Shown here: in pieces, positions 1 through 64,000 of the stretch
How the letters are laid out: the number at the start of each line of letters is the position of its first letter
How positions within the stretch are numbered: position 1 is the first letter of the stretch
From: Puniceicoccus vermicola
GTDB lineage: Bacteria; Verrucomicrobiota; Verrucomicrobiia; Opitutales; Puniceicoccaceae
Direction of reading: 5' to 3'
Length of the DNA: 64,000 bases
Assembly (NCBI RefSeq): GCF_014230055.1
Contig: NZ_JACHVA010000053.1
Location: 1 to 64,000 of the forward strand
The notes under the pieces: generated by a model
The model's input: only the letters and a program-made list of their open reading frames with translations
The model's database searches: none
What the model was told of the DNA's origin: nothing
Made by a program: the position numbers and the translations under genes

Positions 1-264
1 CGCAATGCGTTCGGTCTTCGTCCCGCAGCGCCCGCAGCGAACCCGACGGACACTCAACTCCAGACTTAACCGCTGATCCAACAGATCACAGTCGCTAATA
101 CGGCGCAGCGACTGGTCGTGAATCCTCCGGCAACTCTGCCCACAACCTCCACAGACCGGATCGTTTAGGGCCTCTAGGATGAACAACAAATGCCCTTTTC
201 CCAGATGCTTGTGTTTATACAAAGTGTAGCCTTCCCAAAACAGGGAACATAGTACAGACTTCAT
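1..264 (-). CDS. ISL3-type transposase, N-terminal part (cut by window edge)
   Basis: An 88-codon open frame reads leftward from an ATG at 262-264 and is still open at base 1. The visible protein begins MKSVLCSLFWEGY. It carries a cysteine cluster (CGGCGQSC at residues 38-45, then CGRCG at 77-81) around the text RRIHDQSLRRISDCDLL. This pattern of two CxxC-like pairs flanking an R(x)H...R..RDL-type segment is how ISL3-family transposases begin: an N-terminal zinc-binding region ahead of the DDE catalytic domain. The catalytic domain lies outside the window, so intactness cannot be judged. A 6-bp inverted repeat (GATGTT...AACATC, 288-310) lies just upstream of the start and could be an operator or part of the element's end. 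The terminal inverted repeat and target duplication were not identified. Confidence 0.6.
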   Translation of the reverse strand, partial: MKSVLCSLFWEGYTLYKHKHLGKGHLLFILEALNDPVCGGCGQSCRRIHDQSLRRISDCDLLDQRLSLELSVRRVRCGRCGTKTERIA

Positions 265-367
265 GTTGAAGCGGTTTTGAAGTGATTGATGTTAGTGTAG
301 TTACAACATCAGTTAACTTCGATTCCGCTTCTTTGCTACTTCTTTCCCGCCAATCGACGATGAACCT

Positions 368-401
368 AAAAAAAGCCGCCTCCGGAGGTCCGGAAGCGGC
401 T
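368..401 (-). terminator. Rho-independent terminator of glnII
   Basis: Read on the minus strand, AGCCGCTTCCGG and CCGGAGGCGGCT pair as a long GC-rich stem with one mismatch and a very short loop, followed directly by a run of seven T. It starts 25 bases after the glnII stop codon and is oriented to end that transcript. Confidence 0.88.
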
Positions 402-426
402 GAAAGTGAAAGGGTTCGAAGAAGTA

Positions 427-1452
427 CTACTTCTTGAATTCTTCTTCGACTTCGGTGACGGTCTGTTGGACGCGTCCGACGATCGCGTAAGGGTCGCCTT
501 CCGAGTTCGGGCGGCGGTCTTCGAGATAGCCCTTGTAGTCGTTCTTCACGAAGCTGTGCGGAACGCGGATGGAAGCACCGCGGTCAGCAACGCCCCAGCT
601 GAACTTGTCGATCGACTGGGTTTCGTGGAGACCGGTGAGACGGAGGTGGTTGTCCGGACCGTAAGCAGCGATGTGCTCGTCCTTGTACTTCTCGAAAGCA
701 TCCATGAGCTTCATGAAGTACTCCTTGCCTCCAGTTTCACGCATGTAGTCGGTGGAGAAGTTGCAGTGCATTCCGGAACCATTCCAGTCGCCGGAGATGG
801 GCTTACAATGCCACTCGACGTCTACGCCGTAACCTTCGCAGAGACGGAGGAGGATGTAGCGGGCGACGTGAATTTGGTCGCAAGCCTTGTAGGCACCCTT
901 GCCGAAGACCTGGAATTCCCACTGACCCTTGGCCACTTCAGCGTTGATGCCTTCGTGGTTGATGCCAGCGTAAATGCAGAGGTCGAGGTGCTTCTCAACG
1001 ATCTCGCGGGCGATGTCGCCGACGAAACGGTAACCGACACCGGTGTAGTACTTGCCTTGGCCTTCCGGAAAACCGTTTTCCGGCCAACCGAGAGGACGAC
1101 CGTCCTGGTAAAGGAAGTATTCCTGCTCGAGACCGACCCAGAGACCCGGATCATCGGAGATCGTCGCACGGGCGTTCGATGGGTGCGGAGTGCCGTCGGG
1201 AAGCATGACTTCCGACATGACGAGGAAGCCGTTCTCGCGGGCACCGTCCGGGTAGATCGCAACGGGCTTCAGGACGCAGTCAGAGCTGCTGCCTTCGGCC
1301 TGCTTGGTGGAGCTACCGTCGAAGCCCCAATCATCGCAGTCTTCGAGGGAAAAGGAGCTTACGTCCCCGTCCACAATTTTCGTCTTGCTCCGGAGGTACG
1401 CCGAGGGGGTGTAGCCGTCGAGCCAGATGTATTCCAACTTTATCTTTGCCAT
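427..1452 (-). CDS. glnII: Glutamine synthetase, type II (GSII, eukaryote-like)
   Basis: Catalyses ATP-dependent ligation of ammonium to glutamate in the cytoplasm, the main ammonia-assimilation step. At 341 aa it has GSII length (about 340-370); the GSI enzyme GlnA is about 470 aa. GSII hallmarks are WGFDGSSTKQA (about residues 42-52), YTGVGYRFVGD (about 135-145), AGINHEGINAEV (about 160-171) and the substrate-loop text GDWNGSGMH (about 220-228). GSII enzymes lack the adenylylation site of GSI, so control is expected at transcription. That fits the candidate sigma-54 promoter at 1538-1554 and the palindrome at 1562-1579. No clear Shine-Dalgarno precedes the ATG, but the start matches the family N-terminus. 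A strong terminator follows, so this is a monocistronic unit. The 357-codon open frame on the opposite strand over the same bases is a shadow. Confidence 0.95.
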   Translation of the reverse strand: MAKIKLEYIWLDGYTPSAYLRSKTKIVDGDVSSFSLEDCDDWGFDGSSTKQAEGSSSDCVLKPVAIYPDGARENGFLVMSEVMLPDGTPHPSNARATISDDPGLWVGLEQEYFLYQDGRPLGWPENGFPEGQGKYYTGVGYRFVGDIAREIVEKHLDLCIYAGINHEGINAEVAKGQWEFQVFGKGAYKACDQIHVARYILLRLCEGYGVDVEWHCKPISGDWNGSGMHCNFSTDYMRETGGKEYFMKLMDAFEKYKDEHIAAYGPDNHLRLTGLHETQSIDKFSWGVADRGASIRVPHSFVKNDYKGYLEDRRPNSEGDPYAIVGRVQQTVTEVEEEFKK

Positions 1453-1537
1453 AATCTTTATTTCGTTCTGTGCAGATGAGTAATGGAGAAAACAGCTCCT
1501 CCGAGCGAGGAGAAATCTCTGTAGAGTTTCATTTAAG

Positions 1538-1554
1538 AGCAGAGGTCATGCCAA
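1538..1554 (-). promoter_or_regulatory. Candidate sigma-54 (-24/-12) promoter of glnII
   Basis: On the minus strand the bases read TTGGCATGACCTCTGCT. GG and GC are separated by exactly 10 bases, as in the RpoN consensus TGGCAC-N5-TTGC, with two mismatches. It would place the transcript start near 1527, about 75 bases before the glnII ATG. Nitrogen-assimilation genes are classic RpoN targets. The rpoN gene and an NtrC activator are not in the window, so this stays a sequence-match prediction. Confidence 0.4.
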
Positions 1555-1561
1555 AATTTTA

Positions 1562-1579
1562 GCAAAATTGTAATTTTGC
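1562..1579. promoter_or_regulatory. Perfect inverted repeat upstream of glnII (candidate operator)
   Basis: GCAAAAT-TGTA-ATTTTGC is a perfect 7-bp inverted repeat with a 4-base centre, just upstream of the candidate -24 element of glnII. Position and symmetry suggest a dimeric regulator site. It does not match the NtrC consensus, and the binding protein is unknown. Confidence 0.4.
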
Positions 1580-1599
1580 GGATGGAATTCGGGGGGCGG

Positions 1600-1830
1600 T
1601 AGGCGGTAGACGGTGGTCAGATGTCGGTGGTCAGTGATCGGTGGTCGGTGAACGAGGGGACGGTTGTCGGTATTCAGTGGTCGGTGGTCGGTTTGTCAGT
1701 AGGCGGGAATCGGTGGATTGGGGCATGGAGAAGAACTCATCTCTTGGGTTAAGGGTGATTTTCGGGGATTTATGCTCCTACCGGGGACTGAGAACCGGAA
1801 ACTGGAGGGCTTATTTTGCGAATCCTTTCT
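1600..1830. repeat. GGTCGGTG-rich intergenic repeat block A, copy 1
   Basis: A non-coding stretch that opens with degenerate short repeats built from GGTCGGTG, GATCGGTG and GGTCAGTG. It then runs through a more specific segment containing AGTAGGC, GAGAAGAACTC, GGGTGA and ACTGGAG. The same order of elements recurs, diverged, at 5500-5670. The short open frames here have no recognisable product. Together with the next entry this accounts for the 1.2-kb gap between glnII and trkA. Confidence 0.7.
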
Positions 1831-1832
1831 GA

Positions 1833-2571
1833 CCGTGGGGCCAAGCTTTGCTTGGAGTCTTGAGGATTAGGTCGAGAGCTGGAAGCTCTCGCTACTTTGC
1901 TTTTCCGAGCTGGCTATTGGATTGAGCTGGGGATTTTCAGAGACCTCGAGGGGATAACTAAATCACAGGCTAGCAGCCTGTGGTACGTTTTAGAGTCGAA
2001 CAGGCAGCCTGCCTGTTTTGCGGGGGAGCGGCGCGAGCGTGGACAGGAGTCGGAAATCAGTGCTCTGTGGACGGTGAACGGGCGTCGGTTAGACGGCTCT
2101 GGGAAGAGCCGTGGGGCCAAGCTTTGCTTGGAGTCTTGAGGATTAGGTCGAGAGCTGGAAGCTCTCGCTACTTTGCTTTTCCGAGCTGGCTATTGGATTG
2201 AGCTGGGGATTTTCAGAGACCTCGGGGGGATAACTAAATCACAGGCTAGCAGCCTGTGGTACGTTTTAGAGTCGAACAGGCAGCCTGCCTGTTTTGCGGG
2301 GGAGCGGCGCGGACGTGGACAGGAGTCGGAAATCAGTGCTCTGTGGACGGTGAACGGGCGTCGGTTAGACGGCTCTGGGAAGAGCCGCGGGGCCAAGCTT
2401 TGCTTGGAGTCTTGAGGATTGGGTCGAGAGCACGGAAGCTCTCGCTACTTTGGTTTTCCGGCGGGCTATTGGATTGGGCTGGGATTTTCAGGGACCTCGG
2501 GGATACCTAAATCACAGACTCGCAGCCTGTGGTACGCTTCAGAGTCGAACAGGCAGCTTGCCTGTTTTGCG
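1833..2571. repeat. 276-bp tandem repeat of REP-like palindromes (two full copies and one partial)
   Basis: Units start at 1833, 2109 and 2385, spaced exactly 276 bp. The first two are nearly identical; the third is truncated and more diverged. Each full unit strings together several palindromes: CCAAGCTTTGCTTGG, GAGAGCTGGAAGCTCTC, CACAGGCTAGCAGCCTGTG, AACAGGCAGCCTGCCTGTT and GGCTCTGGGAAGAGCC. A fourth, single copy lies at 5671-5886. Short hairpin modules of this kind are typical substrates of REP-associated tyrosine transposases, two of which are encoded in this window. The near-identical open frames inside the units (80 and 68 codons) are by-products of the duplication and not genes. The close match of copies 1 and 2 implies a recent tandem duplication. 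Confidence 0.88.
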
Positions 2572-2641
2572 GGCATCCTCTCGAGGGGTGGTGAAAAAAC
2601 CGCTGGTCTCCTTGGGGATCGGGCCCTAGAAGGTGCGCATT

Positions 2642-4003
2642 ATGAAGACCATTATCGTCGGAGCGGGCGAGGTAGGCAGTTTTATCAGCCAGAACCTCAG
2701 CCGGAGGGGGCACAGTGTGACCCTGATTGAGAAGTCCGCTGAGGGCGCGGGTCGGGTGGACGCGGAGCAGGATGTGAAGGTGATGTGCGGGAACGGGAGC
2801 TCGGCCAGCATGCTGGAGGATGCGGGAATCGCGAGCGCCCGGAATTTTGTCTCTCTGACCAGCGACGACCGCACCAATCTTGTCGCCTGCAAGGTGGCCC
2901 GGGAGCTGGGGAAGAATCTGTTCACGGTGGCCCGGATTCATGACCAGACCTACTTGGACCACAGCCGGGTCGACTATCAGGACTTGTTCGACGTGGATTT
3001 CTTCCTGAACCCGGAAATGCTCTGCGCGGTGGAGCTGGCGAAGGCAATCCGACATCCGGGACGGGTGGCGATCGAGCACTTTGCCCGGGGTCAGATCGAG
3101 GTGCAGAATATGGCGGTCTCCCCCCGTAGTAAGTTGATCGGCCAATCCCTGCGAGAAATGAAGATCAACCCGCGGATGCGCGTGGGCATGGTGACCCGGG
3201 ATGGGGAGACGATGGTAGCCCGGGCCGATTCGTCGCTCGCAGCTGGCGATCAGCTGACGGTTTTCGGCAACCCGGAGGCGGTGTCGGAGTTTCGCAGGAG
3301 AGTGGAACCGGGCGAGACGGAGGGAACGGTGCGGGTGGTCCTCTACGGGGGATCGGAGATCGCGATTTCGCTGATCCGGCTGTTGAAGCATCCCCGTTTT
3401 CGCGTTCGGGTGATCGAGCCCGATTCTCATGCCTGCGAACAGCTGGCGAGCCGTTTTCCCGGTCTGACGGTGGTCCATGGCGATGCGACCTCGCGGCGGC
3501 TCCTCGAGGAGGAGCAGATCGACAGCGTCGACTACTTCGTCGCCTGCACGAAGGAGGACGAGCACAATATCATGACTTGCCTGCAAGCTTCGAAACTCGG
3601 AGCCGCCCACGTGCAGTTGGTGATCAACAAGCCGGACTATGAGGATTTGCTCGATGATCTGCGGGTTTCGATGGGGGTGGCCTCGGTGGTCTCCCCGCGT
3701 CAGGCCTCGGTGAAGGAGTTGGTGCGGTACCTCGACCGTGAATCGGTGGTGGAGTTATCGTCGATGTCGGTGCGCTCGACGCGTTTGCTCGAGGTGGCGG
3801 TCTCTCCCGAGAGTGCGGCGGTGGACAAGAAATTGATGGACCTGAAGCTGCCGGAGGGCTGCCTGCTCGTAGCCCTCCTCCGCGGGGTGGAGGCAAACGT
3901 GCCGGGGGCCCAGGACAAGATCGAGAAAGGCGACCGGGTCCTGCTCGCGGTGGACGAAGGCAGCCGCCAGGAGGTCATCCGCCTCCTCACCCGCAAAGGC
4001 TGA
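2642..4003 (+). CDS. trkA: Trk system potassium uptake protein TrkA
   Basis: Cytoplasmic gating subunit of the Trk/Ktr potassium transporter. It binds NAD(H)/nucleotide through two RCK modules and controls the TrkH pore. The protein (453 aa, matching the 458 aa of E. coli TrkA) begins with the Rossmann motif IIVGAGEVG at residues 3-11. A second, degenerate RCK-N half starts near residue 235 (VVLYGGSEIA). Each is followed by a TrkA-C domain (about 140-225 and 370-450). I chose the ATG at 2642, which has AAGGTG about 9 bases upstream, over the GTG at 2633. Translation ends 10 bases before trkH, so the two form an operon. The operon is bracketed by two copies of a composite repeat. Confidence 0.93.
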   Translation: MKTIIVGAGEVGSFISQNLSRRGHSVTLIEKSAEGAGRVDAEQDVKVMCGNGSSASMLEDAGIASARNFVSLTSDDRTNLVACKVARELGKNLFTVARIHDQTYLDHSRVDYQDLFDVDFFLNPEMLCAVELAKAIRHPGRVAIEHFARGQIEVQNMAVSPRSKLIGQSLREMKINPRMRVGMVTRDGETMVARADSSLAAGDQLTVFGNPEAVSEFRRRVEPGETEGTVRVVLYGGSEIAISLIRLLKHPRFRVRVIEPDSHACEQLASRFPGLTVVHGDATSRRLLEEEQIDSVDYFVACTKEDEHNIMTCLQASKLGAAHVQLVINKPDYEDLLDDLRVSMGVASVVSPRQASVKELVRYLDRESVVELSSMSVRSTRLLEVAVSPESAAVDKKLMDLKLPEGCLLVALLRGVEANVPGAQDKIEKGDRVLLAVDEGSRQEVIRLLTRKG

Positions 4004-4013
4004 TCGCGACGGA

Positions 4014-5492
4014 ATGAATTACGCGATCATTTTTCGGCTGCTGGCGCTGATCCACTTGGCCATCGGCTTCGCGCTCACCTCCAGTTTTCTGGTGGGGATC
4101 GCCTTTCCCTTCGACGACGGGGACACCTATGCGGTGCGAGGCCTCGAACTCGGGGCGGGGATTTCCTTCCTACTGGCGATCATTTTCATGGTCCTCGGAC
4201 GCAAGGGGAAGGCCACGATCTTCCATAAGGAGGCGCTGGCCGTGATCGGGCTCGGATGGTTGCTGGCCAGTACGGTCGGGGCCATCCCCTACTACTTCTC
4301 CGTTGAGGATCTCTCTTTTGCCTCCGCATTTTTCGAGAGTGCCTCGGGCTTCACGACGACGGGGGCCTCGGTGTTCAGCGACATTTCCAACCTCCCCCAC
4401 GCTTTGCTGTTCTGGCGATCCCTGACGCAGTGGATCGGGGGACTCGGGGTCGTGGTCTTCTTCGTGGCGATCCTCTCCTTTCTTGGGTCGGGGGCAAAGG
4501 TCCTCTTCTCGCGGGAGTATTCCGGGAATACGGAGGATGTTTTTGATGGGCGGATGCAGACCGGTGCTCTCCGGATCATGCTGCTCTATCTGATCCTCTC
4601 CCTTCTCTGCGCGGTCTCCTATCGGCTCACCGGGATGGGGTGGTTCGATTCGATCTGCCACATGTTTACCACCGTCTCGACCGGGGGATTCAGCACCTTG
4701 ACCGAGAGTATGGCGGGGTTCAACAGTCCGGCGGCCGAATGGGTCTCGATCCTCTTCATGACCCTCTGCGGGATGAGCTTTCTCCTGATCCTGCGAGGGG
4801 TGCGCCGCGAGGGGGTGAAAACGTTTTTCGCCAACTTGGAATTTGTCAGCTACCTCGGGATCCTGGTGGCGGCCTCCTCGTTCATCATCCTCATCCTCTT
4901 TGCTTCGGGGATCGGGGAAAGTGCTCACAGTATCATTCGCGGGGCGATTTTTCAGGTCACCTCGATCATGACCACGACGGGTTTTGCGACGCAGAATTTT
5001 GCGGCTTGGGCCTACCCGGCTCAAATTACCCTCCTCTGCCTGATGATCGTCGGGGGATGCTCGGGATCGACCGCGGGCGGGGTGAAAGTGATCCGGCTCG
5101 TGGTGGGCTTTCGCTCAATCCTCTTCCACTTGGAGCGCGCCTTTCGCCCGCACGTCATCCGGCCGATGCGGGTCAATAAGCGGACAATGTCGACCAGCGA
5201 GATTCACGAGATTTCGACCTTTTTGGTCTTGGCGTTCTTCGTGGTCGTGATCAGCTGCATCGTGGTCTCGATTTTCGAGCCGCACCTGGATCCCCTCAGC
5301 CTTTTCTCCGCGGTGCTGGCCTGCCTCTTCAACATCGGCCCGGGGTTGGGAGAAGTGGGACCGCTGGAAAATTTCGGCGCCCTCGAGGACTATACGAAAG
5401 TCTATCTCGGCATCCTCATGATCATGGGACGTTTAGAGTTCTACGCGATCCTAGTCCTCTTCGCGCCGTCTCTCTGGAAACGGTTTAGTTGA
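4014..5492 (+). CDS. trkH: Trk potassium uptake channel subunit TrkH
   Basis: Membrane pore subunit for potassium import, partner of TrkA. The 492-aa protein has the four-repeat (MPM)4 arrangement of the TrkH/KtrB superfamily. Filter-like segments are visible as SGFTTTGASVF (about 110-120), TVSTGGFSTL (about 220-229), TTTGFAT (about 320-326) and NIGPGLGEVG near the C-terminus. Ten or so hydrophobic helices span the chain, including re-entrant loops. Length and start (MNYAIIFRLLALIH) match the family. It starts 10 bases after trkA, so co-translation is likely. After the stop at 5492 comes the repeat region, and I see no T-tailed terminator directly behind the gene. Confidence 0.94.
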   Translation: MNYAIIFRLLALIHLAIGFALTSSFLVGIAFPFDDGDTYAVRGLELGAGISFLLAIIFMVLGRKGKATIFHKEALAVIGLGWLLASTVGAIPYYFSVEDLSFASAFFESASGFTTTGASVFSDISNLPHALLFWRSLTQWIGGLGVVVFFVAILSFLGSGAKVLFSREYSGNTEDVFDGRMQTGALRIMLLYLILSLLCAVSYRLTGMGWFDSICHMFTTVSTGGFSTLTESMAGFNSPAAEWVSILFMTLCGMSFLLILRGVRREGVKTFFANLEFVSYLGILVAASSFIILILFASGIGESAHSIIRGAIFQVTSIMTTTGFATQNFAAWAYPAQITLLCLMIVGGCSGSTAGGVKVIRLVVGFRSILFHLERAFRPHVIRPMRVNKRTMSTSEIHEISTFLVLAFFVVVISCIVVSIFEPHLDPLSLFSAVLACLFNIGPGLGEVGPLENFGALEDYTKVYLGILMIMGRLEFYAILVLFAPSLWKRFS

Positions 5493-5499
5493 GGGCTTT

Positions 5500-5670
5500 C
5501 GGTGGGTGGACTGTGGTCGGTGATCGGTGATCGGTGTTCGGTTAGTCAGTAGGCTGCAACGGTGGGGAGTTGAGAAGAACTCGTTTCCATGGGTGAAGGG
5601 TGATTGACGGGGATTCATGCTCCAACTGGGAACCGAAAATTGGAGAACTCATTTCGCTATCCATTGAACT
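5500..5670. repeat. GGTCGGTG-rich intergenic repeat block A, copy 2
   Basis: Second copy of the block at 1600-1830 in the same orientation. It has short GGTCGGTGATCGGTG-type repeats, then GTTAGTCAGTAGGC, GAGAAGAACTC, GGGTGA, GGGGATTCATGCTCC and GGAGAACTCATTT in the same order. It begins right after trkH. Non-coding. Confidence 0.7.
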
Positions 5671-5886
5671 GGAGGGGCCAAGCTTTGCTTGAAGTCTTGA
5701 GGATTGGGTCGAGAGCTGGAAGCTCTCGCTACTTTGGCTTTACCGGATGGCTCACGGATTGGGCGGGGATCACAGGGATCTCTGGTCGGATATAGACACA
5801 GGCCCTTCGAAAGGCTCAGGGTTACCCACTCGCAGCCTGTGGTACGCTTTAGAGTAGAACAGGCAGCTTGCCTGTTTCCCGCCCCC
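5671..5886. repeat. REP-like composite repeat, single diverged copy
   Basis: A diverged copy of the 276-bp unit at 1833-2571, same orientation. It contains GGGGCCAAGCTTTGCTTG, GTCGAGAGCTGGAAGCTCTCGCTAC, then CTCGCAGCCTGTGGTACGC and AACAGGCAGCTTGCCTGTT. The middle is replaced by CCTTCGAAAGGCTCAGGGTT, itself a small hairpin. With the previous entry it fills the trkH to MscS gap, so trkAH sits between direct repeats. Confidence 0.75.
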
Positions 5887-5917
5887 CTTCCGGGGCGTCT
5901 TCCGAAAACCCCGGAAG
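5887..5917 (-). terminator. Hairpin directly after the MscS-like gene
   Basis: CTTCCGGGG (5887-5895) and CCCCGGAAG (5909-5917) are perfect 9-bp arms around a 13-base loop, touching the stop codon of the MscS-like gene. There is no T run on the minus strand, so it may stabilise or weakly terminate the transcript, or be another REP-like module. Confidence 0.5.
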
Positions 5918-7627
5918 CTATTCGGCTTTGTGCAGAGTGACTTGCTGGAAGGGAATCTCCCAGTCGTTTTCGTTGCAGCAATCGACCAGGATGCGCTGGA
6001 GAGCGTATTGCACCTTTTCATACTGTTGGGCGGCGGATCCGGCGATGTCGACCTCCACCTCGTAGTCGAGAGAACTGGCCGCGGCGACGGCGAACTGCAC
6101 TTCGACGCCTTTGACGGCCTCCGCCCCAACGAGCTTACTAATGCCCTCACGAACGGCATGGGTCATCGCCTCCGGGACGGTGGTGGTGCACTCCTTTTGG
6201 TGACGGTAATCAATCCCGAAACGAGTCTCGACGCGAAAGGTGGTCTCGGAAAGATTTCGAGGGGACAAGGCGAGAAAATCGGGGGTGGGCAGGGTCACGC
6301 GAGCTCCGCCCAGCTCCTCGAGGAGAACGTGACCCGGGTTTTGATAGAGAGATTGCCCGACACGTCCGTCGGACAGCTGAACCCACTCGCCTCGGGCACA
6401 GGGAAACTCTTTTTCCCCCTCGCACCATGGCCGTGAGTGGTGGCCCACGAGATAGCGCACGGGCAGAATTTGAAAGGCATTGTCGAGTCGGGCATTGACC
6501 AGACGGCAACTGAATCCGAGGGATTCCACATTCCAGGGGATGTCATCGAAGAACAGGCGCTCTCCCTCTTTGACCATTCCAATGTTGAGGATCAGCTTGA
6601 GAGATTCCACAAATTGGGGCAAAACCTTCATCCCGCCCCAAGCGACTCCGAGGAGGAAGAGGAGCACAATTCCAAAGAGGAAGAGGTCCCCCGTCGCACT
6701 GAAGGCAATGAGCATTGCCGCGACGGCTCCGATGACGCTGACCAAGTTGGCCACGAGGACAAAGACTCGGCTACCAAAGTTTTTCGGGTTGTCCGTCTTG
6801 CGAACGCGGCGTACGACGCGAAGGATGAGCCGAACCAAGAGGAAAACGGCGAAAGCCGACCCAATCCCGATGACCAGGTTCAACCCCCGCTCGCTCATAA
6901 ATTTGCGGATGTAGGTCGTCGACCCTTCCAAGAGCCCCTTATCCTGCGATTCGAGATTTTCCAGCTGTAGCGACGCAGCTTCGGCGCGGCTGCTGGCGAA
7001 ACGTTCACGCTCTCTCCAAGCCGCCAGTTGCTCTTCGAGCGCAGCGGCCAAAACCCCGTTTTCCGGGGCCATTACGATCCATTGCTCGATATGATCCGCA
7101 GCCTCGCCCGCGACCGCGGAACGCTCCTCGAACTGTTCCTTCTGATCGCGAAGGTCTGCAATTTTTCGGGAGAGCGAAGTCGCGGACTCCATTTCAGCCA
7201 TGATCGGGCGAAGGATCTCCCCGAGCTGCTTCTGCCAAGAAAACTCTTCCTTGGGCTTATCCTCAAAGAGCCCGATATCCACGCCGGCCGCAGTTTCCTC
7301 GAAATCGATTACGAGCTTCTTGAGCTCGACATTCTTTTCGTCGAGTTTCTTCCGGATTTCTTCGCGGGTGACCTCATTGGTCTCGGCATCCATCTTCGAC
7401 TTCAGGTCCTCGACATTGCCCTGCATGATTTGGATTGCCTCCAACTGCGACCGCAACGATTTGACCAGTCGCTCCTCCTGAGTGACCTCAGGCGCAGGCG
7501 ATTCCAAGCCGACCTCCGAATCTTCGGTCAGCGCCTCGGGAACAGCGGATTCCTCCTGCGCCTGAAGGCTCAGAGAGGGAAAAAGAAGGAAAAGTGTAAG
7601 GAAAAGAAACGAGAGCGAGAGATTCAT
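5918..7627 (-). CDS. MscS-family mechanosensitive channel-like protein with N-terminal coiled coil
   Basis: A predicted secreted/membrane protein of 569 aa. From the ATG at 7627 it has a signal peptide (MNLSLSFLFL..., cleavage near LQAQ). A long charged helical region follows (about 30-245, coiled-coil-like, periplasmic by prediction), then three hydrophobic segments (about 250-275, 288-312, 318-338). The soluble C-terminal part resembles the MscS beta and alpha/beta domains: WVQLSDGRVG, LSPRNLSETT and FGIDYRHQKE are typical of the region after the pore helix. The pore helix lacks the clear Gly/Ala pattern of E. coli MscS, so gating by tension is inferred. A TTG at 7636 would add three residues; I prefer the ATG because it leaves a normal signal peptide. 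The gene follows the rhomboid gene by about 150 bases on the same strand. Confidence 0.72.
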   Translation of the reverse strand: MNLSLSFLFLTLFLLFPSLSLQAQEESAVPEALTEDSEVGLESPAPEVTQEERLVKSLRSQLEAIQIMQGNVEDLKSKMDAETNEVTREEIRKKLDEKNVELKKLVIDFEETAAGVDIGLFEDKPKEEFSWQKQLGEILRPIMAEMESATSLSRKIADLRDQKEQFEERSAVAGEAADHIEQWIVMAPENGVLAAALEEQLAAWRERERFASSRAEAASLQLENLESQDKGLLEGSTTYIRKFMSERGLNLVIGIGSAFAVFLLVRLILRVVRRVRKTDNPKNFGSRVFVLVANLVSVIGAVAAMLIAFSATGDLFLFGIVLLFLLGVAWGGMKVLPQFVESLKLILNIGMVKEGERLFFDDIPWNVESLGFSCRLVNARLDNAFQILPVRYLVGHHSRPWCEGEKEFPCARGEWVQLSDGRVGQSLYQNPGHVLLEELGGARVTLPTPDFLALSPRNLSETTFRVETRFGIDYRHQKECTTTVPEAMTHAVREGISKLVGAEAVKGVEVQFAVAAASSLDYEVEVDIAGSAAQQYEKVQYALQRILVDCCNENDWEIPFQQVTLHKAE

Positions 7628-7663
7628 AATGGCCAATTTTTCGTAAAACCCTTATGAAGCGTT

Positions 7664-7682
7664 ACCTTCCGCACGGGAAGGT
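7664..7682. other. Short perfect hairpin between rhomboid and MscS-like genes
   Basis: ACCTTCC-GCACG-GGAAGGT is a perfect 7-bp stem in the 149-base gap ahead of the MscS-like start. On the plus strand it is followed by TATTTTT, but no plus-strand gene ends here. On the minus strand it would sit in the leader of the MscS-like gene. Role unknown. Confidence 0.4.
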
Positions 7683-7776
7683 TATTTTTGAGCCCTCTCC
7701 CGATCAGCGGAGTCGGGTGGAGTTCAGATGTGAAGCGCGAGAAACGAAATTCAAAAATCTCGAGGAGAACTATTGG

Positions 7777-8724
7777 CTACTTTCCAAGAAGCTCTTTCGC
7801 CCGGTTCAGCGTTTCTTTCTCTTCTTCACTGAGCGAACCAAAACCGGAAGAATTGATCTTATCGAGGATGCGATCGACCTCCTCCCGGAGGTTTGTCTTC
7901 TTCTTGGTCGATCGGGTTGGGGTGGACTTCGTTTTCGCCGCCCCACTCACGTTCACCTTGTATCGAGGACTGACGGATCCTTTGCCCTCACGTTTGCCCA
8001 GGCGAACCTTCGGCAAAGAAAATGCCCGGAACCAATTCTCATAGCGAAAGAAGAGAAAAGCGGCAGCCATCCCGCCCAAGTGGGCCGAATGAGCAATCTT
8101 CGCCCCCCCCAACAATTCACGGCTACTCCCAATCTCACTGAAAAGCAGGCCAAAGGTTTCCAGCCCGAGAACTCCCCAAGCGATCCATTTAGGGAGAACG
8201 GTCACCGGAATCACAAAGAATAAAAGGAGAGTAATCGGCTCATTCGGATTCCGCAGACAAAAATAGATGAGAAGCCCCAACGCTCCGGCAGAAGCCCCAA
8301 TCACGAGCCCACCAGATCCGCCCCAATTCACCAGGGCCCAAGCAACTCCGCCCAAAACTGCCGCGAAGAGATAAAGTTTCAGAAGCAGTTCAGCTCCCAG
8401 GCGAATTTCCACCATTCGCCCAATAAAAAAGATGATCAAGCCATTGGCCAAGAGATGGAACAAACTCCCATGAAACAAACTATAGGTGAGCAAGGTCCAT
8501 ATCCTGAAGTGCTCCAAATTCCCGTCCGACAACGCGAACCAGTTCGGCAGCAACCCTCCGACGGCCCCACCACGAGCATTCAGAAGACCATCCATGCCAA
8601 AGAATAGCTGGAGAATATTCTGCAAGAGGAATACTACTCCCAAGACGATAAGGATCCAGCCGAACATCGGAATGTTCCGTTGAAATCCCGCGGACTGGCG
8701 CATGTATGGACGATCGTAGAGCAT
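7777..8724 (-). CDS. Rhomboid family intramembrane serine protease (1)
   Basis: A 315-aa polytopic protein with rhomboid signatures. HGSLFHLLANG (about 85-95) provides the conserved His/Asn of TM2, GASAG holds the nucleophile Ser145, and AHSAHLGG holds the catalytic His215. Six hydrophobic helices are visible from about residue 20 to 230. A basic linker and a C-terminal charged helical tail (about 245-315) follow. That tail resembles the short C-terminal helical segment seen in many rhomboids of this group. The ATG at 8724 has GAGG about 5 bases upstream and is preferred over an upstream TTG. The substrate cannot be told from sequence. It lies 121 bases downstream of RAYT 1 on the same strand. 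Confidence 0.88.
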   Translation of the reverse strand: MLYDRPYMRQSAGFQRNIPMFGWILIVLGVVFLLQNILQLFFGMDGLLNARGGAVGGLLPNWFALSDGNLEHFRIWTLLTYSLFHGSLFHLLANGLIIFFIGRMVEIRLGAELLLKLYLFAAVLGGVAWALVNWGGSGGLVIGASAGALGLLIYFCLRNPNEPITLLLFFVIPVTVLPKWIAWGVLGLETFGLLFSEIGSSRELLGGAKIAHSAHLGGMAAAFLFFRYENWFRAFSLPKVRLGKREGKGSVSPRYKVNVSGAAKTKSTPTRSTKKKTNLREEVDRILDKINSSGFGSLSEEEKETLNRAKELLGK

Positions 8725-8845
8725 GTGAACCTCGGAAGGAAACAAAAGAACCCATCAGGAGGCAACGCAAACCACCAACTTTAGACAGGCGGCGTGATTT
8801 CATGAGCTAGCCAGCCAAGGAAGGCCACCCTCATCCCCCACCAAC

Positions 8846-9796
8846 CTATCGAAACAGCTTGGAGCGCAACCCAGTCCCAACTGCCAAACCACCCCAGTCA
8901 GCCCCACTCATCGCATGCGCCCGCTTGGGACGCTTCCCCGGATCTTCCTGCACCTGCTCCTCCACAAATGAGGCCGATCCCAGCACCATCCCATCGGTAA
9001 AGTACCGCACCCGGCACCGCAAAACCACAGACAGAGGCAATTTCCCCTTCTCCTTTTCCAGAACCCGAACCGCTTCTTCCCGCGAGATCGACTTCTTCTC
9101 CTCCTTCTCCCCAGCCCAGGCGCCATACAAAGTCTGCCGATACCCAGCCAGATCCTTGTCCACCACAGAAAGCCCGGCTCGAGCCATCCGGCCACCACCG
9201 AGCGCCTCGGCATACCCACAAAACCGGTAATCCTTAGGGTCTGACACCAAACCCGCCCGAACTGCGTTCAGATCAATATAGGCAGCCACCGTCCGCAGGG
9301 CCCAACGGTCCCCTTCCACCAGGACACTCTTAAACCGCTCACACCAAAGCGGTCCAAAACGATCCCGTGATCGATTGAACCACATCGCAAAACGCTGTTT
9401 CAGAGTCTTCATCATCCAGGAAACATCCCCCATCCGACGCAAAAGGCTCTTCCGCAAATCCCTCCCTTCCGAAGTATTCTCCCGAAGATGCTCCTCTAAA
9501 ACCTCCGCCGGCATGGGATTCCAAGGCGTAGGCTTCGGATAAAGCCGACGATACCGACGAACCAACTCCTCATCCGAAATATGAACCTCCGCCGGCACCT
9601 CCACCAGGATATGGAAGTGGTTCTTCATCACCGCATAAGTAACCACCCGAATCCCCGAGAAATCAGCCACCTGCCAGATCATCTTCCGCAATACCTCCCT
9701 CTCACGATCCCCAAAGAGAGCCTCCCCATTCACTGTCCGACTCATCACATGATAGTAAGCTGTCTGTCCATCGAGGCGCATCCGTTTTCTTCTCAT
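8846..9796 (-). CDS. REP-associated tyrosine transposase (RAYT, Y1/HUH family), copy 1
   Basis: A single-strand nuclease of the Y1_Tnp (IS200/IS605-like) superfamily, thought to act on REP hairpins. The HUH motif is NHFHILVEV (His60, His62). A helix bearing AAYIDLNAVRAGLV (about 180-193) is the usual RAYT context, with YIDLNxVRAG as the family signature. The protein is 316 aa from the ATG at 9796; a TTG 24 bases upstream is possible. It is about three-quarters identical by eye to the RAYT at 40182-41129, including the C-terminal GADWGGL..GTGLR..LFR. It carries no terminal inverted repeats and looks like a domesticated single-copy gene. The palindromic repeats around trkAH and at 11945 are plausible substrates. 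Confidence 0.9.
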   Translation of the reverse strand: MRRKRMRLDGQTAYYHVMSRTVNGEALFGDREREVLRKMIWQVADFSGIRVVTYAVMKNHFHILVEVPAEVHISDEELVRRYRRLYPKPTPWNPMPAEVLEEHLRENTSEGRDLRKSLLRRMGDVSWMMKTLKQRFAMWFNRSRDRFGPLWCERFKSVLVEGDRWALRTVAAYIDLNAVRAGLVSDPKDYRFCGYAEALGGGRMARAGLSVVDKDLAGYRQTLYGAWAGEKEEKKSISREEAVRVLEKEKGKLPLSVVLRCRVRYFTDGMVLGSASFVEEQVQEDPGKRPKRAHAMSGADWGGLAVGTGLRSKLFR

Positions 9797-9893
9797 GGTC
9801 CCAGTAGAGCAGACTTTCAAATGGAGATCAAACTTTTAAACCTGGTTTATTAAATTGTGATATCTCAGCCTCAATGTGAATCAGAGGAAGGAT

Positions 9894-10046
9894 TTATTGT
9901 TTCTCTACGTCGGAAGGTTCGACCTCGAAACCGTGCATGTGTTCGGTTTCTCCTTTGGTGGTCAAAACTTTCCAGATGCACCAGATGAAGAGAGCTGTTA
10001 CGCCTCCCACTGATGCGAGTAATACGATCCAACCGCCTGGGCTCAT
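9894..10046 (-). CDS. metS: Small single-TM subunit of NSS transporter (MetS-like)
   Basis: A 50-codon gene starting at the ATG at 10044-10046, read leftward to TAA at 9894. It begins [15 protein letters not shown], has one hydrophobic helix (about residues 5-25, ending IWCIWKVL) and an acidic tail rich in E, H and D. Its ATG overlaps the TGA of the upstream SLC6-type transporter as ATGA, so translation is coupled. Bacterial NSS methionine/alanine importers (MetP) are often followed by just such a tiny one-helix protein, MetS, needed for transport. The identification rests on position, size and topology; sequence identity in this family is low. Confidence 0.78.
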
Positions 10047-11830
10047 AGACTATCCCCCATTTTCTTGGTTTGATTAATGTTTGCCTGAATCTTTCGCTTT
10101 GATGGAACCATGAGGATGGCTGCGATTAGAAGGATTAGGATCATTCCTACGCCGGTCCAGGCGATCGGATTGGGATCGATGAAGAGGTCTTTGATTTTGT
10201 CGCTCACTTTGGGTTGGTCGTCGCCAAAGGCTTGGCCTAAGACGCTTTTGTAGAACCATCCGAGTAAGGTCAGGAGGAGGAAGGCTGGGGTTATGTATTT
10301 GATGATGAAACCATAAACGGGAGGGATGCGGATGGCTGAACCCAATTGGGCCTCCTTCAAACCCTTCTTCCCCCCGATCACCCAACCGAAAAGGATGACT
10401 TGGGCTAAAGCTAAGAGGACCATGAGAAGATTGGTCACCCAGAAGTCCAAGGTATCCAAGAGCTTCAGGTTCGCGCTGTAGTAGATGACTAGGAAACCTC
10501 CGATTCCGGTCACTACTCCCAGAATCAGGACCGAACGGCGGCGGTTGATCAGGAAGGCGTCCTCAAGATAGGCGATCCCCGGCTGAAGCATGGAGAGGGA
10601 ACTGGTTACCGCAGCTAGGAAGAGGAGAAAGAAAAAGGCGAAGCCGAAGAATTGGCCTAATGGCATTTCCGCAAAGACCATGGGGAGAACGGTGAACCCG
10701 ACTCCGAAGGTACTTAGCCCCATTGAGGCAAGTCCTGCGACTCCGAAGAAAGCGACCCCCGCGGGGATGCTGATCAATCCGCCAATGCCCACCTCGCAAA
10801 ATTCGTTCGCACTCGACGCCGCCAGGGAACTGAGAACGACGTCGTCGCGCCTTCCTAAATAACTGGAGTAGGTAATGATTACTCCGAAACCGACCGAGAG
10901 AGAGAAGAAAATCTGGCCGGCCGCCGCTAACCAAAGATCGAAATCACCCAACTGAGCGAGTATCCCCTTTTCTTCGAATCGATATTTCTCCGGATTGGCG
11001 GCCGCCTTGGCTTTCGCCGCCTCAATGTTTTTCGCCTCAACCACTTCCTGATGCGTGCCATGATTCCATGAATAATCGTCTTCCTGACCTTGCAGCGGCT
11101 TTCCGTCGGGGCCAACCGCGCGCTCGACCAAATAATTCTTCGTGGGATTCCACATAAATCCCAGCCCGGTGTCCACGTTGCGGTCCGGCATTGAAGGATC
11201 GGGGGTGCCGAGGGTCAGGACGCGGACCAGAATTACGAGCGCAATCAGGACCAGCGTCGGCATGGCAAACTTACAAAAGAATTCGATCCCTTTCGAAATT
11301 CCCCGATAGATGAGGAAGAAATTGAGAGCAAAAACGGCGACGAAATAGATCCCGACATGCTGCACGTCGAAGTGAACCGCCGACCCGTTTTCGGAGATCC
11401 CGACGAGGCTGCCAAAGAAGGCGGTCGCTTCCGACGACTTCTCAAAGCCCATTACGCCCCTCAGATAGTTGACCGCATAGGCCAAGCACCAGGCCTCGAT
11501 CACTACGTAATACATGTAAATGCAGACCGGAACAACAAAGGCGATCACCCCGACAAACCGGGCGCCCATCGAGTTGCAGATCGCCCCGAAGATCCCGGGC
11601 GCACTGTTGAACCCGTATCGCCCTCCAGCTCTCCCCATCGTCCACTCGATCCAGCAAACGGGCAAGCCGATGAGAAGGAAGGCGATGAAATAGGCGATCA
11701 TGAAAGATCCGCCCCCATACTGCGCGACCTGCCCCGGGAACCGAAGAAAATTCCCCAGGCCCACGGCACTCCCGGCCACTGCGAGGATGACTCCCATCCG
11801 AGAAGACCATGTTTCGTTCTGCGACGCCAT
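10043..11830 (-). CDS. Sodium-dependent transporter, SLC6/NSS family (MetP-like)
   Basis: A sodium-coupled amino-acid-type symporter of the inner membrane. The first helix carries the NSS signature [13 protein letters not shown] (about 19-31), where sodium and substrate bind; the usual W of NxWRFP is L here. About 12 hydrophobic helices follow, including [15 protein letters not shown] (TM6 region). From the ATG at 11830 the protein is 595 aa, longer than the common 440-510 aa. Part of this is a hydrophilic insertion of about 70 residues between FMWNP and the next helix, rich in Lys/Glu/Ala. The MetS-like gene overlaps its stop codon, which points to methionine/alanine-type substrates, though this is only inferred. 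No strong Shine-Dalgarno is visible. Confidence 0.9.
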
Positions 11831-11944
11831 GAGGTGAAAACTACAGGAAAGCTGCCTCGACAAACAAGGTTTTAGGTGTGGGGAGAATCCAACCGGGAAG
11901 CAGGAGCAATGATGAGATGGTTTTGCTGCTCATCAAATAATCAA

Positions 11945-11958
11945 GGGCAGGCTGCCTG
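11945..11958. repeat. Isolated REP-like palindrome
   Basis: GGCAG-G-CTGCC with flanking GG...TGTGG matches the core of the AACAGGCAGCCTGCCTGTT module in the repeats around trkAH. It is an orphan REP-like element in the roughly 190-base gap between the FadL-type gene and the SLC6 transporter start. The rest of that gap shows nothing further. Confidence 0.5.
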
Positions 11959-12023
11959 TGGGACTAGAGGCGGATTGAATTCCGCAATCTCCTTCTCGGA
12001 TTTGGGAAACTGTCCTGCTCGCT

Positions 12024-13289
12024 CTAAAAGCTCGCTCCGATGCTCATCGAAAAGAGATGAAGCTGGCTCTCCATTTCGCCGGAAACTCCGTTGGCGACGG
12101 TGGTGCGGTCCTCATAAAGCACATACGAATATCCCAGACCGAGATACCACATTTCCCATCTCTTGGTGATACCAATGGTGAAGGCGTTTTGGTCGGCATC
12201 GGGAATGGTGGTGCTGAGGGTGCTGTCGGGAATGGGGCTCTCGAAATATTGATAGCTTCCGTGCAGCCGAATGCCGTCCTGCAGGTCGTAGCGGAGACTG
12301 ATTCCCAGGGTGTAAGAATCCTTCCAGTCCTCCGGGATTACATTATTGCCCCCGAAGAGAGCGGTATTCTGCCCAAAATCGAGATCGAGTTCATCGAAAG
12401 ACGAAAAGCCGACCCACTCAAACTGGATCTCAGCCTGCAGGGCCTCGGTCAGTTTGCGCCCATAGCCCAAGCCGACAATCTGGGGAAAAGTGATATTGGT
12501 CCCCGCTTCGCCATTCTCCGTAAAACCGAGGGATTGGGCCTGAGGAGTCAAGTTGCCCAAGGTGCCATCTCCAGAATAGTCGACCGGAATCTCAGACCGC
12601 CAGGTAGCGACCAGCCGATCCTTTTCCGTAACATCCCAAGTGACTGCCAGATTGGCCCCCAAGCCCCAGCCATCCATATCGGCCTCGGCCACGGTCTCGG
12701 ACGAGACGAGCGGAATCCCCTGAAACGCCACGGGAGGGAAATATTGTTCTAGCCGAAGCCGGGAATACATAAAATTCAATCCGCCCGCCACCGCTAGACT
12801 CTCATTGACCCGATAGGCCACCGTCGGATTAATGCGGACAGTCAGCAATTCGCTGGAATACGGGGCACTGTAGCGGAGGAGGCCTCCCGGCGCAAAAGCA
12901 CCCGTCTGTTCCCAGTCCGCGGCCAAGCCAAAGGGAACCGAAACTCCCAAGCCGAAGGCCCATTTGCCGTCCGCAAAAGGTACGACCCCGTAAGCATTGG
13001 GGAGAAACTTCAGCGGTTCACCCGATTTCGCCGTCATGCCATTGTCGTAGTCAACCTCATAGGAAATATGTACGAAGGCTGGGGCAAAGAGGACCTCACG
13101 GTCTTCAAAATCAACAAGATTCGCCGGATTCTCGGTGACTGCCGTCGCGTCGTCGATGAATGCCAACCGTCCTCCAGACTGTCCGAGCGCATAGGCACCT
13201 GGCGCGGCATTCCGAAACCCCTCCGCTCCCAAGGAAGAGGTCAACAGGGGAAAAAGGAAAAGGAGGGGTTTTTGAATGGGGCGGAACAT
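12024..13289 (-). CDS. Outer membrane porin of the OmpP1/FadL/TodX family
   Basis: A predicted 421-aa outer-membrane beta-barrel for uptake of hydrophobic compounds such as fatty acids. It starts with a signal peptide (MFRPIQKPLLFLFPLL, cleavage near SLGAEG). The FadL-type N-terminal plug region follows, with RNAAPGAYALGQSGG and the family's NPANLVDF motif (about 56-63). The rest shows alternating amphipathic strands with aromatic girdles and ends in a strand finishing with Phe (MSIGASF), as needed for BAM insertion. It is transcribed away from the PKS gene; the 98-base gap must hold both promoters. A role in handling a lipid made by the neighbouring cluster is possible but unproven. Confidence 0.88.
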   Translation of the reverse strand: MFRPIQKPLLFLFPLLTSSLGAEGFRNAAPGAYALGQSGGRLAFIDDATAVTENPANLVDFEDREVLFAPAFVHISYEVDYDNGMTAKSGEPLKFLPNAYGVVPFADGKWAFGLGVSVPFGLAADWEQTGAFAPGGLLRYSAPYSSELLTVRINPTVAYRVNESLAVAGGLNFMYSRLRLEQYFPPVAFQGIPLVSSETVAEADMDGWGLGANLAVTWDVTEKDRLVATWRSEIPVDYSGDGTLGNLTPQAQSLGFTENGEAGTNITFPQIVGLGYGRKLTEALQAEIQFEWVGFSSFDELDLDFGQNTALFGGNNVIPEDWKDSYTLGISLRYDLQDGIRLHGSYQYFESPIPDSTLSTTIPDADQNAFTIGITKRWEMWYLGLGYSYVLYEDRTTVANGVSGEMESQLHLFSMSIGASF

Positions 13290-13387
13290 GAAAACTAATG
13301 CTTGGGGGATTTACCCACAATTTCAGTCCACGGTAAAGGTTCTTTCTTCTCGTCTGCCTGTTAAAATTTCTCTAAAACCAAGCATTG

Positions 13388-16300
13388 ATGCCTCAAAAAA
13401 TCGCGATCATCGGAATCGGCCTCCGGCTCCCTCCTACCAGTGAAAGCCCCGACACATTCTGGAAGTTTCTATGCGAGGCGGGCGATGCGATCGCTCCCGT
13501 CCCCAGCGACCGCTGGGATCTCCGTCGGTTTTACGACCCGGACCCGGCGCGCCCAGGCAAAACCTATGTAGCCCGCGGGGGATTCCTGCAAAACGACGTG
13601 CGGCGTTTCGATCCCATGGCATTCGGAATCTCGCCTCGCGAAGCGAACGGAATAGACCCGCAACAGCGCCTACTCATGGAGAGCGCTTGGGAAACCTTCG
13701 AAGACGCGGGAATCCCCTTGGAACGTATTGAGAATTCCCGAACAGGAGTCTTTCTCGGAGGCTTCTGCCTCGATCATCTTCTCCAGATATCTCAACCCGC
13801 GAACCGCACCCAGGTATCCTCCCACTCGGCGACGAGCGGGTCGATGACAATACTTGCGAATCGACTTTCCTACGTATTCAACCTACGGGGACCTAGTTTC
13901 ACCCTCGATACAGCCTGCTCCTCCTCCCTAGTCGCCTTACACTGCGCCTGCCGCTCCATCGAAAATGGAGAATGCGAGCTGGCCCTGGCCGGCGGGTCCA
14001 ACGTCATGATGCGTCCGGAATATCCGATCATGATGAGCAAGGGGCATTTTCTCTCGGACCACGGGAATTGCCGAACCTTCGACACGACGGCGGCCGGATA
14101 TGCCCGCGGTGAAGGGGCGGCTATGGTGCTGCTGAAACCGTTGGACAAAGCGATTGCCGACGGGGACGCTATCCACGCCGTCATCTGCGGATCGGGGATC
14201 AATCAGGACGGGCGCACCTCGGGCATCTCTCTACCGAACAGCGAAGCGCAGGAATCTCTGATGAGAGAAGTCTACGAGAACGCGGGCGTCGCACCTGGCT
14301 CCGTCGATTACGTGGAGGCTCATGGGACCGGAACTCAGGCTGGAGATCCGGCCGAGGCGCGGGCTCTGGACGCAGTGTTTCGGGAAGGCCGCTCCAACCC
14401 CCTGACCGTCGGCTCGGTGAAGACCAACATCGGTCACCTCGAAGCCGCTGCGGGTATCGCGGGAATCATCAAAACCGCATTGATCCTCCGTCACCGAAAG
14501 GTTCCCCAAAACCTCCACTTCCAGAACCCCAACCCCAAGATTCCCTTCGACGAATATTGCCTCAAAGTTCCCGAGAAAAGCGAGGCTCTCCCCACTTTCG
14601 AAGAAAAGGCCGAGCTCTTCGCCGGCGTCAATTCATTCGGCTATGGCGGCACGAATGCCCACATCATTCTCTCCAGCCCTCCAGCCCCCACCCCGGCCAC
14701 CCAGAATCCCGATAACGAAACTCCCCGGATCTTCCCGTTTTCGGCGAGGAGCCCGGAGGCCCTGCGCGAGACCGCTTCGCGCCTGGCCTTCACGATCCGG
14801 CGCCGGAAAGATCTACAACTCGACGACCTCTACCACAGCTTAACAGAACGGCGATCCCACCTAAGTCATCGGGGAGCGATCATCGCCTCCAGCGCTCAAG
14901 ATCTCCGGTCGAAGCTGATGGCAGCTTCGACCGGAGAGGAATCTCCCGAAATTCGCCTTTCGGGAGAAACGGCTTCACCCGCTAAGGGACCCGTATTCGT
15001 CTGCACTGGTATGGGCCCGCAGTGGTGGGCGATGGGTCGAGAACTCTTCGAGAAGGAACCGATCTGTCGTGAAACACTCGACGAGATCGACGCTTCATTT
15101 CAGCGCGTCAGTGGTTGGTCGATCGCCGAAGCGATGCTCGCGAGCGAAGCCGACTCCCGCATGACCCGCACGGAAGTCGCCCAACCGGCGAATTTCGTTC
15201 TACAGGTGGCTTTGGCTCGGCTCTGGCAATCCTGGGGCATTGAGCCCAGCGCCATCGTCGGCCACAGTGTTGGAGAAGTCTCGGCGGCCTATCTATCCGG
15301 AGTCCATACCTTGGAAGAAGCGGTCGCCGTCAGCTACCACCGTAGTCGTCTCCAGCAACAAGAGGCGGGCAAAGGGAAGATGCTGGCCGTGGGACTCTCG
15401 GAAGAAGGAGTTGCTCCCTACCTCGAAGGGGTTGAGGGCGTCTCGGTCGCAGCGATCAACAGCTTCGCATCTGTCACGCTTTCCGGAGATTCGGAGGCCC
15501 TGCAATCGATTGCCTCGCGTCTCGAGGAGGAGAGCCTTTTCCATAAATTTCTCCGCGTCGAAGTGGCTTACCACAGCCCGCAGATGGAACCACTTCGGGA
15601 TGAGCTCCTGTCTTCGCTCGAATCACTCTCTCCGAAAAGCCCGAAAATTCCGCTGATCTCGACGGTCAGCGGGGATTTCTCGGACGGCAGCGAATGGACG
15701 GCGGATTACTGGTGGAAGAACGTCCGCCAACCCGTTCGCTTCGCCGCCGCGACCGCTACCCTGCTCGACAAGGAGTTCGGCCATTTCCTGGAAGTCGGCC
15801 CGCATCCGGTCCTCGGCAATTCCATCCGAGAGGTCGCTGCTGACCGGGGACACGCCATCCACCTCTTTCCCTCGATTCGCCGCAAGGAAGCGGAACTCGC
15901 CACGATGCGCACGTCACTGGCCGACCTATACGACTCTGGAATATCTCCGGACTGGAAAGCCCTCTCGCCCTCGTCGGGTCGATTTGTCCGGTTGCCGTCC
16001 TATCCGTGGCAGCGTCAATCCTATTGGAGCGAAACCCCGGAAGCGCGGATGGACCGACTCGGACTCCCCGGGCCCATTTACCAAAACCAGAAAATCCACG
16101 CAGCGCACCCCACCTGGGAAGTAGAGATCAATCGGGGCTTTTTCCCATTTCTCCCTGACCATGGAGTGCAGAACCAAGTGGTTTTCCCGGGTATGGGCTA
16201 CATCGAAGCGGCGCTCCTCCTCAACCAGAGTGTTCACGGCACCCGGAGTTGCGTGCTAAGCGACGTGGATTTCGAGAAGTTCCTCATCGTCGAATCCGAA

Positions 16301-19300
16301 CGACTTCAACACCTCGTTTCTTCCCTCGATCCGGAAACCCGCCGTTTCGAGATCGCCAGCCGCGTGCAGGACGAACTCGAAAGCCATCAGCGCCATGCGC
16401 GAGGAAGAATCTCCCCCGGCTCAGACGAGAGCGAAGCGCCCACCCTCGACATCGCATCGGCCCGGGAACAAGCCCCCCGCCCGCTTCCCCTCAAGGCCCT
16501 GTATGAAAAGATGGAACGCCGCGGACTTCACTACGGCCCCGCATTCCGCCCTATCGAAGAAATCCAGCTGGGCCCCGATTGTTTCTTCGCCACCATCGAT
16601 ACGGGTGACCGCGATCTCCACCAAGACGGGCACACGCTTCACCCCACAATTCTCGATGCCTGCCTCCAACCTATTCTCTACATCGCACGAGGAGAGAACC
16701 TGTATGTCCCAAATGGTATTCGTCGTGTCCAATTTTTCGGCACGAAGGGCACTCGATTCCACGCCTTTGGTAGACTGCGCAAGCAAACGGCCCAGTCTCT
16801 CGACGGCGACGTCTGGATCGCCGACGAGGAGGGCCGGGCGGTCGCCATCGTCGAAAACGTCACCTGCCAATCGGTAGACACCGAAGCTGCGCTCGGGGAA
16901 AAGAACGACAGCTACATCCCCGAATGGGAACCGGAGCCACTGGAACCCGTAGACGACCCCAAGTTGATGGGTTCGGCACTCCTCATCGCCGACGAAAAAT
17001 CGACCGACACCGCTCTACTCGAGTCCCTCCAGAATCAAGGCGGAGAAGTACTCCGACTCAATGAAAGCGGCGACCTTTCCTCACAAATCCTCGAAGCGTT
17101 GAAGCGAACCCTCCCCGAAGGAGGCCCGATCCTCACCTTCCTCGGAACGATTCCGTGCGATTCGGAAGACTACGAAGCAATCCTATCCCCTCATCAGAAG
17201 TTTCTGGAAATCGCCCGCGCCCTCCAGTCATTCGAGCACCCCTACGACCTGACCGTTGTCACTCGAAACAGCACACCGGGCCTCGACTCCGGCCAAAGGG
17301 GAACCCTTACGACAGCGGCATTCGCGGCCCTGGGGACCTTGGCTATCAACGAAAGCCATTCCGGCAGTTTCCGATCCATCGACCTCGGCAACGAATCCGA
17401 CGGAACCGGAATCATCCTGAACGAAATCTCGGCGGACTCGCGGGGAGAGATCGCCTGGTTGCGGGGAGAACGGCAGGTTCGTCGATTGAAAAGAGAGCCA
17501 CTGCCGACCGCCACAATCCCTCTCATCACCACCTCGGTCGACGAACCGATCGCCTTACATCCGGATGCGGGCCGGCGTATCGACGGCCTCGGATATCGAA
17601 GCGCTCAAAGACAAGAGCCGGGTCCAGGCGAGGTGGAAATCAGAGTCCTCGCCGCAGGCATCGGCGAAAAGGATACACTCAAAGTCCTTGGCAAGCTGAG
17701 TAGCATCGCCACCCGCGATACTTTCTCCGAAGATCATCTCGGCCTGGAATGCATGGGAGAAATCGTGCGCACTGGCACAGAAGTCGGCCCAGACATGATC
17801 GGACGCAAAGTCATCGGCTTCGTCCCTGGAGCGTTTTGTTCCCATGCAACCGTCTCCGCCGACCTTCTCGTCGCCGCCCCGGAAGGGCTTGGAAAGGCAG
17901 CCGCCGGCATCTCAATGGCCTACGTCACCGCAACCCACGCGCTCGAAGGAGTCGCATCTCTCCGAGCCGAGGAGCGGGTGTTGATTCTAGAAGCCTCCGG
18001 CGAAGTGGGCCGGGCCGCGGTCGCCGTATCTCGTCGCATCGGTGCCACGATCTTCGCGACAGCCGATGAAGACGAAGCTCACGACCTCGAAAAAACTCAG
18101 GAAGTCCGGCGAGTCTATGCTGCCGGAGATGCGGGATTGGTCGAAACGATCCGGCGGGATATCGGAGACGAAGGTTTCGACGTGATTCTCAGCCCCTCAT
18201 CCACCCGCGATCATTCGGAGAGCCTTTCCCTGCTTCGCCCCGGCGGACGCTTCATCGAGACGGGGAAGAGGCGTATCCTGGAGAACGGGGCATTACCTTT
18301 ACGGGCCTTCAACGAAAACCTTCTTTTCGCCTCAGTCGATACGGACCGCCTCCTGAAGCAACGGCCCACTTTGATCCGGGAACTACTGGAAGAGATGGTG
18401 GGTCGATTTAACCGGGGCGAATACAACCTGCCGGCTTGCCGGGAATTCCCCGCCTCCGCAGTGCACGAGGCATTCGAAGTTGCGGGAAAGGGCCACGAAA
18501 AAGTGATCCTCGATTTCTCTACCGGCACGGTGGACATCCCCGCTTCAACGCGCATACCGGGGGAAATCCATCGCGACGGGGCCTACCTCATCACCGGTGG
18601 AACCTCCGGCTTCGGTCTGGAAACGGCGAAGTGGCTGGCCCGGGAAGGCGCGGGCAGGATCATTCTCCTCAGCCGCCGCGGACGGGACGTGGACGGACTG
18701 GAAGAAAGCCTCACCCAGATTTCGGACGAGACCGCGGAGGTGCTGGTCGAAGCGGGCGACGTGACGGACGAGCCGACCCTACGACGCATCGGCGAACTCA
18801 TGAACTCGGAGGGACTTCACCCGGCCGGAGTCATCCACGCGGCCATGGTTCTTGACGACGCGCCCCTCCCCGAGATGACCCCTGAGCGATTCGAACGAGT
18901 CATGCGGCCGAAAGTGGGCGGACTCCTCGCGATCGAGAAGGCCCTGCCCTGTTCCGAACTCGATTTCCTCGTCCTCTACTCTTCCATTTCGTCGCTGATC
19001 GGAAATCGCGGCCAGGCCAACTATGTTGCCGCAAACGGTATTCTCGACGCCATGGCCCAAAGACTCCGGAAAAAGGGCGCTCCGGCCATCTCGATCAACT
19101 GGGGGGCCCTTGCAGAAACCGGGGTCATCGCCCGGTCCGCCAACCTCGAAGGCATTTTGACCTCGGCGGGAGTCGAGGGCCTCACCAATCAGGAGGCCTT
19201 GCGATTTCTGCGGCGAGCGCTGAAGGCGGACCTGCCCCACGTCGCCGCCTTTTCGGTGGACTGGAACCGCTGGAAGGAGAGCCATCCGGCACTGACCACC

Positions 19301-19648
19301 GACACGCGTTTCCGCAAGCACACCGAACAATCCTCGAGAGGAGAGGAAGACCCAATTTTATTAGAACTACGTGAATCCATTGCTGGCAAAACTCCGGAAG
19401 AACGGACTTCGATCGTTGAGCGGCGACTGGCCGAGGGACTCTCGACCATTCTGAAGATTCCAGTCGATCGGATCGACTCGGACTCGAAGCTGAGCAACAT
19501 GGGTGTCGATTCGCTTTTACTCCTGGAGTTGAGCCTAGAGCTCAAAAAGCGCACCGGTGTCATGATCCCGGCCATGGAATTCCTCAAGGGTCCGAACATT
19601 CGGGACCTGTGCTCCGTCATCCTCTCGCGGGTCGATTCCTCCGAATAA
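13388..19648 (+). CDS. Fully reducing one-module type I polyketide synthase (KS-AT-DH-ER-KR-ACP)
   Basis: A 2086-aa cytoplasmic multienzyme that should build a saturated acyl or hydroxyacyl chain from malonyl-type units, probably by iteration. KS (about 3-430): DTACSSS with Cys177, EAHGTGT, GHLEAAAG. AT (about 533-830): GHSVGE with Ser627; the specificity motif reads VAYH, which is neither the malonyl HAFH nor the methylmalonyl YASH. DH (about 905-1160): LPDHGVQ..FPG with the catalytic His near 923 and an Asp in LDACLQP. About 1172-1375 is a structural KR half. ER (about 1396-1712): NADPH motif LEASGEVG. KR (about 1730-1955): GGTSGFG, Ser1866, Tyr1879, and LDD suggesting B-type (D-hydroxyl) products. 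ACP (about 2010-2086): GVDSLLLL with Ser2042. There is no thioesterase, so release needs a partner, perhaps the methyltransferase downstream. The order matches mycocerosic-acid-synthase-like enzymes. The ATG at 13388 follows an in-frame TTG by one codon. Confidence 0.93.
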   Translation: MPQKIAIIGIGLRLPPTSESPDTFWKFLCEAGDAIAPVPSDRWDLRRFYDPDPARPGKTYVARGGFLQNDVRRFDPMAFGISPREANGIDPQQRLLMESAWETFEDAGIPLERIENSRTGVFLGGFCLDHLLQISQPANRTQVSSHSATSGSMTILANRLSYVFNLRGPSFTLDTACSSSLVALHCACRSIENGECELALAGGSNVMMRPEYPIMMSKGHFLSDHGNCRTFDTTAAGYARGEGAAMVLLKPLDKAIADGDAIHAVICGSGINQDGRTSGISLPNSEAQESLMREVYENAGVAPGSVDYVEAHGTGTQAGDPAEARALDAVFREGRSNPLTVGSVKTNIGHLEAAAGIAGIIKTALILRHRKVPQNLHFQNPNPKIPFDEYCLKVPEKSEALPTFEEKAELFAGVNSFGYGGTNAHIILSSPPAPTPATQNPDNETPRIFPFSARSPEALRETASRLAFTIRRRKDLQLDDLYHSLTERRSHLSHRGAIIASSAQDLRSKLMAASTGEESPEIRLSGETASPAKGPVFVCTGMGPQWWAMGRELFEKEPICRETLDEIDASFQRVSGWSIAEAMLASEADSRMTRTEVAQPANFVLQVALARLWQSWGIEPSAIVGHSVGEVSAAYLSGVHTLEEAVAVSYHRSRLQQQEAGKGKMLAVGLSEEGVAPYLEGVEGVSVAAINSFASVTLSGDSEALQSIASRLEEESLFHKFLRVEVAYHSPQMEPLRDELLSSLESLSPKSPKIPLISTVSGDFSDGSEWTADYWWKNVRQPVRFAAATATLLDKEFGHFLEVGPHPVLGNSIREVAADRGHAIHLFPSIRRKEAELATMRTSLADLYDSGISPDWKALSPSSGRFVRLPSYPWQRQSYWSETPEARMDRLGLPGPIYQNQKIHAAHPTWEVEINRGFFPFLPDHGVQNQVVFPGMGYIEAALLLNQSVHGTRSCVLSDVDFEKFLIVESERLQHLVSSLDPETRRFEIASRVQDELESHQRHARGRISPGSDESEAPTLDIASAREQAPRPLPLKALYEKMERRGLHYGPAFRPIEEIQLGPDCFFATIDTGDRDLHQDGHTLHPTILDACLQPILYIARGENLYVPNGIRRVQFFGTKGTRFHAFGRLRKQTAQSLDGDVWIADEEGRAVAIVENVTCQSVDTEAALGEKNDSYIPEWEPEPLEPVDDPKLMGSALLIADEKSTDTALLESLQNQGGEVLRLNESGDLSSQILEALKRTLPEGGPILTFLGTIPCDSEDYEAILSPHQKFLEIARALQSFEHPYDLTVVTRNSTPGLDSGQRGTLTTAAFAALGTLAINESHSGSFRSIDLGNESDGTGIILNEISADSRGEIAWLRGERQVRRLKREPLPTATIPLITTSVDEPIALHPDAGRRIDGLGYRSAQRQEPGPGEVEIRVLAAGIGEKDTLKVLGKLSSIATRDTFSEDHLGLECMGEIVRTGTEVGPDMIGRKVIGFVPGAFCSHATVSADLLVAAPEGLGKAAAGISMAYVTATHALEGVASLRAEERVLILEASGEVGRAAVAVSRRIGATIFATADEDEAHDLEKTQEVRRVYAAGDAGLVETIRRDIGDEGFDVILSPSSTRDHSESLSLLRPGGRFIETGKRRILENGALPLRAFNENLLFASVDTDRLLKQRPTLIRELLEEMVGRFNRGEYNLPACREFPASAVHEAFEVAGKGHEKVILDFSTGTVDIPASTRIPGEIHRDGAYLITGGTSGFGLETAKWLAREGAGRIILLSRRGRDVDGLEESLTQISDETAEVLVEAGDVTDEPTLRRIGELMNSEGLHPAGVIHAAMVLDDAPLPEMTPERFERVMRPKVGGLLAIEKALPCSELDFLVLYSSISSLIGNRGQANYVAANGILDAMAQRLRKKGAPAISINWGALAETGVIARSANLEGILTSAGVEGLTNQEALRFLRRALKADLPHVAAFSVDWNRWKESHPALTTDTRFRKHTEQSSRGEEDPILLELRESIAGKTPEERTSIVERRLAEGLSTILKIPVDRIDSDSKLSNMGVDSLLLLELSLELKKRTGVMIPAMEFLKGPNIRDLCSVILSRVDSSE

Positions 19649-19725
19649 TCAGTCGGCAAATATTTTGAATTTTCACCGATTCCCTCTTATCTTCGCAACT
19701 CTTCACCCCCAACCACTCTACTATT

Positions 19726-21120
19726 TTGGAACAAACGGTCACAGGCATTGATAGCGTCGTCTCCTTCCGCAACAGTCAAGGCGCTCGCGGGAGGGGCACA
19801 CTCGTCCACATAACTCGTTCGATGGCCGTATTCGAGGTCTACAACCCGTTTTCGGTCGTGCAACTGAGCGAGGTGATGCAGGAAATCCTCATCTCGCGCG
19901 GAGAACGTGTCATCTACCGCGGCAAAGGGGTCGTCACCAGCATCGTGACGACCGGGCTCATGACCATCGTCTCGGCGACCTTCACCGACGCGTGGAGCGA
20001 CCCGGGAGCCCTCCGTCCGGGGAAAAGTCTGGAAACCGAGATCCAGGACTTCATCCACGGATGGGAAAAAGGCCACGACCTCTCCCCTTCCTACCAACTG
20101 GTCGTGAATAAAATGGGGACCTTTTTCTCGGAAATCAGCCGCTGGATCGAGGAGGTCGAAGTCGCTCTACTTGAGGATTCGAAACACAACCAGGTCAGCG
20201 AAGAGAGTTTCCGCGGCTCCATCGAGCGCCCGGTCATCGGAAAAGTGGGGGAATTTTTTCGTCTGTTCGAATCGGAGGCGCGGAAGATTCCGCCCGAGGA
20301 AGTCCCGGTCTACAAGGCCTTTGCCCGCCGGGAATTGCATCCATTCATCCTCTGCGCTCCTTTCGCCCACCGCACCTACTCGAAACCGCTCGGGTACGCG
20401 GGCGACTACGAGATGGTCAATATGATGTTGCAGGAATCGACGAGCCGAGGGAACAACACCTACGCCCGGATTTTCCAAGACATTCAAACGAATGTGGCCG
20501 CCTGCGCAGCGCACCGCAACCGCATCGATTTCTTGCAGAATCACCTCGCCGAAGAAGCGAACCGCGTGCAAGACGAGATGCGCACTTGCAACATCCTCAA
20601 CGTCGGGTGCGGCCCAGCCGTCGAGGTCCAGCGCTTCATCCGCGAAAATGATGCCTGTGAGGAGTGCGTTTTTACTCTGATGGATTTCAACGAAGAGACA
20701 CTGGAATATACTTCCGGCCGGATCGAAGAAGCCATTCGGGAGTCGGGACGGCAGCCGATGATCAAGTTTATCCAGCGCTCGATCGACGAACTGCTCAAAG
20801 ACGTGCACGACCAGAAAGAGGAAATCGTCCCCACCTATGATGTCGTTTATTGCGCGGGCCTGTTCGATTACTTTCCCGACAACGTCTGTCGAAACCTCGT
20901 CAGCCTCTACTACCGCTGGGTCAAACCCGGGGGACTGCCCATGGCCACCAACGTAACGCCGACCAACCCGGACCGTTGCACTATGGAGCACCTCCTCGAA
21001 TGGTATTTGATCTATCGCGACGAAGAGAACATGCTCTCCCTGGCTCCATCCGGCAGCTCCCCCAAAGTCGAAACGGATGAAACTGGAGTGAACGTGTTCC
21101 TCTCCATTCGCAAACCGTAG
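19726..21120 (+). CDS. SAM-dependent methyltransferase, PhcB-like (fatty-acid methyl ester signal synthase candidate)
   Basis: A 464-aa protein with an N-terminal beta-rich region (about 1-115, PilZ-like in feel; text SVVSFRNSQGARGRG). A linker helix follows, then the motif GYAGDYEMVN (about 222-231) and a class I SAM fold with motif I NILNVGCGPAVEVQ (about 290-303) and TLMDFNEETL as the acidic loop. From memory, GYAGDYE-type text directly ahead of the SAM fold is characteristic of PhcB proteins. In Ralstonia these make 3-hydroxypalmitic or 3-hydroxymyristic acid methyl ester as a quorum signal. The start is a TTG at 19726 with no good Shine-Dalgarno; the next ATG (residue 33) would cut the N-terminal domain. 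It lies 77 bases after the PKS, and its stop codon abuts the ATG of the sensor kinase. PhcB assignment is moderate; the methyltransferase fold is secure. Confidence 0.78.
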   Translation: MEQTVTGIDSVVSFRNSQGARGRGTLVHITRSMAVFEVYNPFSVVQLSEVMQEILISRGERVIYRGKGVVTSIVTTGLMTIVSATFTDAWSDPGALRPGKSLETEIQDFIHGWEKGHDLSPSYQLVVNKMGTFFSEISRWIEEVEVALLEDSKHNQVSEESFRGSIERPVIGKVGEFFRLFESEARKIPPEEVPVYKAFARRELHPFILCAPFAHRTYSKPLGYAGDYEMVNMMLQESTSRGNNTYARIFQDIQTNVAACAAHRNRIDFLQNHLAEEANRVQDEMRTCNILNVGCGPAVEVQRFIRENDACEECVFTLMDFNEETLEYTSGRIEEAIRESGRQPMIKFIQRSIDELLKDVHDQKEEIVPTYDVVYCAGLFDYFPDNVCRNLVSLYYRWVKPGGLPMATNVTPTNPDRCTMEHLLEWYLIYRDEENMLSLAPSGSSPKVETDETGVNVFLSIRKP

Positions 21121-23730
21121 ATGTCTTCCCGGGAATCAACGGCCACTCCAGAAATCCTCTCGGAGTACCACCAAGTCGATAATCACCGCCGCCTCGTCCG
21201 GCTGCGGATTGCCCTGCTATTTTCGATTCTCTTTTTCCCTCCCGGCTATCTTATCGACCTTCTCGTCTACCCGGAGAGCAGTCCCCATCTCTTGAAAATC
21301 CGACTCGCTGTCGCCATCGGTTTTTCGGCATTGCTACTCCTGACGCGATTGCGGCTGCATCGCACCGCGCTCATCTGGTTCGGGATCATTATTGCGATCC
21401 TCGACATCGCGGTTTTTTGCGGCATGACTCTCGTCACCAATGGGGCCTACTCCCCCTATTATGCTGGCATCAATCTCATTCTGCTGAGCATCTCGATTCT
21501 GATGCCATGGACGATATGGGAAACCGCAACGGTCTCCGCCGTTGGCCTCCTGCTGTATGTCGGGGCGTGCCTCTCCGCATCGGGCATGGGGATTCTCGCC
21601 CAGCCTGTTTTCCTCAACAACAGTTTCTTTGTCTTCATCACCGGCGCTATCTGCGTAATTTCTTCGGGCATACAATCACGAGCCCGCTTCTCGGATTTTC
21701 AACTGCGCCACCAACTGGACGTGCAAAACCGAGAGCTGCAGGCCCTCGACCGGCTCAAGACAAACTTCTTCTCGAACGTGACCCACGAGCTTCGCACCCC
21801 GCTGACGCTCATCCTCGGCCCGGTTGAGACGATCCTCAAGAAATCGCACGATCTGCCGCCTCAAATCCACGAGAATCTTCTCCTCGCCCAGCGTAATGCT
21901 CTCCGGTTGCTGAAACTGATCAACGACTTGCTGGACCTGACCCGAATGGAACAAGGGGAGAATGTCCTCTCCCTCCGACGATTCCGGCTGGAGCCCTACC
22001 TCGGAGGCATCGTGGACTCGGTGCGCCACCTCGGTCTGGCAAAGGGGATTTCGATTCGCCTTCTCGAAGGGAATTCCGAAGACACCCTGGAGGCCGATCC
22101 CGCCAAGCTGGAAAAGGTCGTCCTCAACCTGTTGACCAATGCAGTCAAGTTCACCCCCCGGGGTGGAACGATTTCGGTAAGCTGGGAACGGCAGGGGGAC
22201 CGTGAACTCATCAGCGTGGCCGATACGGGAGTGGGAATCTCGCTGGCCGACCAAGAGAAAATCTTCGACCGCTTTTATCAAGTCTCTGGAGATTCGGGCC
22301 GCCAATCACAGGGGGTGGGCATTGGGCTCGCACTCGTCAAAGAACTTGTCGAGCAGCACGGAGGCACTCTCCGTGTGGCCAGCGAATCCGGACGAGGGTC
22401 CACCTTCACCGCAGATCTTCCAGTGGCTGCCGCCCACGACGAGACCGTTCCCCTGCTCGAACCGAGCGGCAGCAACGAGGAGGACTCCGAACCCTTCCGC
22501 GAGGCCTTTCGCTCGGCCGACCGCACCTTCATTAACCGCGAGGTCGAAAATTCGGACGATGTCCGCGTCCTCGGATCGGGACAGTTCACCGTCTTGGTGG
22601 TCGAGGACGAGCCGGACGTTCTTCGCTACATATCCGGGTTTCTCTCGGAAAAGCATCGAGTCGTCCTCGTGCGCGAAGGGAGCCAGACCGAAGCGCTGGT
22701 CGAAGAGTTCCAGCCCGACCTCCTCCTCCTGGACTGGATGCTTCCCGATCGCAGTGGTCTCTCGATCTGCCACGACCTGCGCCAGGATCCCAAGCATTCG
22801 GACCGGAAGATCGTCATCCTCACCGCGCGAGTCGACGAAGAGTCGAAGATGGAAGCGCTGAAGGCCGGAGCCGATGACTTCCTCCTGAAGCCATTCAGCA
22901 GTCTCGAACTGCAAACCCGCATCGATAATCTCCTGCGCTCGGGCGAACTCCAAAAACGACTCCGGGAGCGGAATACCGAGCTACAGGAAACCCTGCACAA
23001 ACTCGAACAAACCGAAGCCCAACTCATCCAAAGTGAGAAAATGAACGCTCTCGGTTCGCTCTCCGCCGGGCTGCTCCACGAGATCAACAATCCTCTGAAC
23101 TACGCCTTTTCGGGAATCCAGCTCCTCGAGATGAATCCGGAGGGCTTAGATGAAGACTCGAAAGAAACGGTCGCCGATATCCGCGACGGGATCAAACGAG
23201 TCATCGACGTCATCCGGGATCTCAAGACATTCGCCTACCCCGAAAAACCGGGCCGCCAGAGCCGATTCCCAATTCGCGAGATCGTCGACCCGGCGCGCAA
23301 GATCGCTACCCGAGAGCTAGAGGACATCGAGTTCGTCGAGGAATTTTCCGACGACCTCACCCTCGATGGGCAAAAGACCCAGTGGCTCCACGTCCTCATT
23401 AACCTTTTCACCAATGCCGGTCGCGCCCTCCACGAGGAACCCGACAACCCTCATCCGCGGATCATTCTCCGCGCCGAGAAAACGGACAAAGGTCTTCTTC
23501 TATCCTGCACGGACAATGGTCCGGGGATCCCCAAGGAAATCATCAAACGAATCTTCGATCCTTTCTTCACCACAAGAGATGTTGGAGAAGGCATGGGAAT
23601 GGGGCTTTCCATTTGCAGAACAATTGTAGAGAATCACGGGGGTTCGATGGAAGTAAAGGCGATCCCGAATCAGGAAACCACTTTCACTATTTTTATTCCG
23701 GAATCTCAAACCAAAGAAGATCATGAGTGA
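21121..23730 (+). CDS. Membrane hybrid histidine kinase with two kinase cores (HK-REC-HK), PhcS-like C-terminus
   Basis: An 869-aa inner-membrane sensor. Six hydrophobic helices (about 24-180) with very short loops form the N-terminal input and leave no room for a periplasmic domain, suiting a lipophilic ligand. A first kinase core follows: HELRTPL with His222, N-box NLLTNAVKF, G-boxes DTGVGI and GVGIGLAL. A receiver with VVEDEP and Asp538 (LLLDWMLP) comes next, then a coiled coil (about 610-645). A second core has HEINNPLNYA with His653, NLFTNAGRAL, DNGPGIP and GMGMGLSI. A phosphorelay within one chain (His222 to Asp538 to His653 or to separate regulators) is plausible. The start codon directly follows the methyltransferase stop, and its end overlaps the next regulator by 8 bases, so translation is coupled. 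The HEINNPLN core resembles PhcS; the first HK-REC part is additional. Confidence 0.9.
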   Translation: MSSRESTATPEILSEYHQVDNHRRLVRLRIALLFSILFFPPGYLIDLLVYPESSPHLLKIRLAVAIGFSALLLLTRLRLHRTALIWFGIIIAILDIAVFCGMTLVTNGAYSPYYAGINLILLSISILMPWTIWETATVSAVGLLLYVGACLSASGMGILAQPVFLNNSFFVFITGAICVISSGIQSRARFSDFQLRHQLDVQNRELQALDRLKTNFFSNVTHELRTPLTLILGPVETILKKSHDLPPQIHENLLLAQRNALRLLKLINDLLDLTRMEQGENVLSLRRFRLEPYLGGIVDSVRHLGLAKGISIRLLEGNSEDTLEADPAKLEKVVLNLLTNAVKFTPRGGTISVSWERQGDRELISVADTGVGISLADQEKIFDRFYQVSGDSGRQSQGVGIGLALVKELVEQHGGTLRVASESGRGSTFTADLPVAAAHDETVPLLEPSGSNEEDSEPFREAFRSADRTFINREVENSDDVRVLGSGQFTVLVVEDEPDVLRYISGFLSEKHRVVLVREGSQTEALVEEFQPDLLLLDWMLPDRSGLSICHDLRQDPKHSDRKIVILTARVDEESKMEALKAGADDFLLKPFSSLELQTRIDNLLRSGELQKRLRERNTELQETLHKLEQTEAQLIQSEKMNALGSLSAGLLHEINNPLNYAFSGIQLLEMNPEGLDEDSKETVADIRDGIKRVIDVIRDLKTFAYPEKPGRQSRFPIREIVDPARKIATRELEDIEFVEEFSDDLTLDGQKTQWLHVLINLFTNAGRALHEEPDNPHPRIILRAEKTDKGLLLSCTDNGPGIPKEIIKRIFDPFFTTRDVGEGMGMGLSICRTIVENHGGSMEVKAIPNQETTFTIFIPESQTKEDHE

Positions 23731-24763
23731 CCCAACCGAGAATGTTAAGCCAGGCATCCTTTACGTCGATGACGAGGAAAAGGCATTGAAGTACTTTGCC
23801 AAAGCCTTTGGAAGGACCTTCACCGTTCATACCGCGACCAATCCAAAGGAGGGCCTCGAGATCCTCGAACGCGAGGCCGAGAACATCCCGCTGATCGTTT
23901 CCGACCAACGGATGCCCGAAACGACGGGAGTCGAGTTTCTCACTCAGGTCCGCGCCCGATACCCCGAGAAGATCCGCATCCTGACAACGGCCTACTCCGA
24001 CCTGGACAGCGCGATCCAATCGGTCAACCAAGGCCGTATCTACCAATACGTCGTAAAGCCCTGGGATTTGCAGGAACTGCAGATGATCCTCCGGCGTGCC
24101 TACGATTATTACTCGATCCTCACCGAGAGGAATGAGCTCATGGCGATTAAGATGAGCACCTTCCAGCGGATCGTGCTTTCCGACCGAACCAAGACTCTCC
24201 AGCTCCTCTCCGGTTTGCTCGAAGGCAAAGAGAGCAAGGACCTCGGCACGGCTCTCTACAGTTTGATCGGAGCCCTTCCCCCTACCCTGGAATCGAACCC
24301 TGCCAGCGCCGGGCAATCCTTCCTGAGAGGAGGTCTCCGGGATTTCATGCAGCAGGAGCGGGAGGCCCATGAGACCATTCTCGCGTTTTGGAAATCCGGC
24401 TCTTCGTCTCTGGAGGAATCTCTTCAGAAGCTGGTCCAGCTCTTGGAGAAGGGCCCGCTCCAAGCGAATTGCCGTAAAGATTTTTCCGGGTCCGAGAAAG
24501 AACTGATCCTGGAGATTGAAGCAGGCCGGGAATCTGAACTCCTGCACTCGCTGTTCGGGGTTCTGACCGAGCCCCAACCCTCCGAAATCGCTTTGGAAGT
24601 CCTGCGGCTATTGCCCCTTCTGGAGGCAGAATCAAGCACCCTCGCCGTACAATCCGGGGGACAGGAGATCGCTAAATTTGCGCCAAAATCACTTTCGGAG
24701 CATTCTGCTCTTGAGGAGGAGCTCTCCATGCTCTATGACAAATGGGATTCAATGTCTCTTTGA
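23723..24763 (+). CDS. Response regulator with unclassified C-terminal region (PhcQ/PhcR-like receiver)
   Basis: A 346-aa cytoplasmic protein. The receiver (about 10-130) starts ILYVDDEEKAL and has phospho-acceptor Asp61 in VSDQRMPE, the switch Thr in LTTAYSD and the conserved Lys in VKPWD. The LTTAYSDLDSAI...IYQYVVKPWD wording recalls RpfG/PhcQ-type receivers. Residues about 146-346 are helical and acidic and contain no HTH, HD-GYP, GGDEF or kinase motif that I can recognise. The start overlaps the kinase gene by 8 bases (ATGAGTGA). It is probably one of several phosphate acceptors of the kinase next door; with no output domain it may act by protein contact. Confidence 0.85.
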   Translation: MSDPTENVKPGILYVDDEEKALKYFAKAFGRTFTVHTATNPKEGLEILEREAENIPLIVSDQRMPETTGVEFLTQVRARYPEKIRILTTAYSDLDSAIQSVNQGRIYQYVVKPWDLQELQMILRRAYDYYSILTERNELMAIKMSTFQRIVLSDRTKTLQLLSGLLEGKESKDLGTALYSLIGALPPTLESNPASAGQSFLRGGLRDFMQQEREAHETILAFWKSGSSSLEESLQKLVQLLEKGPLQANCRKDFSGSEKELILEIEAGRESELLHSLFGVLTEPQPSEIALEVLRLLPLLEAESSTLAVQSGGQEIAKFAPKSLSEHSALEEELSMLYDKWDSMSL

Positions 24764-24796
24764 GGCTGAAACAACAATCCTTTCCTATCGCTTCTC

Positions 24797-25939
24797 ATGA
24801 CCAGTCCTGCTCGTTCTGAACCTTCTGTCCTCTTCGTCGACGATGAAACGAGGGCGCTGAAGATCTTTGAGAAAGCCTTTCGCAATAAGTTTCCGGTCTT
24901 CACAGCCTCCTCGACCGCCGAAGCGATGGAAGTTCTCCAAAACTCTTCGGACAAAATCGGGGTCGTCATCGCCGACCAAAAGATGCCCGGAGGCAACGGA
25001 ATCGAGTTTCTCCATGAGGTACGGGAGAGATTCCCCGACAAGATCCGCCTCCTGACCACTGCTTACACGGAAATCGATACATTGGTCGGAGCCATCAACG
25101 AAGGGTCGGTCTTTCGCTTCATCTCAAAACCGTGGAATCTTCAGACCCTCGGGGAAGAAATCGCCCAGGCCCGCGAAAGCTTTGACCTCTCCACCCGAGA
25201 CCGCGAATTCGTGAACCTGCGACTGGAAGAGTTGAAAGATATCGTCCTCGACGAAAAGGTGGCGGAGATTGGGACAGTCGCCATTAGCCTCAGCCACTAC
25301 GTCGACAATGCTCTCTGCCCTTTCGACCTCCTGATCTCGAAGATCAGCGAGAAAATGGACGACAGCGACGACGAATCCTACCTATCGTTCCTCAAGAGGA
25401 TCCGGGAACACATCCGAGCCACTTCTGAAAATATTTCCCACCTGCGCCTCGTGGATGCGCCTCTGGAATCTGACCGTCTGGAATCAGTCGACCTCGCCGA
25501 ATTGCTCGATCATTGCCTGCAACGCAATCAGGAGCTTTGCGACGGGAAGAAGATACATTTCGAGATTACCAAGGAGGATGGCCCCTTTGTCGTGACCGGA
25601 GACCGCGAGAGGCTGGCCGACTTTTTCCACTTCATGATCGCCGAAGAAGTGGTTTCGCTCAACAGCGATTCATCCGTCTCCGTCTCACTCAAAGGCGACC
25701 AAGGCCACGGCGTTTCCATCGAGATCGCCGATCGGCAGTCCATTCGCTCCGGGGTGTCCCCCAACGACTTTCTCTATCCCTTCAATGTCCGCAGCGCCAA
25801 CCCACGCAACTTCGGTGTGTTTCTGATCTGTGCCTATTTCCACGTGCGTGCTCACGGAGGAAAGATGAAGGTGGACCAGCGGGAAGGATCCGGACTCACC
25901 TTCCGTTTCTACTTCTCGGCTCATCCCCCCCTGCCTTAA
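24797..25939 (+). CDS. Response regulator with degenerate histidine-kinase-like C-terminus (2)
   Basis: A 380-aa protein whose receiver (about 8-130: VLFVDDETRAL, Asp60 in IADQKMPG, LTTAYTEID, SKPWN) closely matches that of the preceding regulator. The second half looks like a kinase core: a dimerisation helix with SLSHYVDNALCPF (His167) and a C-terminal ATPase-like domain ending GSGLTFRFYF. The ATP-binding boxes are poor, with no DxGxG and no GxGLGL, so catalysis is doubtful. It starts 33 bases after the previous gene. PhcR of Ralstonia has the same receiver-plus-kinase-like layout. A phosphotransfer or scaffold role is inferred. Confidence 0.82.
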   Translation: MTSPARSEPSVLFVDDETRALKIFEKAFRNKFPVFTASSTAEAMEVLQNSSDKIGVVIADQKMPGGNGIEFLHEVRERFPDKIRLLTTAYTEIDTLVGAINEGSVFRFISKPWNLQTLGEEIAQARESFDLSTRDREFVNLRLEELKDIVLDEKVAEIGTVAISLSHYVDNALCPFDLLISKISEKMDDSDDESYLSFLKRIREHIRATSENISHLRLVDAPLESDRLESVDLAELLDHCLQRNQELCDGKKIHFEITKEDGPFVVTGDRERLADFFHFMIAEEVVSLNSDSSVSVSLKGDQGHGVSIEIADRQSIRSGVSPNDFLYPFNVRSANPRNFGVFLICAYFHVRAHGGKMKVDQREGSGLTFRFYFSAHPPLP

Positions 25940-26013
25940 ACTGTTTGATAAATTATTGATTCGTGATTTCTTCAAAATCTGCTTAGCTTGAAGAAAGTTC
26001 ACGATCTTATCAG

Positions 26014-27138
26014 ATGGAGCAGGCCGCTAAACAACCCATTCTCGTCGTCGACGATGAGCCCCTCGTCAGAGAAACATTGGAATTCGGCTTACAAAACGAA
26101 TATTCCGTTCGTTTAGCCGCGACTGGTCGCGAAGCCATTGAAGCCGCAAAAAATGAGTCATTTCCCGTCGTCTTGCTGGACCTGCGGATGCACGACCTCG
26201 ATGGAATTAGCACCCTGCGCGAGCTTCGGAAAATCGATACCCAGCAAAAGGTCATCATCCTCACCGCTCACCAATCGATGGAATCTGCGATTGAGGCCGT
26301 AAACTTGGGAGCTTTCAACTACCTGACCAAACCTTGCGATCTGCTTTACCTGCGGGAGCTCATTTCCAACGCCCATCGCCTCTATTTTGAGGAAAAACAG
26401 CGAACCGAAAGGTTCCGGGAGAGCATGATGAGCATGCACGACGAGGTTTTTTCCGTGTTGTGCCATGAATTCAACACTCCGCTGAACGGCATGATCGGAT
26501 TCTCCGGATTCCTCGCCGATGAGCTCAAATCTCCCGAACACCGCGAGATGGCGACCTACATCGAGAAAAGCGGCAAGGAGCTCCACAGCATTTTCGTAGA
26601 GATGATGGATTACCTGAGCAGCAATCGGCCTCAGAATCCGGCAGTCGACAGAAGATTCAGTTTTCGGGATTTGGAAGAGTGGATCAGCTCTTCCGAATTT
26701 CCTACCCGCTGCTCCGTATTTTTCAGCGGATCCGAAGACCAAGCGGCAGAGGTCTGCACCGGGCCATTGAAGATCCTGAAAATGATCTTGTCGAAGATTG
26801 CTCAGTCGGGAAAACCGAACCTTGAGGGCATCAGCCTAGTGGCTTGGTTCTCGTCGGATGAAGACGAGAAGGTTCTCCACTTGCAGATCCAAGGGAAGGG
26901 GCTCGACCCCCTACTGGAAACCGCCGGCTCCACAGAAACCATTTTTTCTCCGTATGCGGCCTCGAGCCTAAACCTTACCGGAAAGGTTCGGGGACTGGGT
27001 CTCCATATGGCAACCTGCCGCAACCTTGCCGAGTATTCGGGAATCGACCTTAGTTGCGACACCGACAGCACGGGACGGTTGCGGATTCATCTCAACATCC
27101 CAGTGAACCGCCCGTACTCACCCGACGACGAAATCTAA
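26014..27138 (+). CDS. Response regulator with C-terminal histidine-kinase-like domain (3), PhcR-like layout
   Basis: A 374-aa protein. The receiver (about 8-125) has ILVVDDEPLVRETL, Asp56 in LLDLRMHD, LTAHQSME and TKPCD. It is followed by a coiled helix and an H-box CHEFNTPLNGMIGF with His151. The remaining ATPase-like part is reduced, with a G2-like GLGLHMA (about 333) but no visible N-box or DxGxG. It lies 74 bases after the previous gene and ends 6 bases before the convergent hisA. Its receiver is of the general NtrC/hybrid type and less like the two regulators before it, so it is not a simple duplicate. It is the last gene of the cluster, and no DNA-binding output exists in any of the three regulators. 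Confidence 0.83.
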   Translation: MEQAAKQPILVVDDEPLVRETLEFGLQNEYSVRLAATGREAIEAAKNESFPVVLLDLRMHDLDGISTLRELRKIDTQQKVIILTAHQSMESAIEAVNLGAFNYLTKPCDLLYLRELISNAHRLYFEEKQRTERFRESMMSMHDEVFSVLCHEFNTPLNGMIGFSGFLADELKSPEHREMATYIEKSGKELHSIFVEMMDYLSSNRPQNPAVDRRFSFRDLEEWISSSEFPTRCSVFFSGSEDQAAEVCTGPLKILKMILSKIAQSGKPNLEGISLVAWFSSDEDEKVLHLQIQGKGLDPLLETAGSTETIFSPYAASSLNLTGKVRGLGLHMATCRNLAEYSGIDLSCDTDSTGRLRIHLNIPVNRPYSPDDEI

Positions 27139-27144
27139 GCGGAA

Positions 27145-27897
27145 CTATTTCCCCGGTTTCGTCGACTCGATCATTTCACGGACGCTTACACGGCCCTCAT
27201 AAAGGGCGCGGCCGACAATCACCCCGGCAATATTGGCGTGATCCTGCGAGAGTTTCGCCAAAGCTTCGACATCCGCCTGCGAGGAGACGCCCCCCGAGGT
27301 AATCACGGACAACCCGCACGAATCGGCCAACTCCGCCTGACTGAGCAGATTGGGGCCAGTCAGGGCACCATCAGTGGCGATATCGGTATGGATCACGGTC
27401 TCGACTCCGACATCCTCCATCTTTCGGGCAAAATCCAGGGTATTGATCTCCGTACCCTTCACCCAACCCCGAAGGGCTAGTTTTCCGTCTTTCGCATCGA
27501 GCCCGACGGCGATCGATTGGGAGCCAAAGCGGGAAACCGCATTCGCCGGAAACTCCGGTTTCTCCACCGCAGACGTGCCCAGAACCACCCGCGACGCCCC
27601 GGCAGCCAAAGTGCTCTCGACGATTTCCTCATTCCGGATACCGCCACCGACCTGGATTTTGCATCCAAGAGCCGCAATCCGAGAAATCACCTCCAAATGC
27701 GCCGGCTTCCCGGTAAAAGCTCCGTCCAAATCCACGACATGCAGCCATTCAGCGCCTTCCGCGATCCATTTTTCTGCAGCCTCCAGCGGATCTTCAAAAT
27801 AAACGGTTTCATGTTCGGCTTTGCCGTGAAGTAACCGAACACAGCGCCCTCCGCGTAGATCAATGGCAGGATAAATCGTAAACATTCTCTGTTTCAT
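27145..27897 (-). CDS. hisA: HisA, phosphoribosylformimino-5-aminoimidazole carboxamide ribotide isomerase
   Basis: A TIM-barrel isomerase of histidine biosynthesis converting ProFAR to PRFAR in the cytoplasm. The 250-aa length is normal. Family text includes YPAIDLRGGRCVRL (about 8-21, with the catalytic Asp), VVDLDGAF, QVGGGIRNEE (phosphate binding), HTDIATDGALTGPN (second catalytic Asp) and ITSGGVSS (second phosphate site). The ATG at 27897 is used; an internal ATG (MFTIYPAID) four codons later is possible. No other his gene is adjacent, so it stands outside a his operon. It converges with the last regulator of the PKS cluster, leaving only 6 bases between stops. Confidence 0.93.
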   Translation of the reverse strand: MKQRMFTIYPAIDLRGGRCVRLLHGKAEHETVYFEDPLEAAEKWIAEGAEWLHVVDLDGAFTGKPAHLEVISRIAALGCKIQVGGGIRNEEIVESTLAAGASRVVLGTSAVEKPEFPANAVSRFGSQSIAVGLDAKDGKLALRGWVKGTEINTLDFARKMEDVGVETVIHTDIATDGALTGPNLLSQAELADSCGLSVITSGGVSSQADVEALAKLSQDHANIAGVIVGRALYEGRVSVREMIESTKPGK

Positions 27898-27957
27898 GAT
27901 TTAGGCCTAGCCCCAACTCAACTGAATTCCGCCCTTTTCGCTCAGGAAGCCAGTCCC

Positions 27958-27974
27958 AAGAGAACTGTTCTCTT
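27958..27974. promoter_or_regulatory. Perfect inverted repeat between hisA and trhO (candidate operator)
   Basis: AAGAGAA-CTG-TTCTCTT is a perfect 7-bp inverted repeat with a 3-base centre, 61 bases upstream of hisA and about 180 upstream of trhO. The symmetry suggests a dimeric regulator. The adjacent TTGACA (27979-27984) has no -10 partner at normal spacing. The rest of this roughly 250-base divergent gap shows nothing recognisable. Confidence 0.35.
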
Positions 27975-28154
27975 TAAATTGACAAATCACTCTCGAGCAC
28001 GCCTCGCAGAGAAAAGGGGAATATTACGATCGGATCCATTAGTCCAAACCGCATCCGACCACCCAAACTTCCCGCTGAAACCGGACATCTTTGCTAATCT
28101 CTCCTATCAGCAGAGGGATTGACGACCCGCCTCTGGATGAGATGGAATGGCCAG

Positions 28155-28997
28155 ATGACCACTCACTCTTCAGACACCGAAATGCCACCGGAGCTCCTCG
28201 TTGCGGCCCTTTATCGGTTCACCGATGTGGCAGACGTTGAGGAGATGAAGGAATGGATCCTTGAGGCTGGACGGCAAGCGGACCTTTGCGGAACGATCCT
28301 TGTGGCCCCGGAGGGGATCAATGGAACGATCGCTGGTTTGCCGGAGAAGGTCGGGGCTTTTTTAGAGGTGCTGGAATCCCGGGAAGGACTGGAAGATCTG
28401 GAAATTCGCTATTCCCGCTGTGAGAAGCGACCCTTCAAACGTTGGCGGGTGCGACTCAAGAATGAGATTGTCACCTTGGGCGTCGAGGGAACGGATCCTC
28501 GAGAGGGAGTCGGAAAGTATCTGGACCCCGAGGAATGGAACCGGCTTCTTGCCGAGGAAAACGTGACCCTCATCGATACGCGAAATCACTACGAGACGAA
28601 GGTCGGAAAGTTCAAGGGAGCGATCGATCCGGATACCGAGACATTTCGCGAGTTTCCCGAGTGGGTGGATAAGAATCTGGATCCGAAGGAAAATGCCAAG
28701 GTTGCGATGTACTGCACCGGTGGGATTCGCTGTGAAAAGGCGACGAACCTTCTCCTCCGACGAGGGTTTCGTGAGGTTTACCACTTGAAAGGTGGCATCC
28801 TTCGCTACCTCGAAGAAACTCCGCAGTCCGACAGCCTCTGGGACGGCGAATGTTTCGTCTTCGATGAGCGGGTATCCGTCGACCAGGATCTAAAACCCGG
28901 CAAACACATCATTTGCGAGCACTGCCAACTGCCCATCCCCGCAGAGGAGATGGACGATCACGAGTGCGGCAAATTGAAGCGGGCTAAGATGGCCTGA
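28155..28997 (+). CDS. trhO: tRNA uridine(34) hydroxylase TrhO (rhodanese domain)
   Basis: Oxygen-dependent hydroxylation of uridine 34 in the tRNA anticodon wobble position, a step toward cmo5U/mo5U. The protein has the N-terminal acylphosphatase-like domain (VAALYRFTDV, ILVAPEGINGTIAG) and a rhodanese domain with IDTRNHYE and the active-site loop CTGGIRCEKA (Cys near residue 187). A short cysteine-containing tail follows (CEHCQLPIP and HECG). Several starts are in frame (TTG 28119, ATG 28137, ATG 28155, ATG 28182). I use 28155 (280 aa), because the family starts only a few residues before VAALYRF; none has a strong Shine-Dalgarno. A stem-loop follows the stop. Confidence 0.9.
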   Translation: MTTHSSDTEMPPELLVAALYRFTDVADVEEMKEWILEAGRQADLCGTILVAPEGINGTIAGLPEKVGAFLEVLESREGLEDLEIRYSRCEKRPFKRWRVRLKNEIVTLGVEGTDPREGVGKYLDPEEWNRLLAEENVTLIDTRNHYETKVGKFKGAIDPDTETFREFPEWVDKNLDPKENAKVAMYCTGGIRCEKATNLLLRRGFREVYHLKGGILRYLEETPQSDSLWDGECFVFDERVSVDQDLKPGKHIICEHCQLPIPAEEMDDHECGKLKRAKMA

Positions 28998-29006
28998 GCC
29001 TGTGGC

Positions 29007-29033
29007 CCGGCGGGCGAATATCGCCCGTGCCGG
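29007..29033. terminator. Bidirectional stem-loop between trhO and gadB
   Basis: CCGGC-GGGCGA-ATA-TCGCCC-GTGCCGG forms a strong interrupted stem filling the 36-base gap between two convergent genes. It has no T run on either strand, so it may separate the two transcripts structurally. Confidence 0.5.
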
Positions 29034-30437
29034 TTAGCACTTCGGACGATGTTTCCCGTCGTTCGGGTCGTCTTTGACTTTCCGATGATCCGGCAACTCG
29101 TCGAAATGATCGAGGATGCGCTGGAGATCTTCGAGGAGCAGCATGGCCATATCCCGGCTGAAGTCTTCTTTCACCACAATCCGTAAGACCGCGATATCTT
29201 CAGCGTTCTCCGGGAGAGTGTAGGCCGGAATCAACCAACCGCGGTGACGGACTTGCTCGGAAATGTCGAAGACGGTAAAATTCACATCCGCATCTTCCTT
29301 AATCCGGAAGGCGAGAACGGGAATATCCTCCCCGGGACCGAGAATTTCGAAGACTCCGAGCTCTTCCAACTTTTTGGCAAGGAACCGAGCCGTGTCACGG
29401 GAAGATTCCATCAGGCGGGTATACCCTTCCTTTCCGAGACGGATAAAATTGTAATATTGGGCCACGACCTGATTCCCAGGACGCGAGAAGTTCAGTGCGA
29501 AGGTCGGCATATCTCCTCCGAGATAATTTACTTTGAAGACCAACTCTTCCGGCAATTCGTCTTCGTCGCGCCAGATGATCCAGCCCACTCCCGGATAAAC
29601 GAGTCCATACTTATGCCCGGAGACGTTGATCGACTTCACCCATTTGAGGCGGAAGTCCCACTTCAAATCCGGCTGGAGAAAGGGAGCAACGAATCCGCCA
29701 CTCGCGGCGTCCACGTGAAGAGGAATCTCCCATCCTGTCTTGGAGTTGAGTTCCTCGAGGGCGTCGTTGATTTCCGCGATCGGCTCATATTGGCCGGTGA
29801 AGGTGGTCCCGAGGATACCAATGACCCCGATGGTGTTTTCATCGCAACGCTCGATCACCTCTTCCGGGTTGATCATGTAGCGGCCCTTCTCAATCGGAAT
29901 GTACCGGGGCTCGATTTCCCAATAGCGGCAGAATTTTTCCCAGCAAACTTGCACGTCGATTCCCAAAATAAGGTTGGGCTTATCGGCAGGTTTTCCGGCA
30001 GCTTGACGACGCTTGCGCCACTGCCACTTCAACGCCATTCCGCCCAGCATAGCGGCCTCACTGGAGCCGATCGTCGAGCAGCCGCAAGGAGACTCTTTCT
30101 CGGGAGCATTGTAAAGGCGCGAGAGGATATTCACACACCGCATTTCAATTTCAGCAGTCTGCGGATACTCATCCTTATCGATCATGTTCTTCTCGAACGT
30201 CTCCTGCATGAGCTCCCGGGCCTCCGGCTCCATCCAAGTCGTCACGAAGGTCGCGAGGTTGAGGCGGGCATTTCCATCCAGCATCAACTCATCATGGATG
30301 ATCTGCTTCGCCGTCTGCGGAGGCATCTCGCTCTCCGGCATCGAGTACCTTGGAATTTCCGTGGAAATGTATCGTGACCCGAAAGTCGGATTGAGGTTCT
30401 CTTCGTGAGGCTGCGGATCGGCTTTCTTATGTAGCAT
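29034..30437 (-). CDS. gadB: Glutamate decarboxylase (PLP-dependent)
   Basis: Converts glutamate to GABA and CO2, consuming a proton. At 467 aa it is the same size as E. coli GadB (466). Group II decarboxylase text is clear: GCSTIGSSEAAMLGG (PLP phosphate contact), HVDAASGGFVAPF (Asp pairing with the PLP ring nitrogen) and SGHKYGLVYPGVGW, with the Schiff-base Lys near residue 276. NFSRPGNQVVAQYYNF follows, as in bacterial Gad. The C-terminal tail ends with KHRPKC, unlike the E. coli HKTDS-type tail used in pH-dependent autoinhibition. No glutamate/GABA antiporter (GadC) is adjacent, so an acid-resistance role is not supported by context. Confidence 0.94.
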   Translation of the reverse strand: MLHKKADPQPHEENLNPTFGSRYISTEIPRYSMPESEMPPQTAKQIIHDELMLDGNARLNLATFVTTWMEPEARELMQETFEKNMIDKDEYPQTAEIEMRCVNILSRLYNAPEKESPCGCSTIGSSEAAMLGGMALKWQWRKRRQAAGKPADKPNLILGIDVQVCWEKFCRYWEIEPRYIPIEKGRYMINPEEVIERCDENTIGVIGILGTTFTGQYEPIAEINDALEELNSKTGWEIPLHVDAASGGFVAPFLQPDLKWDFRLKWVKSINVSGHKYGLVYPGVGWIIWRDEDELPEELVFKVNYLGGDMPTFALNFSRPGNQVVAQYYNFIRLGKEGYTRLMESSRDTARFLAKKLEELGVFEILGPGEDIPVLAFRIKEDADVNFTVFDISEQVRHRGWLIPAYTLPENAEDIAVLRIVVKEDFSRDMAMLLLEDLQRILDHFDELPDHRKVKDDPNDGKHRPKC

Positions 30438-30608
30438 GATGAGTCTGTGGAGTTGCGGTTAGAAGTGCTCCAAACAGCCTGCAGCCTGTCAAACTTACGT
30501 CAACCGCTAAGGTCGGCTACCGACGTCTGATTTCCCCGACAAACTGCCCCGCAGATCGAAGATTCTGACTCGACCCTAAGGATCGCTCGATCTTACCCTT
30601 GTCAGCCT

Positions 30609-31124
30609 ATGAATCGTTGCTGGATTGCCCTTCCCCTTTTCCTTCTCGGATCTTTCACTTCTACATTCGCTGAGGACGAACAAACTCCTTCCAAAGAGTC
30701 TATCGTCGAACTGCTCGATTTGATGGAGACGAAAAAGATTATCGATCAGACTATGGACCAAATGGAGCAGGTCATGGAGGTTTCGATCAATCAAGCGACT
30801 CAGGGGAAACCTCTCGACGAAGAAGAGCAGGCCCAGCTCGACCAAACCCGGGAAGCGATGAATGAATGGCTGCGCGAAGAACTCAACTACGACTTCTTGC
30901 TGAAGATGTATGTTCCGTCATTCGAAGAGACTTTTACCCAGACCGAAGTCGACCAGCTGATCGAGTTCTACTCCAGCCCGGTCGGCCAGATGTTTGTTCA
31001 AAAGCAGCCGAAATTGATGCAGAGCTTCATGCAGCGCTACCAACAGCAGATCGGGCCGATGATGCAACGCTTCCAGCAGAAACTGCAGGAAAACCTGGAC
31101 GAAGTTTCAACGACGGGCTCTTAG
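30609..31124 (+). CDS. Secreted DUF2059-type protein
   Basis: A 171-aa protein with a signal peptide (MNRCWIALPLFLLGSF, cleavage near STFAED) and a helical body rich in Gln, Glu and Met. The central segment FLLKMYVPSFEETFTQTEVDQLIEFYSSPVGQ-type text (quoted in part; about 97-128) is the core of the DUF2059 domain, found in periplasmic proteins of unknown function. A Met/Gln-rich amphipathic tail follows. The ATG at 30609 gives a normal export signal. It is monocistronic, with its stop overlapping the convergent gluQ stop by 4 bases. Function unknown. Confidence 0.8.
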   Translation: MNRCWIALPLFLLGSFTSTFAEDEQTPSKESIVELLDLMETKKIIDQTMDQMEQVMEVSINQATQGKPLDEEEQAQLDQTREAMNEWLREELNYDFLLKMYVPSFEETFTQTEVDQLIEFYSSPVGQMFVQKQPKLMQSFMQRYQQQIGPMMQRFQQKLQENLDEVSTTGS

Positions 31125-31981
31125 GACTGATCGCCGCGGTCCGGCCAAGCTAAGATCTGCGCCGGAGACCACCCCTCGTCCCGCAGCTCGCGAATTGCCA
31201 CCGAGCGGGCGGTCTTGGAGAGCCGCACACCCGCCCGATCGCGTACTAGAGGCACATGGCGAAACCCAGGTGCCACTGCTCCCAACGCTCGGTAGAGCAA
31301 GAGCTGCCGCGCTGTCGAGAGGAGCAAATCCTCCCCTCGCACGACTTCCGTAATCTTCATAGCGATGTCATCGGCGACCACAGCCAACTCATAAGAGGGC
31401 CCTCCCGCTTTGCGCCAGACGAGAAAATCTCCGAAATCTTTGCCGGCGACATAACGCTGCCGCCCCTTCTCCCCATCCTCAAACTCGATGATCTCTCCAT
31501 CCGGAACCCGAAACCGCCAGTTGATGGCCGGATTCGGTTCTGCGGTCTGACCTGATTCGTGAGCTTCCCGGAGGGCATCCGGGAAAAGGATTCCGCCATC
31601 TGACTCCCGTCGAGGTTGATGTCTGAGGATTTCTTTCCGGGAAAAATCTGCCGGATAGACCCATCCGTCCCGAATCAACTGGAGCCACACTTGCCGATGG
31701 AGCTCCCCTCGATCGCTTTGTCGATAGGGGCCGAAATCTCCCTCGCGGCCTCCACCCTCGTCCCAGTCGATCCCGAGCCAAGCGAGATCCTCGCGCGCCG
31801 CGACCTCAAACTCCGGACGGCACCTCTCGCGATCAATATCCTCCACCCGGAAAACCAGAGTTCCGCTCTCTTCGCGTACCCTCCTCCATACGGCCAGAAA
31901 TGTGCGCGCGTGACCCGCATGCAGCAATCCGGAGGGGGTTGGCGCCAGCCGACCGCGGTAGGATGAATAAATTGGGGTCAC
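31121..31981 (-). CDS. gluQ: Glutamyl-Q tRNA(Asp) synthetase
   Basis: A GluRS paralogue lacking the anticodon-binding domain; it attaches glutamate to queuosine 34 of tRNA(Asp). The 286-aa length agrees with the family (about 300) and excludes a full GluRS. The class I signature appears as RLAPTPSGLLHAGHA (HIGH-like, about 11-25) and RLSKT near residue 255 (KMSKS-like). FRVEDIDRERC and GPYRQSDR are family text. The Cys4 zinc site typical of E. coli GluQ-RS (after YPADF) is absent here; the segment has no cysteine. The start is a GTG at 31981 preceded by AGGAAGGA. The gene converges with the DUF2059 gene. Confidence 0.92.
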   Translation of the reverse strand: MTPIYSSYRGRLAPTPSGLLHAGHARTFLAVWRRVREESGTLVFRVEDIDRERCRPEFEVAAREDLAWLGIDWDEGGGREGDFGPYRQSDRGELHRQVWLQLIRDGWVYPADFSRKEILRHQPRRESDGGILFPDALREAHESGQTAEPNPAINWRFRVPDGEIIEFEDGEKGRQRYVAGKDFGDFLVWRKAGGPSYELAVVADDIAMKITEVVRGEDLLLSTARQLLLYRALGAVAPGFRHVPLVRDRAGVRLSKTARSVAIRELRDEGWSPAQILAWPDRGDQS

Positions 31982-32098
31982 TCCTTCCTAACTGCCGACT
32001 TCCGACTCATTTCGCAATCCGACTCTGTCTCTAGAATCAGTCAGATTTCAAACAATCGACAACTTCCAGGCAGAAATCAGCTTTCCCAATCCAAGTCC

Positions 32099-32329
32099 TC
32101 AGTAATTAAAGAGATCCTCCTTGGGAAAGGACTTACCCGTTTTCTTCTCCAAGGCGTTGATGACTTTGCGCTTGGTATTCGGGGTCAATCTCCGGCCCTT
32201 GCAGGCTCGGGAAACCATTTTGTGAGTAAGACTGTCGGCCGAAGCTTCGACAAGGTCGTGCGCCCGCAAACCTTCCTCCTCCATCACCGCGGCAATGGGT
32301 TGTTTCCCGAGATTCCGTTCGATTTCCAT
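32099..32329 (-). CDS. Small conserved protein, possible helix-turn-helix
   Basis: A 76-aa basic protein with helices around DLVEASADSLTHKMVSRACKGRR and NTKRKVINALEKKTG (partial quotes) and a C-terminus ending KEDLFNY. The helix spacing is compatible with a lambda-repressor-like HTH without a tail, and KxxxALxxxTGKxxxxxDLFNY resembles small proteins I recall from Verrucomicrobiota and Planctomycetes. The ATG at 32329 follows no clear Shine-Dalgarno. It sits alone between gluQ and the LpxH-like gene. DNA binding is a guess; the coding call rests on the well-formed start, size and family-like text. Confidence 0.6.
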   Translation of the reverse strand: MEIERNLGKQPIAAVMEEEGLRAHDLVEASADSLTHKMVSRACKGRRLTPNTKRKVINALEKKTGKSFPKEDLFNY

Positions 32330-32429
32330 TCAGTCGGGATGGATGGAAGCCCAGAAAGGCGCAAGAGGATTCGACTCCGACTATGAGGAAAGAGCGATCG
32401 GCCCTGCCCTGCAGTCCGCGCCCGGCGGG

Positions 32430-33332
32430 TCAGGCCGACTCCCGAAATCCCGCCAACGCGAGTTCCTTCTCCCAGGTGGGATCTTCCTCTACCGGAGGAA
32501 GTTCGGCCAGTGGAGCGTCGGAGTTGGCTTTGCTCTCTGCCTTTTCGTCCAAACGGCGCTGAAACTCCTTAAAATCCAAAATCTCGAAACTTCCGTCGAA
32601 GTTTTCGACCAGAGCGGTGAGCGACTCGACCCAATCCCCACTATTCAAGTAGTGGATGTCCTCGATCTGTTTGTTCGCAGCTGTGTGAATATGTCCGCAA
32701 ATCACCCCTCGGCATTTTCGAGAACGAGCCAAATCCCGTAACTTATCCTCAAACTTATCCACAAAGCTCACCGCACTCTTCACCTTGGCCTTGATTTGCT
32801 TACTCAAGGAATAATAGGGCATCCCTCTCCAAGCACGGTAGCGGTTGTAGATCCGGTTAATGCGTAAAAGGGACTGATATCCCACGTCGCCCAGAATCGC
32901 GATCCACTTGTGGTTCGTGGTAATCGAGTCGAATCCATCGCCGTGAACGACTAAGTAATCCCCGACTGCTGTGCTGTGAATAAACTCGTTTACAATGTGC
33001 AACCGATCGAATTCCAGCGGAAGAAACCGATAGAGAATGTCGTCATGATTTCCCCGAAGATAGATCACTTCGGTATCTTTCTTCTCCAACTTCTTCAAAA
33101 TCAGCCGAATGAACCGCGTATGCTGCTTATTCCACCCGCCTTTTCGCGAAAGGCTCCAGCCGTCAATGATGTCCCCGTTGAGAATCAACCGCTCCGAATG
33201 CGTGTGCTTCAGGAAGTAATTCACCTCATCAATACGGCAATCCCGTGTCCCCAAGTGGACGTCCGAGATGATGATGGTCTTAAATTTCAGAGAAACTTTC
33301 TTCACAAGGCATAAACGAGTTTCCTCTATCAA
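32430..33332 (-). CDS. UDP-2,3-diacylglucosamine diphosphatase-like metallophosphoesterase
   Basis: A calcineurin-like hydrolase of the LpxH-related group, expected to act in lipid A synthesis at the inner membrane face. Metal-binding motifs appear in order: IISDVHLG, NGDIIDGW, LRGNHDD, VVHGDGFD and CGHIHTA. Between GNHDD and GHIHTA lies a helical insertion (NRYRAWRGMPYYSLSKQ, about 165-185) typical of the COG2908-type branch. The C-terminal about 45 residues are acidic and low in structure. The first in-frame start is a TTG at 33332 with AGAGG almost touching it; a GTG at 33305 is the alternative, and no ATG is available. Lipid A specificity is inferred from family and not from context. Confidence 0.85.
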   Translation of the reverse strand: MIEETRLCLVKKVSLKFKTIIISDVHLGTRDCRIDEVNYFLKHTHSERLILNGDIIDGWSLSRKGGWNKQHTRFIRLILKKLEKKDTEVIYLRGNHDDILYRFLPLEFDRLHIVNEFIHSTAVGDYLVVHGDGFDSITTNHKWIAILGDVGYQSLLRINRIYNRYRAWRGMPYYSLSKQIKAKVKSAVSFVDKFEDKLRDLARSRKCRGVICGHIHTAANKQIEDIHYLNSGDWVESLTALVENFDGSFEILDFKEFQRRLDEKAESKANSDAPLAELPPVEEDPTWEKELALAGFRESA

Positions 33333-33488
33333 TGCCTCTAATAACCGTGGGTCAAAGTGAAAGCAGATTTGCTACGATATTGTCACACAATGGCTTAGGG
33401 TCTCACAGATTGTTTTTCGCCGAAGCCCAAAGCGAAAGATTAAGGGTTGCCAAACGGTCCATCAGCCCGATCATGACTAGAACTTCCC

Positions 33489-33734
33489 ATGTCCACGGAA
33501 AAACTTACTTCTTCTAAGACCATTCTATTTGATCTGGTTCTCACAGGACTTTTCTTCCTGTTCATGACGACCATGCTTCGGGCGTTCGTTCCAGCTCATA
33601 CACCCGCGCTCATCTGGTTCTTCGCCGGATTCACCGCGCTGCCACTTACCGGAGTCTTCTGGTTGGCCTCCCAAATGTTCCGAGTGACGGTCACCGACCA
33701 GATTCGCCGCAAGAAGGCCGAAAAAGGGGCTTGA
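33489..33734 (+). CDS. Small membrane protein, two TM helices
   Basis: An 81-aa protein with two hydrophobic helices (about 10-30 FDLVLTGLFFLFMTTML and 40-62 ALIWFFAGFTALPLTGVFW) and a basic cytoplasmic tail ending RRKKAEKGA. The topology is a hairpin with both ends likely inside. The start ATG follows no clear Shine-Dalgarno. It precedes the small basic protein gene by 47 bases on the same strand and may share its transcript. I do not recognise the family. Confidence 0.7.
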   Translation: MSTEKLTSSKTILFDLVLTGLFFLFMTTMLRAFVPAHTPALIWFFAGFTALPLTGVFWLASQMFRVTVTDQIRRKKAEKGA

Positions 33735-33781
33735 TACCTCCGCCAATTTCGGCATTCTCCACCTCTTTTTCGCATAAAGCC

Positions 33782-33940
33782 ATGTCTCAGCACCGCAGTT
33801 TTCAAGTTGGAGGCTCTGCCAGCCTCAAAAAACGTAACGTCCTTTCCCGCTTCGAACGAGTCGAACTCCTTCGCAAGCGCGGCGAATGGAAGGCCGGCGA
33901 CCGTGTCGTGGGCCTGAAGAAGACCAAGCCCGAGGAGTAA
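33782..33940 (+). CDS. PVC-type small basic protein (TIGR04137-like)
   Basis: A 52-aa protein beginning MSQHRSFQVGG, with VLSRFERVELLRKRGEW (partial) and a C-terminus VVGLKKTKPEE. The pattern MSxHRSL..., KRNVLxRFERxxxLxxxGxW, GLxKTK is that of the tiny basic protein described from Verrucomicrobia, Chlamydiae and Planctomycetes, where it is thought to be ribosome/rRNA-associated. I chose the ATG at 33782 over a longer frame beginning at 33731 because the family starts at MSxHRS. It is highly basic, with no membrane segment. This is the best taxonomic marker in the window. Confidence 0.85.
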   Translation: MSQHRSFQVGGSASLKKRNVLSRFERVELLRKRGEWKAGDRVVGLKKTKPEE

Positions 33941-33998
33941 TCCTCACGGGTTGCGCGTCGAATCCCGGCGCGTTGATTCCTTCTTCCCTCCTCAACAA

Positions 33999-34625
33999 TC
34001 AACGGGCGAACAGCTCTTGGCAGAGCTCGCACCGTTTTCCGTCGCACCCACGTGCCTGGCATTTTTCGCGCCCGTAGAAGATGAACTGCAGGTGAACCTT
34101 TCCCCAGGACTCGCGCGGAAATAGCCTCTTTAAGTCCTTCTCTGTCTGGGCCACATTCTTCCCGGAACTGAGCTTCCAGACTCGGGCCAAGCGATGGATA
34201 TGCGTGTCGACCGGAAAAGCCGGCTCACCAAAGGCCTGCACCATGACGACGGAAGCAGTCTTGTGCCCCACCCCCGGCAACTCTTCGAGTTCAGCCAAAG
34301 TCTGAGGAACTTCACCGCCGTGTTTCTCGATCAAAATTTTCGAAAGCCCTGAAATGGCCTTCGCCTTCGCGGGAGCCAATCCACAGGGACGGATAATCGC
34401 CCGAATCTCCTCCTCGGGCACTTGAGCCATTTCTTCCGGAGAGGAAGCCCTCGCGAATAACTCCGGAGTCACCAAATTCACCCGTTTGTCCGTACATTGT
34501 GCCGAAAGCAAAACGGCGATCAACAGAGTGAACGGATCAGAATGGTCGAGCGGGATTGGTGTTTCTGGAAACCACTCGTTCAGCCGGGTTTGGATGAGCT
34601 CAACTCTCTCCTTTTTCGTCATCAT
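33999..34625 (-). CDS. nth: Endonuclease III, DNA glycosylase/AP lyase
   Basis: Removes oxidised pyrimidines in base excision repair. The 208-aa protein contains the helix-hairpin-helix LPGVGHKTASVV with the catalytic Lys (GHK) and the catalytic Asp in FPVDTHIHRLARV, as in E. coli Nth (211 aa). The Fe-S cluster loop at the C-terminus is spaced Cys189-x4-Cys194-x4-Cys199-x2-Cys202, unlike the usual C-x6-C-x2-C-x5-C, so cluster binding may differ. Two ATGs in a row open the frame (MMTKKERVEL). It is monocistronic and convergent with the small basic protein gene. Confidence 0.92.
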   Translation of the reverse strand: MMTKKERVELIQTRLNEWFPETPIPLDHSDPFTLLIAVLLSAQCTDKRVNLVTPELFARASSPEEMAQVPEEEIRAIIRPCGLAPAKAKAISGLSKILIEKHGGEVPQTLAELEELPGVGHKTASVVMVQAFGEPAFPVDTHIHRLARVWKLSSGKNVAQTEKDLKRLFPRESWGKVHLQFIFYGREKCQARGCDGKRCELCQELFAR

Positions 34626-34662
34626 TCGTTCCGCTCCACCTAGACTCCTCTCGGTCTAGTTC

Positions 34663-35343
34663 TTAAAGTGAGTAGCTGAAGAGATCGTCGCGCGCATCGA
34701 GGACCCAATTTCCCTCATCGTCGACCACATCCATCTCCCACCGGACCAACCCCACTCCCGGAGCCATGAAGTAACGTTGGCGATCTTTGCCCTGCGGATC
34801 ATCCGAGTAGCGATTCACCATCTGATAGACCACCGTATCGAAGGTGCCGGCCGGAACCTCAATCTTCCTATCCAAGTCTATGACTTCGTAATCGGCATCT
34901 CCGAACGAATACGTAACTCCCTTTTCCACGGGATAAGGAATCGTGAGGTCAAAATCCTCCAGCGAAACGGGCGCCTGCGGATCGTCCCAATCCTCGCTGA
35001 AATTGTGGCTCCCTTCCTCATCGAAATACTCCCAGTAATAGCTGTAGGCGTCCGGATCGAGCGGAGATCCGGACAATCGGTCGAGAAAACCGCGCACATC
35101 GACCAAAAACTCCACCCGATAAATGGTAACCCCTTCGATCTCCCGGATTTCCACGACTTTTTCACGACCGGTCCCACCGGGAACCATCTGATCCCCCATG
35201 AAAAAATAACTGCTAAAGTCCCACCGCGCCTCTTCCGAGCGAGGCTGAATCGCCTCTGCCAAAGAAATTTCCTCCCCGTCCGCTAGAGCCGCAGATGCGG
35301 ATAAGACCCATGATAACAGAAGCAGACTCGGCGGGATTTTCAT
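34663..35343 (-). CDS. Secreted protein of unknown function
   Basis: A 226-aa protein from the ATG at 35343 (MKIPPSLLLLSWVLSASAALA, a clear signal peptide with an AxA site before DGEE). The mature part is acidic and beta-rich. The second half shows VPAGTFDTVVYQMV, RYFMAPGVGLVRWE and a final FSYSL. The element AGTF...V, later WxAPGVGxV, is common in exported beta-sheet proteins of diderms, sometimes lipoproteins, but there is no lipobox Cys here. It lies 37 bases upstream of nth in position but is transcribed first, so the two may share a transcript. No function can be assigned. Confidence 0.72.
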   Translation of the reverse strand: MKIPPSLLLLSWVLSASAALADGEEISLAEAIQPRSEEARWDFSSYFFMGDQMVPGGTGREKVVEIREIEGVTIYRVEFLVDVRGFLDRLSGSPLDPDAYSYYWEYFDEEGSHNFSEDWDDPQAPVSLEDFDLTIPYPVEKGVTYSFGDADYEVIDLDRKIEVPAGTFDTVVYQMVNRYSDDPQGKDRQRYFMAPGVGLVRWEMDVVDDEGNWVLDARDDLFSYSL

Positions 35344-35505
35344 AGAAATCAGTAAGAGAGATTGCTCTCCTCGAAGCAAGTCCCACGGAGATTCGATCTC
35401 CGATTCATGACTCTACGCCGCCCCAGAAGGAAAACTTTTCATCACTATTGTATAAGCTTTTCTTGTTTACTTTATTTTTTCCTTTAGTATCACTAATCGC
35501 CTCCC

Positions 35506-38500
35506 ATGAAAAACTCCCAGTATTCCATCCACGACGCGAACGAAGCCGTCGCCTCTGTAGCTTATCGGTTAAGCGAAACGATCGCGATTTATCCGATTAC
35601 TCCATCGACTCCGATGGCCGAACACTGTGACGAGTGGTCCAGCCAGGGTAAGCCCAATCTCTGGCAAATCACTCCTGAGGTTAGCCAGTTGCAATCCGAA
35701 GGCGGAGTGGCTGGGGCCATTCACGGAAGTCTGCAGGCGGGAACCCTTTCGACGACTTTCACCGCATCACAGGGTCTGCTCCTGATGATTCCCAACATGT
35801 ACAAGATCGCAGGAGAGCTGACTCCCTTCTGCCTCCATGTTACCGCCCGCAGCTTGGCAACCCATGCACTTTCGATCTTCGGGGATCATTCAGACGTCAT
35901 GGCCTGCCGCCAAACCGGGTTTGCCCTCCTCGCTTCAAACTCCGTTCAGGAAGCGCAGGATCTTGCCGCCATCTCCCACGCCGCCACTCTTAAATCGCGG
36001 ATTCCTTTCCTCCATTTCTTCGACGGTTTCCGCACCTCGCACGAAATCAATACCTATCAGACGCTTTCCGACTCGGAACTGCGCGATCTGATTCCCATGA
36101 AGGAAATTCACGAATTTCGGCAGAGAGGCCTGACTCCCGATGCCCCCATCCTTCGTGGCACGGCTCAAAACCCTGACGTCTTTTTCCAAGCACGCGAAGC
36201 CGCTAACACCTTTTATGATCAGGTGCCCACGATCGTCGAAGATACGATGGAAACCTTCCACCGCATCACCGGACGTTCTTACCACCTTTACGAGTATACC
36301 GGAGCCGAGGATGCCGAAGACGTCCTGATCCTAATGGGATCCGGAGCCGAGACTGCTGAAGAAACCTCGGAATGGCTCAACCAGCAGGGACGCAAAACTG
36401 GGGTTCTCAAGATCCGCCTCTTCCGCCCATTCTCCGTCAAACGGTTCCTGCAAGCCCTGCCTTCGACCGTGCGTCGTATCGCAGTTTTGGACCGCACAAA
36501 AGAGCCCGGCGCCATTGGCGAACCGCTCTATCAGGACGTTCTTTCTGCCCTCGCCGAAGGCCGCAGTTGCTTAAACGATATCGAATCTCCCGATCCGATC
36601 GTGATCGGTGGCCGCTACGGGCTGGGCTCAAAAGAGTTCACTCCGGCGATGGTCAAAGCCGTCTACGACAATCTCGCCTCCGAGACACCGAAGAACCACT
36701 TTACCGTCGGAATCGAGGATGACGTAACCCATCTATCTCTTGAGGTCGGCAACGCGCTCGACATCGAACCGGAGGATTCGTTCCGCGCAGTTTTCGTTGG
36801 GCTGGGATCCGACGGAACCGTTGGCGCCAACAAGAACTCCATTAAGATCATCGGAACCGAGACCGACGATTACGCCCAGGCCTACTTCGTTTACGACAGT
36901 AAAAAGTCCGGCGCGATGACGGTTTCCCACCTGCGCTTCGGTCCGAAGCCAATCCGAGCTCCGTATTTGATTTCCAATGCAGGCTTCGTCGGCTGCCATC
37001 AGTTCTCTTTCATCGATCGGTTCGACGTCCTCTCCTATGCCGGAGAAGGTGCAGTATTCCTGCTCAACTCTCCACACGGCCCTGAAGCCATCTGGGATCG
37101 CCTGCCGCGGGATGCCCAGCAGACCATCCTCGAAAAGAAGCTCAAGTTCTACGTCATCGACGCCTACAAAGTAGCGCGGGAAGCGAAGATGGGGAACCGG
37201 ATCAACACCGTCATGCAGACCTGCTTCTTCGCAATCTCGGGCATCCTGCCCCGCGACGAAGCGATCGGTAAGATCAAAGGAGCGATTCAGAAAACCTACG
37301 GGAAGAAAGGCCAAGCGATCGTCGAAAAGAACTTCGCGGCCGTTGACCAATCCCTGGCAAACCTCCACGAGGTCAAGATCAGCGCCACCGAAGTCACTTC
37401 CACCCGCGAAATGCTCCCACCCGTGCCAGAAGAAGCACCCGATTTCGTCAAACGGGTTACCGGTGTGATGCTCGCCGGAAAAGGAGATTTGCTCCCGGTC
37501 TCGGCCTTCCCGCCGGACGGAGTCTGGCCCACCGCCACCAGCCAATGGGAAAAGCGGGGCATTGCCCAAGCCATCCCGGTTTGGGACCCGAGCCTCTGTA
37601 TTCAATGCGGAAAGTGCTCGCTCGTCTGCCCGCACGCTGCGATCCGCGCAAAGGCATTTCCGCAATCCTGCACCGAAGAACTCAGCGAAAACTTCCGCTC
37701 CATTCCCTACAAATCGAAGGAGGTGGATGATTTCCTCTTCACCATCCAAACGGCACCGGAAGACTGCACGGGCTGCAACCTCTGCGTAACCGTCTGCCCG
37801 GCCAAGGATCGCAAGAACCCCGGGCGTAAGGCAATCAACATGACGCCGCTCGAGGATGCAATCGAACAGGAGAGAAAGAACTACAACGAGTTTCTTCAAC
37901 TCCCCGAAATCGATCCGGCTCAGCTCAAGCTCGATGTAAAGACCAGCCAACTGCGTCGCCCACTTTTCGAATACTCCGGCGCTTGCGCAGGCTGCGGGGA
38001 AACTCCTTACATCAAGCTCCTCACCCAGCTGATGGGAGACCGCTTGGTCATCGCCAACGCCACAGGCTGCTCCTCCATCTATGGAGGAAACCTCCCGACA
38101 ACCCCGTACACTGTCGACCAGAATGGAAGAGGACCCGCTTGGGCCAACTCCCTCTTCGAAGACAATGCGGAGTTCGGATTCGGGATTCGCTTCGGGATCG
38201 ACAAGAAAGCTCAGATGGCTCGGGAATATCTCGGCATGCTCGGCGGCACCGTCGGGGACAATCGAGTTCGCGACCTCCTCACCGCGCCACAGACCAACGA
38301 CCGGGAAATTGCCGAACAACGGGCCCGTGTCTCGGATCTAAAAATCACCCTCTCCGGCAACACCGATCCTCGTGCGGTCGCCCTCATGCAACTCGCTGAC
38401 TTTCTCGTGAAGAAGTCTGTGTGGTGCGTCGGTGGTGACGGATGGGCCTACGACATCGGATTCGGCGGCTTGGATCACGTGCTTGCCAGTGGGAAGAACA

Positions 38501-39066
38501 TCAACGTTCTCGTTCTCGACACCGAAGTCTACTCCAACACAGGAGGCCAGGCCTCGAAATCAACCCCGATGGGGGCTGTCGCGAAGTTCGCCGCCGGCGG
38601 GAAGAGCCAGGGCAAGAAGGACCTCGGCCTCGTAGCAATGAGCTACGGACACATCTACGTCGCCTCCGTCGCCCTTGGTGCCAAGGACAAGCAAACCCTT
38701 GACGCAATCGCCGAGGCGGATGCCTATGACGGCCCGTCCTTGATTATTGCCTACAGCCACTGTGTTGGCCACGGCTACAATCTGAACTTCGGAATCGACC
38801 AGCAGAAGAAAGCAGTTCAGTCAGGCTACTGGCCCCTGTTCCGATTTGATCCGCGGCGTCCCGAAGGTGGAGAAACTCCACTACAAATGGATTCCAGTGC
38901 GCCGCGAATCGCCCTCAAGGACTACATCGAAAACGAAGTACGCTTCCGGATGTTGTTCAATTCCAATCCGGAACGAGCGAAGATGCTTCACGAGTCTGCG
39001 GAAGGAAACATCGCCCGCCGTTACGAGTACTACACCCACCTTGCTGGCTCAAAAACCGCAAAATAA
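35506..39066 (+). CDS. nifJ: Pyruvate:ferredoxin (flavodoxin) oxidoreductase, single-chain
   Basis: Oxidises pyruvate to acetyl-CoA and CO2 with reduction of ferredoxin or flavodoxin; oxygen-sensitive. The 1186-aa homodimer-type chain contains all domains: pyruvate-binding domain I (YPITPSTPMAEH near 25), domain II (about 260-410), the EKR region, a two-cluster ferredoxin domain (CIQCGKCSLVCP near 698 and CTGCNLCVTVCP near 753) and the TPP domain (CAGCGETPY near 826, GDGWAYDIGFGG near 978, YSNTGGQASKSTP). A C-terminal tail completes it. Length equals that of typical NifJ (about 1170-1190). An AT-rich leader with TTGTTT-N16-TAGTAT (35463-35490) may be its promoter. The DHOD-like gene follows after 18 bases. 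It points to anaerobic or microaerobic capacity. Confidence 0.96.
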   Translation: MKNSQYSIHDANEAVASVAYRLSETIAIYPITPSTPMAEHCDEWSSQGKPNLWQITPEVSQLQSEGGVAGAIHGSLQAGTLSTTFTASQGLLLMIPNMYKIAGELTPFCLHVTARSLATHALSIFGDHSDVMACRQTGFALLASNSVQEAQDLAAISHAATLKSRIPFLHFFDGFRTSHEINTYQTLSDSELRDLIPMKEIHEFRQRGLTPDAPILRGTAQNPDVFFQAREAANTFYDQVPTIVEDTMETFHRITGRSYHLYEYTGAEDAEDVLILMGSGAETAEETSEWLNQQGRKTGVLKIRLFRPFSVKRFLQALPSTVRRIAVLDRTKEPGAIGEPLYQDVLSALAEGRSCLNDIESPDPIVIGGRYGLGSKEFTPAMVKAVYDNLASETPKNHFTVGIEDDVTHLSLEVGNALDIEPEDSFRAVFVGLGSDGTVGANKNSIKIIGTETDDYAQAYFVYDSKKSGAMTVSHLRFGPKPIRAPYLISNAGFVGCHQFSFIDRFDVLSYAGEGAVFLLNSPHGPEAIWDRLPRDAQQTILEKKLKFYVIDAYKVAREAKMGNRINTVMQTCFFAISGILPRDEAIGKIKGAIQKTYGKKGQAIVEKNFAAVDQSLANLHEVKISATEVTSTREMLPPVPEEAPDFVKRVTGVMLAGKGDLLPVSAFPPDGVWPTATSQWEKRGIAQAIPVWDPSLCIQCGKCSLVCPHAAIRAKAFPQSCTEELSENFRSIPYKSKEVDDFLFTIQTAPEDCTGCNLCVTVCPAKDRKNPGRKAINMTPLEDAIEQERKNYNEFLQLPEIDPAQLKLDVKTSQLRRPLFEYSGACAGCGETPYIKLLTQLMGDRLVIANATGCSSIYGGNLPTTPYTVDQNGRGPAWANSLFEDNAEFGFGIRFGIDKKAQMAREYLGMLGGTVGDNRVRDLLTAPQTNDREIAEQRARVSDLKITLSGNTDPRAVALMQLADFLVKKSVWCVGGDGWAYDIGFGGLDHVLASGKNINVLVLDTEVYSNTGGQASKSTPMGAVAKFAAGGKSQGKKDLGLVAMSYGHIYVASVALGAKDKQTLDAIAEADAYDGPSLIIAYSHCVGHGYNLNFGIDQQKKAVQSGYWPLFRFDPRRPEGGETPLQMDSSAPRIALKDYIENEVRFRMLFNSNPERAKMLHESAEGNIARRYEYYTHLAGSKTAK

Positions 39067-39084
39067 TCCCGACCTGTCACTCCC

Positions 39085-40083
39085 ATGTCTGTTGAACTAA
39101 AAACCAACTATCTAGGCCTTGAGCTTAAGCATCCTCTGATCGTTGGAGCCTCTCCTTTGGTCGACCAACTTCCGAAGATCCGGGAGTTGGAAGACGCCGG
39201 GGCGGCTGCCATCGTCATGCATTCGCTCTTCGAGGAACAAATCACCAGCAACGAAGAAGGCATCGATGCCCACATTCATAGCCACGAGGAAACCTACGCG
39301 GAAGCCACTTCCTATTTCCCCGGAGACGTCGACTTCGCCCTCGGACCGGATACCTACTTGGAGCGAATCGCTGAAATCAAAGAGATCGTTTCCGTTCCGG
39401 TAATCGGATCCCTCAATGGGAGAACTCCCACCGGATGGACTAGTTTCGCGAAGGACATTGAGTCGGCGGGTGCGGATGCACTCGAGTTGAATCTCTATTT
39501 TCAACCGACCGACTCGGAGATCTCTTCCGAAGAACTCGAAGCCCATGCGGCCTCAACCGTCGAAAGCGTCTGCCAAAAGGTCTCGATCCCCGTAGCGGTT
39601 AAACTGTCTCCTTACTTTTCCTCTCTCCCCCATTTCGTGCGGAGACTGGAAAAAGCTGGGGCGAAAGCCGTCGTATTATTCAACCGCTTCTACCAACCAG
39701 ACATCGACATCGTGAATCTCGAAACGGTCCCGGCTCTCAGGCTTTCGGACAGCAGCGAACTTCTTCTCCGTCTGCGCTGGTTGGCCATTCTGCGCGACCG
39801 GTTTTCCGTCGACCTATCCTGCTCTGGGGGAGTTCACACCTCCGATGACGCCATCAAGGCAATCATGGCCGGAGCGGACACCGTGCAAATGGTAAGTTCG
39901 CTATTGCAAAAGGGCCCCTCACACCTAGCAACGGTCCTCGAGAAAATGACGCTTTGGCTCGGAGAGTTTGATTACAAATCCATCGCCGACGCCAGGGGCA
40001 GCATGAGCCATCGCAACACTCCCAACCCGGAAGCAGTCGAACGCGCCAACTACCTGAAAATTCTCCAAAGCTGGTCTTCCTGA
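39085..40083 (+). CDS. Dihydroorotate dehydrogenase-like flavoprotein
   Basis: A 332-aa TIM-barrel FMN protein of the DHOD family. It begins ELKTNYLGLELKHPLIVGASPL, as class 1 dihydroorotate dehydrogenases do, and has ALELNLYFQPTD (where a true PyrD has LNxSCPN), VAVKLSPYF (phosphate/FMN Lys) and LSCSGGVHTSDD. The NxSCPN substrate motif is replaced, so it is probably not the pyrimidine enzyme. Genes like this are often seen next to nifJ in other bacteria, and here it starts 18 bases after nifJ, strongly implying an operon and a redox role linked to pyruvate/ferredoxin. Substrate unknown. A strong terminator follows. Confidence 0.86.
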   Translation: MSVELKTNYLGLELKHPLIVGASPLVDQLPKIRELEDAGAAAIVMHSLFEEQITSNEEGIDAHIHSHEETYAEATSYFPGDVDFALGPDTYLERIAEIKEIVSVPVIGSLNGRTPTGWTSFAKDIESAGADALELNLYFQPTDSEISSEELEAHAASTVESVCQKVSIPVAVKLSPYFSSLPHFVRRLEKAGAKAVVLFNRFYQPDIDIVNLETVPALRLSDSSELLLRLRWLAILRDRFSVDLSCSGGVHTSDDAIKAIMAGADTVQMVSSLLQKGPSHLATVLEKMTLWLGEFDYKSIADARGSMSHRNTPNPEAVERANYLKILQSWSS

Positions 40084-40109
40084 GCGAAGACCCATTTCCA
40101 CAATTTTCA

Positions 40110-40150
40110 CGGTCTGAGCCTTTTAAATAGGGGCTCAGGCCGTTTTTTTT
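40110..40150 (+). terminator. Rho-independent terminator of nifJ operon
   Basis: GGTCTGAGCC and GGCTCAGGCC pair around a loop TTTTAAATAGG, followed by G and eight T. It begins 27 bases after the stop of the DHOD-like gene and is oriented to end the nifJ transcript. Confidence 0.92.
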
Positions 40151-40181
40151 CATCCCAATTCCTCAAAACCCTGAAGAAGGA

Positions 40182-41129
40182 TTAACGAAACAACTGCTTC
40201 CGCAAACCCGTCCCGACGGAAAGCCCTCCCCAATCGGCACCCCGCATCAAATGAGCTTTCCGGGGGCGAACCCCAGGTTGGGCCCCTCCCTCAACCTGCT
40301 TCCGAACAAAATCGGGAGAACCAATCACCCATCCGTCCGTAAAATACCGGACTCGGCAGCGAAGAACCACGGACAGCGGCAGTTTGCCCTTCTCCACCTC
40401 AAGCACCCGAACCGCAGTCTTCCGGTCAAAAGAGCATTTCTCCGGTCGCTCCTCCGAGCCCACCCCGTAAAGCGTCTGCCGATATCCCGCCATGTCCGGA
40501 TCCACAATCTGCAACCCCTTACGGGCCCGACGGCCACCCCCCATCGCTTCACCATACCCGCAGAATCGATAGTCTTTCGGGTCCTCAACCAATCCCGCAC
40601 GAACTGCATTTAAGTCAATATAAGCCGCAACCGTCCGCAAAGCCCACCGATCGCCCTCCACGAGAACACTCTTAAAACGTTCTGACCAAATCGTTCCAAA
40701 TCGCTCTCGAGACTGATTGAACCATCGCGTAAACCGATGCTTGAGAGTTTTCATCATCCAGGAAACGTCGTGCATCCGGTGAATCAGCCTAGCCCGCAAC
40801 TCGTCCCCTTGCGGAGTCCCATCCATCAAATGACTCTCCAAAACCTCAGCCCGCATAGGCTGCCACGGAGTCGGCTCCGGATACAGCACCCGATAACGCC
40901 GAACAATCTCTGCATCAGAAACCTCCCGCTCCCCAGGAACTTCAACCATGACATGAAAATGATTCTTCATGATCGCATAAGTAATCACCCGAATCCCGGA
41001 GAATTCAGCAATCTGCCAGATCATCTTCCGCAAAACCTCTCTCTCCCGATCCCCAAATAACGCCTCCCCTCCAACTGTCCGACTCATGAGATGATAGTAT
41101 GCTGTTTCTCCTTCGACCTTATGCCTCAT
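40182..41129 (-). CDS. REP-associated tyrosine transposase (RAYT, Y1/HUH family), copy 2
   Basis: A 315-aa paralogue of the RAYT at 8846-9796, with the same blocks in the same order. MSRTVGGEALFGDRE, the HUH motif NHFHVMVEVP, DVSWMMKTLKHRF, AAYIDLNAVRAGL, DPKDYRFCGYGEAMGGG and the C-terminal GADWGGLSVGTGLRKQLFR are all present. The HUH histidines and the nucleophilic Tyr context are intact. The ATG at 41129 (MRHKVEGETAYYH) is chosen because it aligns with copy 1. A longer frame from 41165 has no support. It lies convergent to the nifJ operon and divergent from the second rhomboid gene. No flanking inverted repeats or target duplications were seen. Confidence 0.9.
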   Translation of the reverse strand: MRHKVEGETAYYHLMSRTVGGEALFGDREREVLRKMIWQIAEFSGIRVITYAIMKNHFHVMVEVPGEREVSDAEIVRRYRVLYPEPTPWQPMRAEVLESHLMDGTPQGDELRARLIHRMHDVSWMMKTLKHRFTRWFNQSRERFGTIWSERFKSVLVEGDRWALRTVAAYIDLNAVRAGLVEDPKDYRFCGYGEAMGGGRRARKGLQIVDPDMAGYRQTLYGVGSEERPEKCSFDRKTAVRVLEVEKGKLPLSVVLRCRVRYFTDGWVIGSPDFVRKQVEGGAQPGVRPRKAHLMRGADWGGLSVGTGLRKQLFR

Positions 41130-41235
41130 AAATCCAAAAAAACAGTGGAAACAATTCAACGTCAATTATTTTTATGCAGATTTATTTATTTCAATCCTAC
41201 TGGTAAATTCAAGAGGATTGATTCAGTCTGGGTGT

Positions 41236-42126
41236 ATGTCAGATCTTCAAGAAGTGGGTCGGTATGCTTCGCATGCTGAGGCGGTTGAGGATGGGTTGGT
41301 GGTTTTGGCTATGGGGGAAGCTTACTGGATGTTTCCCGATGAGGGGGGATATGTGCTTTGTGTTCAGGAATCTGTCCGGGAGGCGGTGGTTTTGGAGTTG
41401 GCGGAGGTTTCTCGGCTTCGATCTCGGGGGCGGGGGTGGTCGATCCAGAGAGGGGATTTTGTGGTTCAGCGGGTTGGGATCCTTTCGTTTTGGGTCTATG
41501 GATTGATTTTGGTGGGGGTGTTTCTGGCGCAGTGGTTTGGGTCGGTTCCGATTACCGAGGATGGGAGGTTGGATGCTTTGGTGATGGTTCGGGAGAATCA
41601 GTGGTGGCGGGCGGTCACTGCCCTTACTTTGCATGGGGATGTTGGGCATTTGGTGGGGAACCTTGCAGCGGGGGCTGGGTTTGGGTTTTGGTTGGCACGC
41701 TATCTGGGAGCTGCCTGGGGGTGGACTTTGATTTTGCTCTGCGGGGTTTTCGGGAATGTTCTTACCGCCCTCCTCTACTACCCGAACCCTCATCTCTCGA
41801 TTGGGGCCTCGACCGCGGTGTTTGCGGCGCTAGGGCTACTGACGGGATTCGGATGGTATCACTCTCGCGGCGGTTCCCGGAAGGGGCATTCGATCCCGGA
41901 GTGGATTTTGCCGATTCTGGCGGGGCTTACTTTGTTGGGGATGCTGGGAGCTGGCGGACCCCGAACCGATTTGATCGCCCACCTTTGCGGTTTCGGTTCG
42001 GGATTGGTGGTTTCGGTTCTCGTTTCCTATCTTCCCTGGTCCCTTCCCACCAGCCGCTCCAGGCGTTGGATTGGATGGCTTCCGCTCGCCATCATTGCAA
42101 TTGCTTGGACTTTCGCGTTGTCCTGA
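41236..42126 (+). CDS. Rhomboid family intramembrane serine protease (2)
   Basis: A 296-aa protein. Residues 1-80 form a soluble N-terminal domain with no recognised fold. Six or seven hydrophobic helices follow from about 82 to 292. Rhomboid motifs are WWRAVTALTLHGDVGHLVGN (about 123-142, conserved His and Asn), SIGASTAVFAA with Ser192 and LIAHLCGFGSG with His249. The catalytic dyad is therefore intact. It is a different subtype from the rhomboid at 7777-8724, which has a C-terminal instead of N-terminal extension. The ATG at 41236 is preferred over an upstream ATG seen at 41218. Substrates cannot be inferred. Confidence 0.87.
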   Translation: MSDLQEVGRYASHAEAVEDGLVVLAMGEAYWMFPDEGGYVLCVQESVREAVVLELAEVSRLRSRGRGWSIQRGDFVVQRVGILSFWVYGLILVGVFLAQWFGSVPITEDGRLDALVMVRENQWWRAVTALTLHGDVGHLVGNLAAGAGFGFWLARYLGAAWGWTLILLCGVFGNVLTALLYYPNPHLSIGASTAVFAALGLLTGFGWYHSRGGSRKGHSIPEWILPILAGLTLLGMLGAGGPRTDLIAHLCGFGSGLVVSVLVSYLPWSLPTSRSRRWIGWLPLAIIAIAWTFALS

Positions 42127-42255
42127 CTTCCGCCCGGTCCCTCCTTTTCTCGGATTTACAGCCTTCGGTCTTGATAGGGTATACAAATTTCCACTAAAAC
42201 GACCTCTATCGAAGAGCTCGCGACAGATTCACCTCCACTCAACCTTTCCGCAGAA

Positions 42256-44370
42256 TTGGAACGGTTCTTCGGATTTTCGCAATTTCGCGGACCCCAGGAA
42301 GGGATTGTCCGCGATATGCTGGCGGGAAAAGATCTGCTGGTGGTTTTGCCGACTGGTGGGGGGAAGTCCCTTTGCTATCAACTGCCCGCTTTGCTTTCCC
42401 AAGGGCTGACTATTGTGGTCTCCCCCCTCATCGCCTTGATGAAGGATCAGGTCGATGTTCTCCGGGCCCGCAATGCACCGGTCGCTGTCTTTCACAGTCT
42501 TCAATCTGCGGATGAACGCCGCGAGACCCTCCGTTTTCTCGAATCCGGTAAGTGCCGACTTCTCTACGTAGCCCCGGAACGGTTTCGGGCGGCCGGATTC
42601 CTCGAATCTCTCCGCGCGCATAGAATCGACCGCTTTGCCATCGACGAGGCGCACTGCCTTTCGCAGTGGGGCCACGATTTCCGACCGGATTATCTTCGGT
42701 TGGGCGAGTCGATTCAGGCTCTGGGAAATCCTCCTATTGCCGCCTTTACGGCGACGGCGACTCCGATCGTCCGCGAGGATATTTCCAAGAATCTTGGTCT
42801 GCGGGATCCAGTCATTCGGGTTTCCGGATTCTCCCGGGAGAATCTCGCTTTTCGGGTGCGACGGGTTTCGGGGGAGAAGGAGAAACTCGAAGCGGTCCGG
42901 AATCTCGTGCGTCAGTGGCGAACGGGCATCATTTACTGCGCCACCCGGAAGAAGGTGGAAAAGGTTTCCCGCGCTCTCGCCGACCAGGGAGCATCCGTCA
43001 TTTCCTACCATGGCGGGATGGAGGGCAATGCTCGCGAAGAAGCTCAAAACCGCTTCATGGCCCGAGAATACGACGTCGCAGTCGCCACCAATGCATTTGG
43101 GATGGGAATCGACCGCGCCGATGTTCGATTCGTCATTCACTACGAACTGCCCGGAAGCCCCGAGGCCTACTATCAGGAGGCTGGTCGAGCCGGTCGGGAT
43201 GGAAAGCCCGCTGAATGCGAGCTTCTCTACAATTACGCCGACCGCCGGACTCAGGAGTTCTTCATTGAGGGGTCGAACCCCGACGCGAAACTGATTCGCA
43301 CGGTTTACAGCACTCTGCGCCAGCTGGCAGACGCAAAGAACGAGCTCCTATTGCCCATCGATGATTTGGTCGATCATCTTCCGGATCGGGCCAATCCCAT
43401 GGCCGTTTCGACCTCGATCGGCATTCTCAGCCGGACGGGCTGGATCCAGCGTTTTGACGTTCCCGGTCGCAGACTGAAGGGGACGCGGCTGCTTCGCCCC
43501 AACGAACGGGCCTCCGATCTCGCCCTTGACGATGCCGCCCTCCGCGAAAAGCGGCGCCGCGATGATCAGAAACTCGAATCAGTGATTTCCTTCTGCGAGC
43601 ACTCCAGTGGCTGCCGACAGGACTGGATTCTGGATTATTTCGGAGAGGAGAGCAAGGAGCCCTGCGGGAAGTGCGATTATTGCGCATCGCGGGAGGATCC
43701 AGATCTCCGCGCGCCCTCCTCGGAAGAGCAGCTACTCGCCCGGCAAATCCTCAGCGGGGTGGCCCGCATGAGCACTCGTGTCGGCCCCCGGGATTGGAAG
43801 GCCCGATTCGGCAAAGGAAAAATTCTCGACTGCCTGATGGGCGTCGAACCCAGCGGCCCGACCGCAGAATTCATCGAAAGCCTCTCTACTTTTGGCCTTC
43901 TCGCCGATCAGCCCAAGAAGCGGCTACAATCTATTTTCCGGGAGTTGGAAAAGCGTCATTACCTGCGAACGGACCGCTCCGAGGGTTTCCCTCTGCTCAG
44001 CCTGACCGAGCGAGGGGTTCAAGTTCTCCTCAACGGCCAGACCTGCCATCTCGATTGGGACTCCATTCCCAACCAGCGGACTGCCCGCCGAAGCTCCCGT
44101 AGTAAGGCCTCTAAGGTGATTCCAGAATTGAGCGCGGAGAATGCCGAGTTGTTCGAATCCCTCCGGGAACTCCGCCGTGAAGTCGCTGCGGAACGAGGCG
44201 TCCCGGCCTTCACGATCTTCCACGATCAGACTCTCGCGGATCTCGCCGAGGATCAGCCGTCCAACATCGACGATGCCTTGCGGATCAAGGGAATCGGTCC
44301 CGCAAAGGTCGAACGCGAGCTTCCTCTCTTCCTGGCCAAGATTCGCGAGTGGAGCGCCGCCGCCTCCTGA
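42256..44370 (+). CDS. recQ: ATP-dependent DNA helicase RecQ (start uncertain)
   Basis: A 3'-5' helicase for recombination repair and restart. It has the SF2 motifs LPTGGGKSLCYQLPAL (Walker A), VVSPLIALMKDQ, IDEAHCLSQWGHDFRPDY (DEAH), AFTATAT, ATNAFGMGIDRADVR and QEAGRAGRDG. The zinc-binding CxxxxxC..CGKCDYC region (about 455-475), a winged helix and a C-terminal HRDC domain (about 625-700) complete a full-length RecQ. The listed start is a TTG at 42256, leaving only four residues before FGFSQFRGPQ and no Shine-Dalgarno. The frame is open back to 42178. An ATT at 42187 preceded by AGGG at 8 bases would give MSTKTTSIEELATDSPP, a more natural N-terminus. No ATG or GTG exists in this stretch. 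Confidence 0.95.
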   Translation: MERFFGFSQFRGPQEGIVRDMLAGKDLLVVLPTGGGKSLCYQLPALLSQGLTIVVSPLIALMKDQVDVLRARNAPVAVFHSLQSADERRETLRFLESGKCRLLYVAPERFRAAGFLESLRAHRIDRFAIDEAHCLSQWGHDFRPDYLRLGESIQALGNPPIAAFTATATPIVREDISKNLGLRDPVIRVSGFSRENLAFRVRRVSGEKEKLEAVRNLVRQWRTGIIYCATRKKVEKVSRALADQGASVISYHGGMEGNAREEAQNRFMAREYDVAVATNAFGMGIDRADVRFVIHYELPGSPEAYYQEAGRAGRDGKPAECELLYNYADRRTQEFFIEGSNPDAKLIRTVYSTLRQLADAKNELLLPIDDLVDHLPDRANPMAVSTSIGILSRTGWIQRFDVPGRRLKGTRLLRPNERASDLALDDAALREKRRRDDQKLESVISFCEHSSGCRQDWILDYFGEESKEPCGKCDYCASREDPDLRAPSSEEQLLARQILSGVARMSTRVGPRDWKARFGKGKILDCLMGVEPSGPTAEFIESLSTFGLLADQPKKRLQSIFRELEKRHYLRTDRSEGFPLLSLTERGVQVLLNGQTCHLDWDSIPNQRTARRSSRSKASKVIPELSAENAELFESLRELRREVAAERGVPAFTIFHDQTLADLAEDQPSNIDDALRIKGIGPAKVERELPLFLAKIREWSAAAS

Positions 44371-44420
44371 GAGTGACTTCTGTGATCCGGGATACGTAGA
44401 TCCGGATTTCTCCGAAACGC

Positions 44421-46037
44421 CTAACGCGCCCAAGCCGGCAGTTCCCCAAGGACGATGCCGAAGATGGGAATGAAGAGCAGGTAGAGGACGAGCGGGATCA
44501 GGAACAGCCCGATCACATTCAGCCCAAACCCGCTGCGAGCCATTTGGGGAATGGTGACGTGGCCGGAACCAAAGACGATGGCGTTCGGTGGGGTGGCGAC
44601 CGGAAGCATGAAGGCGCACGAAGCCGCAAGCGCTGCCGGAGCCAAGAGTAGTAACGGATTCTCGCCCAGCCCGATTGCGGTCCCGGCAAGGACCGGCATC
44701 AGCATTGCCGAGGTCGCGGTATTCGAGGTCAATTCCGTTAGGAAGACCACGAGCGTCGTCACCCCAATGACAATGAAAATCATGGGCATTCCTTCCAAGA
44801 TCTGAACTTGGTCGACCACCCAAACCGCCAAGCCAGAGGCATCAAATCCCTCCGCCAGGGCCAATCCGCCCCCGAAGAGAATGAGAACGCCCCACGGGAG
44901 TTTGGCGGCCCACTCCCAGTTCATGACAAAGATACGCTTCCGCAAATTCAGCGGGATCAGGAAGAGGAGAACGGCCCCACCAATGGCGATGGTCGAATCC
45001 TTTACAAAGGAAGGTTCGGGAAAAATTGCCGCGATCGTCGGCCGAAAAATCCAAGCAAGCCCGGTCAGCGCGAAGACGATCGCCGTCCAGCGTTCACCGG
45101 AGGACATCTTTCCCATCTGCTGCAACTCGTCGTTGACGATCTTCTCGGCATCGGCGACCTCTAGTTTGGCCATGGGATTGGCAATCCGGGTCAGCCAGAG
45201 CCAGCATAGGGGAAGAAAGACTCCGGTAAAAGGGATGCCCACTGCCAACCACTTGGCAAAAGTGATCTCATAACCGAAAGACTTGGAAAGGTAGGAGGCG
45301 AGGACGGTGTTCGGGGGGGTTCCGATCAGAGTGGCCATTCCTCCAATTGACGCAGCGTAGGCGATCCCCAGCATGAGATTGAGAAACAACGGCTCTGATT
45401 TCTTCGCATCATGCCCCTCACGGGTCAGATCGGCGGAAACCTGCATGGTGACGGCGATCCCGATGGGCATCATCATCACCGCGGTGGCAGTGTTTGAGAC
45501 GAAGGCCGAGAGGATGGCGGTTGCGAGCATAAACCCGAGGACCAATCGCCCCGCCGAAAACCCGGTCACTTTAATGATGTGGAGGGCGATCCGGCGATGC
45601 AGGTTCCATCGCTGCATGGCGAGGGCGATGATGAACCCACCCATAAAAAGGAAAATCAAATGATTGCCGTAGGCGAGCGTGGTCGCGGGTGTGGGGAGGA
45701 TTCCGAGGGTCGGAAAGAGCACGATGGGCAGCAAACTCGTGACTGGAATCGGGATCGCCTCGCTGATCCACCAGATCGCCATAAGGGAAGCAACCGCCGC
45801 CATTCTCCAAGCTTCGATCGACATGCCCCCGGGAGCCGGAAGGAAAAGAACGACGATAAAAACCAAAGGCCCGACAAAGAGGCCGACGCGCTGTCGCATG
45901 CCGAACTCGCGGGAATGATCATCGTCCGAACGTTTCGGATCTTTCTGCACCCGATAATGCTGATCGGAGGGTGCGGCTTCCAAGACACCGGGAAGATCAT
46001 CATCCCGGTCAGGATCTCTATTGGGGGACTGGGGCAA
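44421..46037 (-). CDS. Sodium/dicarboxylate symporter-like permease (DASS/SLC13 family)
   Basis: An inner-membrane symporter probably moving di- or tricarboxylates (or sulfate) with sodium. It contains the two SNT signatures of the family, SNTATAVMMMP and SNTATSAMLMP, each in a re-entrant helix. Other DASS text includes WWISEAIPIPVTSLLP and GTPPNTVL, with about 11-12 hydrophobic helices. The frame opens at a TTG (46037) and gives 538 aa with a 46-residue hydrophilic N-terminus. An ATG at 45899 (MRQRVGLFVGPL) would start right before the first helix and is equally possible; neither has a good Shine-Dalgarno. It is convergent with recQ. Confidence 0.88.
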   Translation of the reverse strand: MPQSPNRDPDRDDDLPGVLEAAPSDQHYRVQKDPKRSDDDHSREFGMRQRVGLFVGPLVFIVVLFLPAPGGMSIEAWRMAAVASLMAIWWISEAIPIPVTSLLPIVLFPTLGILPTPATTLAYGNHLIFLFMGGFIIALAMQRWNLHRRIALHIIKVTGFSAGRLVLGFMLATAILSAFVSNTATAVMMMPIGIAVTMQVSADLTREGHDAKKSEPLFLNLMLGIAYAASIGGMATLIGTPPNTVLASYLSKSFGYEITFAKWLAVGIPFTGVFLPLCWLWLTRIANPMAKLEVADAEKIVNDELQQMGKMSSGERWTAIVFALTGLAWIFRPTIAAIFPEPSFVKDSTIAIGGAVLLFLIPLNLRKRIFVMNWEWAAKLPWGVLILFGGGLALAEGFDASGLAVWVVDQVQILEGMPMIFIVIGVTTLVVFLTELTSNTATSAMLMPVLAGTAIGLGENPLLLLAPAALAASCAFMLPVATPPNAIVFGSGHVTIPQMARSGFGLNVIGLFLIPLVLYLLFIPIFGIVLGELPAWAR

Positions 46038-46083
46038 AACAGCTGAGAAAGGAGGGGGGAGGAGTGGGGTGAGTTGTCAGACG

Positions 46084-46389
46084 TTATGAACCTCCAGCGT
46101 GAGGATCAAGCTCTTGCGGACCTCGCCCTTCGTTCGACTTAAAATAGCGGCCGGTGGTCTTATCCCGTTCGTATCGGGTAAACCCGGATTGGGTGAGGTT
46201 ATCGGCTTCGAGTTTACCCCCCCAATCGGCGTAGGTTGCGTTGATGCCCGGAGCCGTAAAGATCTTCCGCATCTTTTCGCCGGTTATCGGATGAGTCTCG
46301 AGCGGCTCAGCTCCAAACGCTTGCTCGGCCTCATAGACCTCGACAACTTTCCCGGCGTCATCGAGGACCTCGTAAGTATAGATCGGCAT
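46084..46389 (-). CDS. FmdB-like small protein lacking the zinc cysteines
   Basis: A 101-aa protein that begins MPIYTYEVLDDAGKVVEVYEAE and continues ITGEKMRKIFTAPGIN. FmdB-type zinc ribbons begin MPIYEYxCxxCG and have a later CPxCG...K..S. The layout of start, ITGE/CPxCG slot and following K+hydrophobic turn matches. All cysteines are missing here, so no metal site can form. The remaining part has ADWGGKLEADNL and ends DPHAGGS. It lies 18 bases downstream of the coiled-coil protein gene on the same strand, suggesting one transcript. Function unknown. Confidence 0.7.
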   Translation of the reverse strand: MPIYTYEVLDDAGKVVEVYEAEQAFGAEPLETHPITGEKMRKIFTAPGINATYADWGGKLEADNLTQSGFTRYERDKTTGRYFKSNEGRGPQELDPHAGGS

Positions 46390-46407
46390 GCCAAAAACGA
46401 TTCCGAA

Positions 46408-46686
46408 TCAGCCCTGACGGACCCCATTCTTCTTTTCTTCGCACTCTTCCTCGAGGCGGCGCTTTTCCTCGCGCAATTCGCGCTCCAAGGCATCGACTTC
46501 GGCCCCGTTGCCACTCGCCCGCGCAGCGACAATCTTGCCCTGCAGGAAAACCTCCCGCTCGGCAACCTTGGCCCGATAGGTCTGGGAGATCTCTTCGAGC
46601 TTTTGCTTTTGCTCATCCGAGAGTTCCCGAGTCGAAGGTTCGTCCTTTTCCAGACGTTCCATCGCGAGTTCATAAGCACTTTTCAT
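46408..46686 (-). CDS. Small coiled-coil protein of unknown function
   Basis: A 92-aa, highly charged, almost wholly helical protein (SDEQKQKLEEISQTYRAKVAE, partial; later ALERELREEKRRLEEECEEKK). Heptad-like Leu/Glu/Lys repeats predict a coiled coil along most of its length. The ATG at 46686 opens MKSAYELAMERLEKD. It probably shares a transcript with the FmdB-like gene downstream (18-base gap). I recall similar short proteins in Verrucomicrobiota but cannot name a function. Confidence 0.65.
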   Translation of the reverse strand: MKSAYELAMERLEKDEPSTRELSDEQKQKLEEISQTYRAKVAEREVFLQGKIVAARASGNGAEVDALERELREEKRRLEEECEEKKNGVRQG

Positions 46687-46765
46687 TACAAAAAACGCTA
46701 GAACTTCTCCTGATCGCCATCAACTGCAAAGAATGGCGATCCGGATCTGTAAAAAGCCACCCGCG

Positions 46766-46924
46766 CTATTTACGCAGGATGACCCAGACGGCGTGAATGA
46801 TGCCCGGAATGTAACCGAGAAGGGTCAGAAGAATATTGAGCCAGAATTGCAGCCCGATCCCGACCTGAAGAAAGACGCCCAAAGGCGGGAGAAGAATGGC
46901 GAGAATAATGCGAATGACATCCAT
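46766..46924 (-). CDS. YqaE/Pmp3-family small membrane protein
   Basis: A 52-aa protein of two hydrophobic helices. It has the Pmp3 family pattern: DVIRIILAILLPPLGVFLQVGIG in helix 1 (quoted in part: LPPLGVFLQVG) and FWLNILLTLLGYIPGIIHAVWVI in helix 2 (motif LTLLGYIPGIIHA). The family is linked to membrane potential and salt or cold stress. I use the ATG at 46924; a longer frame reaches 47029 but would add a non-conserved leader. The roughly 200-base gap toward the Nif3-family gene holds a CCGCTGG/CCAGCGG stem (46955-46985) and no other signal I recognise. Confidence 0.88.
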   Translation of the reverse strand: MDVIRIILAILLPPLGVFLQVGIGLQFWLNILLTLLGYIPGIIHAVWVILRK

Positions 46925-47122
46925 GATAAAAGTAATGTTAAGGAAGGTAGAGGACCGCTGGGAAATCAGGAGGATTCTCCAGCGGAAAAACCCAACGATG
47001 GATATTCCTCCGGGAAACCTCGACCCCATAAGGATCAGGCGAAAGTAGGAGCCCGCGGGTGCGACATCCCTGGAAATCGCTCTCTCCTTGTCAATCGGGA
47101 CAAAACATGAGATCCCTCTGGA

Positions 47123-47878
47123 ATGGTCGAGCTTCAGAAGGTAGTTTCATTTTGTGATCGGCGCACTCGCCGGAAGGACATCCGCGATTTTCCGCCGGCG
47201 CACAACGGGCTTCAGATTGAAAATAACGGAGTCGTAACGAAGATCGGGGCCGCGGTCGACGCGGGCGAACGCCCTTTCCAAATCGCAGCGGAGAAAGGGA
47301 TCGATTTCCTCATCGTTCACCACGGTCTCTACTGGGTCCCCCCGGTCCCGCTGACCGGACCTGCCTATCGGAAGACCCGGACGGCGATCGAAAAAAACCT
47401 CGCCGTGTACGGAAGCCATCTGCCTCTGGACTGCCATCCCGAGATCGGAAACAACGCCTTGCTGGCAAAAGCGCTGGATCTCACCCGCCTCGAAACCTTC
47501 CTCCCCTATGAAGGCAACAACATCGGGCTGGTGACCAACGCTCCCGCGAGCCGGGATGAGTTGAAGTATCGTCTTGAGCGTCTCTTCCCCGGTGGGGTCG
47601 TCGCGATGGAAGAGGGATCCGAGCGTCCCCAGAAGATCGCCATCCTGACCGGAAGCGGTTCCAGCGCGGTTGAGCATCTGGCCGAGATCGGCGTGGACAC
47701 CCTCATCACCGGCGAACTCAAACAGCACTTCTTCAACATTGCCCAAGAGGAGAAACTCAACCTCTTTGCCTGCGGCCACTATCGGACCGAGACCTTTGGT
47801 GTCCGGGCGCTCGCCGAGGAAACCGCCAAGTATTTTGACCTGCCCTGCGAGTTTGTCGCGACCGACTGCCCGCTCTGA
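47123..47878 (+). CDS. Nif3-like dinuclear metal-centre hexameric protein (GTP cyclohydrolase 1 type 2 homologue)
   Basis: A 251-aa protein of the NIF3/YbgI family. Metal-binding motifs are FLIVHHGLYW (HHG, about 63-72), YGSHLPLDCHPEIGNNALL (about 95-113) and the C-terminal GHYRTETFGV. NGLQIENNG near residue 30 is also typical. E. coli YbgI and Bacillus YqfO are homologues; the real substrate is unsettled, and the cyclohydrolase name comes from a Helicobacter homologue. The ATG at 47123 fits the family start. It is followed by aroQ after 69 bases on the same strand. Confidence 0.9.
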   Translation: MVELQKVVSFCDRRTRRKDIRDFPPAHNGLQIENNGVVTKIGAAVDAGERPFQIAAEKGIDFLIVHHGLYWVPPVPLTGPAYRKTRTAIEKNLAVYGSHLPLDCHPEIGNNALLAKALDLTRLETFLPYEGNNIGLVTNAPASRDELKYRLERLFPGGVVAMEEGSERPQKIAILTGSGSSAVEHLAEIGVDTLITGELKQHFFNIAQEEKLNLFACGHYRTETFGVRALAEETAKYFDLPCEFVATDCPL

Positions 47879-47947
47879 GTTGCAGCTCGGATTCCACCGC
47901 AAAAAATCGCCTCGTAAGTTTTTGCCAAACCCGACAACGTCATATCC

Positions 47948-48394
47948 ATGTCCACGCATCCCATCGGTCTCTTAAACGGTCCCAACCTCGGGCGGCTGGG
48001 AATTCGTGAACCTGACGTTTACGGCACAACCACCCTCTCGCAGGTCGAAGATACCTTCCGCGAAGAAGCCGCCAAGTTGGGCGTGGTGGTCGAGTGCTTT
48101 CAGTCGAACCACGAAGGCACGCTCATCGACCAGATCGAGCACTGGACCGATAAACATTTTGCCGGGGTCATCATCAACCCGGGCGGTTTTACTCACACAA
48201 GTGTCGCCCTCCGGGACGCCATCGCGTCATCAGATGTCCCCTTTATTGAAGTTCACCTTTCGAACGTTCATCAACGGGAGGAATTCCGCCATCGTTCCCT
48301 GACAGCAGGAGTATGCGAAGCGGTGATTGCTGGATTGGGTCCGAACGGCTACTACGCAGCGCTCCGACATCTCGTCGGACAAATCCGGAAGTAA
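47948..48394 (+). CDS. aroQ: 3-Dehydroquinate dehydratase, type II
   Basis: Shikimate-pathway enzyme converting 3-dehydroquinate to 3-dehydroshikimate; a 148-aa dodecameric enzyme. Type II signatures are [19 protein letters not shown] (catalytic Arg and Tyr), [29 protein letters not shown] (catalytic His nearby) and [17 protein letters not shown]. Length and motifs are standard. It follows the Nif3-family gene and is convergent with the BASS transporter gene 7 bases away. Other aromatic-pathway genes (tyrA, aroA) lie about 4 kb downstream but are separately transcribed. Confidence 0.96.
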
Positions 48395-48401
48395 GCCCGG
48401 C

Positions 48402-49424
48402 TTAGATCTCGCCGGTTGGATGGGTGCTACGCCCATGAAATCGGGCGGCCAGAAAACTGCCCACCGTGAGCTGCAGAGGATGGTAAATCATGAGTGGCAG
48501 GAGGATCAGCCCCATCGGCGGTAGATCACCCGCCTCACTGGCGGCCAGAAAAAAGGCCGTTGCCATCGGAGCTCCGGTCGCCAGCCCTTTTTGGGTTCCA
48601 CAGAAATAAGCGGCGACACGCTCGCCAAAGCTCATCCGAATCTTGCCGATAACGATCAAGAAGAGTCCCGAGAAGAGGACAAAATAGAGGACGACTCCGG
48701 CGAACGTCCATAACAGCCGAATCCAGGTAAACTGGTCCCACTCCCCTTTTGCCGCACTCCCGGCAAAAAGAATCCAGACGATACCGACGATGAGAGCCTG
48801 GCTAAGCATACCGACCTTGCGCTTCACCCAGTCAACTCCTCTCGGCAACACGAGACGGAAAATCTGGCCGATGGCCATAGGGATGGCGATGAGCTTGCCC
48901 ACCCGCAACAGGGCATCCCCAAAAGACATATCCACTTTCTCCCCGCCGGCATGCATCCAGAAAACGACTCCCAACGGCACCATGACAATCCCGGCCAAGT
49001 TGGACAACGTGACGCCGAAAAGAGCGGCGGCCGAGTCTCCCCGAGCCGCGACCGTCAGCGCGACGGCCGAGGATACCGTGGTCGGCAGAATTCCGAGATA
49101 GAGAAAACCGGGGATCGAGCTAGGGTCTGTCGGGCTCCAGGGTGAGGCGAAAAGCAACCACGCCAGAGAAGGCGCGAGGATGAAGTTGAACCCCAAGACA
49201 ATGGTGTGAAATTTCCAGAGGAGGATCCCGCGAGCCAGCTCCTTCACCGGCAGCACCATCCCCTGCAGGAAGAAAATCACGAAAACCGCGACCTTTACAA
49301 AAAAGTCGGGATTCCAAAATCCCGCTGGCTCACCGACACGGGGAAACAACAACCCCATTCCTACCGCCACGAAGATCATGACGGGGAACCAATTCTTATT
49401 CCACCAGCCTCGGGGAGAACTCAC
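48402..49424 (-). CDS. Bile acid:sodium symporter family protein (SBF-like)
   Basis: A 340-aa inner-membrane protein with ten hydrophobic helices, of the SBF-like (PF13593-type) branch of the BASS family. Typical text: FFLQGMVLPVKELARG, LPTTVSSAVALTVAARGD (crossover helix), TLSNLAGIVMVPL and FCGTQKGLATGAPMA (second crossover). Transport of an organic anion with sodium is expected; the substrate is unknown. Its ATG overlaps the adenosine deaminase stop as ATGA (49421-49424), so the two are translationally coupled with the deaminase first. That pairing hints at a transported metabolite related to purine or nucleoside salvage, which is only an inference. Confidence 0.88.
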   Translation of the reverse strand: MSSPRGWWNKNWFPVMIFVAVGMGLLFPRVGEPAGFWNPDFFVKVAVFVIFFLQGMVLPVKELARGILLWKFHTIVLGFNFILAPSLAWLLFASPWSPTDPSSIPGFLYLGILPTTVSSAVALTVAARGDSAAALFGVTLSNLAGIVMVPLGVVFWMHAGGEKVDMSFGDALLRVGKLIAIPMAIGQIFRLVLPRGVDWVKRKVGMLSQALIVGIVWILFAGSAAKGEWDQFTWIRLLWTFAGVVLYFVLFSGLFLIVIGKIRMSFGERVAAYFCGTQKGLATGAPMATAFFLAASEAGDLPPMGLILLPLMIYHPLQLTVGSFLAARFHGRSTHPTGEI

Positions 49425-50446
49425 CGAGCGGCTCCTCCGAAATTCTTCATAACCCCCTCGAGCTCCCGAATCAGCGATTGCCTGCGGGACTCTTCAAGAT
49501 GGGCGACCTCAAAGCCATTGCGGGCGATGCGACCGATTTCCTCGACGGAGAATCCACAATCGTAATAGAGCGCGGCATAATCATCGATCAGGCGATTGCC
49601 AAAGAAGGTTGGATCATCCGAGCTCACGGTCACCCGAACCCCTGCGTCAAAAAGTCGGCGAATCGGGTGGCTGGGCATCGAATCAATGCCATTCACGGCC
49701 AGCTTCAGGTTACTGATTGGGCAGACATCCAAAGTGACGTTCTCAGCGATCAACAAATCGACCGTCGCCGGATCCTCGATCGCCCGCACCCCATGCGCGA
49801 TACGCTCGACCTTCAATTCCCGCACGACCTGAGCCACAAAATCGGCTCCGCGGAATTCTCCCGCATGGGCTCGATTACGCTTTCCGGCTTCCCTCATGGC
49901 CGCCCAGGCTCCGGCAGTCCATTCTTCGAAAGGAAGATCCTCAGGGCCGTGAAGGTCAAAACCATCCAGATTATCCCAGCCGGGGGCTTCATCGATCCAC
50001 TCCCCTACCTGGCCCGTGTAATCGTTGTGAAGCAGTCCGGCATAGATCCGCACCTCCATACCCTCTGGCACCTCGCCGCGGATGGCCTCAATGACCTCCT
50101 TCGGGTGAACCTCTGGCAGACCGACGACGAGGCCCAGATGAAAACTCACCTCCAGATACCGAACGCCCTGATCCCAGCATTCGAGAAAAACGGCCCGGGC
50201 ACCTTCCCTGTAGCGATCGAGTGAATTGAAGAATGGGAGCGCGCACTGAAGGAGGCCCTCATTGAACTCATCAAAACTTCGGTAGCGGAAATCCTGCCCC
50301 CAGTAGGGAGGATCTTCCGGATTCAGCGAATCAACATACTTCCGATAAACCGAAAGCGGGACCGCGCCCTCGAGGTGCAGGTGGGTTTCGGTTTTGGGGA
50401 GGGATCGGAAAAATCCCTCCATTTCTGAATCCATTGGGTACCGCAT
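49421..50446 (-). CDS. add: Adenosine deaminase family protein
   Basis: A zinc hydrolase of 341 aa. Metal and catalytic residues are visible in THLHLEGA (HxH near 21), HAGEFRG (His and catalytic Glu near 195), RIAHGVRA (His) and SSDDPTFFGN (Asp pair near 277). FHLGLVVG and CPISNLKL are also family text. The family includes adenosine, adenine and other 6-aminopurine deaminases. The substrate-loop text SLNPEDPPYWGQ differs from E. coli Add, so the exact purine is uncertain. The ATG at 50446 is used; an ATG four codons in (MDSEMEGFF) would also serve. It is coupled to the SBF-like transporter by a 4-base overlap. Confidence 0.88.
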   Translation of the reverse strand: MRYPMDSEMEGFFRSLPKTETHLHLEGAVPLSVYRKYVDSLNPEDPPYWGQDFRYRSFDEFNEGLLQCALPFFNSLDRYREGARAVFLECWDQGVRYLEVSFHLGLVVGLPEVHPKEVIEAIRGEVPEGMEVRIYAGLLHNDYTGQVGEWIDEAPGWDNLDGFDLHGPEDLPFEEWTAGAWAAMREAGKRNRAHAGEFRGADFVAQVVRELKVERIAHGVRAIEDPATVDLLIAENVTLDVCPISNLKLAVNGIDSMPSHPIRRLFDAGVRVTVSSDDPTFFGNRLIDDYAALYYDCGFSVEEIGRIARNGFEVAHLEESRRQSLIRELEGVMKNFGGAAR

Positions 50447-50502
50447 GACTCTAAATAAAATACTCGCCCCATCGAGAGGACGAAGTCGACCGTCATTCCT
50501 TC

Positions 50503-52239
50503 CTAAATCTCTGGATCCGGCGGCAAGGTCAGCGGCTGGATCCCATCCTCGACCACAAACCGGAAGCCAACCATACGGTTTCGTTCACCCGTATCGATCG
50601 CGACAGGATTGAGTTCCACCATCTGACTTTTGATCGTACGGAGATTTCCTCCCATGTGAGCGATCCCCTCCGATCCTTCTTCGAGAACAACCATTTCCGA
50701 AACATTACCGAGGATATGATAGAACCCCAACGGATCGGCAGAAAGGGAATGCACCGGGCGCGTCGCATTTTCCCCAGAGCCTGACGAAAGAATCGCAAAA
50801 TCTTCTGCCTCGATCGCCTCGGAGGCAGCTTCACGGAACTCCTCCACCGTCGGAAGGCGTGCTTTCTGGGCAAGAACCCAGCCCACTCGCTTGAGGAACA
50901 ACTCAACTTCATCGAGAGAAACCGTCTCAACGGGAAGATCTCCTCCCACATTGCGACTCGGGTTTTCGTCCATGATCATCTCGAACAAATACTGCGGGAC
51001 CTCCGTCGCCAACAGATTCAATCCCACCTCACCGGGGATCGGAACCAAATCGCTTTGAATCGTCGAACGAATCTGCTCAAGGACCCGCTGGTTCCGACTG
51101 AGATAAGAGATTCGGCGGGCAAGTTCCTCGACCGGCAAGGTGCTCAAAGAATAACGGAGCTCGAATTGCCCCATCCGATCGGAAAGCTGATTGATCAAGA
51201 GCTTCGCCTCTCCAAAATTCCCTTCAATCAGGGACCGATTCAGCATCTCCTCAAGGTCGCGTAGACGCTCGTAGCTGGAAAAAGCGGAGGCGTTTTGCAT
51301 CCGCACCCGGAGACGATCTTCCCTCGTTCGGGAAGCAAACGGGCTGCGCGGATACTCCAGCGTCAGATTGCGCTGCATATCCCTCGCCCGAGAGAACACA
51401 CCGGCAGCTTCCTCATATTTTTTCTCATATACCAAATCATTCGCCTCCGAGATCAGGTCCTCGATCTGACGACGCAACTCGCCGGAGAGCACCTCCGCCT
51501 CCTTTTCCCGCAAGCGACTCGCTCTCAGTGGCTTGGCCAGGGAAAGTCCCGGATAGGCGCGATTGATTTGCTCCTGCAATTCAGCCGCTTCTCCATACAT
51601 ACGGACGGCTCCTTTCAAATCTCCCAAACTGGCATATTCTTCAGCTTGTTTTTCCTTTTCGATCGACCGATCATAGATCGGTTGGACATCCATCCGCTGG
51701 ACCTCCCGCTGGAGACGAGCCAGATAGGTCAAATCGTTATGGGAACTGGTCCCGTGCTGATCGCGAATCTGTTCGCGGATATTCACCGCATCACGGAATA
51801 CGATCAGCGCTTGCCCCGGATCTTCGGTTGCCCGGGCCTCGGCTTCCAACCGCTGCGCATCTCGCGCCAGGATCTCCCCCATATATTCATCATAACGCAT
51901 CTCGAGCTGCTCCAGGCGGCTCTCGGCGACAAAATCTCTCGCCGGTAAAGCGGCGATATACTCTTTCTGCAGCTCGATCGCCCGATTGAGCACCTGCATA
52001 TCATCCTTCCCCACAATCCCTTGAATGAGGAGATCATCAAATTTCTGCTCTAACTCCTTACTTTCATCGAGCAGGGCCAGGGCCACCTCATCCGTGACCC
52101 GGTCTTCCCGACTGCTCCCCACTGACCGCGGACCAAAACTGGAGAGCGCATAAAAAACTCCCAGAATCAGTACGGCAAAAATTATAATGAGAAGCCAGTT
52201 GAGCCGGTTCGGAGAAGGACGCTTTCGGTGTGCAGACAT
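50503..52239 (-). CDS. Membrane-anchored helical-repeat protein with degenerate SUMF1/FGE-like domain
   Basis: A 578-aa protein. A single N-terminal membrane anchor (about 15-36, WLLIIIFAVLILGVFYAL) leaves most of the chain in the periplasm. Residues about 45-390 are helical, TPR-like and highly charged (repeated ARDAQRLEAEA, KEKQAEEYASLGDL-type helices). The final about 160 residues resemble the formylglycine-generating-enzyme/SUMF1 fold used by many sensor-type proteins: VSLDEVELFLKRVG, ARLPTVEEFREAAS, LGNVSEMVV and MVGFRFVVE. The catalytic cysteines of true FGE are missing, so it is a binding or structural version. It is divergent from tyrA across a 206-base gap that shows nothing further. 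Function unknown. Confidence 0.72.
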   Translation of the reverse strand: MSAHRKRPSPNRLNWLLIIIFAVLILGVFYALSSFGPRSVGSSREDRVTDEVALALLDESKELEQKFDDLLIQGIVGKDDMQVLNRAIELQKEYIAALPARDFVAESRLEQLEMRYDEYMGEILARDAQRLEAEARATEDPGQALIVFRDAVNIREQIRDQHGTSSHNDLTYLARLQREVQRMDVQPIYDRSIEKEKQAEEYASLGDLKGAVRMYGEAAELQEQINRAYPGLSLAKPLRASRLREKEAEVLSGELRRQIEDLISEANDLVYEKKYEEAAGVFSRARDMQRNLTLEYPRSPFASRTREDRLRVRMQNASAFSSYERLRDLEEMLNRSLIEGNFGEAKLLINQLSDRMGQFELRYSLSTLPVEELARRISYLSRNQRVLEQIRSTIQSDLVPIPGEVGLNLLATEVPQYLFEMIMDENPSRNVGGDLPVETVSLDEVELFLKRVGWVLAQKARLPTVEEFREAASEAIEAEDFAILSSGSGENATRPVHSLSADPLGFYHILGNVSEMVVLEEGSEGIAHMGGNLRTIKSQMVELNPVAIDTGERNRMVGFRFVVEDGIQPLTLPPDPEI

Positions 52240-52445
52240 GCTTTGGGGAAAAACGAATTAACGCTCAGCCACACCGCAATTTCAACCCTTTTGCGCCCTC
52301 CTCTCCCCTACCGGAGCTAGCCCTCCATCGCCGACAAAACAACTCCTTCAAAGCAGACCGAAAATCCGCCAATGGATTGACCGAATGTCGGAGTCGGACA
52401 GCTCGGGATTGCGCAACCGCCCCGAAGTCCCCTACGTTCCTTTTT

Positions 52446-53339
52446 ATGGACTGCATTTCGCAAAAAGCCGTTATCCTCGGGGCTGGCCTTCTCGGTGGCT
52501 CACTCGGGATGGCCATGCGCGAACGCGGGCTGGCCGAAACCATTCACGTATGGTCTCCCCGGGAATCGACTCGGACGGCCTGCGCGGAAAAAGCGTGGTG
52601 CGACGGGGTATTCGAGACGCCCGAGGAAGCTTGCCAGGGAGCAGACCTGGTTTTCCTCTGCGGGCCGGTGGACAAGATTCCGCCGCTCATGGAAACGATC
52701 TCATCCACCTGCGGTGAAGGGTGCATTATCTCGGATGTGGGCAGCACGAAAGCCGGTATCTGCAAAGCTGGGAGCCGATGGTTTCCGGCGAATCACCCTG
52801 CGACATTTATCGGATCCCATCCGATGGCAGGATCTGAGAAGTCCGGGCTGGCCTACGCCGATGCAAACCTGTTTCAGGGAAAATCCTGCATCCTGACACC
52901 CGTTGATTCATCCACCGAAGATTTGGCGCGGTTGAAAAAGTTCTGGGATGCTCTGGGGATGAAACTCTTTGAGTGCCCCCCGGAGGAGCACGACCGCATC
53001 GTCGCTCATGTCAGCCATCTGCCCCATGCCCTCGCCGCGGCGCTCTGTAATGGATTGGCCACGATGCCCGCAGAATGGAAGCAGTGCGCGGGAGCTGGTT
53101 TGCGCGATACCTCTCGGATCGCTGCCGGGGATCCTCATCTGTGGGCGGCGATTTTCCGCGAGAATGAAACCGCCTTTCGCAAATCAATCCGGCTGCTGGA
53201 ATCGAGCCTCGCCTCGATGAAGGCTTCGCTGGATGCCCCGGACGACCATGCCCTTTTAACATTTCTCGAAACGGCCCGCGCCTATCGATTGCAGCTCGAC
53301 GACGAGAGCTCCTGCGGGAACTCCTCCCTATCCTCATGA
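52446..53339 (+). CDS. tyrA: Prephenate dehydrogenase
   Basis: Oxidative decarboxylation of prephenate to 4-hydroxyphenylpyruvate (tyrosine branch), or arogenate in some relatives. The 297-aa protein starts MDCISQKAVILGAGLLGGSLG (Rossmann GxGLxGxS). It contains DVGSTK, GSHPMAGSEKSG (substrate-binding), EHDRIVAHVSHLPHALAAAL (catalytic His) and GLRDTSRIA. The ORF is open upstream to 52230, but the ATG at 52446 is the natural start; the upstream 72 codons lack family resemblance. There is no chorismate mutase or ACT domain. Its end overlaps aroA by 4 bases (ATGA). Confidence 0.93.
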   Translation: MDCISQKAVILGAGLLGGSLGMAMRERGLAETIHVWSPRESTRTACAEKAWCDGVFETPEEACQGADLVFLCGPVDKIPPLMETISSTCGEGCIISDVGSTKAGICKAGSRWFPANHPATFIGSHPMAGSEKSGLAYADANLFQGKSCILTPVDSSTEDLARLKKFWDALGMKLFECPPEEHDRIVAHVSHLPHALAAALCNGLATMPAEWKQCAGAGLRDTSRIAAGDPHLWAAIFRENETAFRKSIRLLESSLASMKASLDAPDDHALLTFLETARAYRLQLDDESSCGNSSLSS

Positions 53340-54670
53340 ACGAACTTCTGATCGAACCCTTCCAAGGTCCGGCCTCCGGGCGAGCCCAGATTCCCGGCTC
53401 CAAGAGCATCTCCAACCGGGCCTTGATTCTCGCTTTTCTTTCCGAAAGCACCGTGGAAATCCGCAACCTGCTGCGAAGTCAGGATACCGATGTTCTCCGC
53501 GAAGCTTTTGAGACGCTCGGGATTCAGGCTTCGGAAAAATCATCCGGCTCGATTCAAGTCACCGGTTGCTCCGGTCAACCGCCGAACGACTCCGGCGAAA
53601 TCTACGTCGAGAATGCAGGTACGGTTGCCCGTTTTCTTCCCGCGGCCCTCTCTCTGATGCCGGAAGGGAACTTTGAATTCGACGGATCGGAAGCCATGCG
53701 CAAGAGGCCCATGGCCGGTTTGCTCGACTGCCTCAAAGCCCTCGGAACCTCGGTGGATTATCAGGGCGAGGAGGGTTATTTCCCCTTTCGGCTCAGCACT
53801 CGGGGATGGTCTCCCAAAACGCTGTCCGTAGATGCCAGTCGTAGCAGCCAAATTCTCTCCGCGTTGCTCATAGCCGCCACCCGGGCTCCGCACCCGATGC
53901 GCATTCGGCTGGAGGGGGAAACGGTCTCGAAACCGTTTGTCGAGATGACGGTTCGGATGATCCGTCAATTTGGCGGAACCATCTCTTTCGAGGAACCGGA
54001 TTTTCTCATTGAGCCGGGACTCACCGGGCCCACTACCGGGGTCTACGACATCGAGCCCGATGCGAGCGCGGCCTCCTACTTTTTCGCCCTCCCGATTGCA
54101 GTAGGGGGCGCGACGACCGTGGGATCGTTCCCGGAAGAATCTCTTCAGGGAGATCTCGCGTTCACCGAAGTGCTACAGGAAATCGGCCTTTCGCAATGCT
54201 TGTCGAATGGGGACGTAATCTTGGACGGAACCACGAAGACACGGGCGGTCGACGTCGATTTCAACGCGTTTTCGGACACCTTCCTGACCTTGGCGGCACT
54301 GGCTCCTCTGCTCCCGGGGACAACCCGGATTCGCGGAATCGCCCACACCCGGCACCAGGAAACCGACCGGGTTGCAGCGATGGCGACGGAGCTCCGTAAA
54401 CTCGGTCAAGGAATCGTCGAAGAAGAAGACAGCTTGACCATCACCCCCAACCGGTCGGCGATGGTGGAGCTCTCTCAGGCCGCACCTATCGCTATCGACA
54501 CTTATGAGGATCACCGCGTGGCGATGAGTTTCGGAATTCTCGCAAGCCATGACCTCCATGGAGACGGTCGGCCTTGGATACAAATTCGCAACCCGGAATG
54601 CTGTCGGAAAACCTTTCCAAAATTTTTCGAAGAGCTTGCGCGAATGCGCTCAATCGCCAACGCTCGGTAA
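53336..54670 (+). CDS. aroA: 3-Phosphoshikimate 1-carboxyvinyltransferase (EPSP synthase)
   Basis: Joins PEP to shikimate-3-phosphate, the sixth shikimate-pathway step. The 444-aa enzyme has the signature PGSKSISNRALILA (about 22-35), NAGTVARFL (TAxRF region), MRKRPM, ASRSSQILSALL, DTFLTLAALAPL, RHQETDRVAAM and EDHRVAMSFG. Catalytic Lys, Asp and Glu contexts are intact. The text around the glyphosate-contact loop reads ENAGTVARFLPA. Translation is coupled to tyrA through ATGA, and cmk follows after 7 bases; the aroA-cmk pair is common in bacteria. Confidence 0.96.
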   Translation: MNELLIEPFQGPASGRAQIPGSKSISNRALILAFLSESTVEIRNLLRSQDTDVLREAFETLGIQASEKSSGSIQVTGCSGQPPNDSGEIYVENAGTVARFLPAALSLMPEGNFEFDGSEAMRKRPMAGLLDCLKALGTSVDYQGEEGYFPFRLSTRGWSPKTLSVDASRSSQILSALLIAATRAPHPMRIRLEGETVSKPFVEMTVRMIRQFGGTISFEEPDFLIEPGLTGPTTGVYDIEPDASAASYFFALPIAVGGATTVGSFPEESLQGDLAFTEVLQEIGLSQCLSNGDVILDGTTKTRAVDVDFNAFSDTFLTLAALAPLLPGTTRIRGIAHTRHQETDRVAAMATELRKLGQGIVEEEDSLTITPNRSAMVELSQAAPIAIDTYEDHRVAMSFGILASHDLHGDGRPWIQIRNPECCRKTFPKFFEELARMRSIANAR

Positions 54671-54677
54671 TCGATTC

Positions 54678-55373
54678 ATGAGTGAACCTGTATCCGATTC
54701 TGCCACCGATTTTCCCATCATCACCCTCGATGGGGGCGCCGCTACTGGTAAATCTTCGACTGCCCGCGGAGTCTCCCAGCAGCTGAGATTTCTCCATGCC
54801 GATACGGGATCCCACTACCGGGCGCTGACTTTCTTACTACTCAGGAAGGGGATTTCCCCCGAAGAGAGCGACGAGTTGACGGAGGCTCTCGAGGAAATGA
54901 AACTCTCTGCCGAAGTGGACGGCACCCTCGCCTCTTTGATCGCAGACGGCAAGAAGCTCTCTCCCGAGGATCTCAGAAGCCTAGAGGTGAACCGAAACGT
55001 CTCCTCCTTTGCGGCCCTACCGCCCGTTCGCAACCGACTGCTGCGCTACCAACGATGGCATCGGGAGTTAGCACTCGAAAAAGGATTTCTCGGGCTGGTG
55101 ATCGAAGGGCGCGACATTGGCTCCGTCGTCTTCCCCGAAGCCCCGTTTCGCTTTTTTCTAGAAGCCGACGAAAGCACCCGCATTCAACGACGCTCTGAAG
55201 AGGGACAGGAGGATTCAGTTGCAGCCCGAGACAAGGCCGACAGCGGCCGCAAGACCGCCCCCCTCCACTGCCCCGAAGGCGCAATCCGCATCAACACCGG
55301 GAACTACACATTGGAAGAAGTCATCTCCCAAATCTGCCAAAAGGTTCAAAACGACTCTGACGCCCTCCAATAA
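54678..55373 (+). CDS. cmk: Cytidylate kinase
   Basis: Phosphorylates CMP/dCMP with ATP. The 231-aa protein has a P-loop DGGAATGKSSTARG (residues about 17-30) and the family text HADTGSHYRALTFLLL (normally DTGAMYRAVT). It also has the EGRDIGSVVFPEA block (about 154-166) and a LID-like DSVAARDKADSGRKTAPL. The SHYR in place of AMYR is an unusual variant at the nucleotide-binding loop. The ATG at 54678 is chosen although the frame is open back into aroA (54549). It lies 7 bases after aroA and 50 bases before plsC. Confidence 0.93.
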   Translation: MSEPVSDSATDFPIITLDGGAATGKSSTARGVSQQLRFLHADTGSHYRALTFLLLRKGISPEESDELTEALEEMKLSAEVDGTLASLIADGKKLSPEDLRSLEVNRNVSSFAALPPVRNRLLRYQRWHRELALEKGFLGLVIEGRDIGSVVFPEAPFRFFLEADESTRIQRRSEEGQEDSVAARDKADSGRKTAPLHCPEGAIRINTGNYTLEEVISQICQKVQNDSDALQ

Positions 55374-55423
55374 TATCCGATTTCCCGTCACCTGTATTAG
55401 ACCGTCCCATCCACTGTTCGAAA

Positions 55424-56092
55424 ATGAGTTTACCCGGTTCAGCCTTTCCTCCGACTCCCGTAAAGCCCCTTTATCGCATCGGATGGAACTTGTGTAACGG
55501 AGTCTTCCACTCACTTTTTCAGATCGAGGGCTACGACAGTCATCACGTCCCGCAAAGAGGCCCCTTCCTTCTCGCCTCGAATCACGTCAGCTACTTGGAT
55601 CCACCAGCGATTGGGGTATCGTTTCGCCGACCCATCCACTACTTCGCCCGAGACACTCTTTTTAAAGGTCCGGCCGATCCAATTTTACGAGGAGTGAATG
55701 CCGTGCCCGTCAACAACCGGGGCGGGAGCGATCTCACTGCCATGCGCCGGGCACTGGATGTCCTGAAAGCTGGCGAAGGCTTGCTGGTTTTTCCTGAAGG
55801 GACCCGATCTCCCGATGGCAATTTTCTGCCGGCTCGCCGCGGGATCGGTCTTCTCGCCTGCAAAGGTGGCGTACCTGTCGTTCCCGCTCGGATTTTCGGG
55901 ACATTCGCGGCTCTCGGAAAAGGCCAAAAAGCGAAATGGGGAGAACCCCTGAAGGTTCGTTTCGGGCCAATGCTCCACCCCGATGAATTCGATCCAGGCC
56001 GATCCGACAAAGAACGATTCGACAGCGCGGCCGAAAATATCATGGCCGCCATCCGTCGCATTGAGGAACCGCAGATCCCTCCTGCAGTCTAA
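55424..56092 (+). CDS. plsC: 1-Acyl-sn-glycerol-3-phosphate acyltransferase (PlsC family)
   Basis: Acylates lysophosphatidic acid to phosphatidic acid at the inner membrane. The 222-aa protein has acyltransferase motif I SNHVSYLDPP (HX4D, about 42-51), motif II near ADPILRGVNAVPVNNRGG, motif III VFPEGTRSPDG (about 122-132) and motif IV GVPVVPARI. One short hydrophobic helix is near the N-terminus. It follows cmk after 50 bases and probably shares the tyrA-aroA-cmk transcript, an arrangement seen in several phyla. The ATG at 55424 fits the usual start. Confidence 0.93.
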   Translation: MSLPGSAFPPTPVKPLYRIGWNLCNGVFHSLFQIEGYDSHHVPQRGPFLLASNHVSYLDPPAIGVSFRRPIHYFARDTLFKGPADPILRGVNAVPVNNRGGSDLTAMRRALDVLKAGEGLLVFPEGTRSPDGNFLPARRGIGLLACKGGVPVVPARIFGTFAALGKGQKAKWGEPLKVRFGPMLHPDEFDPGRSDKERFDSAAENIMAAIRRIEEPQIPPAV

Positions 56093-56112
56093 CCCGCATC
56101 GGAACCCCTCCA

Positions 56113-56153
56113 CCCCGCGAAGCGGGGTCCCCCTCCCCTGCAAGCAAGGGAGG
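56113..56153. repeat. Two adjacent hairpins after plsC (repeat-like)
   Basis: CCCCGC-GAA-GCGGGG (56113-56127) is a perfect 6-bp stem. It is followed by CCTCCCCTGC-AA-GCAAGGGAGG (56132-56153), 10-bp arms with one mismatch. No T run follows. The wording CCCCGCGAAGCGGGG..CCTCCC is reminiscent of intergenic repeats in this group. It may close the tyrA-plsC transcript. The rest of the 225-base convergent gap shows nothing further. Confidence 0.5.
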
Positions 56154-56317
56154 AGTCTGGAAAAATATTTGCCTCCCAATCCTAGGAACTGGAACCAACT
56201 CCAGTGGGTGGAAATTTTTTCCGTCTCGGGCCTTTGCCCCTTACCAAGATTTTCTATCTCTCGAGCGAAAACGGAACTCTCTCGATTGACCGGGAAATGG
56301 CATTGATCGAATGCCGC

Positions 56318-56761
56318 TCAGGAATTGGTAGAGGGCTTCCATTTCGGCAGAGTCAGATAACGGAGGAAGACCCTCAGAGTGCCGAGCAGCATTGCGGTGA
56401 GAAGGAAGGCAACCAACTTTTTCGCAGGATCTCCATCGAGGAAGGCTTGCCAGGAAACCCAAGTTCTCCAAGCGGAGACGATCAGGACCAGAATGAGGGT
56501 CACGGCCACACCTTTGCGGGCAATCTCATGCTTTCGGTTCCAGAGGTAAGACCACACTAAGTGGATTCCCCCGAAGACTCCTCCCGAAATGAGCGCGGTT
56601 TTCGCCTTTTCCGGGTTGTTGGCGTAACCGGCGATTCCGATGGCAATGAGGAAAAGACCGTAGGCCAACAGCGTGAAGGCAAAGGCACGTCGCTTGCGCG
56701 GCATCGCCACTGGAGCCTTATGACTGGAGGAATCCGGTTGGGATGGGGAAGATTCGCTCAT
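56318..56761 (-). CDS. TMEM14-like membrane protein
   Basis: A 147-aa protein with a hydrophilic, Ser/Pro-rich N-terminus (about 1-25) and four hydrophobic helices. The second half of helix 1 and following loop read LIAIGIAGYANNPEKAKTALISGGVFGG (quoted in pieces: GIAGYANNPEKAK and LISGGVFGG). This matches the TMEM14 family pattern GxxGYxxxxSxxSLxxGxxxG. A basic segment NRKHEIARKG follows helix 2. The family transports small hydrophobic molecules in eukaryotes; the bacterial role is unknown. The ATG at 56761 gives MSESSPSQPDS. It is convergent with plsC and 131 bases after the end of sufT on the same strand. Confidence 0.75.
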   Translation of the reverse strand: MSESSPSQPDSSSHKAPVAMPRKRRAFAFTLLAYGLFLIAIGIAGYANNPEKAKTALISGGVFGGIHLVWSYLWNRKHEIARKGVAVTLILVLIVSAWRTWVSWQAFLDGDPAKKLVAFLLTAMLLGTLRVFLRYLTLPKWKPSTNS

Positions 56762-56892
56762 GGGAAGAACGGTTTGTTCGGTCTCGCTCCTGGCAGAGCG
56801 GAGCTAGAACCCACTGGGGTTCCCTCGCGCTTCGGCAATCCAGGCGACGGAGCCAGTTCGCTTTTTCGGTGACCTCGGAAAACGACTCGCCC

Positions 56893-57444
56893 TCAGATGA
56901 GGCCGAGTTCCATTTTACCCTCTTCAGAAATCATATCCTGATTCCAGGGCGGATCCCAAACGATATCGACTTGAGCCTCAGAGACACCGGGCACTTGGAC
57001 GACCTTTGAGCGGGCGTCTTCTGCGATCGATGGGCCCATTCCGCAACCGGGAGCGGTCAACGTCATGGCGACCAAGACTTTATAACCGCCCTCGTCTTTC
57101 TCCACGGACTCCATGCTGTAGACCAATCCGAGGTCGACGATGTTCACCGGGATCTCCGGATCGAAGACCTTCTTGAGCTGGCTCCAGACCGCATCGGTGT
57201 CGGGTGGGCCGTCTGCAGCTTCGGCCGAAGTGTCGAAATCCGGCTTCTCCACATCTTCACCGATACAGTCGGCATCTTCTCCGCCAATGCGGAACATGCC
57301 GTTCTCGGTCATGACGGTGTAGTTTCCGCCGAGACGGTGAGTGATGGTTACCCGGGTGCCTTCTGGCAGCTCCATCAATTCCCCATGGGGAATGAGGGTG
57401 GCCTTGACGTCCCGCGAAAGAATACGTTCCGAGTCCTCAGTCAT
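56893..57444 (-). CDS. sufT: Fe-S cluster assembly protein SufT (MIP18/DUF59 family)
   Basis: An accessory factor for Fe-S cluster maturation. A DUF59/MIP18 domain (about 85-183) has [35 protein letters not shown] with the family Cys, and [18 protein letters not shown]. It is preceded by an N-terminal extension (about 1-80) with the [19 protein letters not shown] block. This long form of 183 aa is typical of SufT at the end of suf operons. I use the ATG at 57444, which overlaps the sufD stop by 8 bases; another ATG lies 12 bases upstream. It is the last gene of fur-sufC-sufB-sufD-sufT. Confidence 0.93.
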
Positions 57445-58816
57445 GGTTGCTATCATCCAGTTTCGGGGCGACGGCGTCTAGCTGCTTTTTTTCAAACTTT
57501 CCGCGAATCAAACCCCGGAGATTCTCCTCGAGTTCCTCGTTGTCGAATTGCTCAATCACTTCTTCAAAAAATCCGAAGACCATCAGCTGCTGGGCGACCA
57601 TTTTCGAGATTCCACGCTGGAGGAAGTAAAAGAGCTCATCGCGGTCGAGTTGGCCGGTCGTAGCACCGTGGCTGCACTTCACATCATTGGCCTCGATTTC
57701 AAGACCTGGCAACGAGTTGGCCTGAGCCGTGTCATTCAGGAGAAGGTTACGGTTCGTCTGGTAGGCATCCGTTCCCTGGGCATCCTTCGCGACCTTAATC
57801 AGACCGGAAAAAATCGTCCGGCTTTCATCCATTAGGGCATTCTTATAGAGAAGATCCGAAACGGAGTTGGGAGCATTGTGGATCTGAAGCGTCCGCTGGT
57901 CGAATTCCTGATCGTTATCGGATACCGTGAGCGAATAGAGCTTCACGTCGGATCCGGCACCATTGATCCGGACCTCGTTCTCGAAACGTGCCCGGCGACT
58001 GCCCAGGTTCAGGTTGATCCCTCGGACGGCGGTGTCTCGATCCACATTGTTGGTATCCAGCTGGAAGGAAACGGTCCGCGTGTTGAAGTTCTGAATCGTC
58101 TTGCGGAAGATCTTGGCGCCCTCTTCGGCAAACACATTGCCAACCGCGCAGGAAAAACCTTCCCGATCCTCGAAGAGAGATTGCTGAACATCGACGACGC
58201 TGAAGCGGGAATTCGCCCCACCGGCGACCAAAATGTGCGGAAACAGCGCTGCGCCCGGTCCTGCCTGCCAGTGATAAGTGACAAAGGGAGCATCAATCTC
58301 AACGTTCTTCGGGACATACAGGATATATCCACCTTCCGAATACGCGTTATGAAGGGCATGAAACTTATCCGATCCTAAATCCGTGGATTCCTGGAAAAGA
58401 TAGCGCTCCACTAACTCCGGCTTTTTCTCCATCGCTTCAGCAATGGGCATAAAGACAACCCCTTGATCGACGAGCTCTTGCGGAATCGGCTCTTGATGAA
58501 CGAGTTGGTTGTCGACAAAGACAATGCGGCTGGTCCGGTCAGTGACCAGCTCTGATCGCGACAAGGCTTCGGCAACGTTCTCGTCGGAGACCGGCTCGGG
58601 AAGCTGAAACGAGTTCAGCTCGAAATCGATCCGCTTGGCGAAGCGCCAATGTTCATCCCGGTTTCTCGGGAGAGGAAGCGATTCAAATTTTTCCCAGTAT
58701 TCGCTTTTCCACTTCTTCCATTTCTCCGGCAATGCGGACAGGGAAAGGTGGCGTTCAAAGGAGGCGGAATCGCCCACACCGGAAGCGTTCTGCACGGCTG
58801 TGGCTTCTGTACTCAT
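57437..58816 (-). CDS. sufD: Fe-S cluster assembly protein SufD
   Basis: Scaffold partner of SufB in the SufBC2D complex. The 459-aa protein carries the SufBD beta-helix, with [28 protein letters not shown] and [22 protein letters not shown]. The C-terminal helical part contains [30 protein letters not shown] (quoted in part: [11 protein letters not shown]), where the conserved Cys/His of the SufD-SufB interface lies. The N-terminal helical part includes [14 protein letters not shown]. It starts 41 bases after sufB and overlaps sufT by 8 bases. Confidence 0.95.
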
Positions 58817-58857
58817 AGTCTATTCCTAAATATCTCTGCTTAACAGGACCGCTGGGA

Positions 58858-60264
<1,407 letters not shown>

Positions 60265-60286
60265 AATCGTTTCCTTTTTTTAGCGA

Positions 60287-61048
60287 TCAGCTGGCAGCGG
60301 TGACGAGTTCGTCGCGAACCCAGTCGTACCCCTTTTCTTCCAGCTCAAGGGCCAACTCTTTCTCACCGCTATGAACAATGCGGCCGTCGTACATGACGTG
60401 CACCTTGTCCGGAACGATGTAGTCGAGCAGGCGTTGGTAGTGAGTGATGACGAGGATGCCGCGGTCTGGTCCACGCATGAGATTGACCCCATTGGCGACC
60501 ACTTTGAGAGCGTCAATGTCGAGACCACTATCGGTCTCGTCCATCACACAGTAGGATGGTTCGAGCATCGACATTTGCAAAATCTCGCAGCGCTTCTTTT
60601 CCCCTCCGGAAAACCCTTCGTTGACCGAGCGAGACGAGAACTTTTTGTCGATCTGGAGAATCCCCATCTTTTCGTAAAGTTTGCGGTAGTAGGCCGGAGC
60701 GTCGAATTTCTCGTCGTCATCCTGACGAGCCTGCAAGGCGGCCCGAATGAAATTGGCGATGGAGACGCCCGGAATTTCCAAGGGATACTGAAAGGCGAGA
60801 AACAGGCCGGCGCGGGCGACGGCATCGGGCTCTTCCCCGAGAATCTCATTTCCGTCCATGAGGACGGAGCCGCTCTCGACTTCGTAGTCTTCGTGCCCGG
60901 CCAGAACCTTGGCAAGAGTGCTCTTCCCAGTTCCGTTTGGCCCCATGAGGGCGTGAACCTCGCCCTTCGGAATCGAAAGGGAGAAATCCTTCAGGATCGA
61001 TTGTCCGGCGATTCCGGCGTTCAAGTTTTTGATTTCGAGTTGGCTCAT
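60287..61048 (-). CDS. sufC: Fe-S cluster assembly ATPase SufC
   Basis: A cytoplasmic ABC-type ATPase that drives the SufBCD scaffold. The 253-aa protein has Walker [15 protein letters not shown] (about 35-48), the Q-loop [12 protein letters not shown], the SufC-type signature [14 protein letters not shown] (about 150-163), Walker [17 protein letters not shown] and the switch His in [12 protein letters not shown] use the ATG at 61048 with AAGGA 8 bases upstream; the frame is open to 61126 inside fur. It lies 4 bases after the fur stop, so the regulator and SUF genes are one operon. SufS and SufU/SufE are not in the window. Confidence 0.97.
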
Positions 61049-61052
61049 GATC

Positions 61053-61523
61053 TTATTCCTTGGAAACTGGTGTGTTGGGTGAAAGTTCGTTCGTTTCATT
61101 CGTCGTCCCGGCGACGTTGATTTCAACCTGCTCTGCCTTCAGGCCTTCCGGAAGCTCCCGCTCGATGAGTTCGCGGATCTTCTCCGACAGAACCACGTCG
61201 TACACGTTGCCGGTGCGGCGGCAATGGAAGTGGGCGAAGTGCGGGTTGTCCTTGAGGACCGGGCAATAGCGCGAGGACTGTCTCTGAAAATTCAGCTGCC
61301 GAACCAAGCCGGAGGAGACAAATGACTCCAAGCAGTTGTAAACGGTGGCGAGGGATATCCCATCCATTCGCCTTTTGGCCCGTTCATGGACTACCTCAGC
61401 GGAAGGATGATCTTTTTCACTGCAAATGACCTCGTAGACAACCTTGCGTTGACGCGTCGGCCGGAGACCCGCCTGGTTGAGGACCTGGGCGGTTTCAGAG
61501 GATTCTGGCTTGGAAAGTGGCAT
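61053..61523 (-). CDS. Fur-family transcriptional regulator, first gene of the suf operon
   Basis: A 156-aa winged-helix repressor. Its DNA-binding domain shows [27 protein letters not shown] and [18 protein letters not shown], as in Fur/PerR. The dimerisation domain has [16 protein letters not shown], where Fur proteins have HxHxxCxxCG. The second Cys is Thr104 here, and there is no C-terminal CxxC, so the structural Cys4 zinc site is absent. Some Irr- and PerR-like proteins also lack it. It is followed by sufC after 4 bases. Control of the suf genes, with autoregulation, is the simplest reading, and candidate half-sites lie upstream. Whether it senses iron, peroxide, haem or Fe-S status is unknown. 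Confidence 0.9.
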
Positions 61524-61547
61524 GATTTTCGAGAAGAGTGTCAGAAT

Positions 61548-61587
61548 AAATGAGGATTCTGCCGGAATCTCAACTTAAATGAGAATT
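61548..61587. promoter_or_regulatory. Candidate Fur-family operator upstream of fur-suf
   Basis: Two direct copies of AAATGAGRATT (61548-61558 and 61577-61587) lie 25-64 bases upstream of the regulator ATG. The second is part of an inverted repeat TCTCA-N7-TGAGA (61568-61584). The DNA beyond is very AT-rich (ATTATTTTTATTATTATT). AT-rich palindromes with TGAGAAT-type half-sites are usual for Fur-family proteins, so these are the obvious autoregulatory sites. It is also upstream of the divergent phosphatase gene. Prediction only. Confidence 0.42.
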
Positions 61588-61648
61588 ATTTTTATTATTA
61601 TTCCAAATTGGGTCGATCTTTGCCGGATCGAACCGTAGAAAAAAGTAC

Positions 61649-62086
61649 ATGCCACGCATTTTATTCATCTGCACTGCGAACTACTATCGTTCGCGGTTCG
61701 CCGAGGGAGTCTTCAACCACCTCGCCAATCGTCGGGGGTTGGATTGGAAGGCCTTTTCGCGCGGACTCATTCCCGAAGAAGCGCCGCCCGGCCTCTCTCC
61801 TCACGCAACCAACGGACTGCGATTGGTGGGCGTTGCCCCGGAGTTTTTCCCGAACGAGAAAACCGCCCTCAAGGACGAGGATTTTGCGGAGGCAGACCGA
61901 GTCATCGCCCTGAAACAGGAGGAACACGAGCCGATGTTGCGGGATCGCTTTCCGCATCGAGTGTCTCAAGTGGAATTCTGGGACGTTAGCGACATTCCGC
62001 ACGTCTCGCCTCCTCAAGCAATGCTCCAAATTAAAGAAAACATCGAACGCCTCCTTCAGGAAATGGGAGACGCTCCGCAACAATGA
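61649..62086 (+). CDS. Low-molecular-weight protein tyrosine phosphatase-like protein
   Basis: A 145-aa protein of the LMW-PTP/arsenate-reductase superfamily. The active-site loop FICTANYYRSRFAE (Cys8, Arg14, Ser15; CX5RS) is intact, and WDVSDIP (about 110-116) would hold the general acid Asp, where LMW-PTPs have DP. The NYYRS loop text resembles the less studied LMW-PTP relatives and not ArsC, which has a CX5R plus redox Cys pair; those extra cysteines are absent. It overlaps the Nudix gene by 4 bases. Substrate unknown. Confidence 0.82.
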   Translation: MPRILFICTANYYRSRFAEGVFNHLANRRGLDWKAFSRGLIPEEAPPGLSPHATNGLRLVGVAPEFFPNEKTALKDEDFAEADRVIALKQEEHEPMLRDRFPHRVSQVEFWDVSDIPHVSPPQAMLQIKENIERLLQEMGDAPQQ

Positions 62087-62544
62087 AGTGGATTCGCCAT
62101 GCATGCCGAGCCGTGATCGTTCGACGCAATCGACTCCTCGCCATCAAAATGTGTGACCGGAGCGGGGTCTTCTATGTCCTCCCCGGGGGCGGACAGCGTC
62201 ACGGTGAGACGATGAAGGAAGGCCTCAAACGGGAATGTCTCGAGGAGATCAACCTCGAAGTGATCATTGGACCTTTGCTCTACGTCCGCGAATATATCGG
62301 CCGAAATCACAACTTTTCCAAATACCACCGGGACTTTCATCAAGTGGAGACGGTATTTTCCTGCTCCATTGCCGAAGGCGCTGAGCCCGAGCCGGGCTCA
62401 GAGACGGACCGAAAACAGATCGGAATCGAATGGCTCGACCTCAAGCAATTAGCCTCCGTGCGTTTTCTCCCTGCGGACGCGGTGCCGGTCATCCAGCGGC
62501 AGATGGAGGAAGGCAGCGACCTTTACCTTGGCGATATCAACTAG
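62083..62544 (+). CDS. Nudix hydrolase
   Basis: A 153-aa hydrolase of nucleoside diphosphate derivatives. The Nudix box is GGGQRHGETMKEGLKRECLEE (given in part: GQRHGE..., RECLEEINLEV; residues about 35-59) and keeps the catalytic Glu residues of REUxEExGxU. The N-terminal strand RAVIVRRNRLLAIK and FHQVETVFSCSI are normal for the fold. Nothing in the sequence fixes the substrate. Its ATG overlaps the phosphatase stop as ATGA, so both are co-translated. The 129-base gap to the pilM-like gene may hold a promoter (TTGCTC...TATGTA), weakly supported. Confidence 0.88.
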   Translation: MKWIRHACRAVIVRRNRLLAIKMCDRSGVFYVLPGGGQRHGETMKEGLKRECLEEINLEVIIGPLLYVREYIGRNHNFSKYHRDFHQVETVFSCSIAEGAEPEPGSETDRKQIGIEWLDLKQLASVRFLPADAVPVIQRQMEEGSDLYLGDIN

Positions 62545-62673
62545 CCCCTCAGAAATTGATCGTTATCTCGTAAATCCCTCGCTAAGAATATATTCAAGAA
62601 TTTTTCAGGTTGCTCGGACAATGTAAACCGTATGTAACTTAATCGACAAGACTACCCTACCATCAAAGAGTTG

Positions 62674-63702
62674 ATGTTTCAGAAAAAAGCGAAAGGCCTT
62701 TTTGCGGAAGTGTCTCACTATCAAGTAAGACTCGCCCGCGCCGACCGATCAACGGCTCCTCTCCAAATCGAGGCCTTGGAATCCATTCCTGTCACGACCA
62801 CTGGCGAGACCCGTCGAGCGATTGAAGCCTTCGCGGGGAACCAGAAGGGAAACTACATCCAGGCTCACTGTGCGGTCTACCCGAAAGACCGCTTTGTCCA
62901 CCGACACTATACCGAAAATGCAGCTCGATCGCGCCAAGAAGATTTCGCGGCCAAAACCTTAAAAGCTGAACTCAAGCTGGATCCGGACGAAGTAGCTTTT
63001 CGGATACTTCATCCCCTCACGGGCAAACGCTACAACCCGGACGAGGCTCTTTCCCGGGAGACCCTTTTCGTCGGAGCCAGCCGGGAGAGTCTTAAGGAAG
63101 AGCAGCGACGGTTGATCGAGTTGGGCCTTTACCCTGATCAACTGGAGATTGCCTCGATTCCTCTTTACGCCGGAATCAAGAGAGCCGTCGTCGAAGAGGA
63201 CATGGACAGCTCTGCGCTGATCATCGAATTCAGTGAGGGCTCCTCCTACGGGTATGTCGTCAACCTGAATGGCCTCGCCCTCTCCCATTCTCTCGAGTTC
63301 GGGATCTCGGCAATCGCCTCGAGCATTCAATCGGAGCTCGGCCTGCAAGACTCTCTTTCGGCCCGCAAAGTTATGCTTTCGAAGACATTCGATTTCAAGG
63401 ACATGGGCTCAACTCTTCTGAGAAGGCTGATCACTCAGGTACGAGCGTCCACGGGGCAGTTTGAAGTTCAGACCGGGAAATCCGTTCACTATCTATTTAT
63501 TCCGGGCTTACCCGACAGTTTATCCTGGATTGGAGAAGTTCTTGCAGAGGAGTTGGGGATGGAAAACTGGAAACCCAGCCTCGAGGAATGGTTGACTCAA
63601 GGCGGAATCACTCTTTCGCCTCAGGCAAAAGATCAACAGAATCTCACCGAATTCCTTCCCCTTTTCTGTCAAATGGCACGACTCGATACTCCCAACGCCT
63701 AA
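62674..63702 (+). CDS. PilM-like protein (divergent, actin-fold)
   Basis: A 342-aa cytoplasmic protein tentatively assigned to the PilM/FtsA-like actin fold. LIIEFSEGSSYGYVVNLNGLALSHSLEFG (pieces: ALIIEFSEGSS and SHSLEFGISAI, about 185-215) sits where PilM has the phosphate-binding strand pair. The N-terminal text GLFAEVSHYQVRLARA fits the first strand pair. Classic ATP-binding residues are poorly kept. The main support is context: the next gene, touching its stop codon, encodes a one-helix protein with the PilN layout. Type IV pilus or type II secretion use is inferred. The ATG at 62674 follows an in-frame TTG by one codon. Confidence 0.6.
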   Translation: MFQKKAKGLFAEVSHYQVRLARADRSTAPLQIEALESIPVTTTGETRRAIEAFAGNQKGNYIQAHCAVYPKDRFVHRHYTENAARSRQEDFAAKTLKAELKLDPDEVAFRILHPLTGKRYNPDEALSRETLFVGASRESLKEEQRRLIELGLYPDQLEIASIPLYAGIKRAVVEEDMDSSALIIEFSEGSSYGYVVNLNGLALSHSLEFGISAIASSIQSELGLQDSLSARKVMLSKTFDFKDMGSTLLRRLITQVRASTGQFEVQTGKSVHYLFIPGLPDSLSWIGEVLAEELGMENWKPSLEEWLTQGGITLSPQAKDQQNLTEFLPLFCQMARLDTPNA

Positions 63703-64000
63703 ATGAGTGCCCTAAAAAAGAAGAAGAAGAAGGATTTCCCGGCTTGGCATCCCGATTTCCGCATTGGCGAGGATTTGCCGGACATCAAAGCCGTTCGTAC
63801 GGACTTTCTGATCAACATTGGATCCATCGTCCTCGCCCTCGCCCTCCTCTTCTGGATCGCCTATCGCGAAGCGACCATAAATAGCCTGCAGGGAGACTTG
63901 GAGGCATTGACCAGCGAGCAGAAACGGCTCGAACCCGAGAATCGTCAGTTGGTCTTGCTGAACTCCCGTTTCCTGAGACAAAAGCAACTCTACGACGATC
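63703..64000 (+). CDS. PilN-like bitopic membrane protein (truncated by window end)
   Basis: An open frame from the ATG at 63703 runs past the window end (99 codons visible). It starts MSALKKKKKKDFPAWHPDF. After about 35 cytoplasmic residues comes one hydrophobic helix (about 38-55, IGSIVLALALLFWIAY) and then a charged periplasmic helix (SLQGDLEALTSEQKRL). A short basic N-terminus, one helix and then a coiled region is the PilN/GspL-C layout. Its ATG directly follows the PilM-like stop codon, indicating an operon that likely continues with pilO-type genes beyond the window. Confidence 0.55.
   Translation, partial: MSALKKKKKKDFPAWHPDFRIGEDLPDIKAVRTDFLINIGSIVLALALLFWIAYREATINSLQGDLEALTSEQKRLEPENRQLVLLNSRFLRQKQLYDD

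Follow-up and report, generated by a model that had tools for sequence, protein, structure and literature searches.

Does an operon in which a polyketide synthase (PKS) precedes a methyltransferase (MT), a sensor kinase and receiver proteins resembling the products of the phc quorum-sensing genes make and sense a lipid signal whose acyl chain it builds itself? The 64,000-nucleotide stretch of Puniceicoccus vermicola DNA analysed here (the window) carries such an operon, which the first-pass annotation had read as a self-contained lipid quorum-sensing system. Its six plus-strand open reading frames lie where that annotation had placed them, with the same spacings of 77, 0, -8, 33 and 74 bp, and Table 1 lists them together with a divergent neighbour. 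We consider the chances about even that the locus is a Phc-type lipid signalling operon with its own acquired acyl-chain factory, a reading that draws on directly observed homology, gene order, co-inheritance, clade structure and neighbour conservation. "Self-contained" proved too strong a word, as the operon holds no starter-loading enzyme, no phosphopantetheinyl transferase, no PhcA (the LysR regulator) and no other DNA-binding protein. An IS200-like (Y1) transposase gene lies near the locus (window 8846-9820, minus strand).

Table 1. Features of the operon and its divergent neighbour, in window coordinates
Feature	Position	Strand	Description and evidence
PKS	13385/13388-19648	+	Single-module reducing type I, KS-AT-DH-ER-KR-ACP, no thioesterase or loading domain; Pfam, mycocerosic acid synthase structure match, motifs
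Methyltransferase (MT)	19726-21120	+	PhcB-family SAM, 464 aa; PilZ-fold domain, helical linker and Rossmann methyltransferase; Cupriavidus match, trees, model pLDDT 87
PilZ-fold N-terminal domain of MT (predicted)	19753-19983	+	Residues 10-86; structure alignment, motif check
Hybrid sensor kinase, PhcS-like	21121-23730	+	Six hydrophobic segments, HisKA-HATPase, receiver, PhcS-type HisKA-HATPase; Pfam, Cupriavidus PhcS match, hydropathy
RR1	23723-24763	+	PhcQ-like receiver protein, no DNA-binding domain; 43% over 170 aa to Cupriavidus PhcQ
RR2	24797-25939	+	Receiver and degenerate kinase-like C-terminus; receiver 38% over 115 aa to Cupriavidus PhcR
RR3	26014-27138	+	Receiver and HisKA (HEFNTPL), degenerate ATPase; PhcR-like layout; 31% over 200 aa to Cupriavidus PhcR
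FadL/TodX-family outer-membrane channel	12024-13289	-	421 aa; Pfam PF03349, E 2.8e-51

The MT is a full-length homologue of PhcB: it aligns with the equally long Cupriavidus pinatubonensis protein at 44% identity over 455 aa, and its alignment with a plasmid protein of Paraburkholderia graminis also covers almost the whole length. The Cupriavidus protein, which served as reference in place of the R. solanacearum sequence and was assigned as PhcB by inference, is the only such MT found in its genome. We take strain JMP134 to be now classified as C. pinatubonensis. The phc products of that strain, described as C. necator, are 56-75% identical to their R. solanacearum counterparts (PMC2842291). 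Searches with the MT gave no name in NCBIfam or PHROGs and no convincing relative among PDB sequences. Trees were built from 107 rows and, with long branches removed and bootstrapping, from 44 rows; the outgroup of the first consisted of PhcB-like proteins of about 300 aa and a PKS-fused Enterobacter region. In both trees the MTs linked to a PKS group in a single clade (100/97 in the bootstrapped tree); its sister is the set of Burkholderiales PhcB proteins (100/98.5), and it is nested in a broad radiation of MTs belonging to the window's class, so the MT groups with PhcB, as its resemblance had suggested, and not with other methyltransferase families. Two unusual relatives were seen along the way: an Enterobacter ludwigii plasmid PKS whose C-terminus holds a distant PhcB-like methyltransferase region (25% identity; L072, 9742-12912), and a PhcB-like MT of 685 aa with a fused receiver-like region (L062, 2089-4146).

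The kinase that follows the MT without a gap is 869 aa long and has two kinase cores flanking a receiver (Pfam, hydropathy), which amounts to an extra kinase-receiver block relative to PhcS. The six transmembrane segments claimed for it agree with about six hydrophobic segments (residues 28-186), and its last core (HEINNPL at residue 653) is indeed PhcS-like, with 36% identity to Cupriavidus PhcS over 258 aa and a match in the membrane part as well. At several other loci (L055 10589-13306, L059, L238 and L243) the kinase is split into two genes or is of short PhcS size, and such forms may be natural transitional stages linking PhcS with the hybrid kinase. All three receiver proteins are present. 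The match of RR1 to Cupriavidus PhcQ is given in Table 1; for PhcQ R154 (PMC6989110) the numbering differs and the placement is uncertain. The PhcR-like kinase C-termini that had been attributed to RR2 and RR3 are degenerate: of the three receiver proteins, Pfam recognises HisKA in RR3 only (E 1.2e-9), and HATPase in neither RR2 nor RR3. Calling the two genes PhcR overstated the case, since the identities of 31-38% lie mainly in the receiver (in RR3 they cover the receiver and H-box), and it is in layout that RR2 and RR3 may be PhcR-like.

How widely is this set of genes spread, and what is its core? In samples of genomes searched for the MT, it occurs at E up to 1e-3 in 27 of 388 from the phylum, and at E up to 1e-20 in 17 of 373 from the order and 78 of 384 from the window's class. 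The flanking DNA was read at about 90 MT loci, and in nearly all of them the kinase lies directly downstream of the MT and is followed by a PhcQ/PhcR-like receiver. Because the kinase accompanies the MT at almost every locus read, with or without a PKS, the MT belongs to signalling and not to PKS tailoring, which we had considered as its primary role and rejected on the ground that most MT-kinase loci have no PKS. The same association makes it most likely that the MT is the signal-making enzyme of a module of MT, sensor kinase and receiver, and that the PKS is an addition which would change the MT's substrate.

An orthologous PKS (2082-2134 aa) lies directly upstream of the MT in 14 loci besides the window, and these 15 rows, which span seven families (f1, f4, f9, f11, f14, f35 and f39), all fall in one MT clade. 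The predicted co-occurrence of the PKS with the sensor genes is thus borne out, and the order PKS-MT-kinase, repeated in 14 other genomes, exceeds chance. The PKS-MT gap is 2-60 bp in the relatives and 77 in the window, and when pairwise identities are compared among PKS, MT, kinase and RR1, the correlations are 0.95-0.97. For one MT placed on a long branch within the PKS clade of the 107-row tree (genome G438), the upstream DNA, about 19 kb of it, contains no PKS. In a genome of another class (G358) a different PKS of 2603 aa (FAAL-ACP-KS-AT-MT-KR-ACP), which is unrelated to the window PKS and has its own AMP-ligase domain, lies directly upstream of the MT-kinase pair; this locus (L058, 1770-19204) continues after PKS, MT and kinase with a TonB receptor and an A-PCP-TE NRPS. 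The first-pass annotation had known of no phc-type locus with its own PKS, and among 80 Burkholderiales phc-type loci whose flanks were read none carries one (0/80). It had made no mention of the second, independent PKS, the wide background of PKS-less modules, the adjacent FadL gene or the PilZ fold.

These observations bear on whether the PKS is the source of the signal or could be an output of the pathway. The signal might be an ordinary fatty-acid methyl ester and the PKS a signal-controlled enzyme that makes a separate lipid and stands first in the operon by happenstance, as might be expected from the many MT-kinase-receiver modules without a PKS and from the related PKSs that exist without an MT (below); yet the PKS is the first gene of the operon, directly upstream of the MT, it follows the MT tree, and the corresponding position in G358 is taken by another, unrelated PKS, so we regard the output explanation as rather unlikely.

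The PKS itself is, as annotated, a one-module reducing enzyme without a thioesterase, its domains being recognised by Pfam, and among solved structures it comes closest to mycocerosic acid synthase (E 4e-274). The genome encodes no other large KS protein; its remaining four KS matches fall in open frames of 432-498 aa. The catalytic motifs of KS, AT, DH, KR and ACP are all present and are conserved in the 15 orthologues (motif alignment). The nucleotide motif of the ER varies among the 15 PKSs and reads GEVG instead of GGxG in the window, where ER activity is uncertain. The AT motif VAYH matches neither the standard malonyl nor the standard methylmalonyl motif. Given this nonstandard AT motif and the variable ER motif, the chain that the PKS makes is not predictable. 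The KR carries an LDD motif, which is associated with 3R-hydroxyl products. PKSs of this type are not exclusive to the MT-kinase operon: of the nearest relatives in genomes that lack the MT, the one in G724 adjoins a PLP-dependent aminotransferase-family gene, and the one in G791 has as neighbours a gene for a lipid A acyltransferase and one for lipopolysaccharide export. Such MT-less single-module PKSs lie at L254 (9740-17661) and L255 (8869-16509), their partners being a PLP-dependent aminotransferase-family gene and a lipid A acyltransferase gene. This suggests that the MT-less relatives pass an ACP-bound chain to a neighbouring enzyme, and such a hand-over would fit the missing thioesterase of the window PKS.

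What else accompanies the module? The FadL/TodX gene, divergent from the PKS and 95-98 bp away from it (no sigma-70-like promoter was found between the two), scores 174.8 bits against PF03349, for which the curated cut-off is 29.7, and is the single PF03349 gene in the 5.2-Mb genome. FadL genes adjoin 40 of 89 phc-type loci (39 of 88 plus the window) in 16 of 32 families, with and without a PKS; the expectation by chance is less than one locus at about one FadL gene per genome (23 genomes checked, not picked blind), and the next commonest neighbour family adjoins 11 loci. They lie on either side of the module in all orientations, with 18 changes on the MT tree. FadL is missing beside about half of the phc-type loci, was not found beside those of Burkholderiales, and is absent or a marginal match in the PKS-bearing genomes checked of f35, f39 and some of f14. 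FadL mediates uptake of long-chain AHLs in Sinorhizobium fredii (PMC9938287). Among the independent hints at a long-chain lipid as product or ligand, the FadL linkage is the strongest.

The same channel can be read in another way, in which there is no cell-cell signalling: the operon would produce a methylated lipid for structure or storage, and the state of the membrane or of imported lipid would be sensed (through FadL and the PilZ-fold domain) and controlled by the kinase system. In favour of this, channels of the FadL family take up hydrophobic compounds from outside, lipopolysaccharide genes accompany a related PKS and the operon encodes no output regulator; set against this, PhcB and PhcS, the closest characterised relatives, make and sense a quorum signal (PMC8578825, PMC10653808), and we judge this reading to be distinctly unlikely.

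The N-terminal part of the MT lies outside its methyltransferase domain. When its first 102 residues were predicted alone they matched PilZ structures (Z up to 11.4, rmsd 2.9 over 102 residues, MrkH 5kec; VIA-align), and PilZ entries filled the top ranks of the structure alignment. The RxxxR and [DN]x[SA]xxG c-di-GMP motifs are absent at the expected places in 27 of 27 sequences, Burkholderiales PhcB included; the modelled domain is a PilZ fold, and we do not assign it as a c-di-GMP receptor. The R22C substitution in Ralstonia PhcB altered signal synthesis (PMC6989110). The R22 position falls in this domain (R23 in the window) and is R in 24 of the 27 sequences, and the predicted PilZ fold would give a structural setting to a mutation outside the methyltransferase domain. 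That the MT has another substrate or a purely regulatory role and shares no more than a family fold with PhcB, as the PilZ fold and the resemblance of its methyltransferase domain to many small-molecule methyltransferases might suggest, is very improbable in view of the full-length similarity, N-terminal domain included, and the direct linkage to PhcS-like kinases.

We return, then, to a Phc-type operon with its own chain factory, for which speak the full-length PhcB homology and sister position of the MT, the PhcS and PhcQ homologies, the co-inheritance within the PKS clade, the PKS of G358 and the FadL linkage. It might work as follows: judging from its domains and intact active sites, the PKS would act iteratively and build up, on its ACP, an acyl chain that is long and largely reduced. 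The MT, if PhcB chemistry carries over by homology (44%), would accept this chain instead of, or besides, 3-hydroxyacyl chains from fatty acid synthase and give a methyl ester or similar methylated lipid; action of the MT on the PKS-bound chain could also explain the missing thioesterase. The lipid would cross the outer membrane, probably via the adjacent FadL-type channel, and be sensed by the six-TM PhcS-like kinase, from which phosphate would pass via the kinase's own receiver and the PhcQ-/PhcR-like proteins to an output encoded elsewhere. Judged by the genomes, it is probable that the bacterium produces a custom lipid signal of its own and also detects it. More tentatively, and with somewhat less than even confidence, we propose a class of polyketide methyl ester autoinducers, in which the lineage-specific acyl chain of a dedicated PKS is released by a PhcB-family enzyme, transits through FadL and is sensed by a hybrid PhcS-type kinase, in a phylum without described phc-type signalling.

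Phc clusters have been described from Betaproteobacteria and their distribution called restricted, from a survey that covered Proteobacteria only (PMC10653808), and our search of the literature by title and abstract gave nothing relevant joining phcB with Verrucomicrobi. Relatives of phc are now seen in 78 of 384 genomes of another class, one branch of which appears to join chain synthesis, methylation and sensing in one operon. For bacteria that are poorly studied, this yields an autoinducer prediction open to direct testing, and it offers a genomic handle on the diversification of signal chains, with FadL as a candidate lipid-signal channel.

How does the locus compare with known systems? 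The PKS-less loci of the window's class have the same MT, a hybrid (or short PhcS-sized) kinase, a PhcQ/PhcR-like receiver and often FadL; they lack the PKS and presumably use ordinary acyl chains. The window PKS shares its domain order and the lack of a thioesterase with mycocerosic acid synthase and other iterative fully reducing single-module PKSs, and differs from them in adjoining an MT and kinases, in its unusual AT motif and in its variable ER motif. The Lqs/Cqs alpha-hydroxyketone systems are alike in their lipid-type signal, membrane sensor kinase and pairing of synthase and sensor genes; their synthase, unlike that of the window system, is a PLP enzyme, and the signals and genes of Lqs and Phc are described as completely different (PMC10653808). 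With phcBSRQ of Ralstonia and Cupriavidus (3-OH PAME / 3-OH MAME) the operon shares a PhcB-family MT, a PhcS-like six-TM kinase, a PhcQ-like receiver, a protein that may count as receiver-kinase by its layout and has no DNA-binding domain, and a single compact operon with the regulators after B and S, in that order. It differs from phcBSRQ in having no known PhcA and a host outside Pseudomonadota, three receiver proteins of which the PhcQ-like one comes first, a kinase enlarged by an extra HisKA-HATPase-receiver block, FadL alongside and a PKS upstream.
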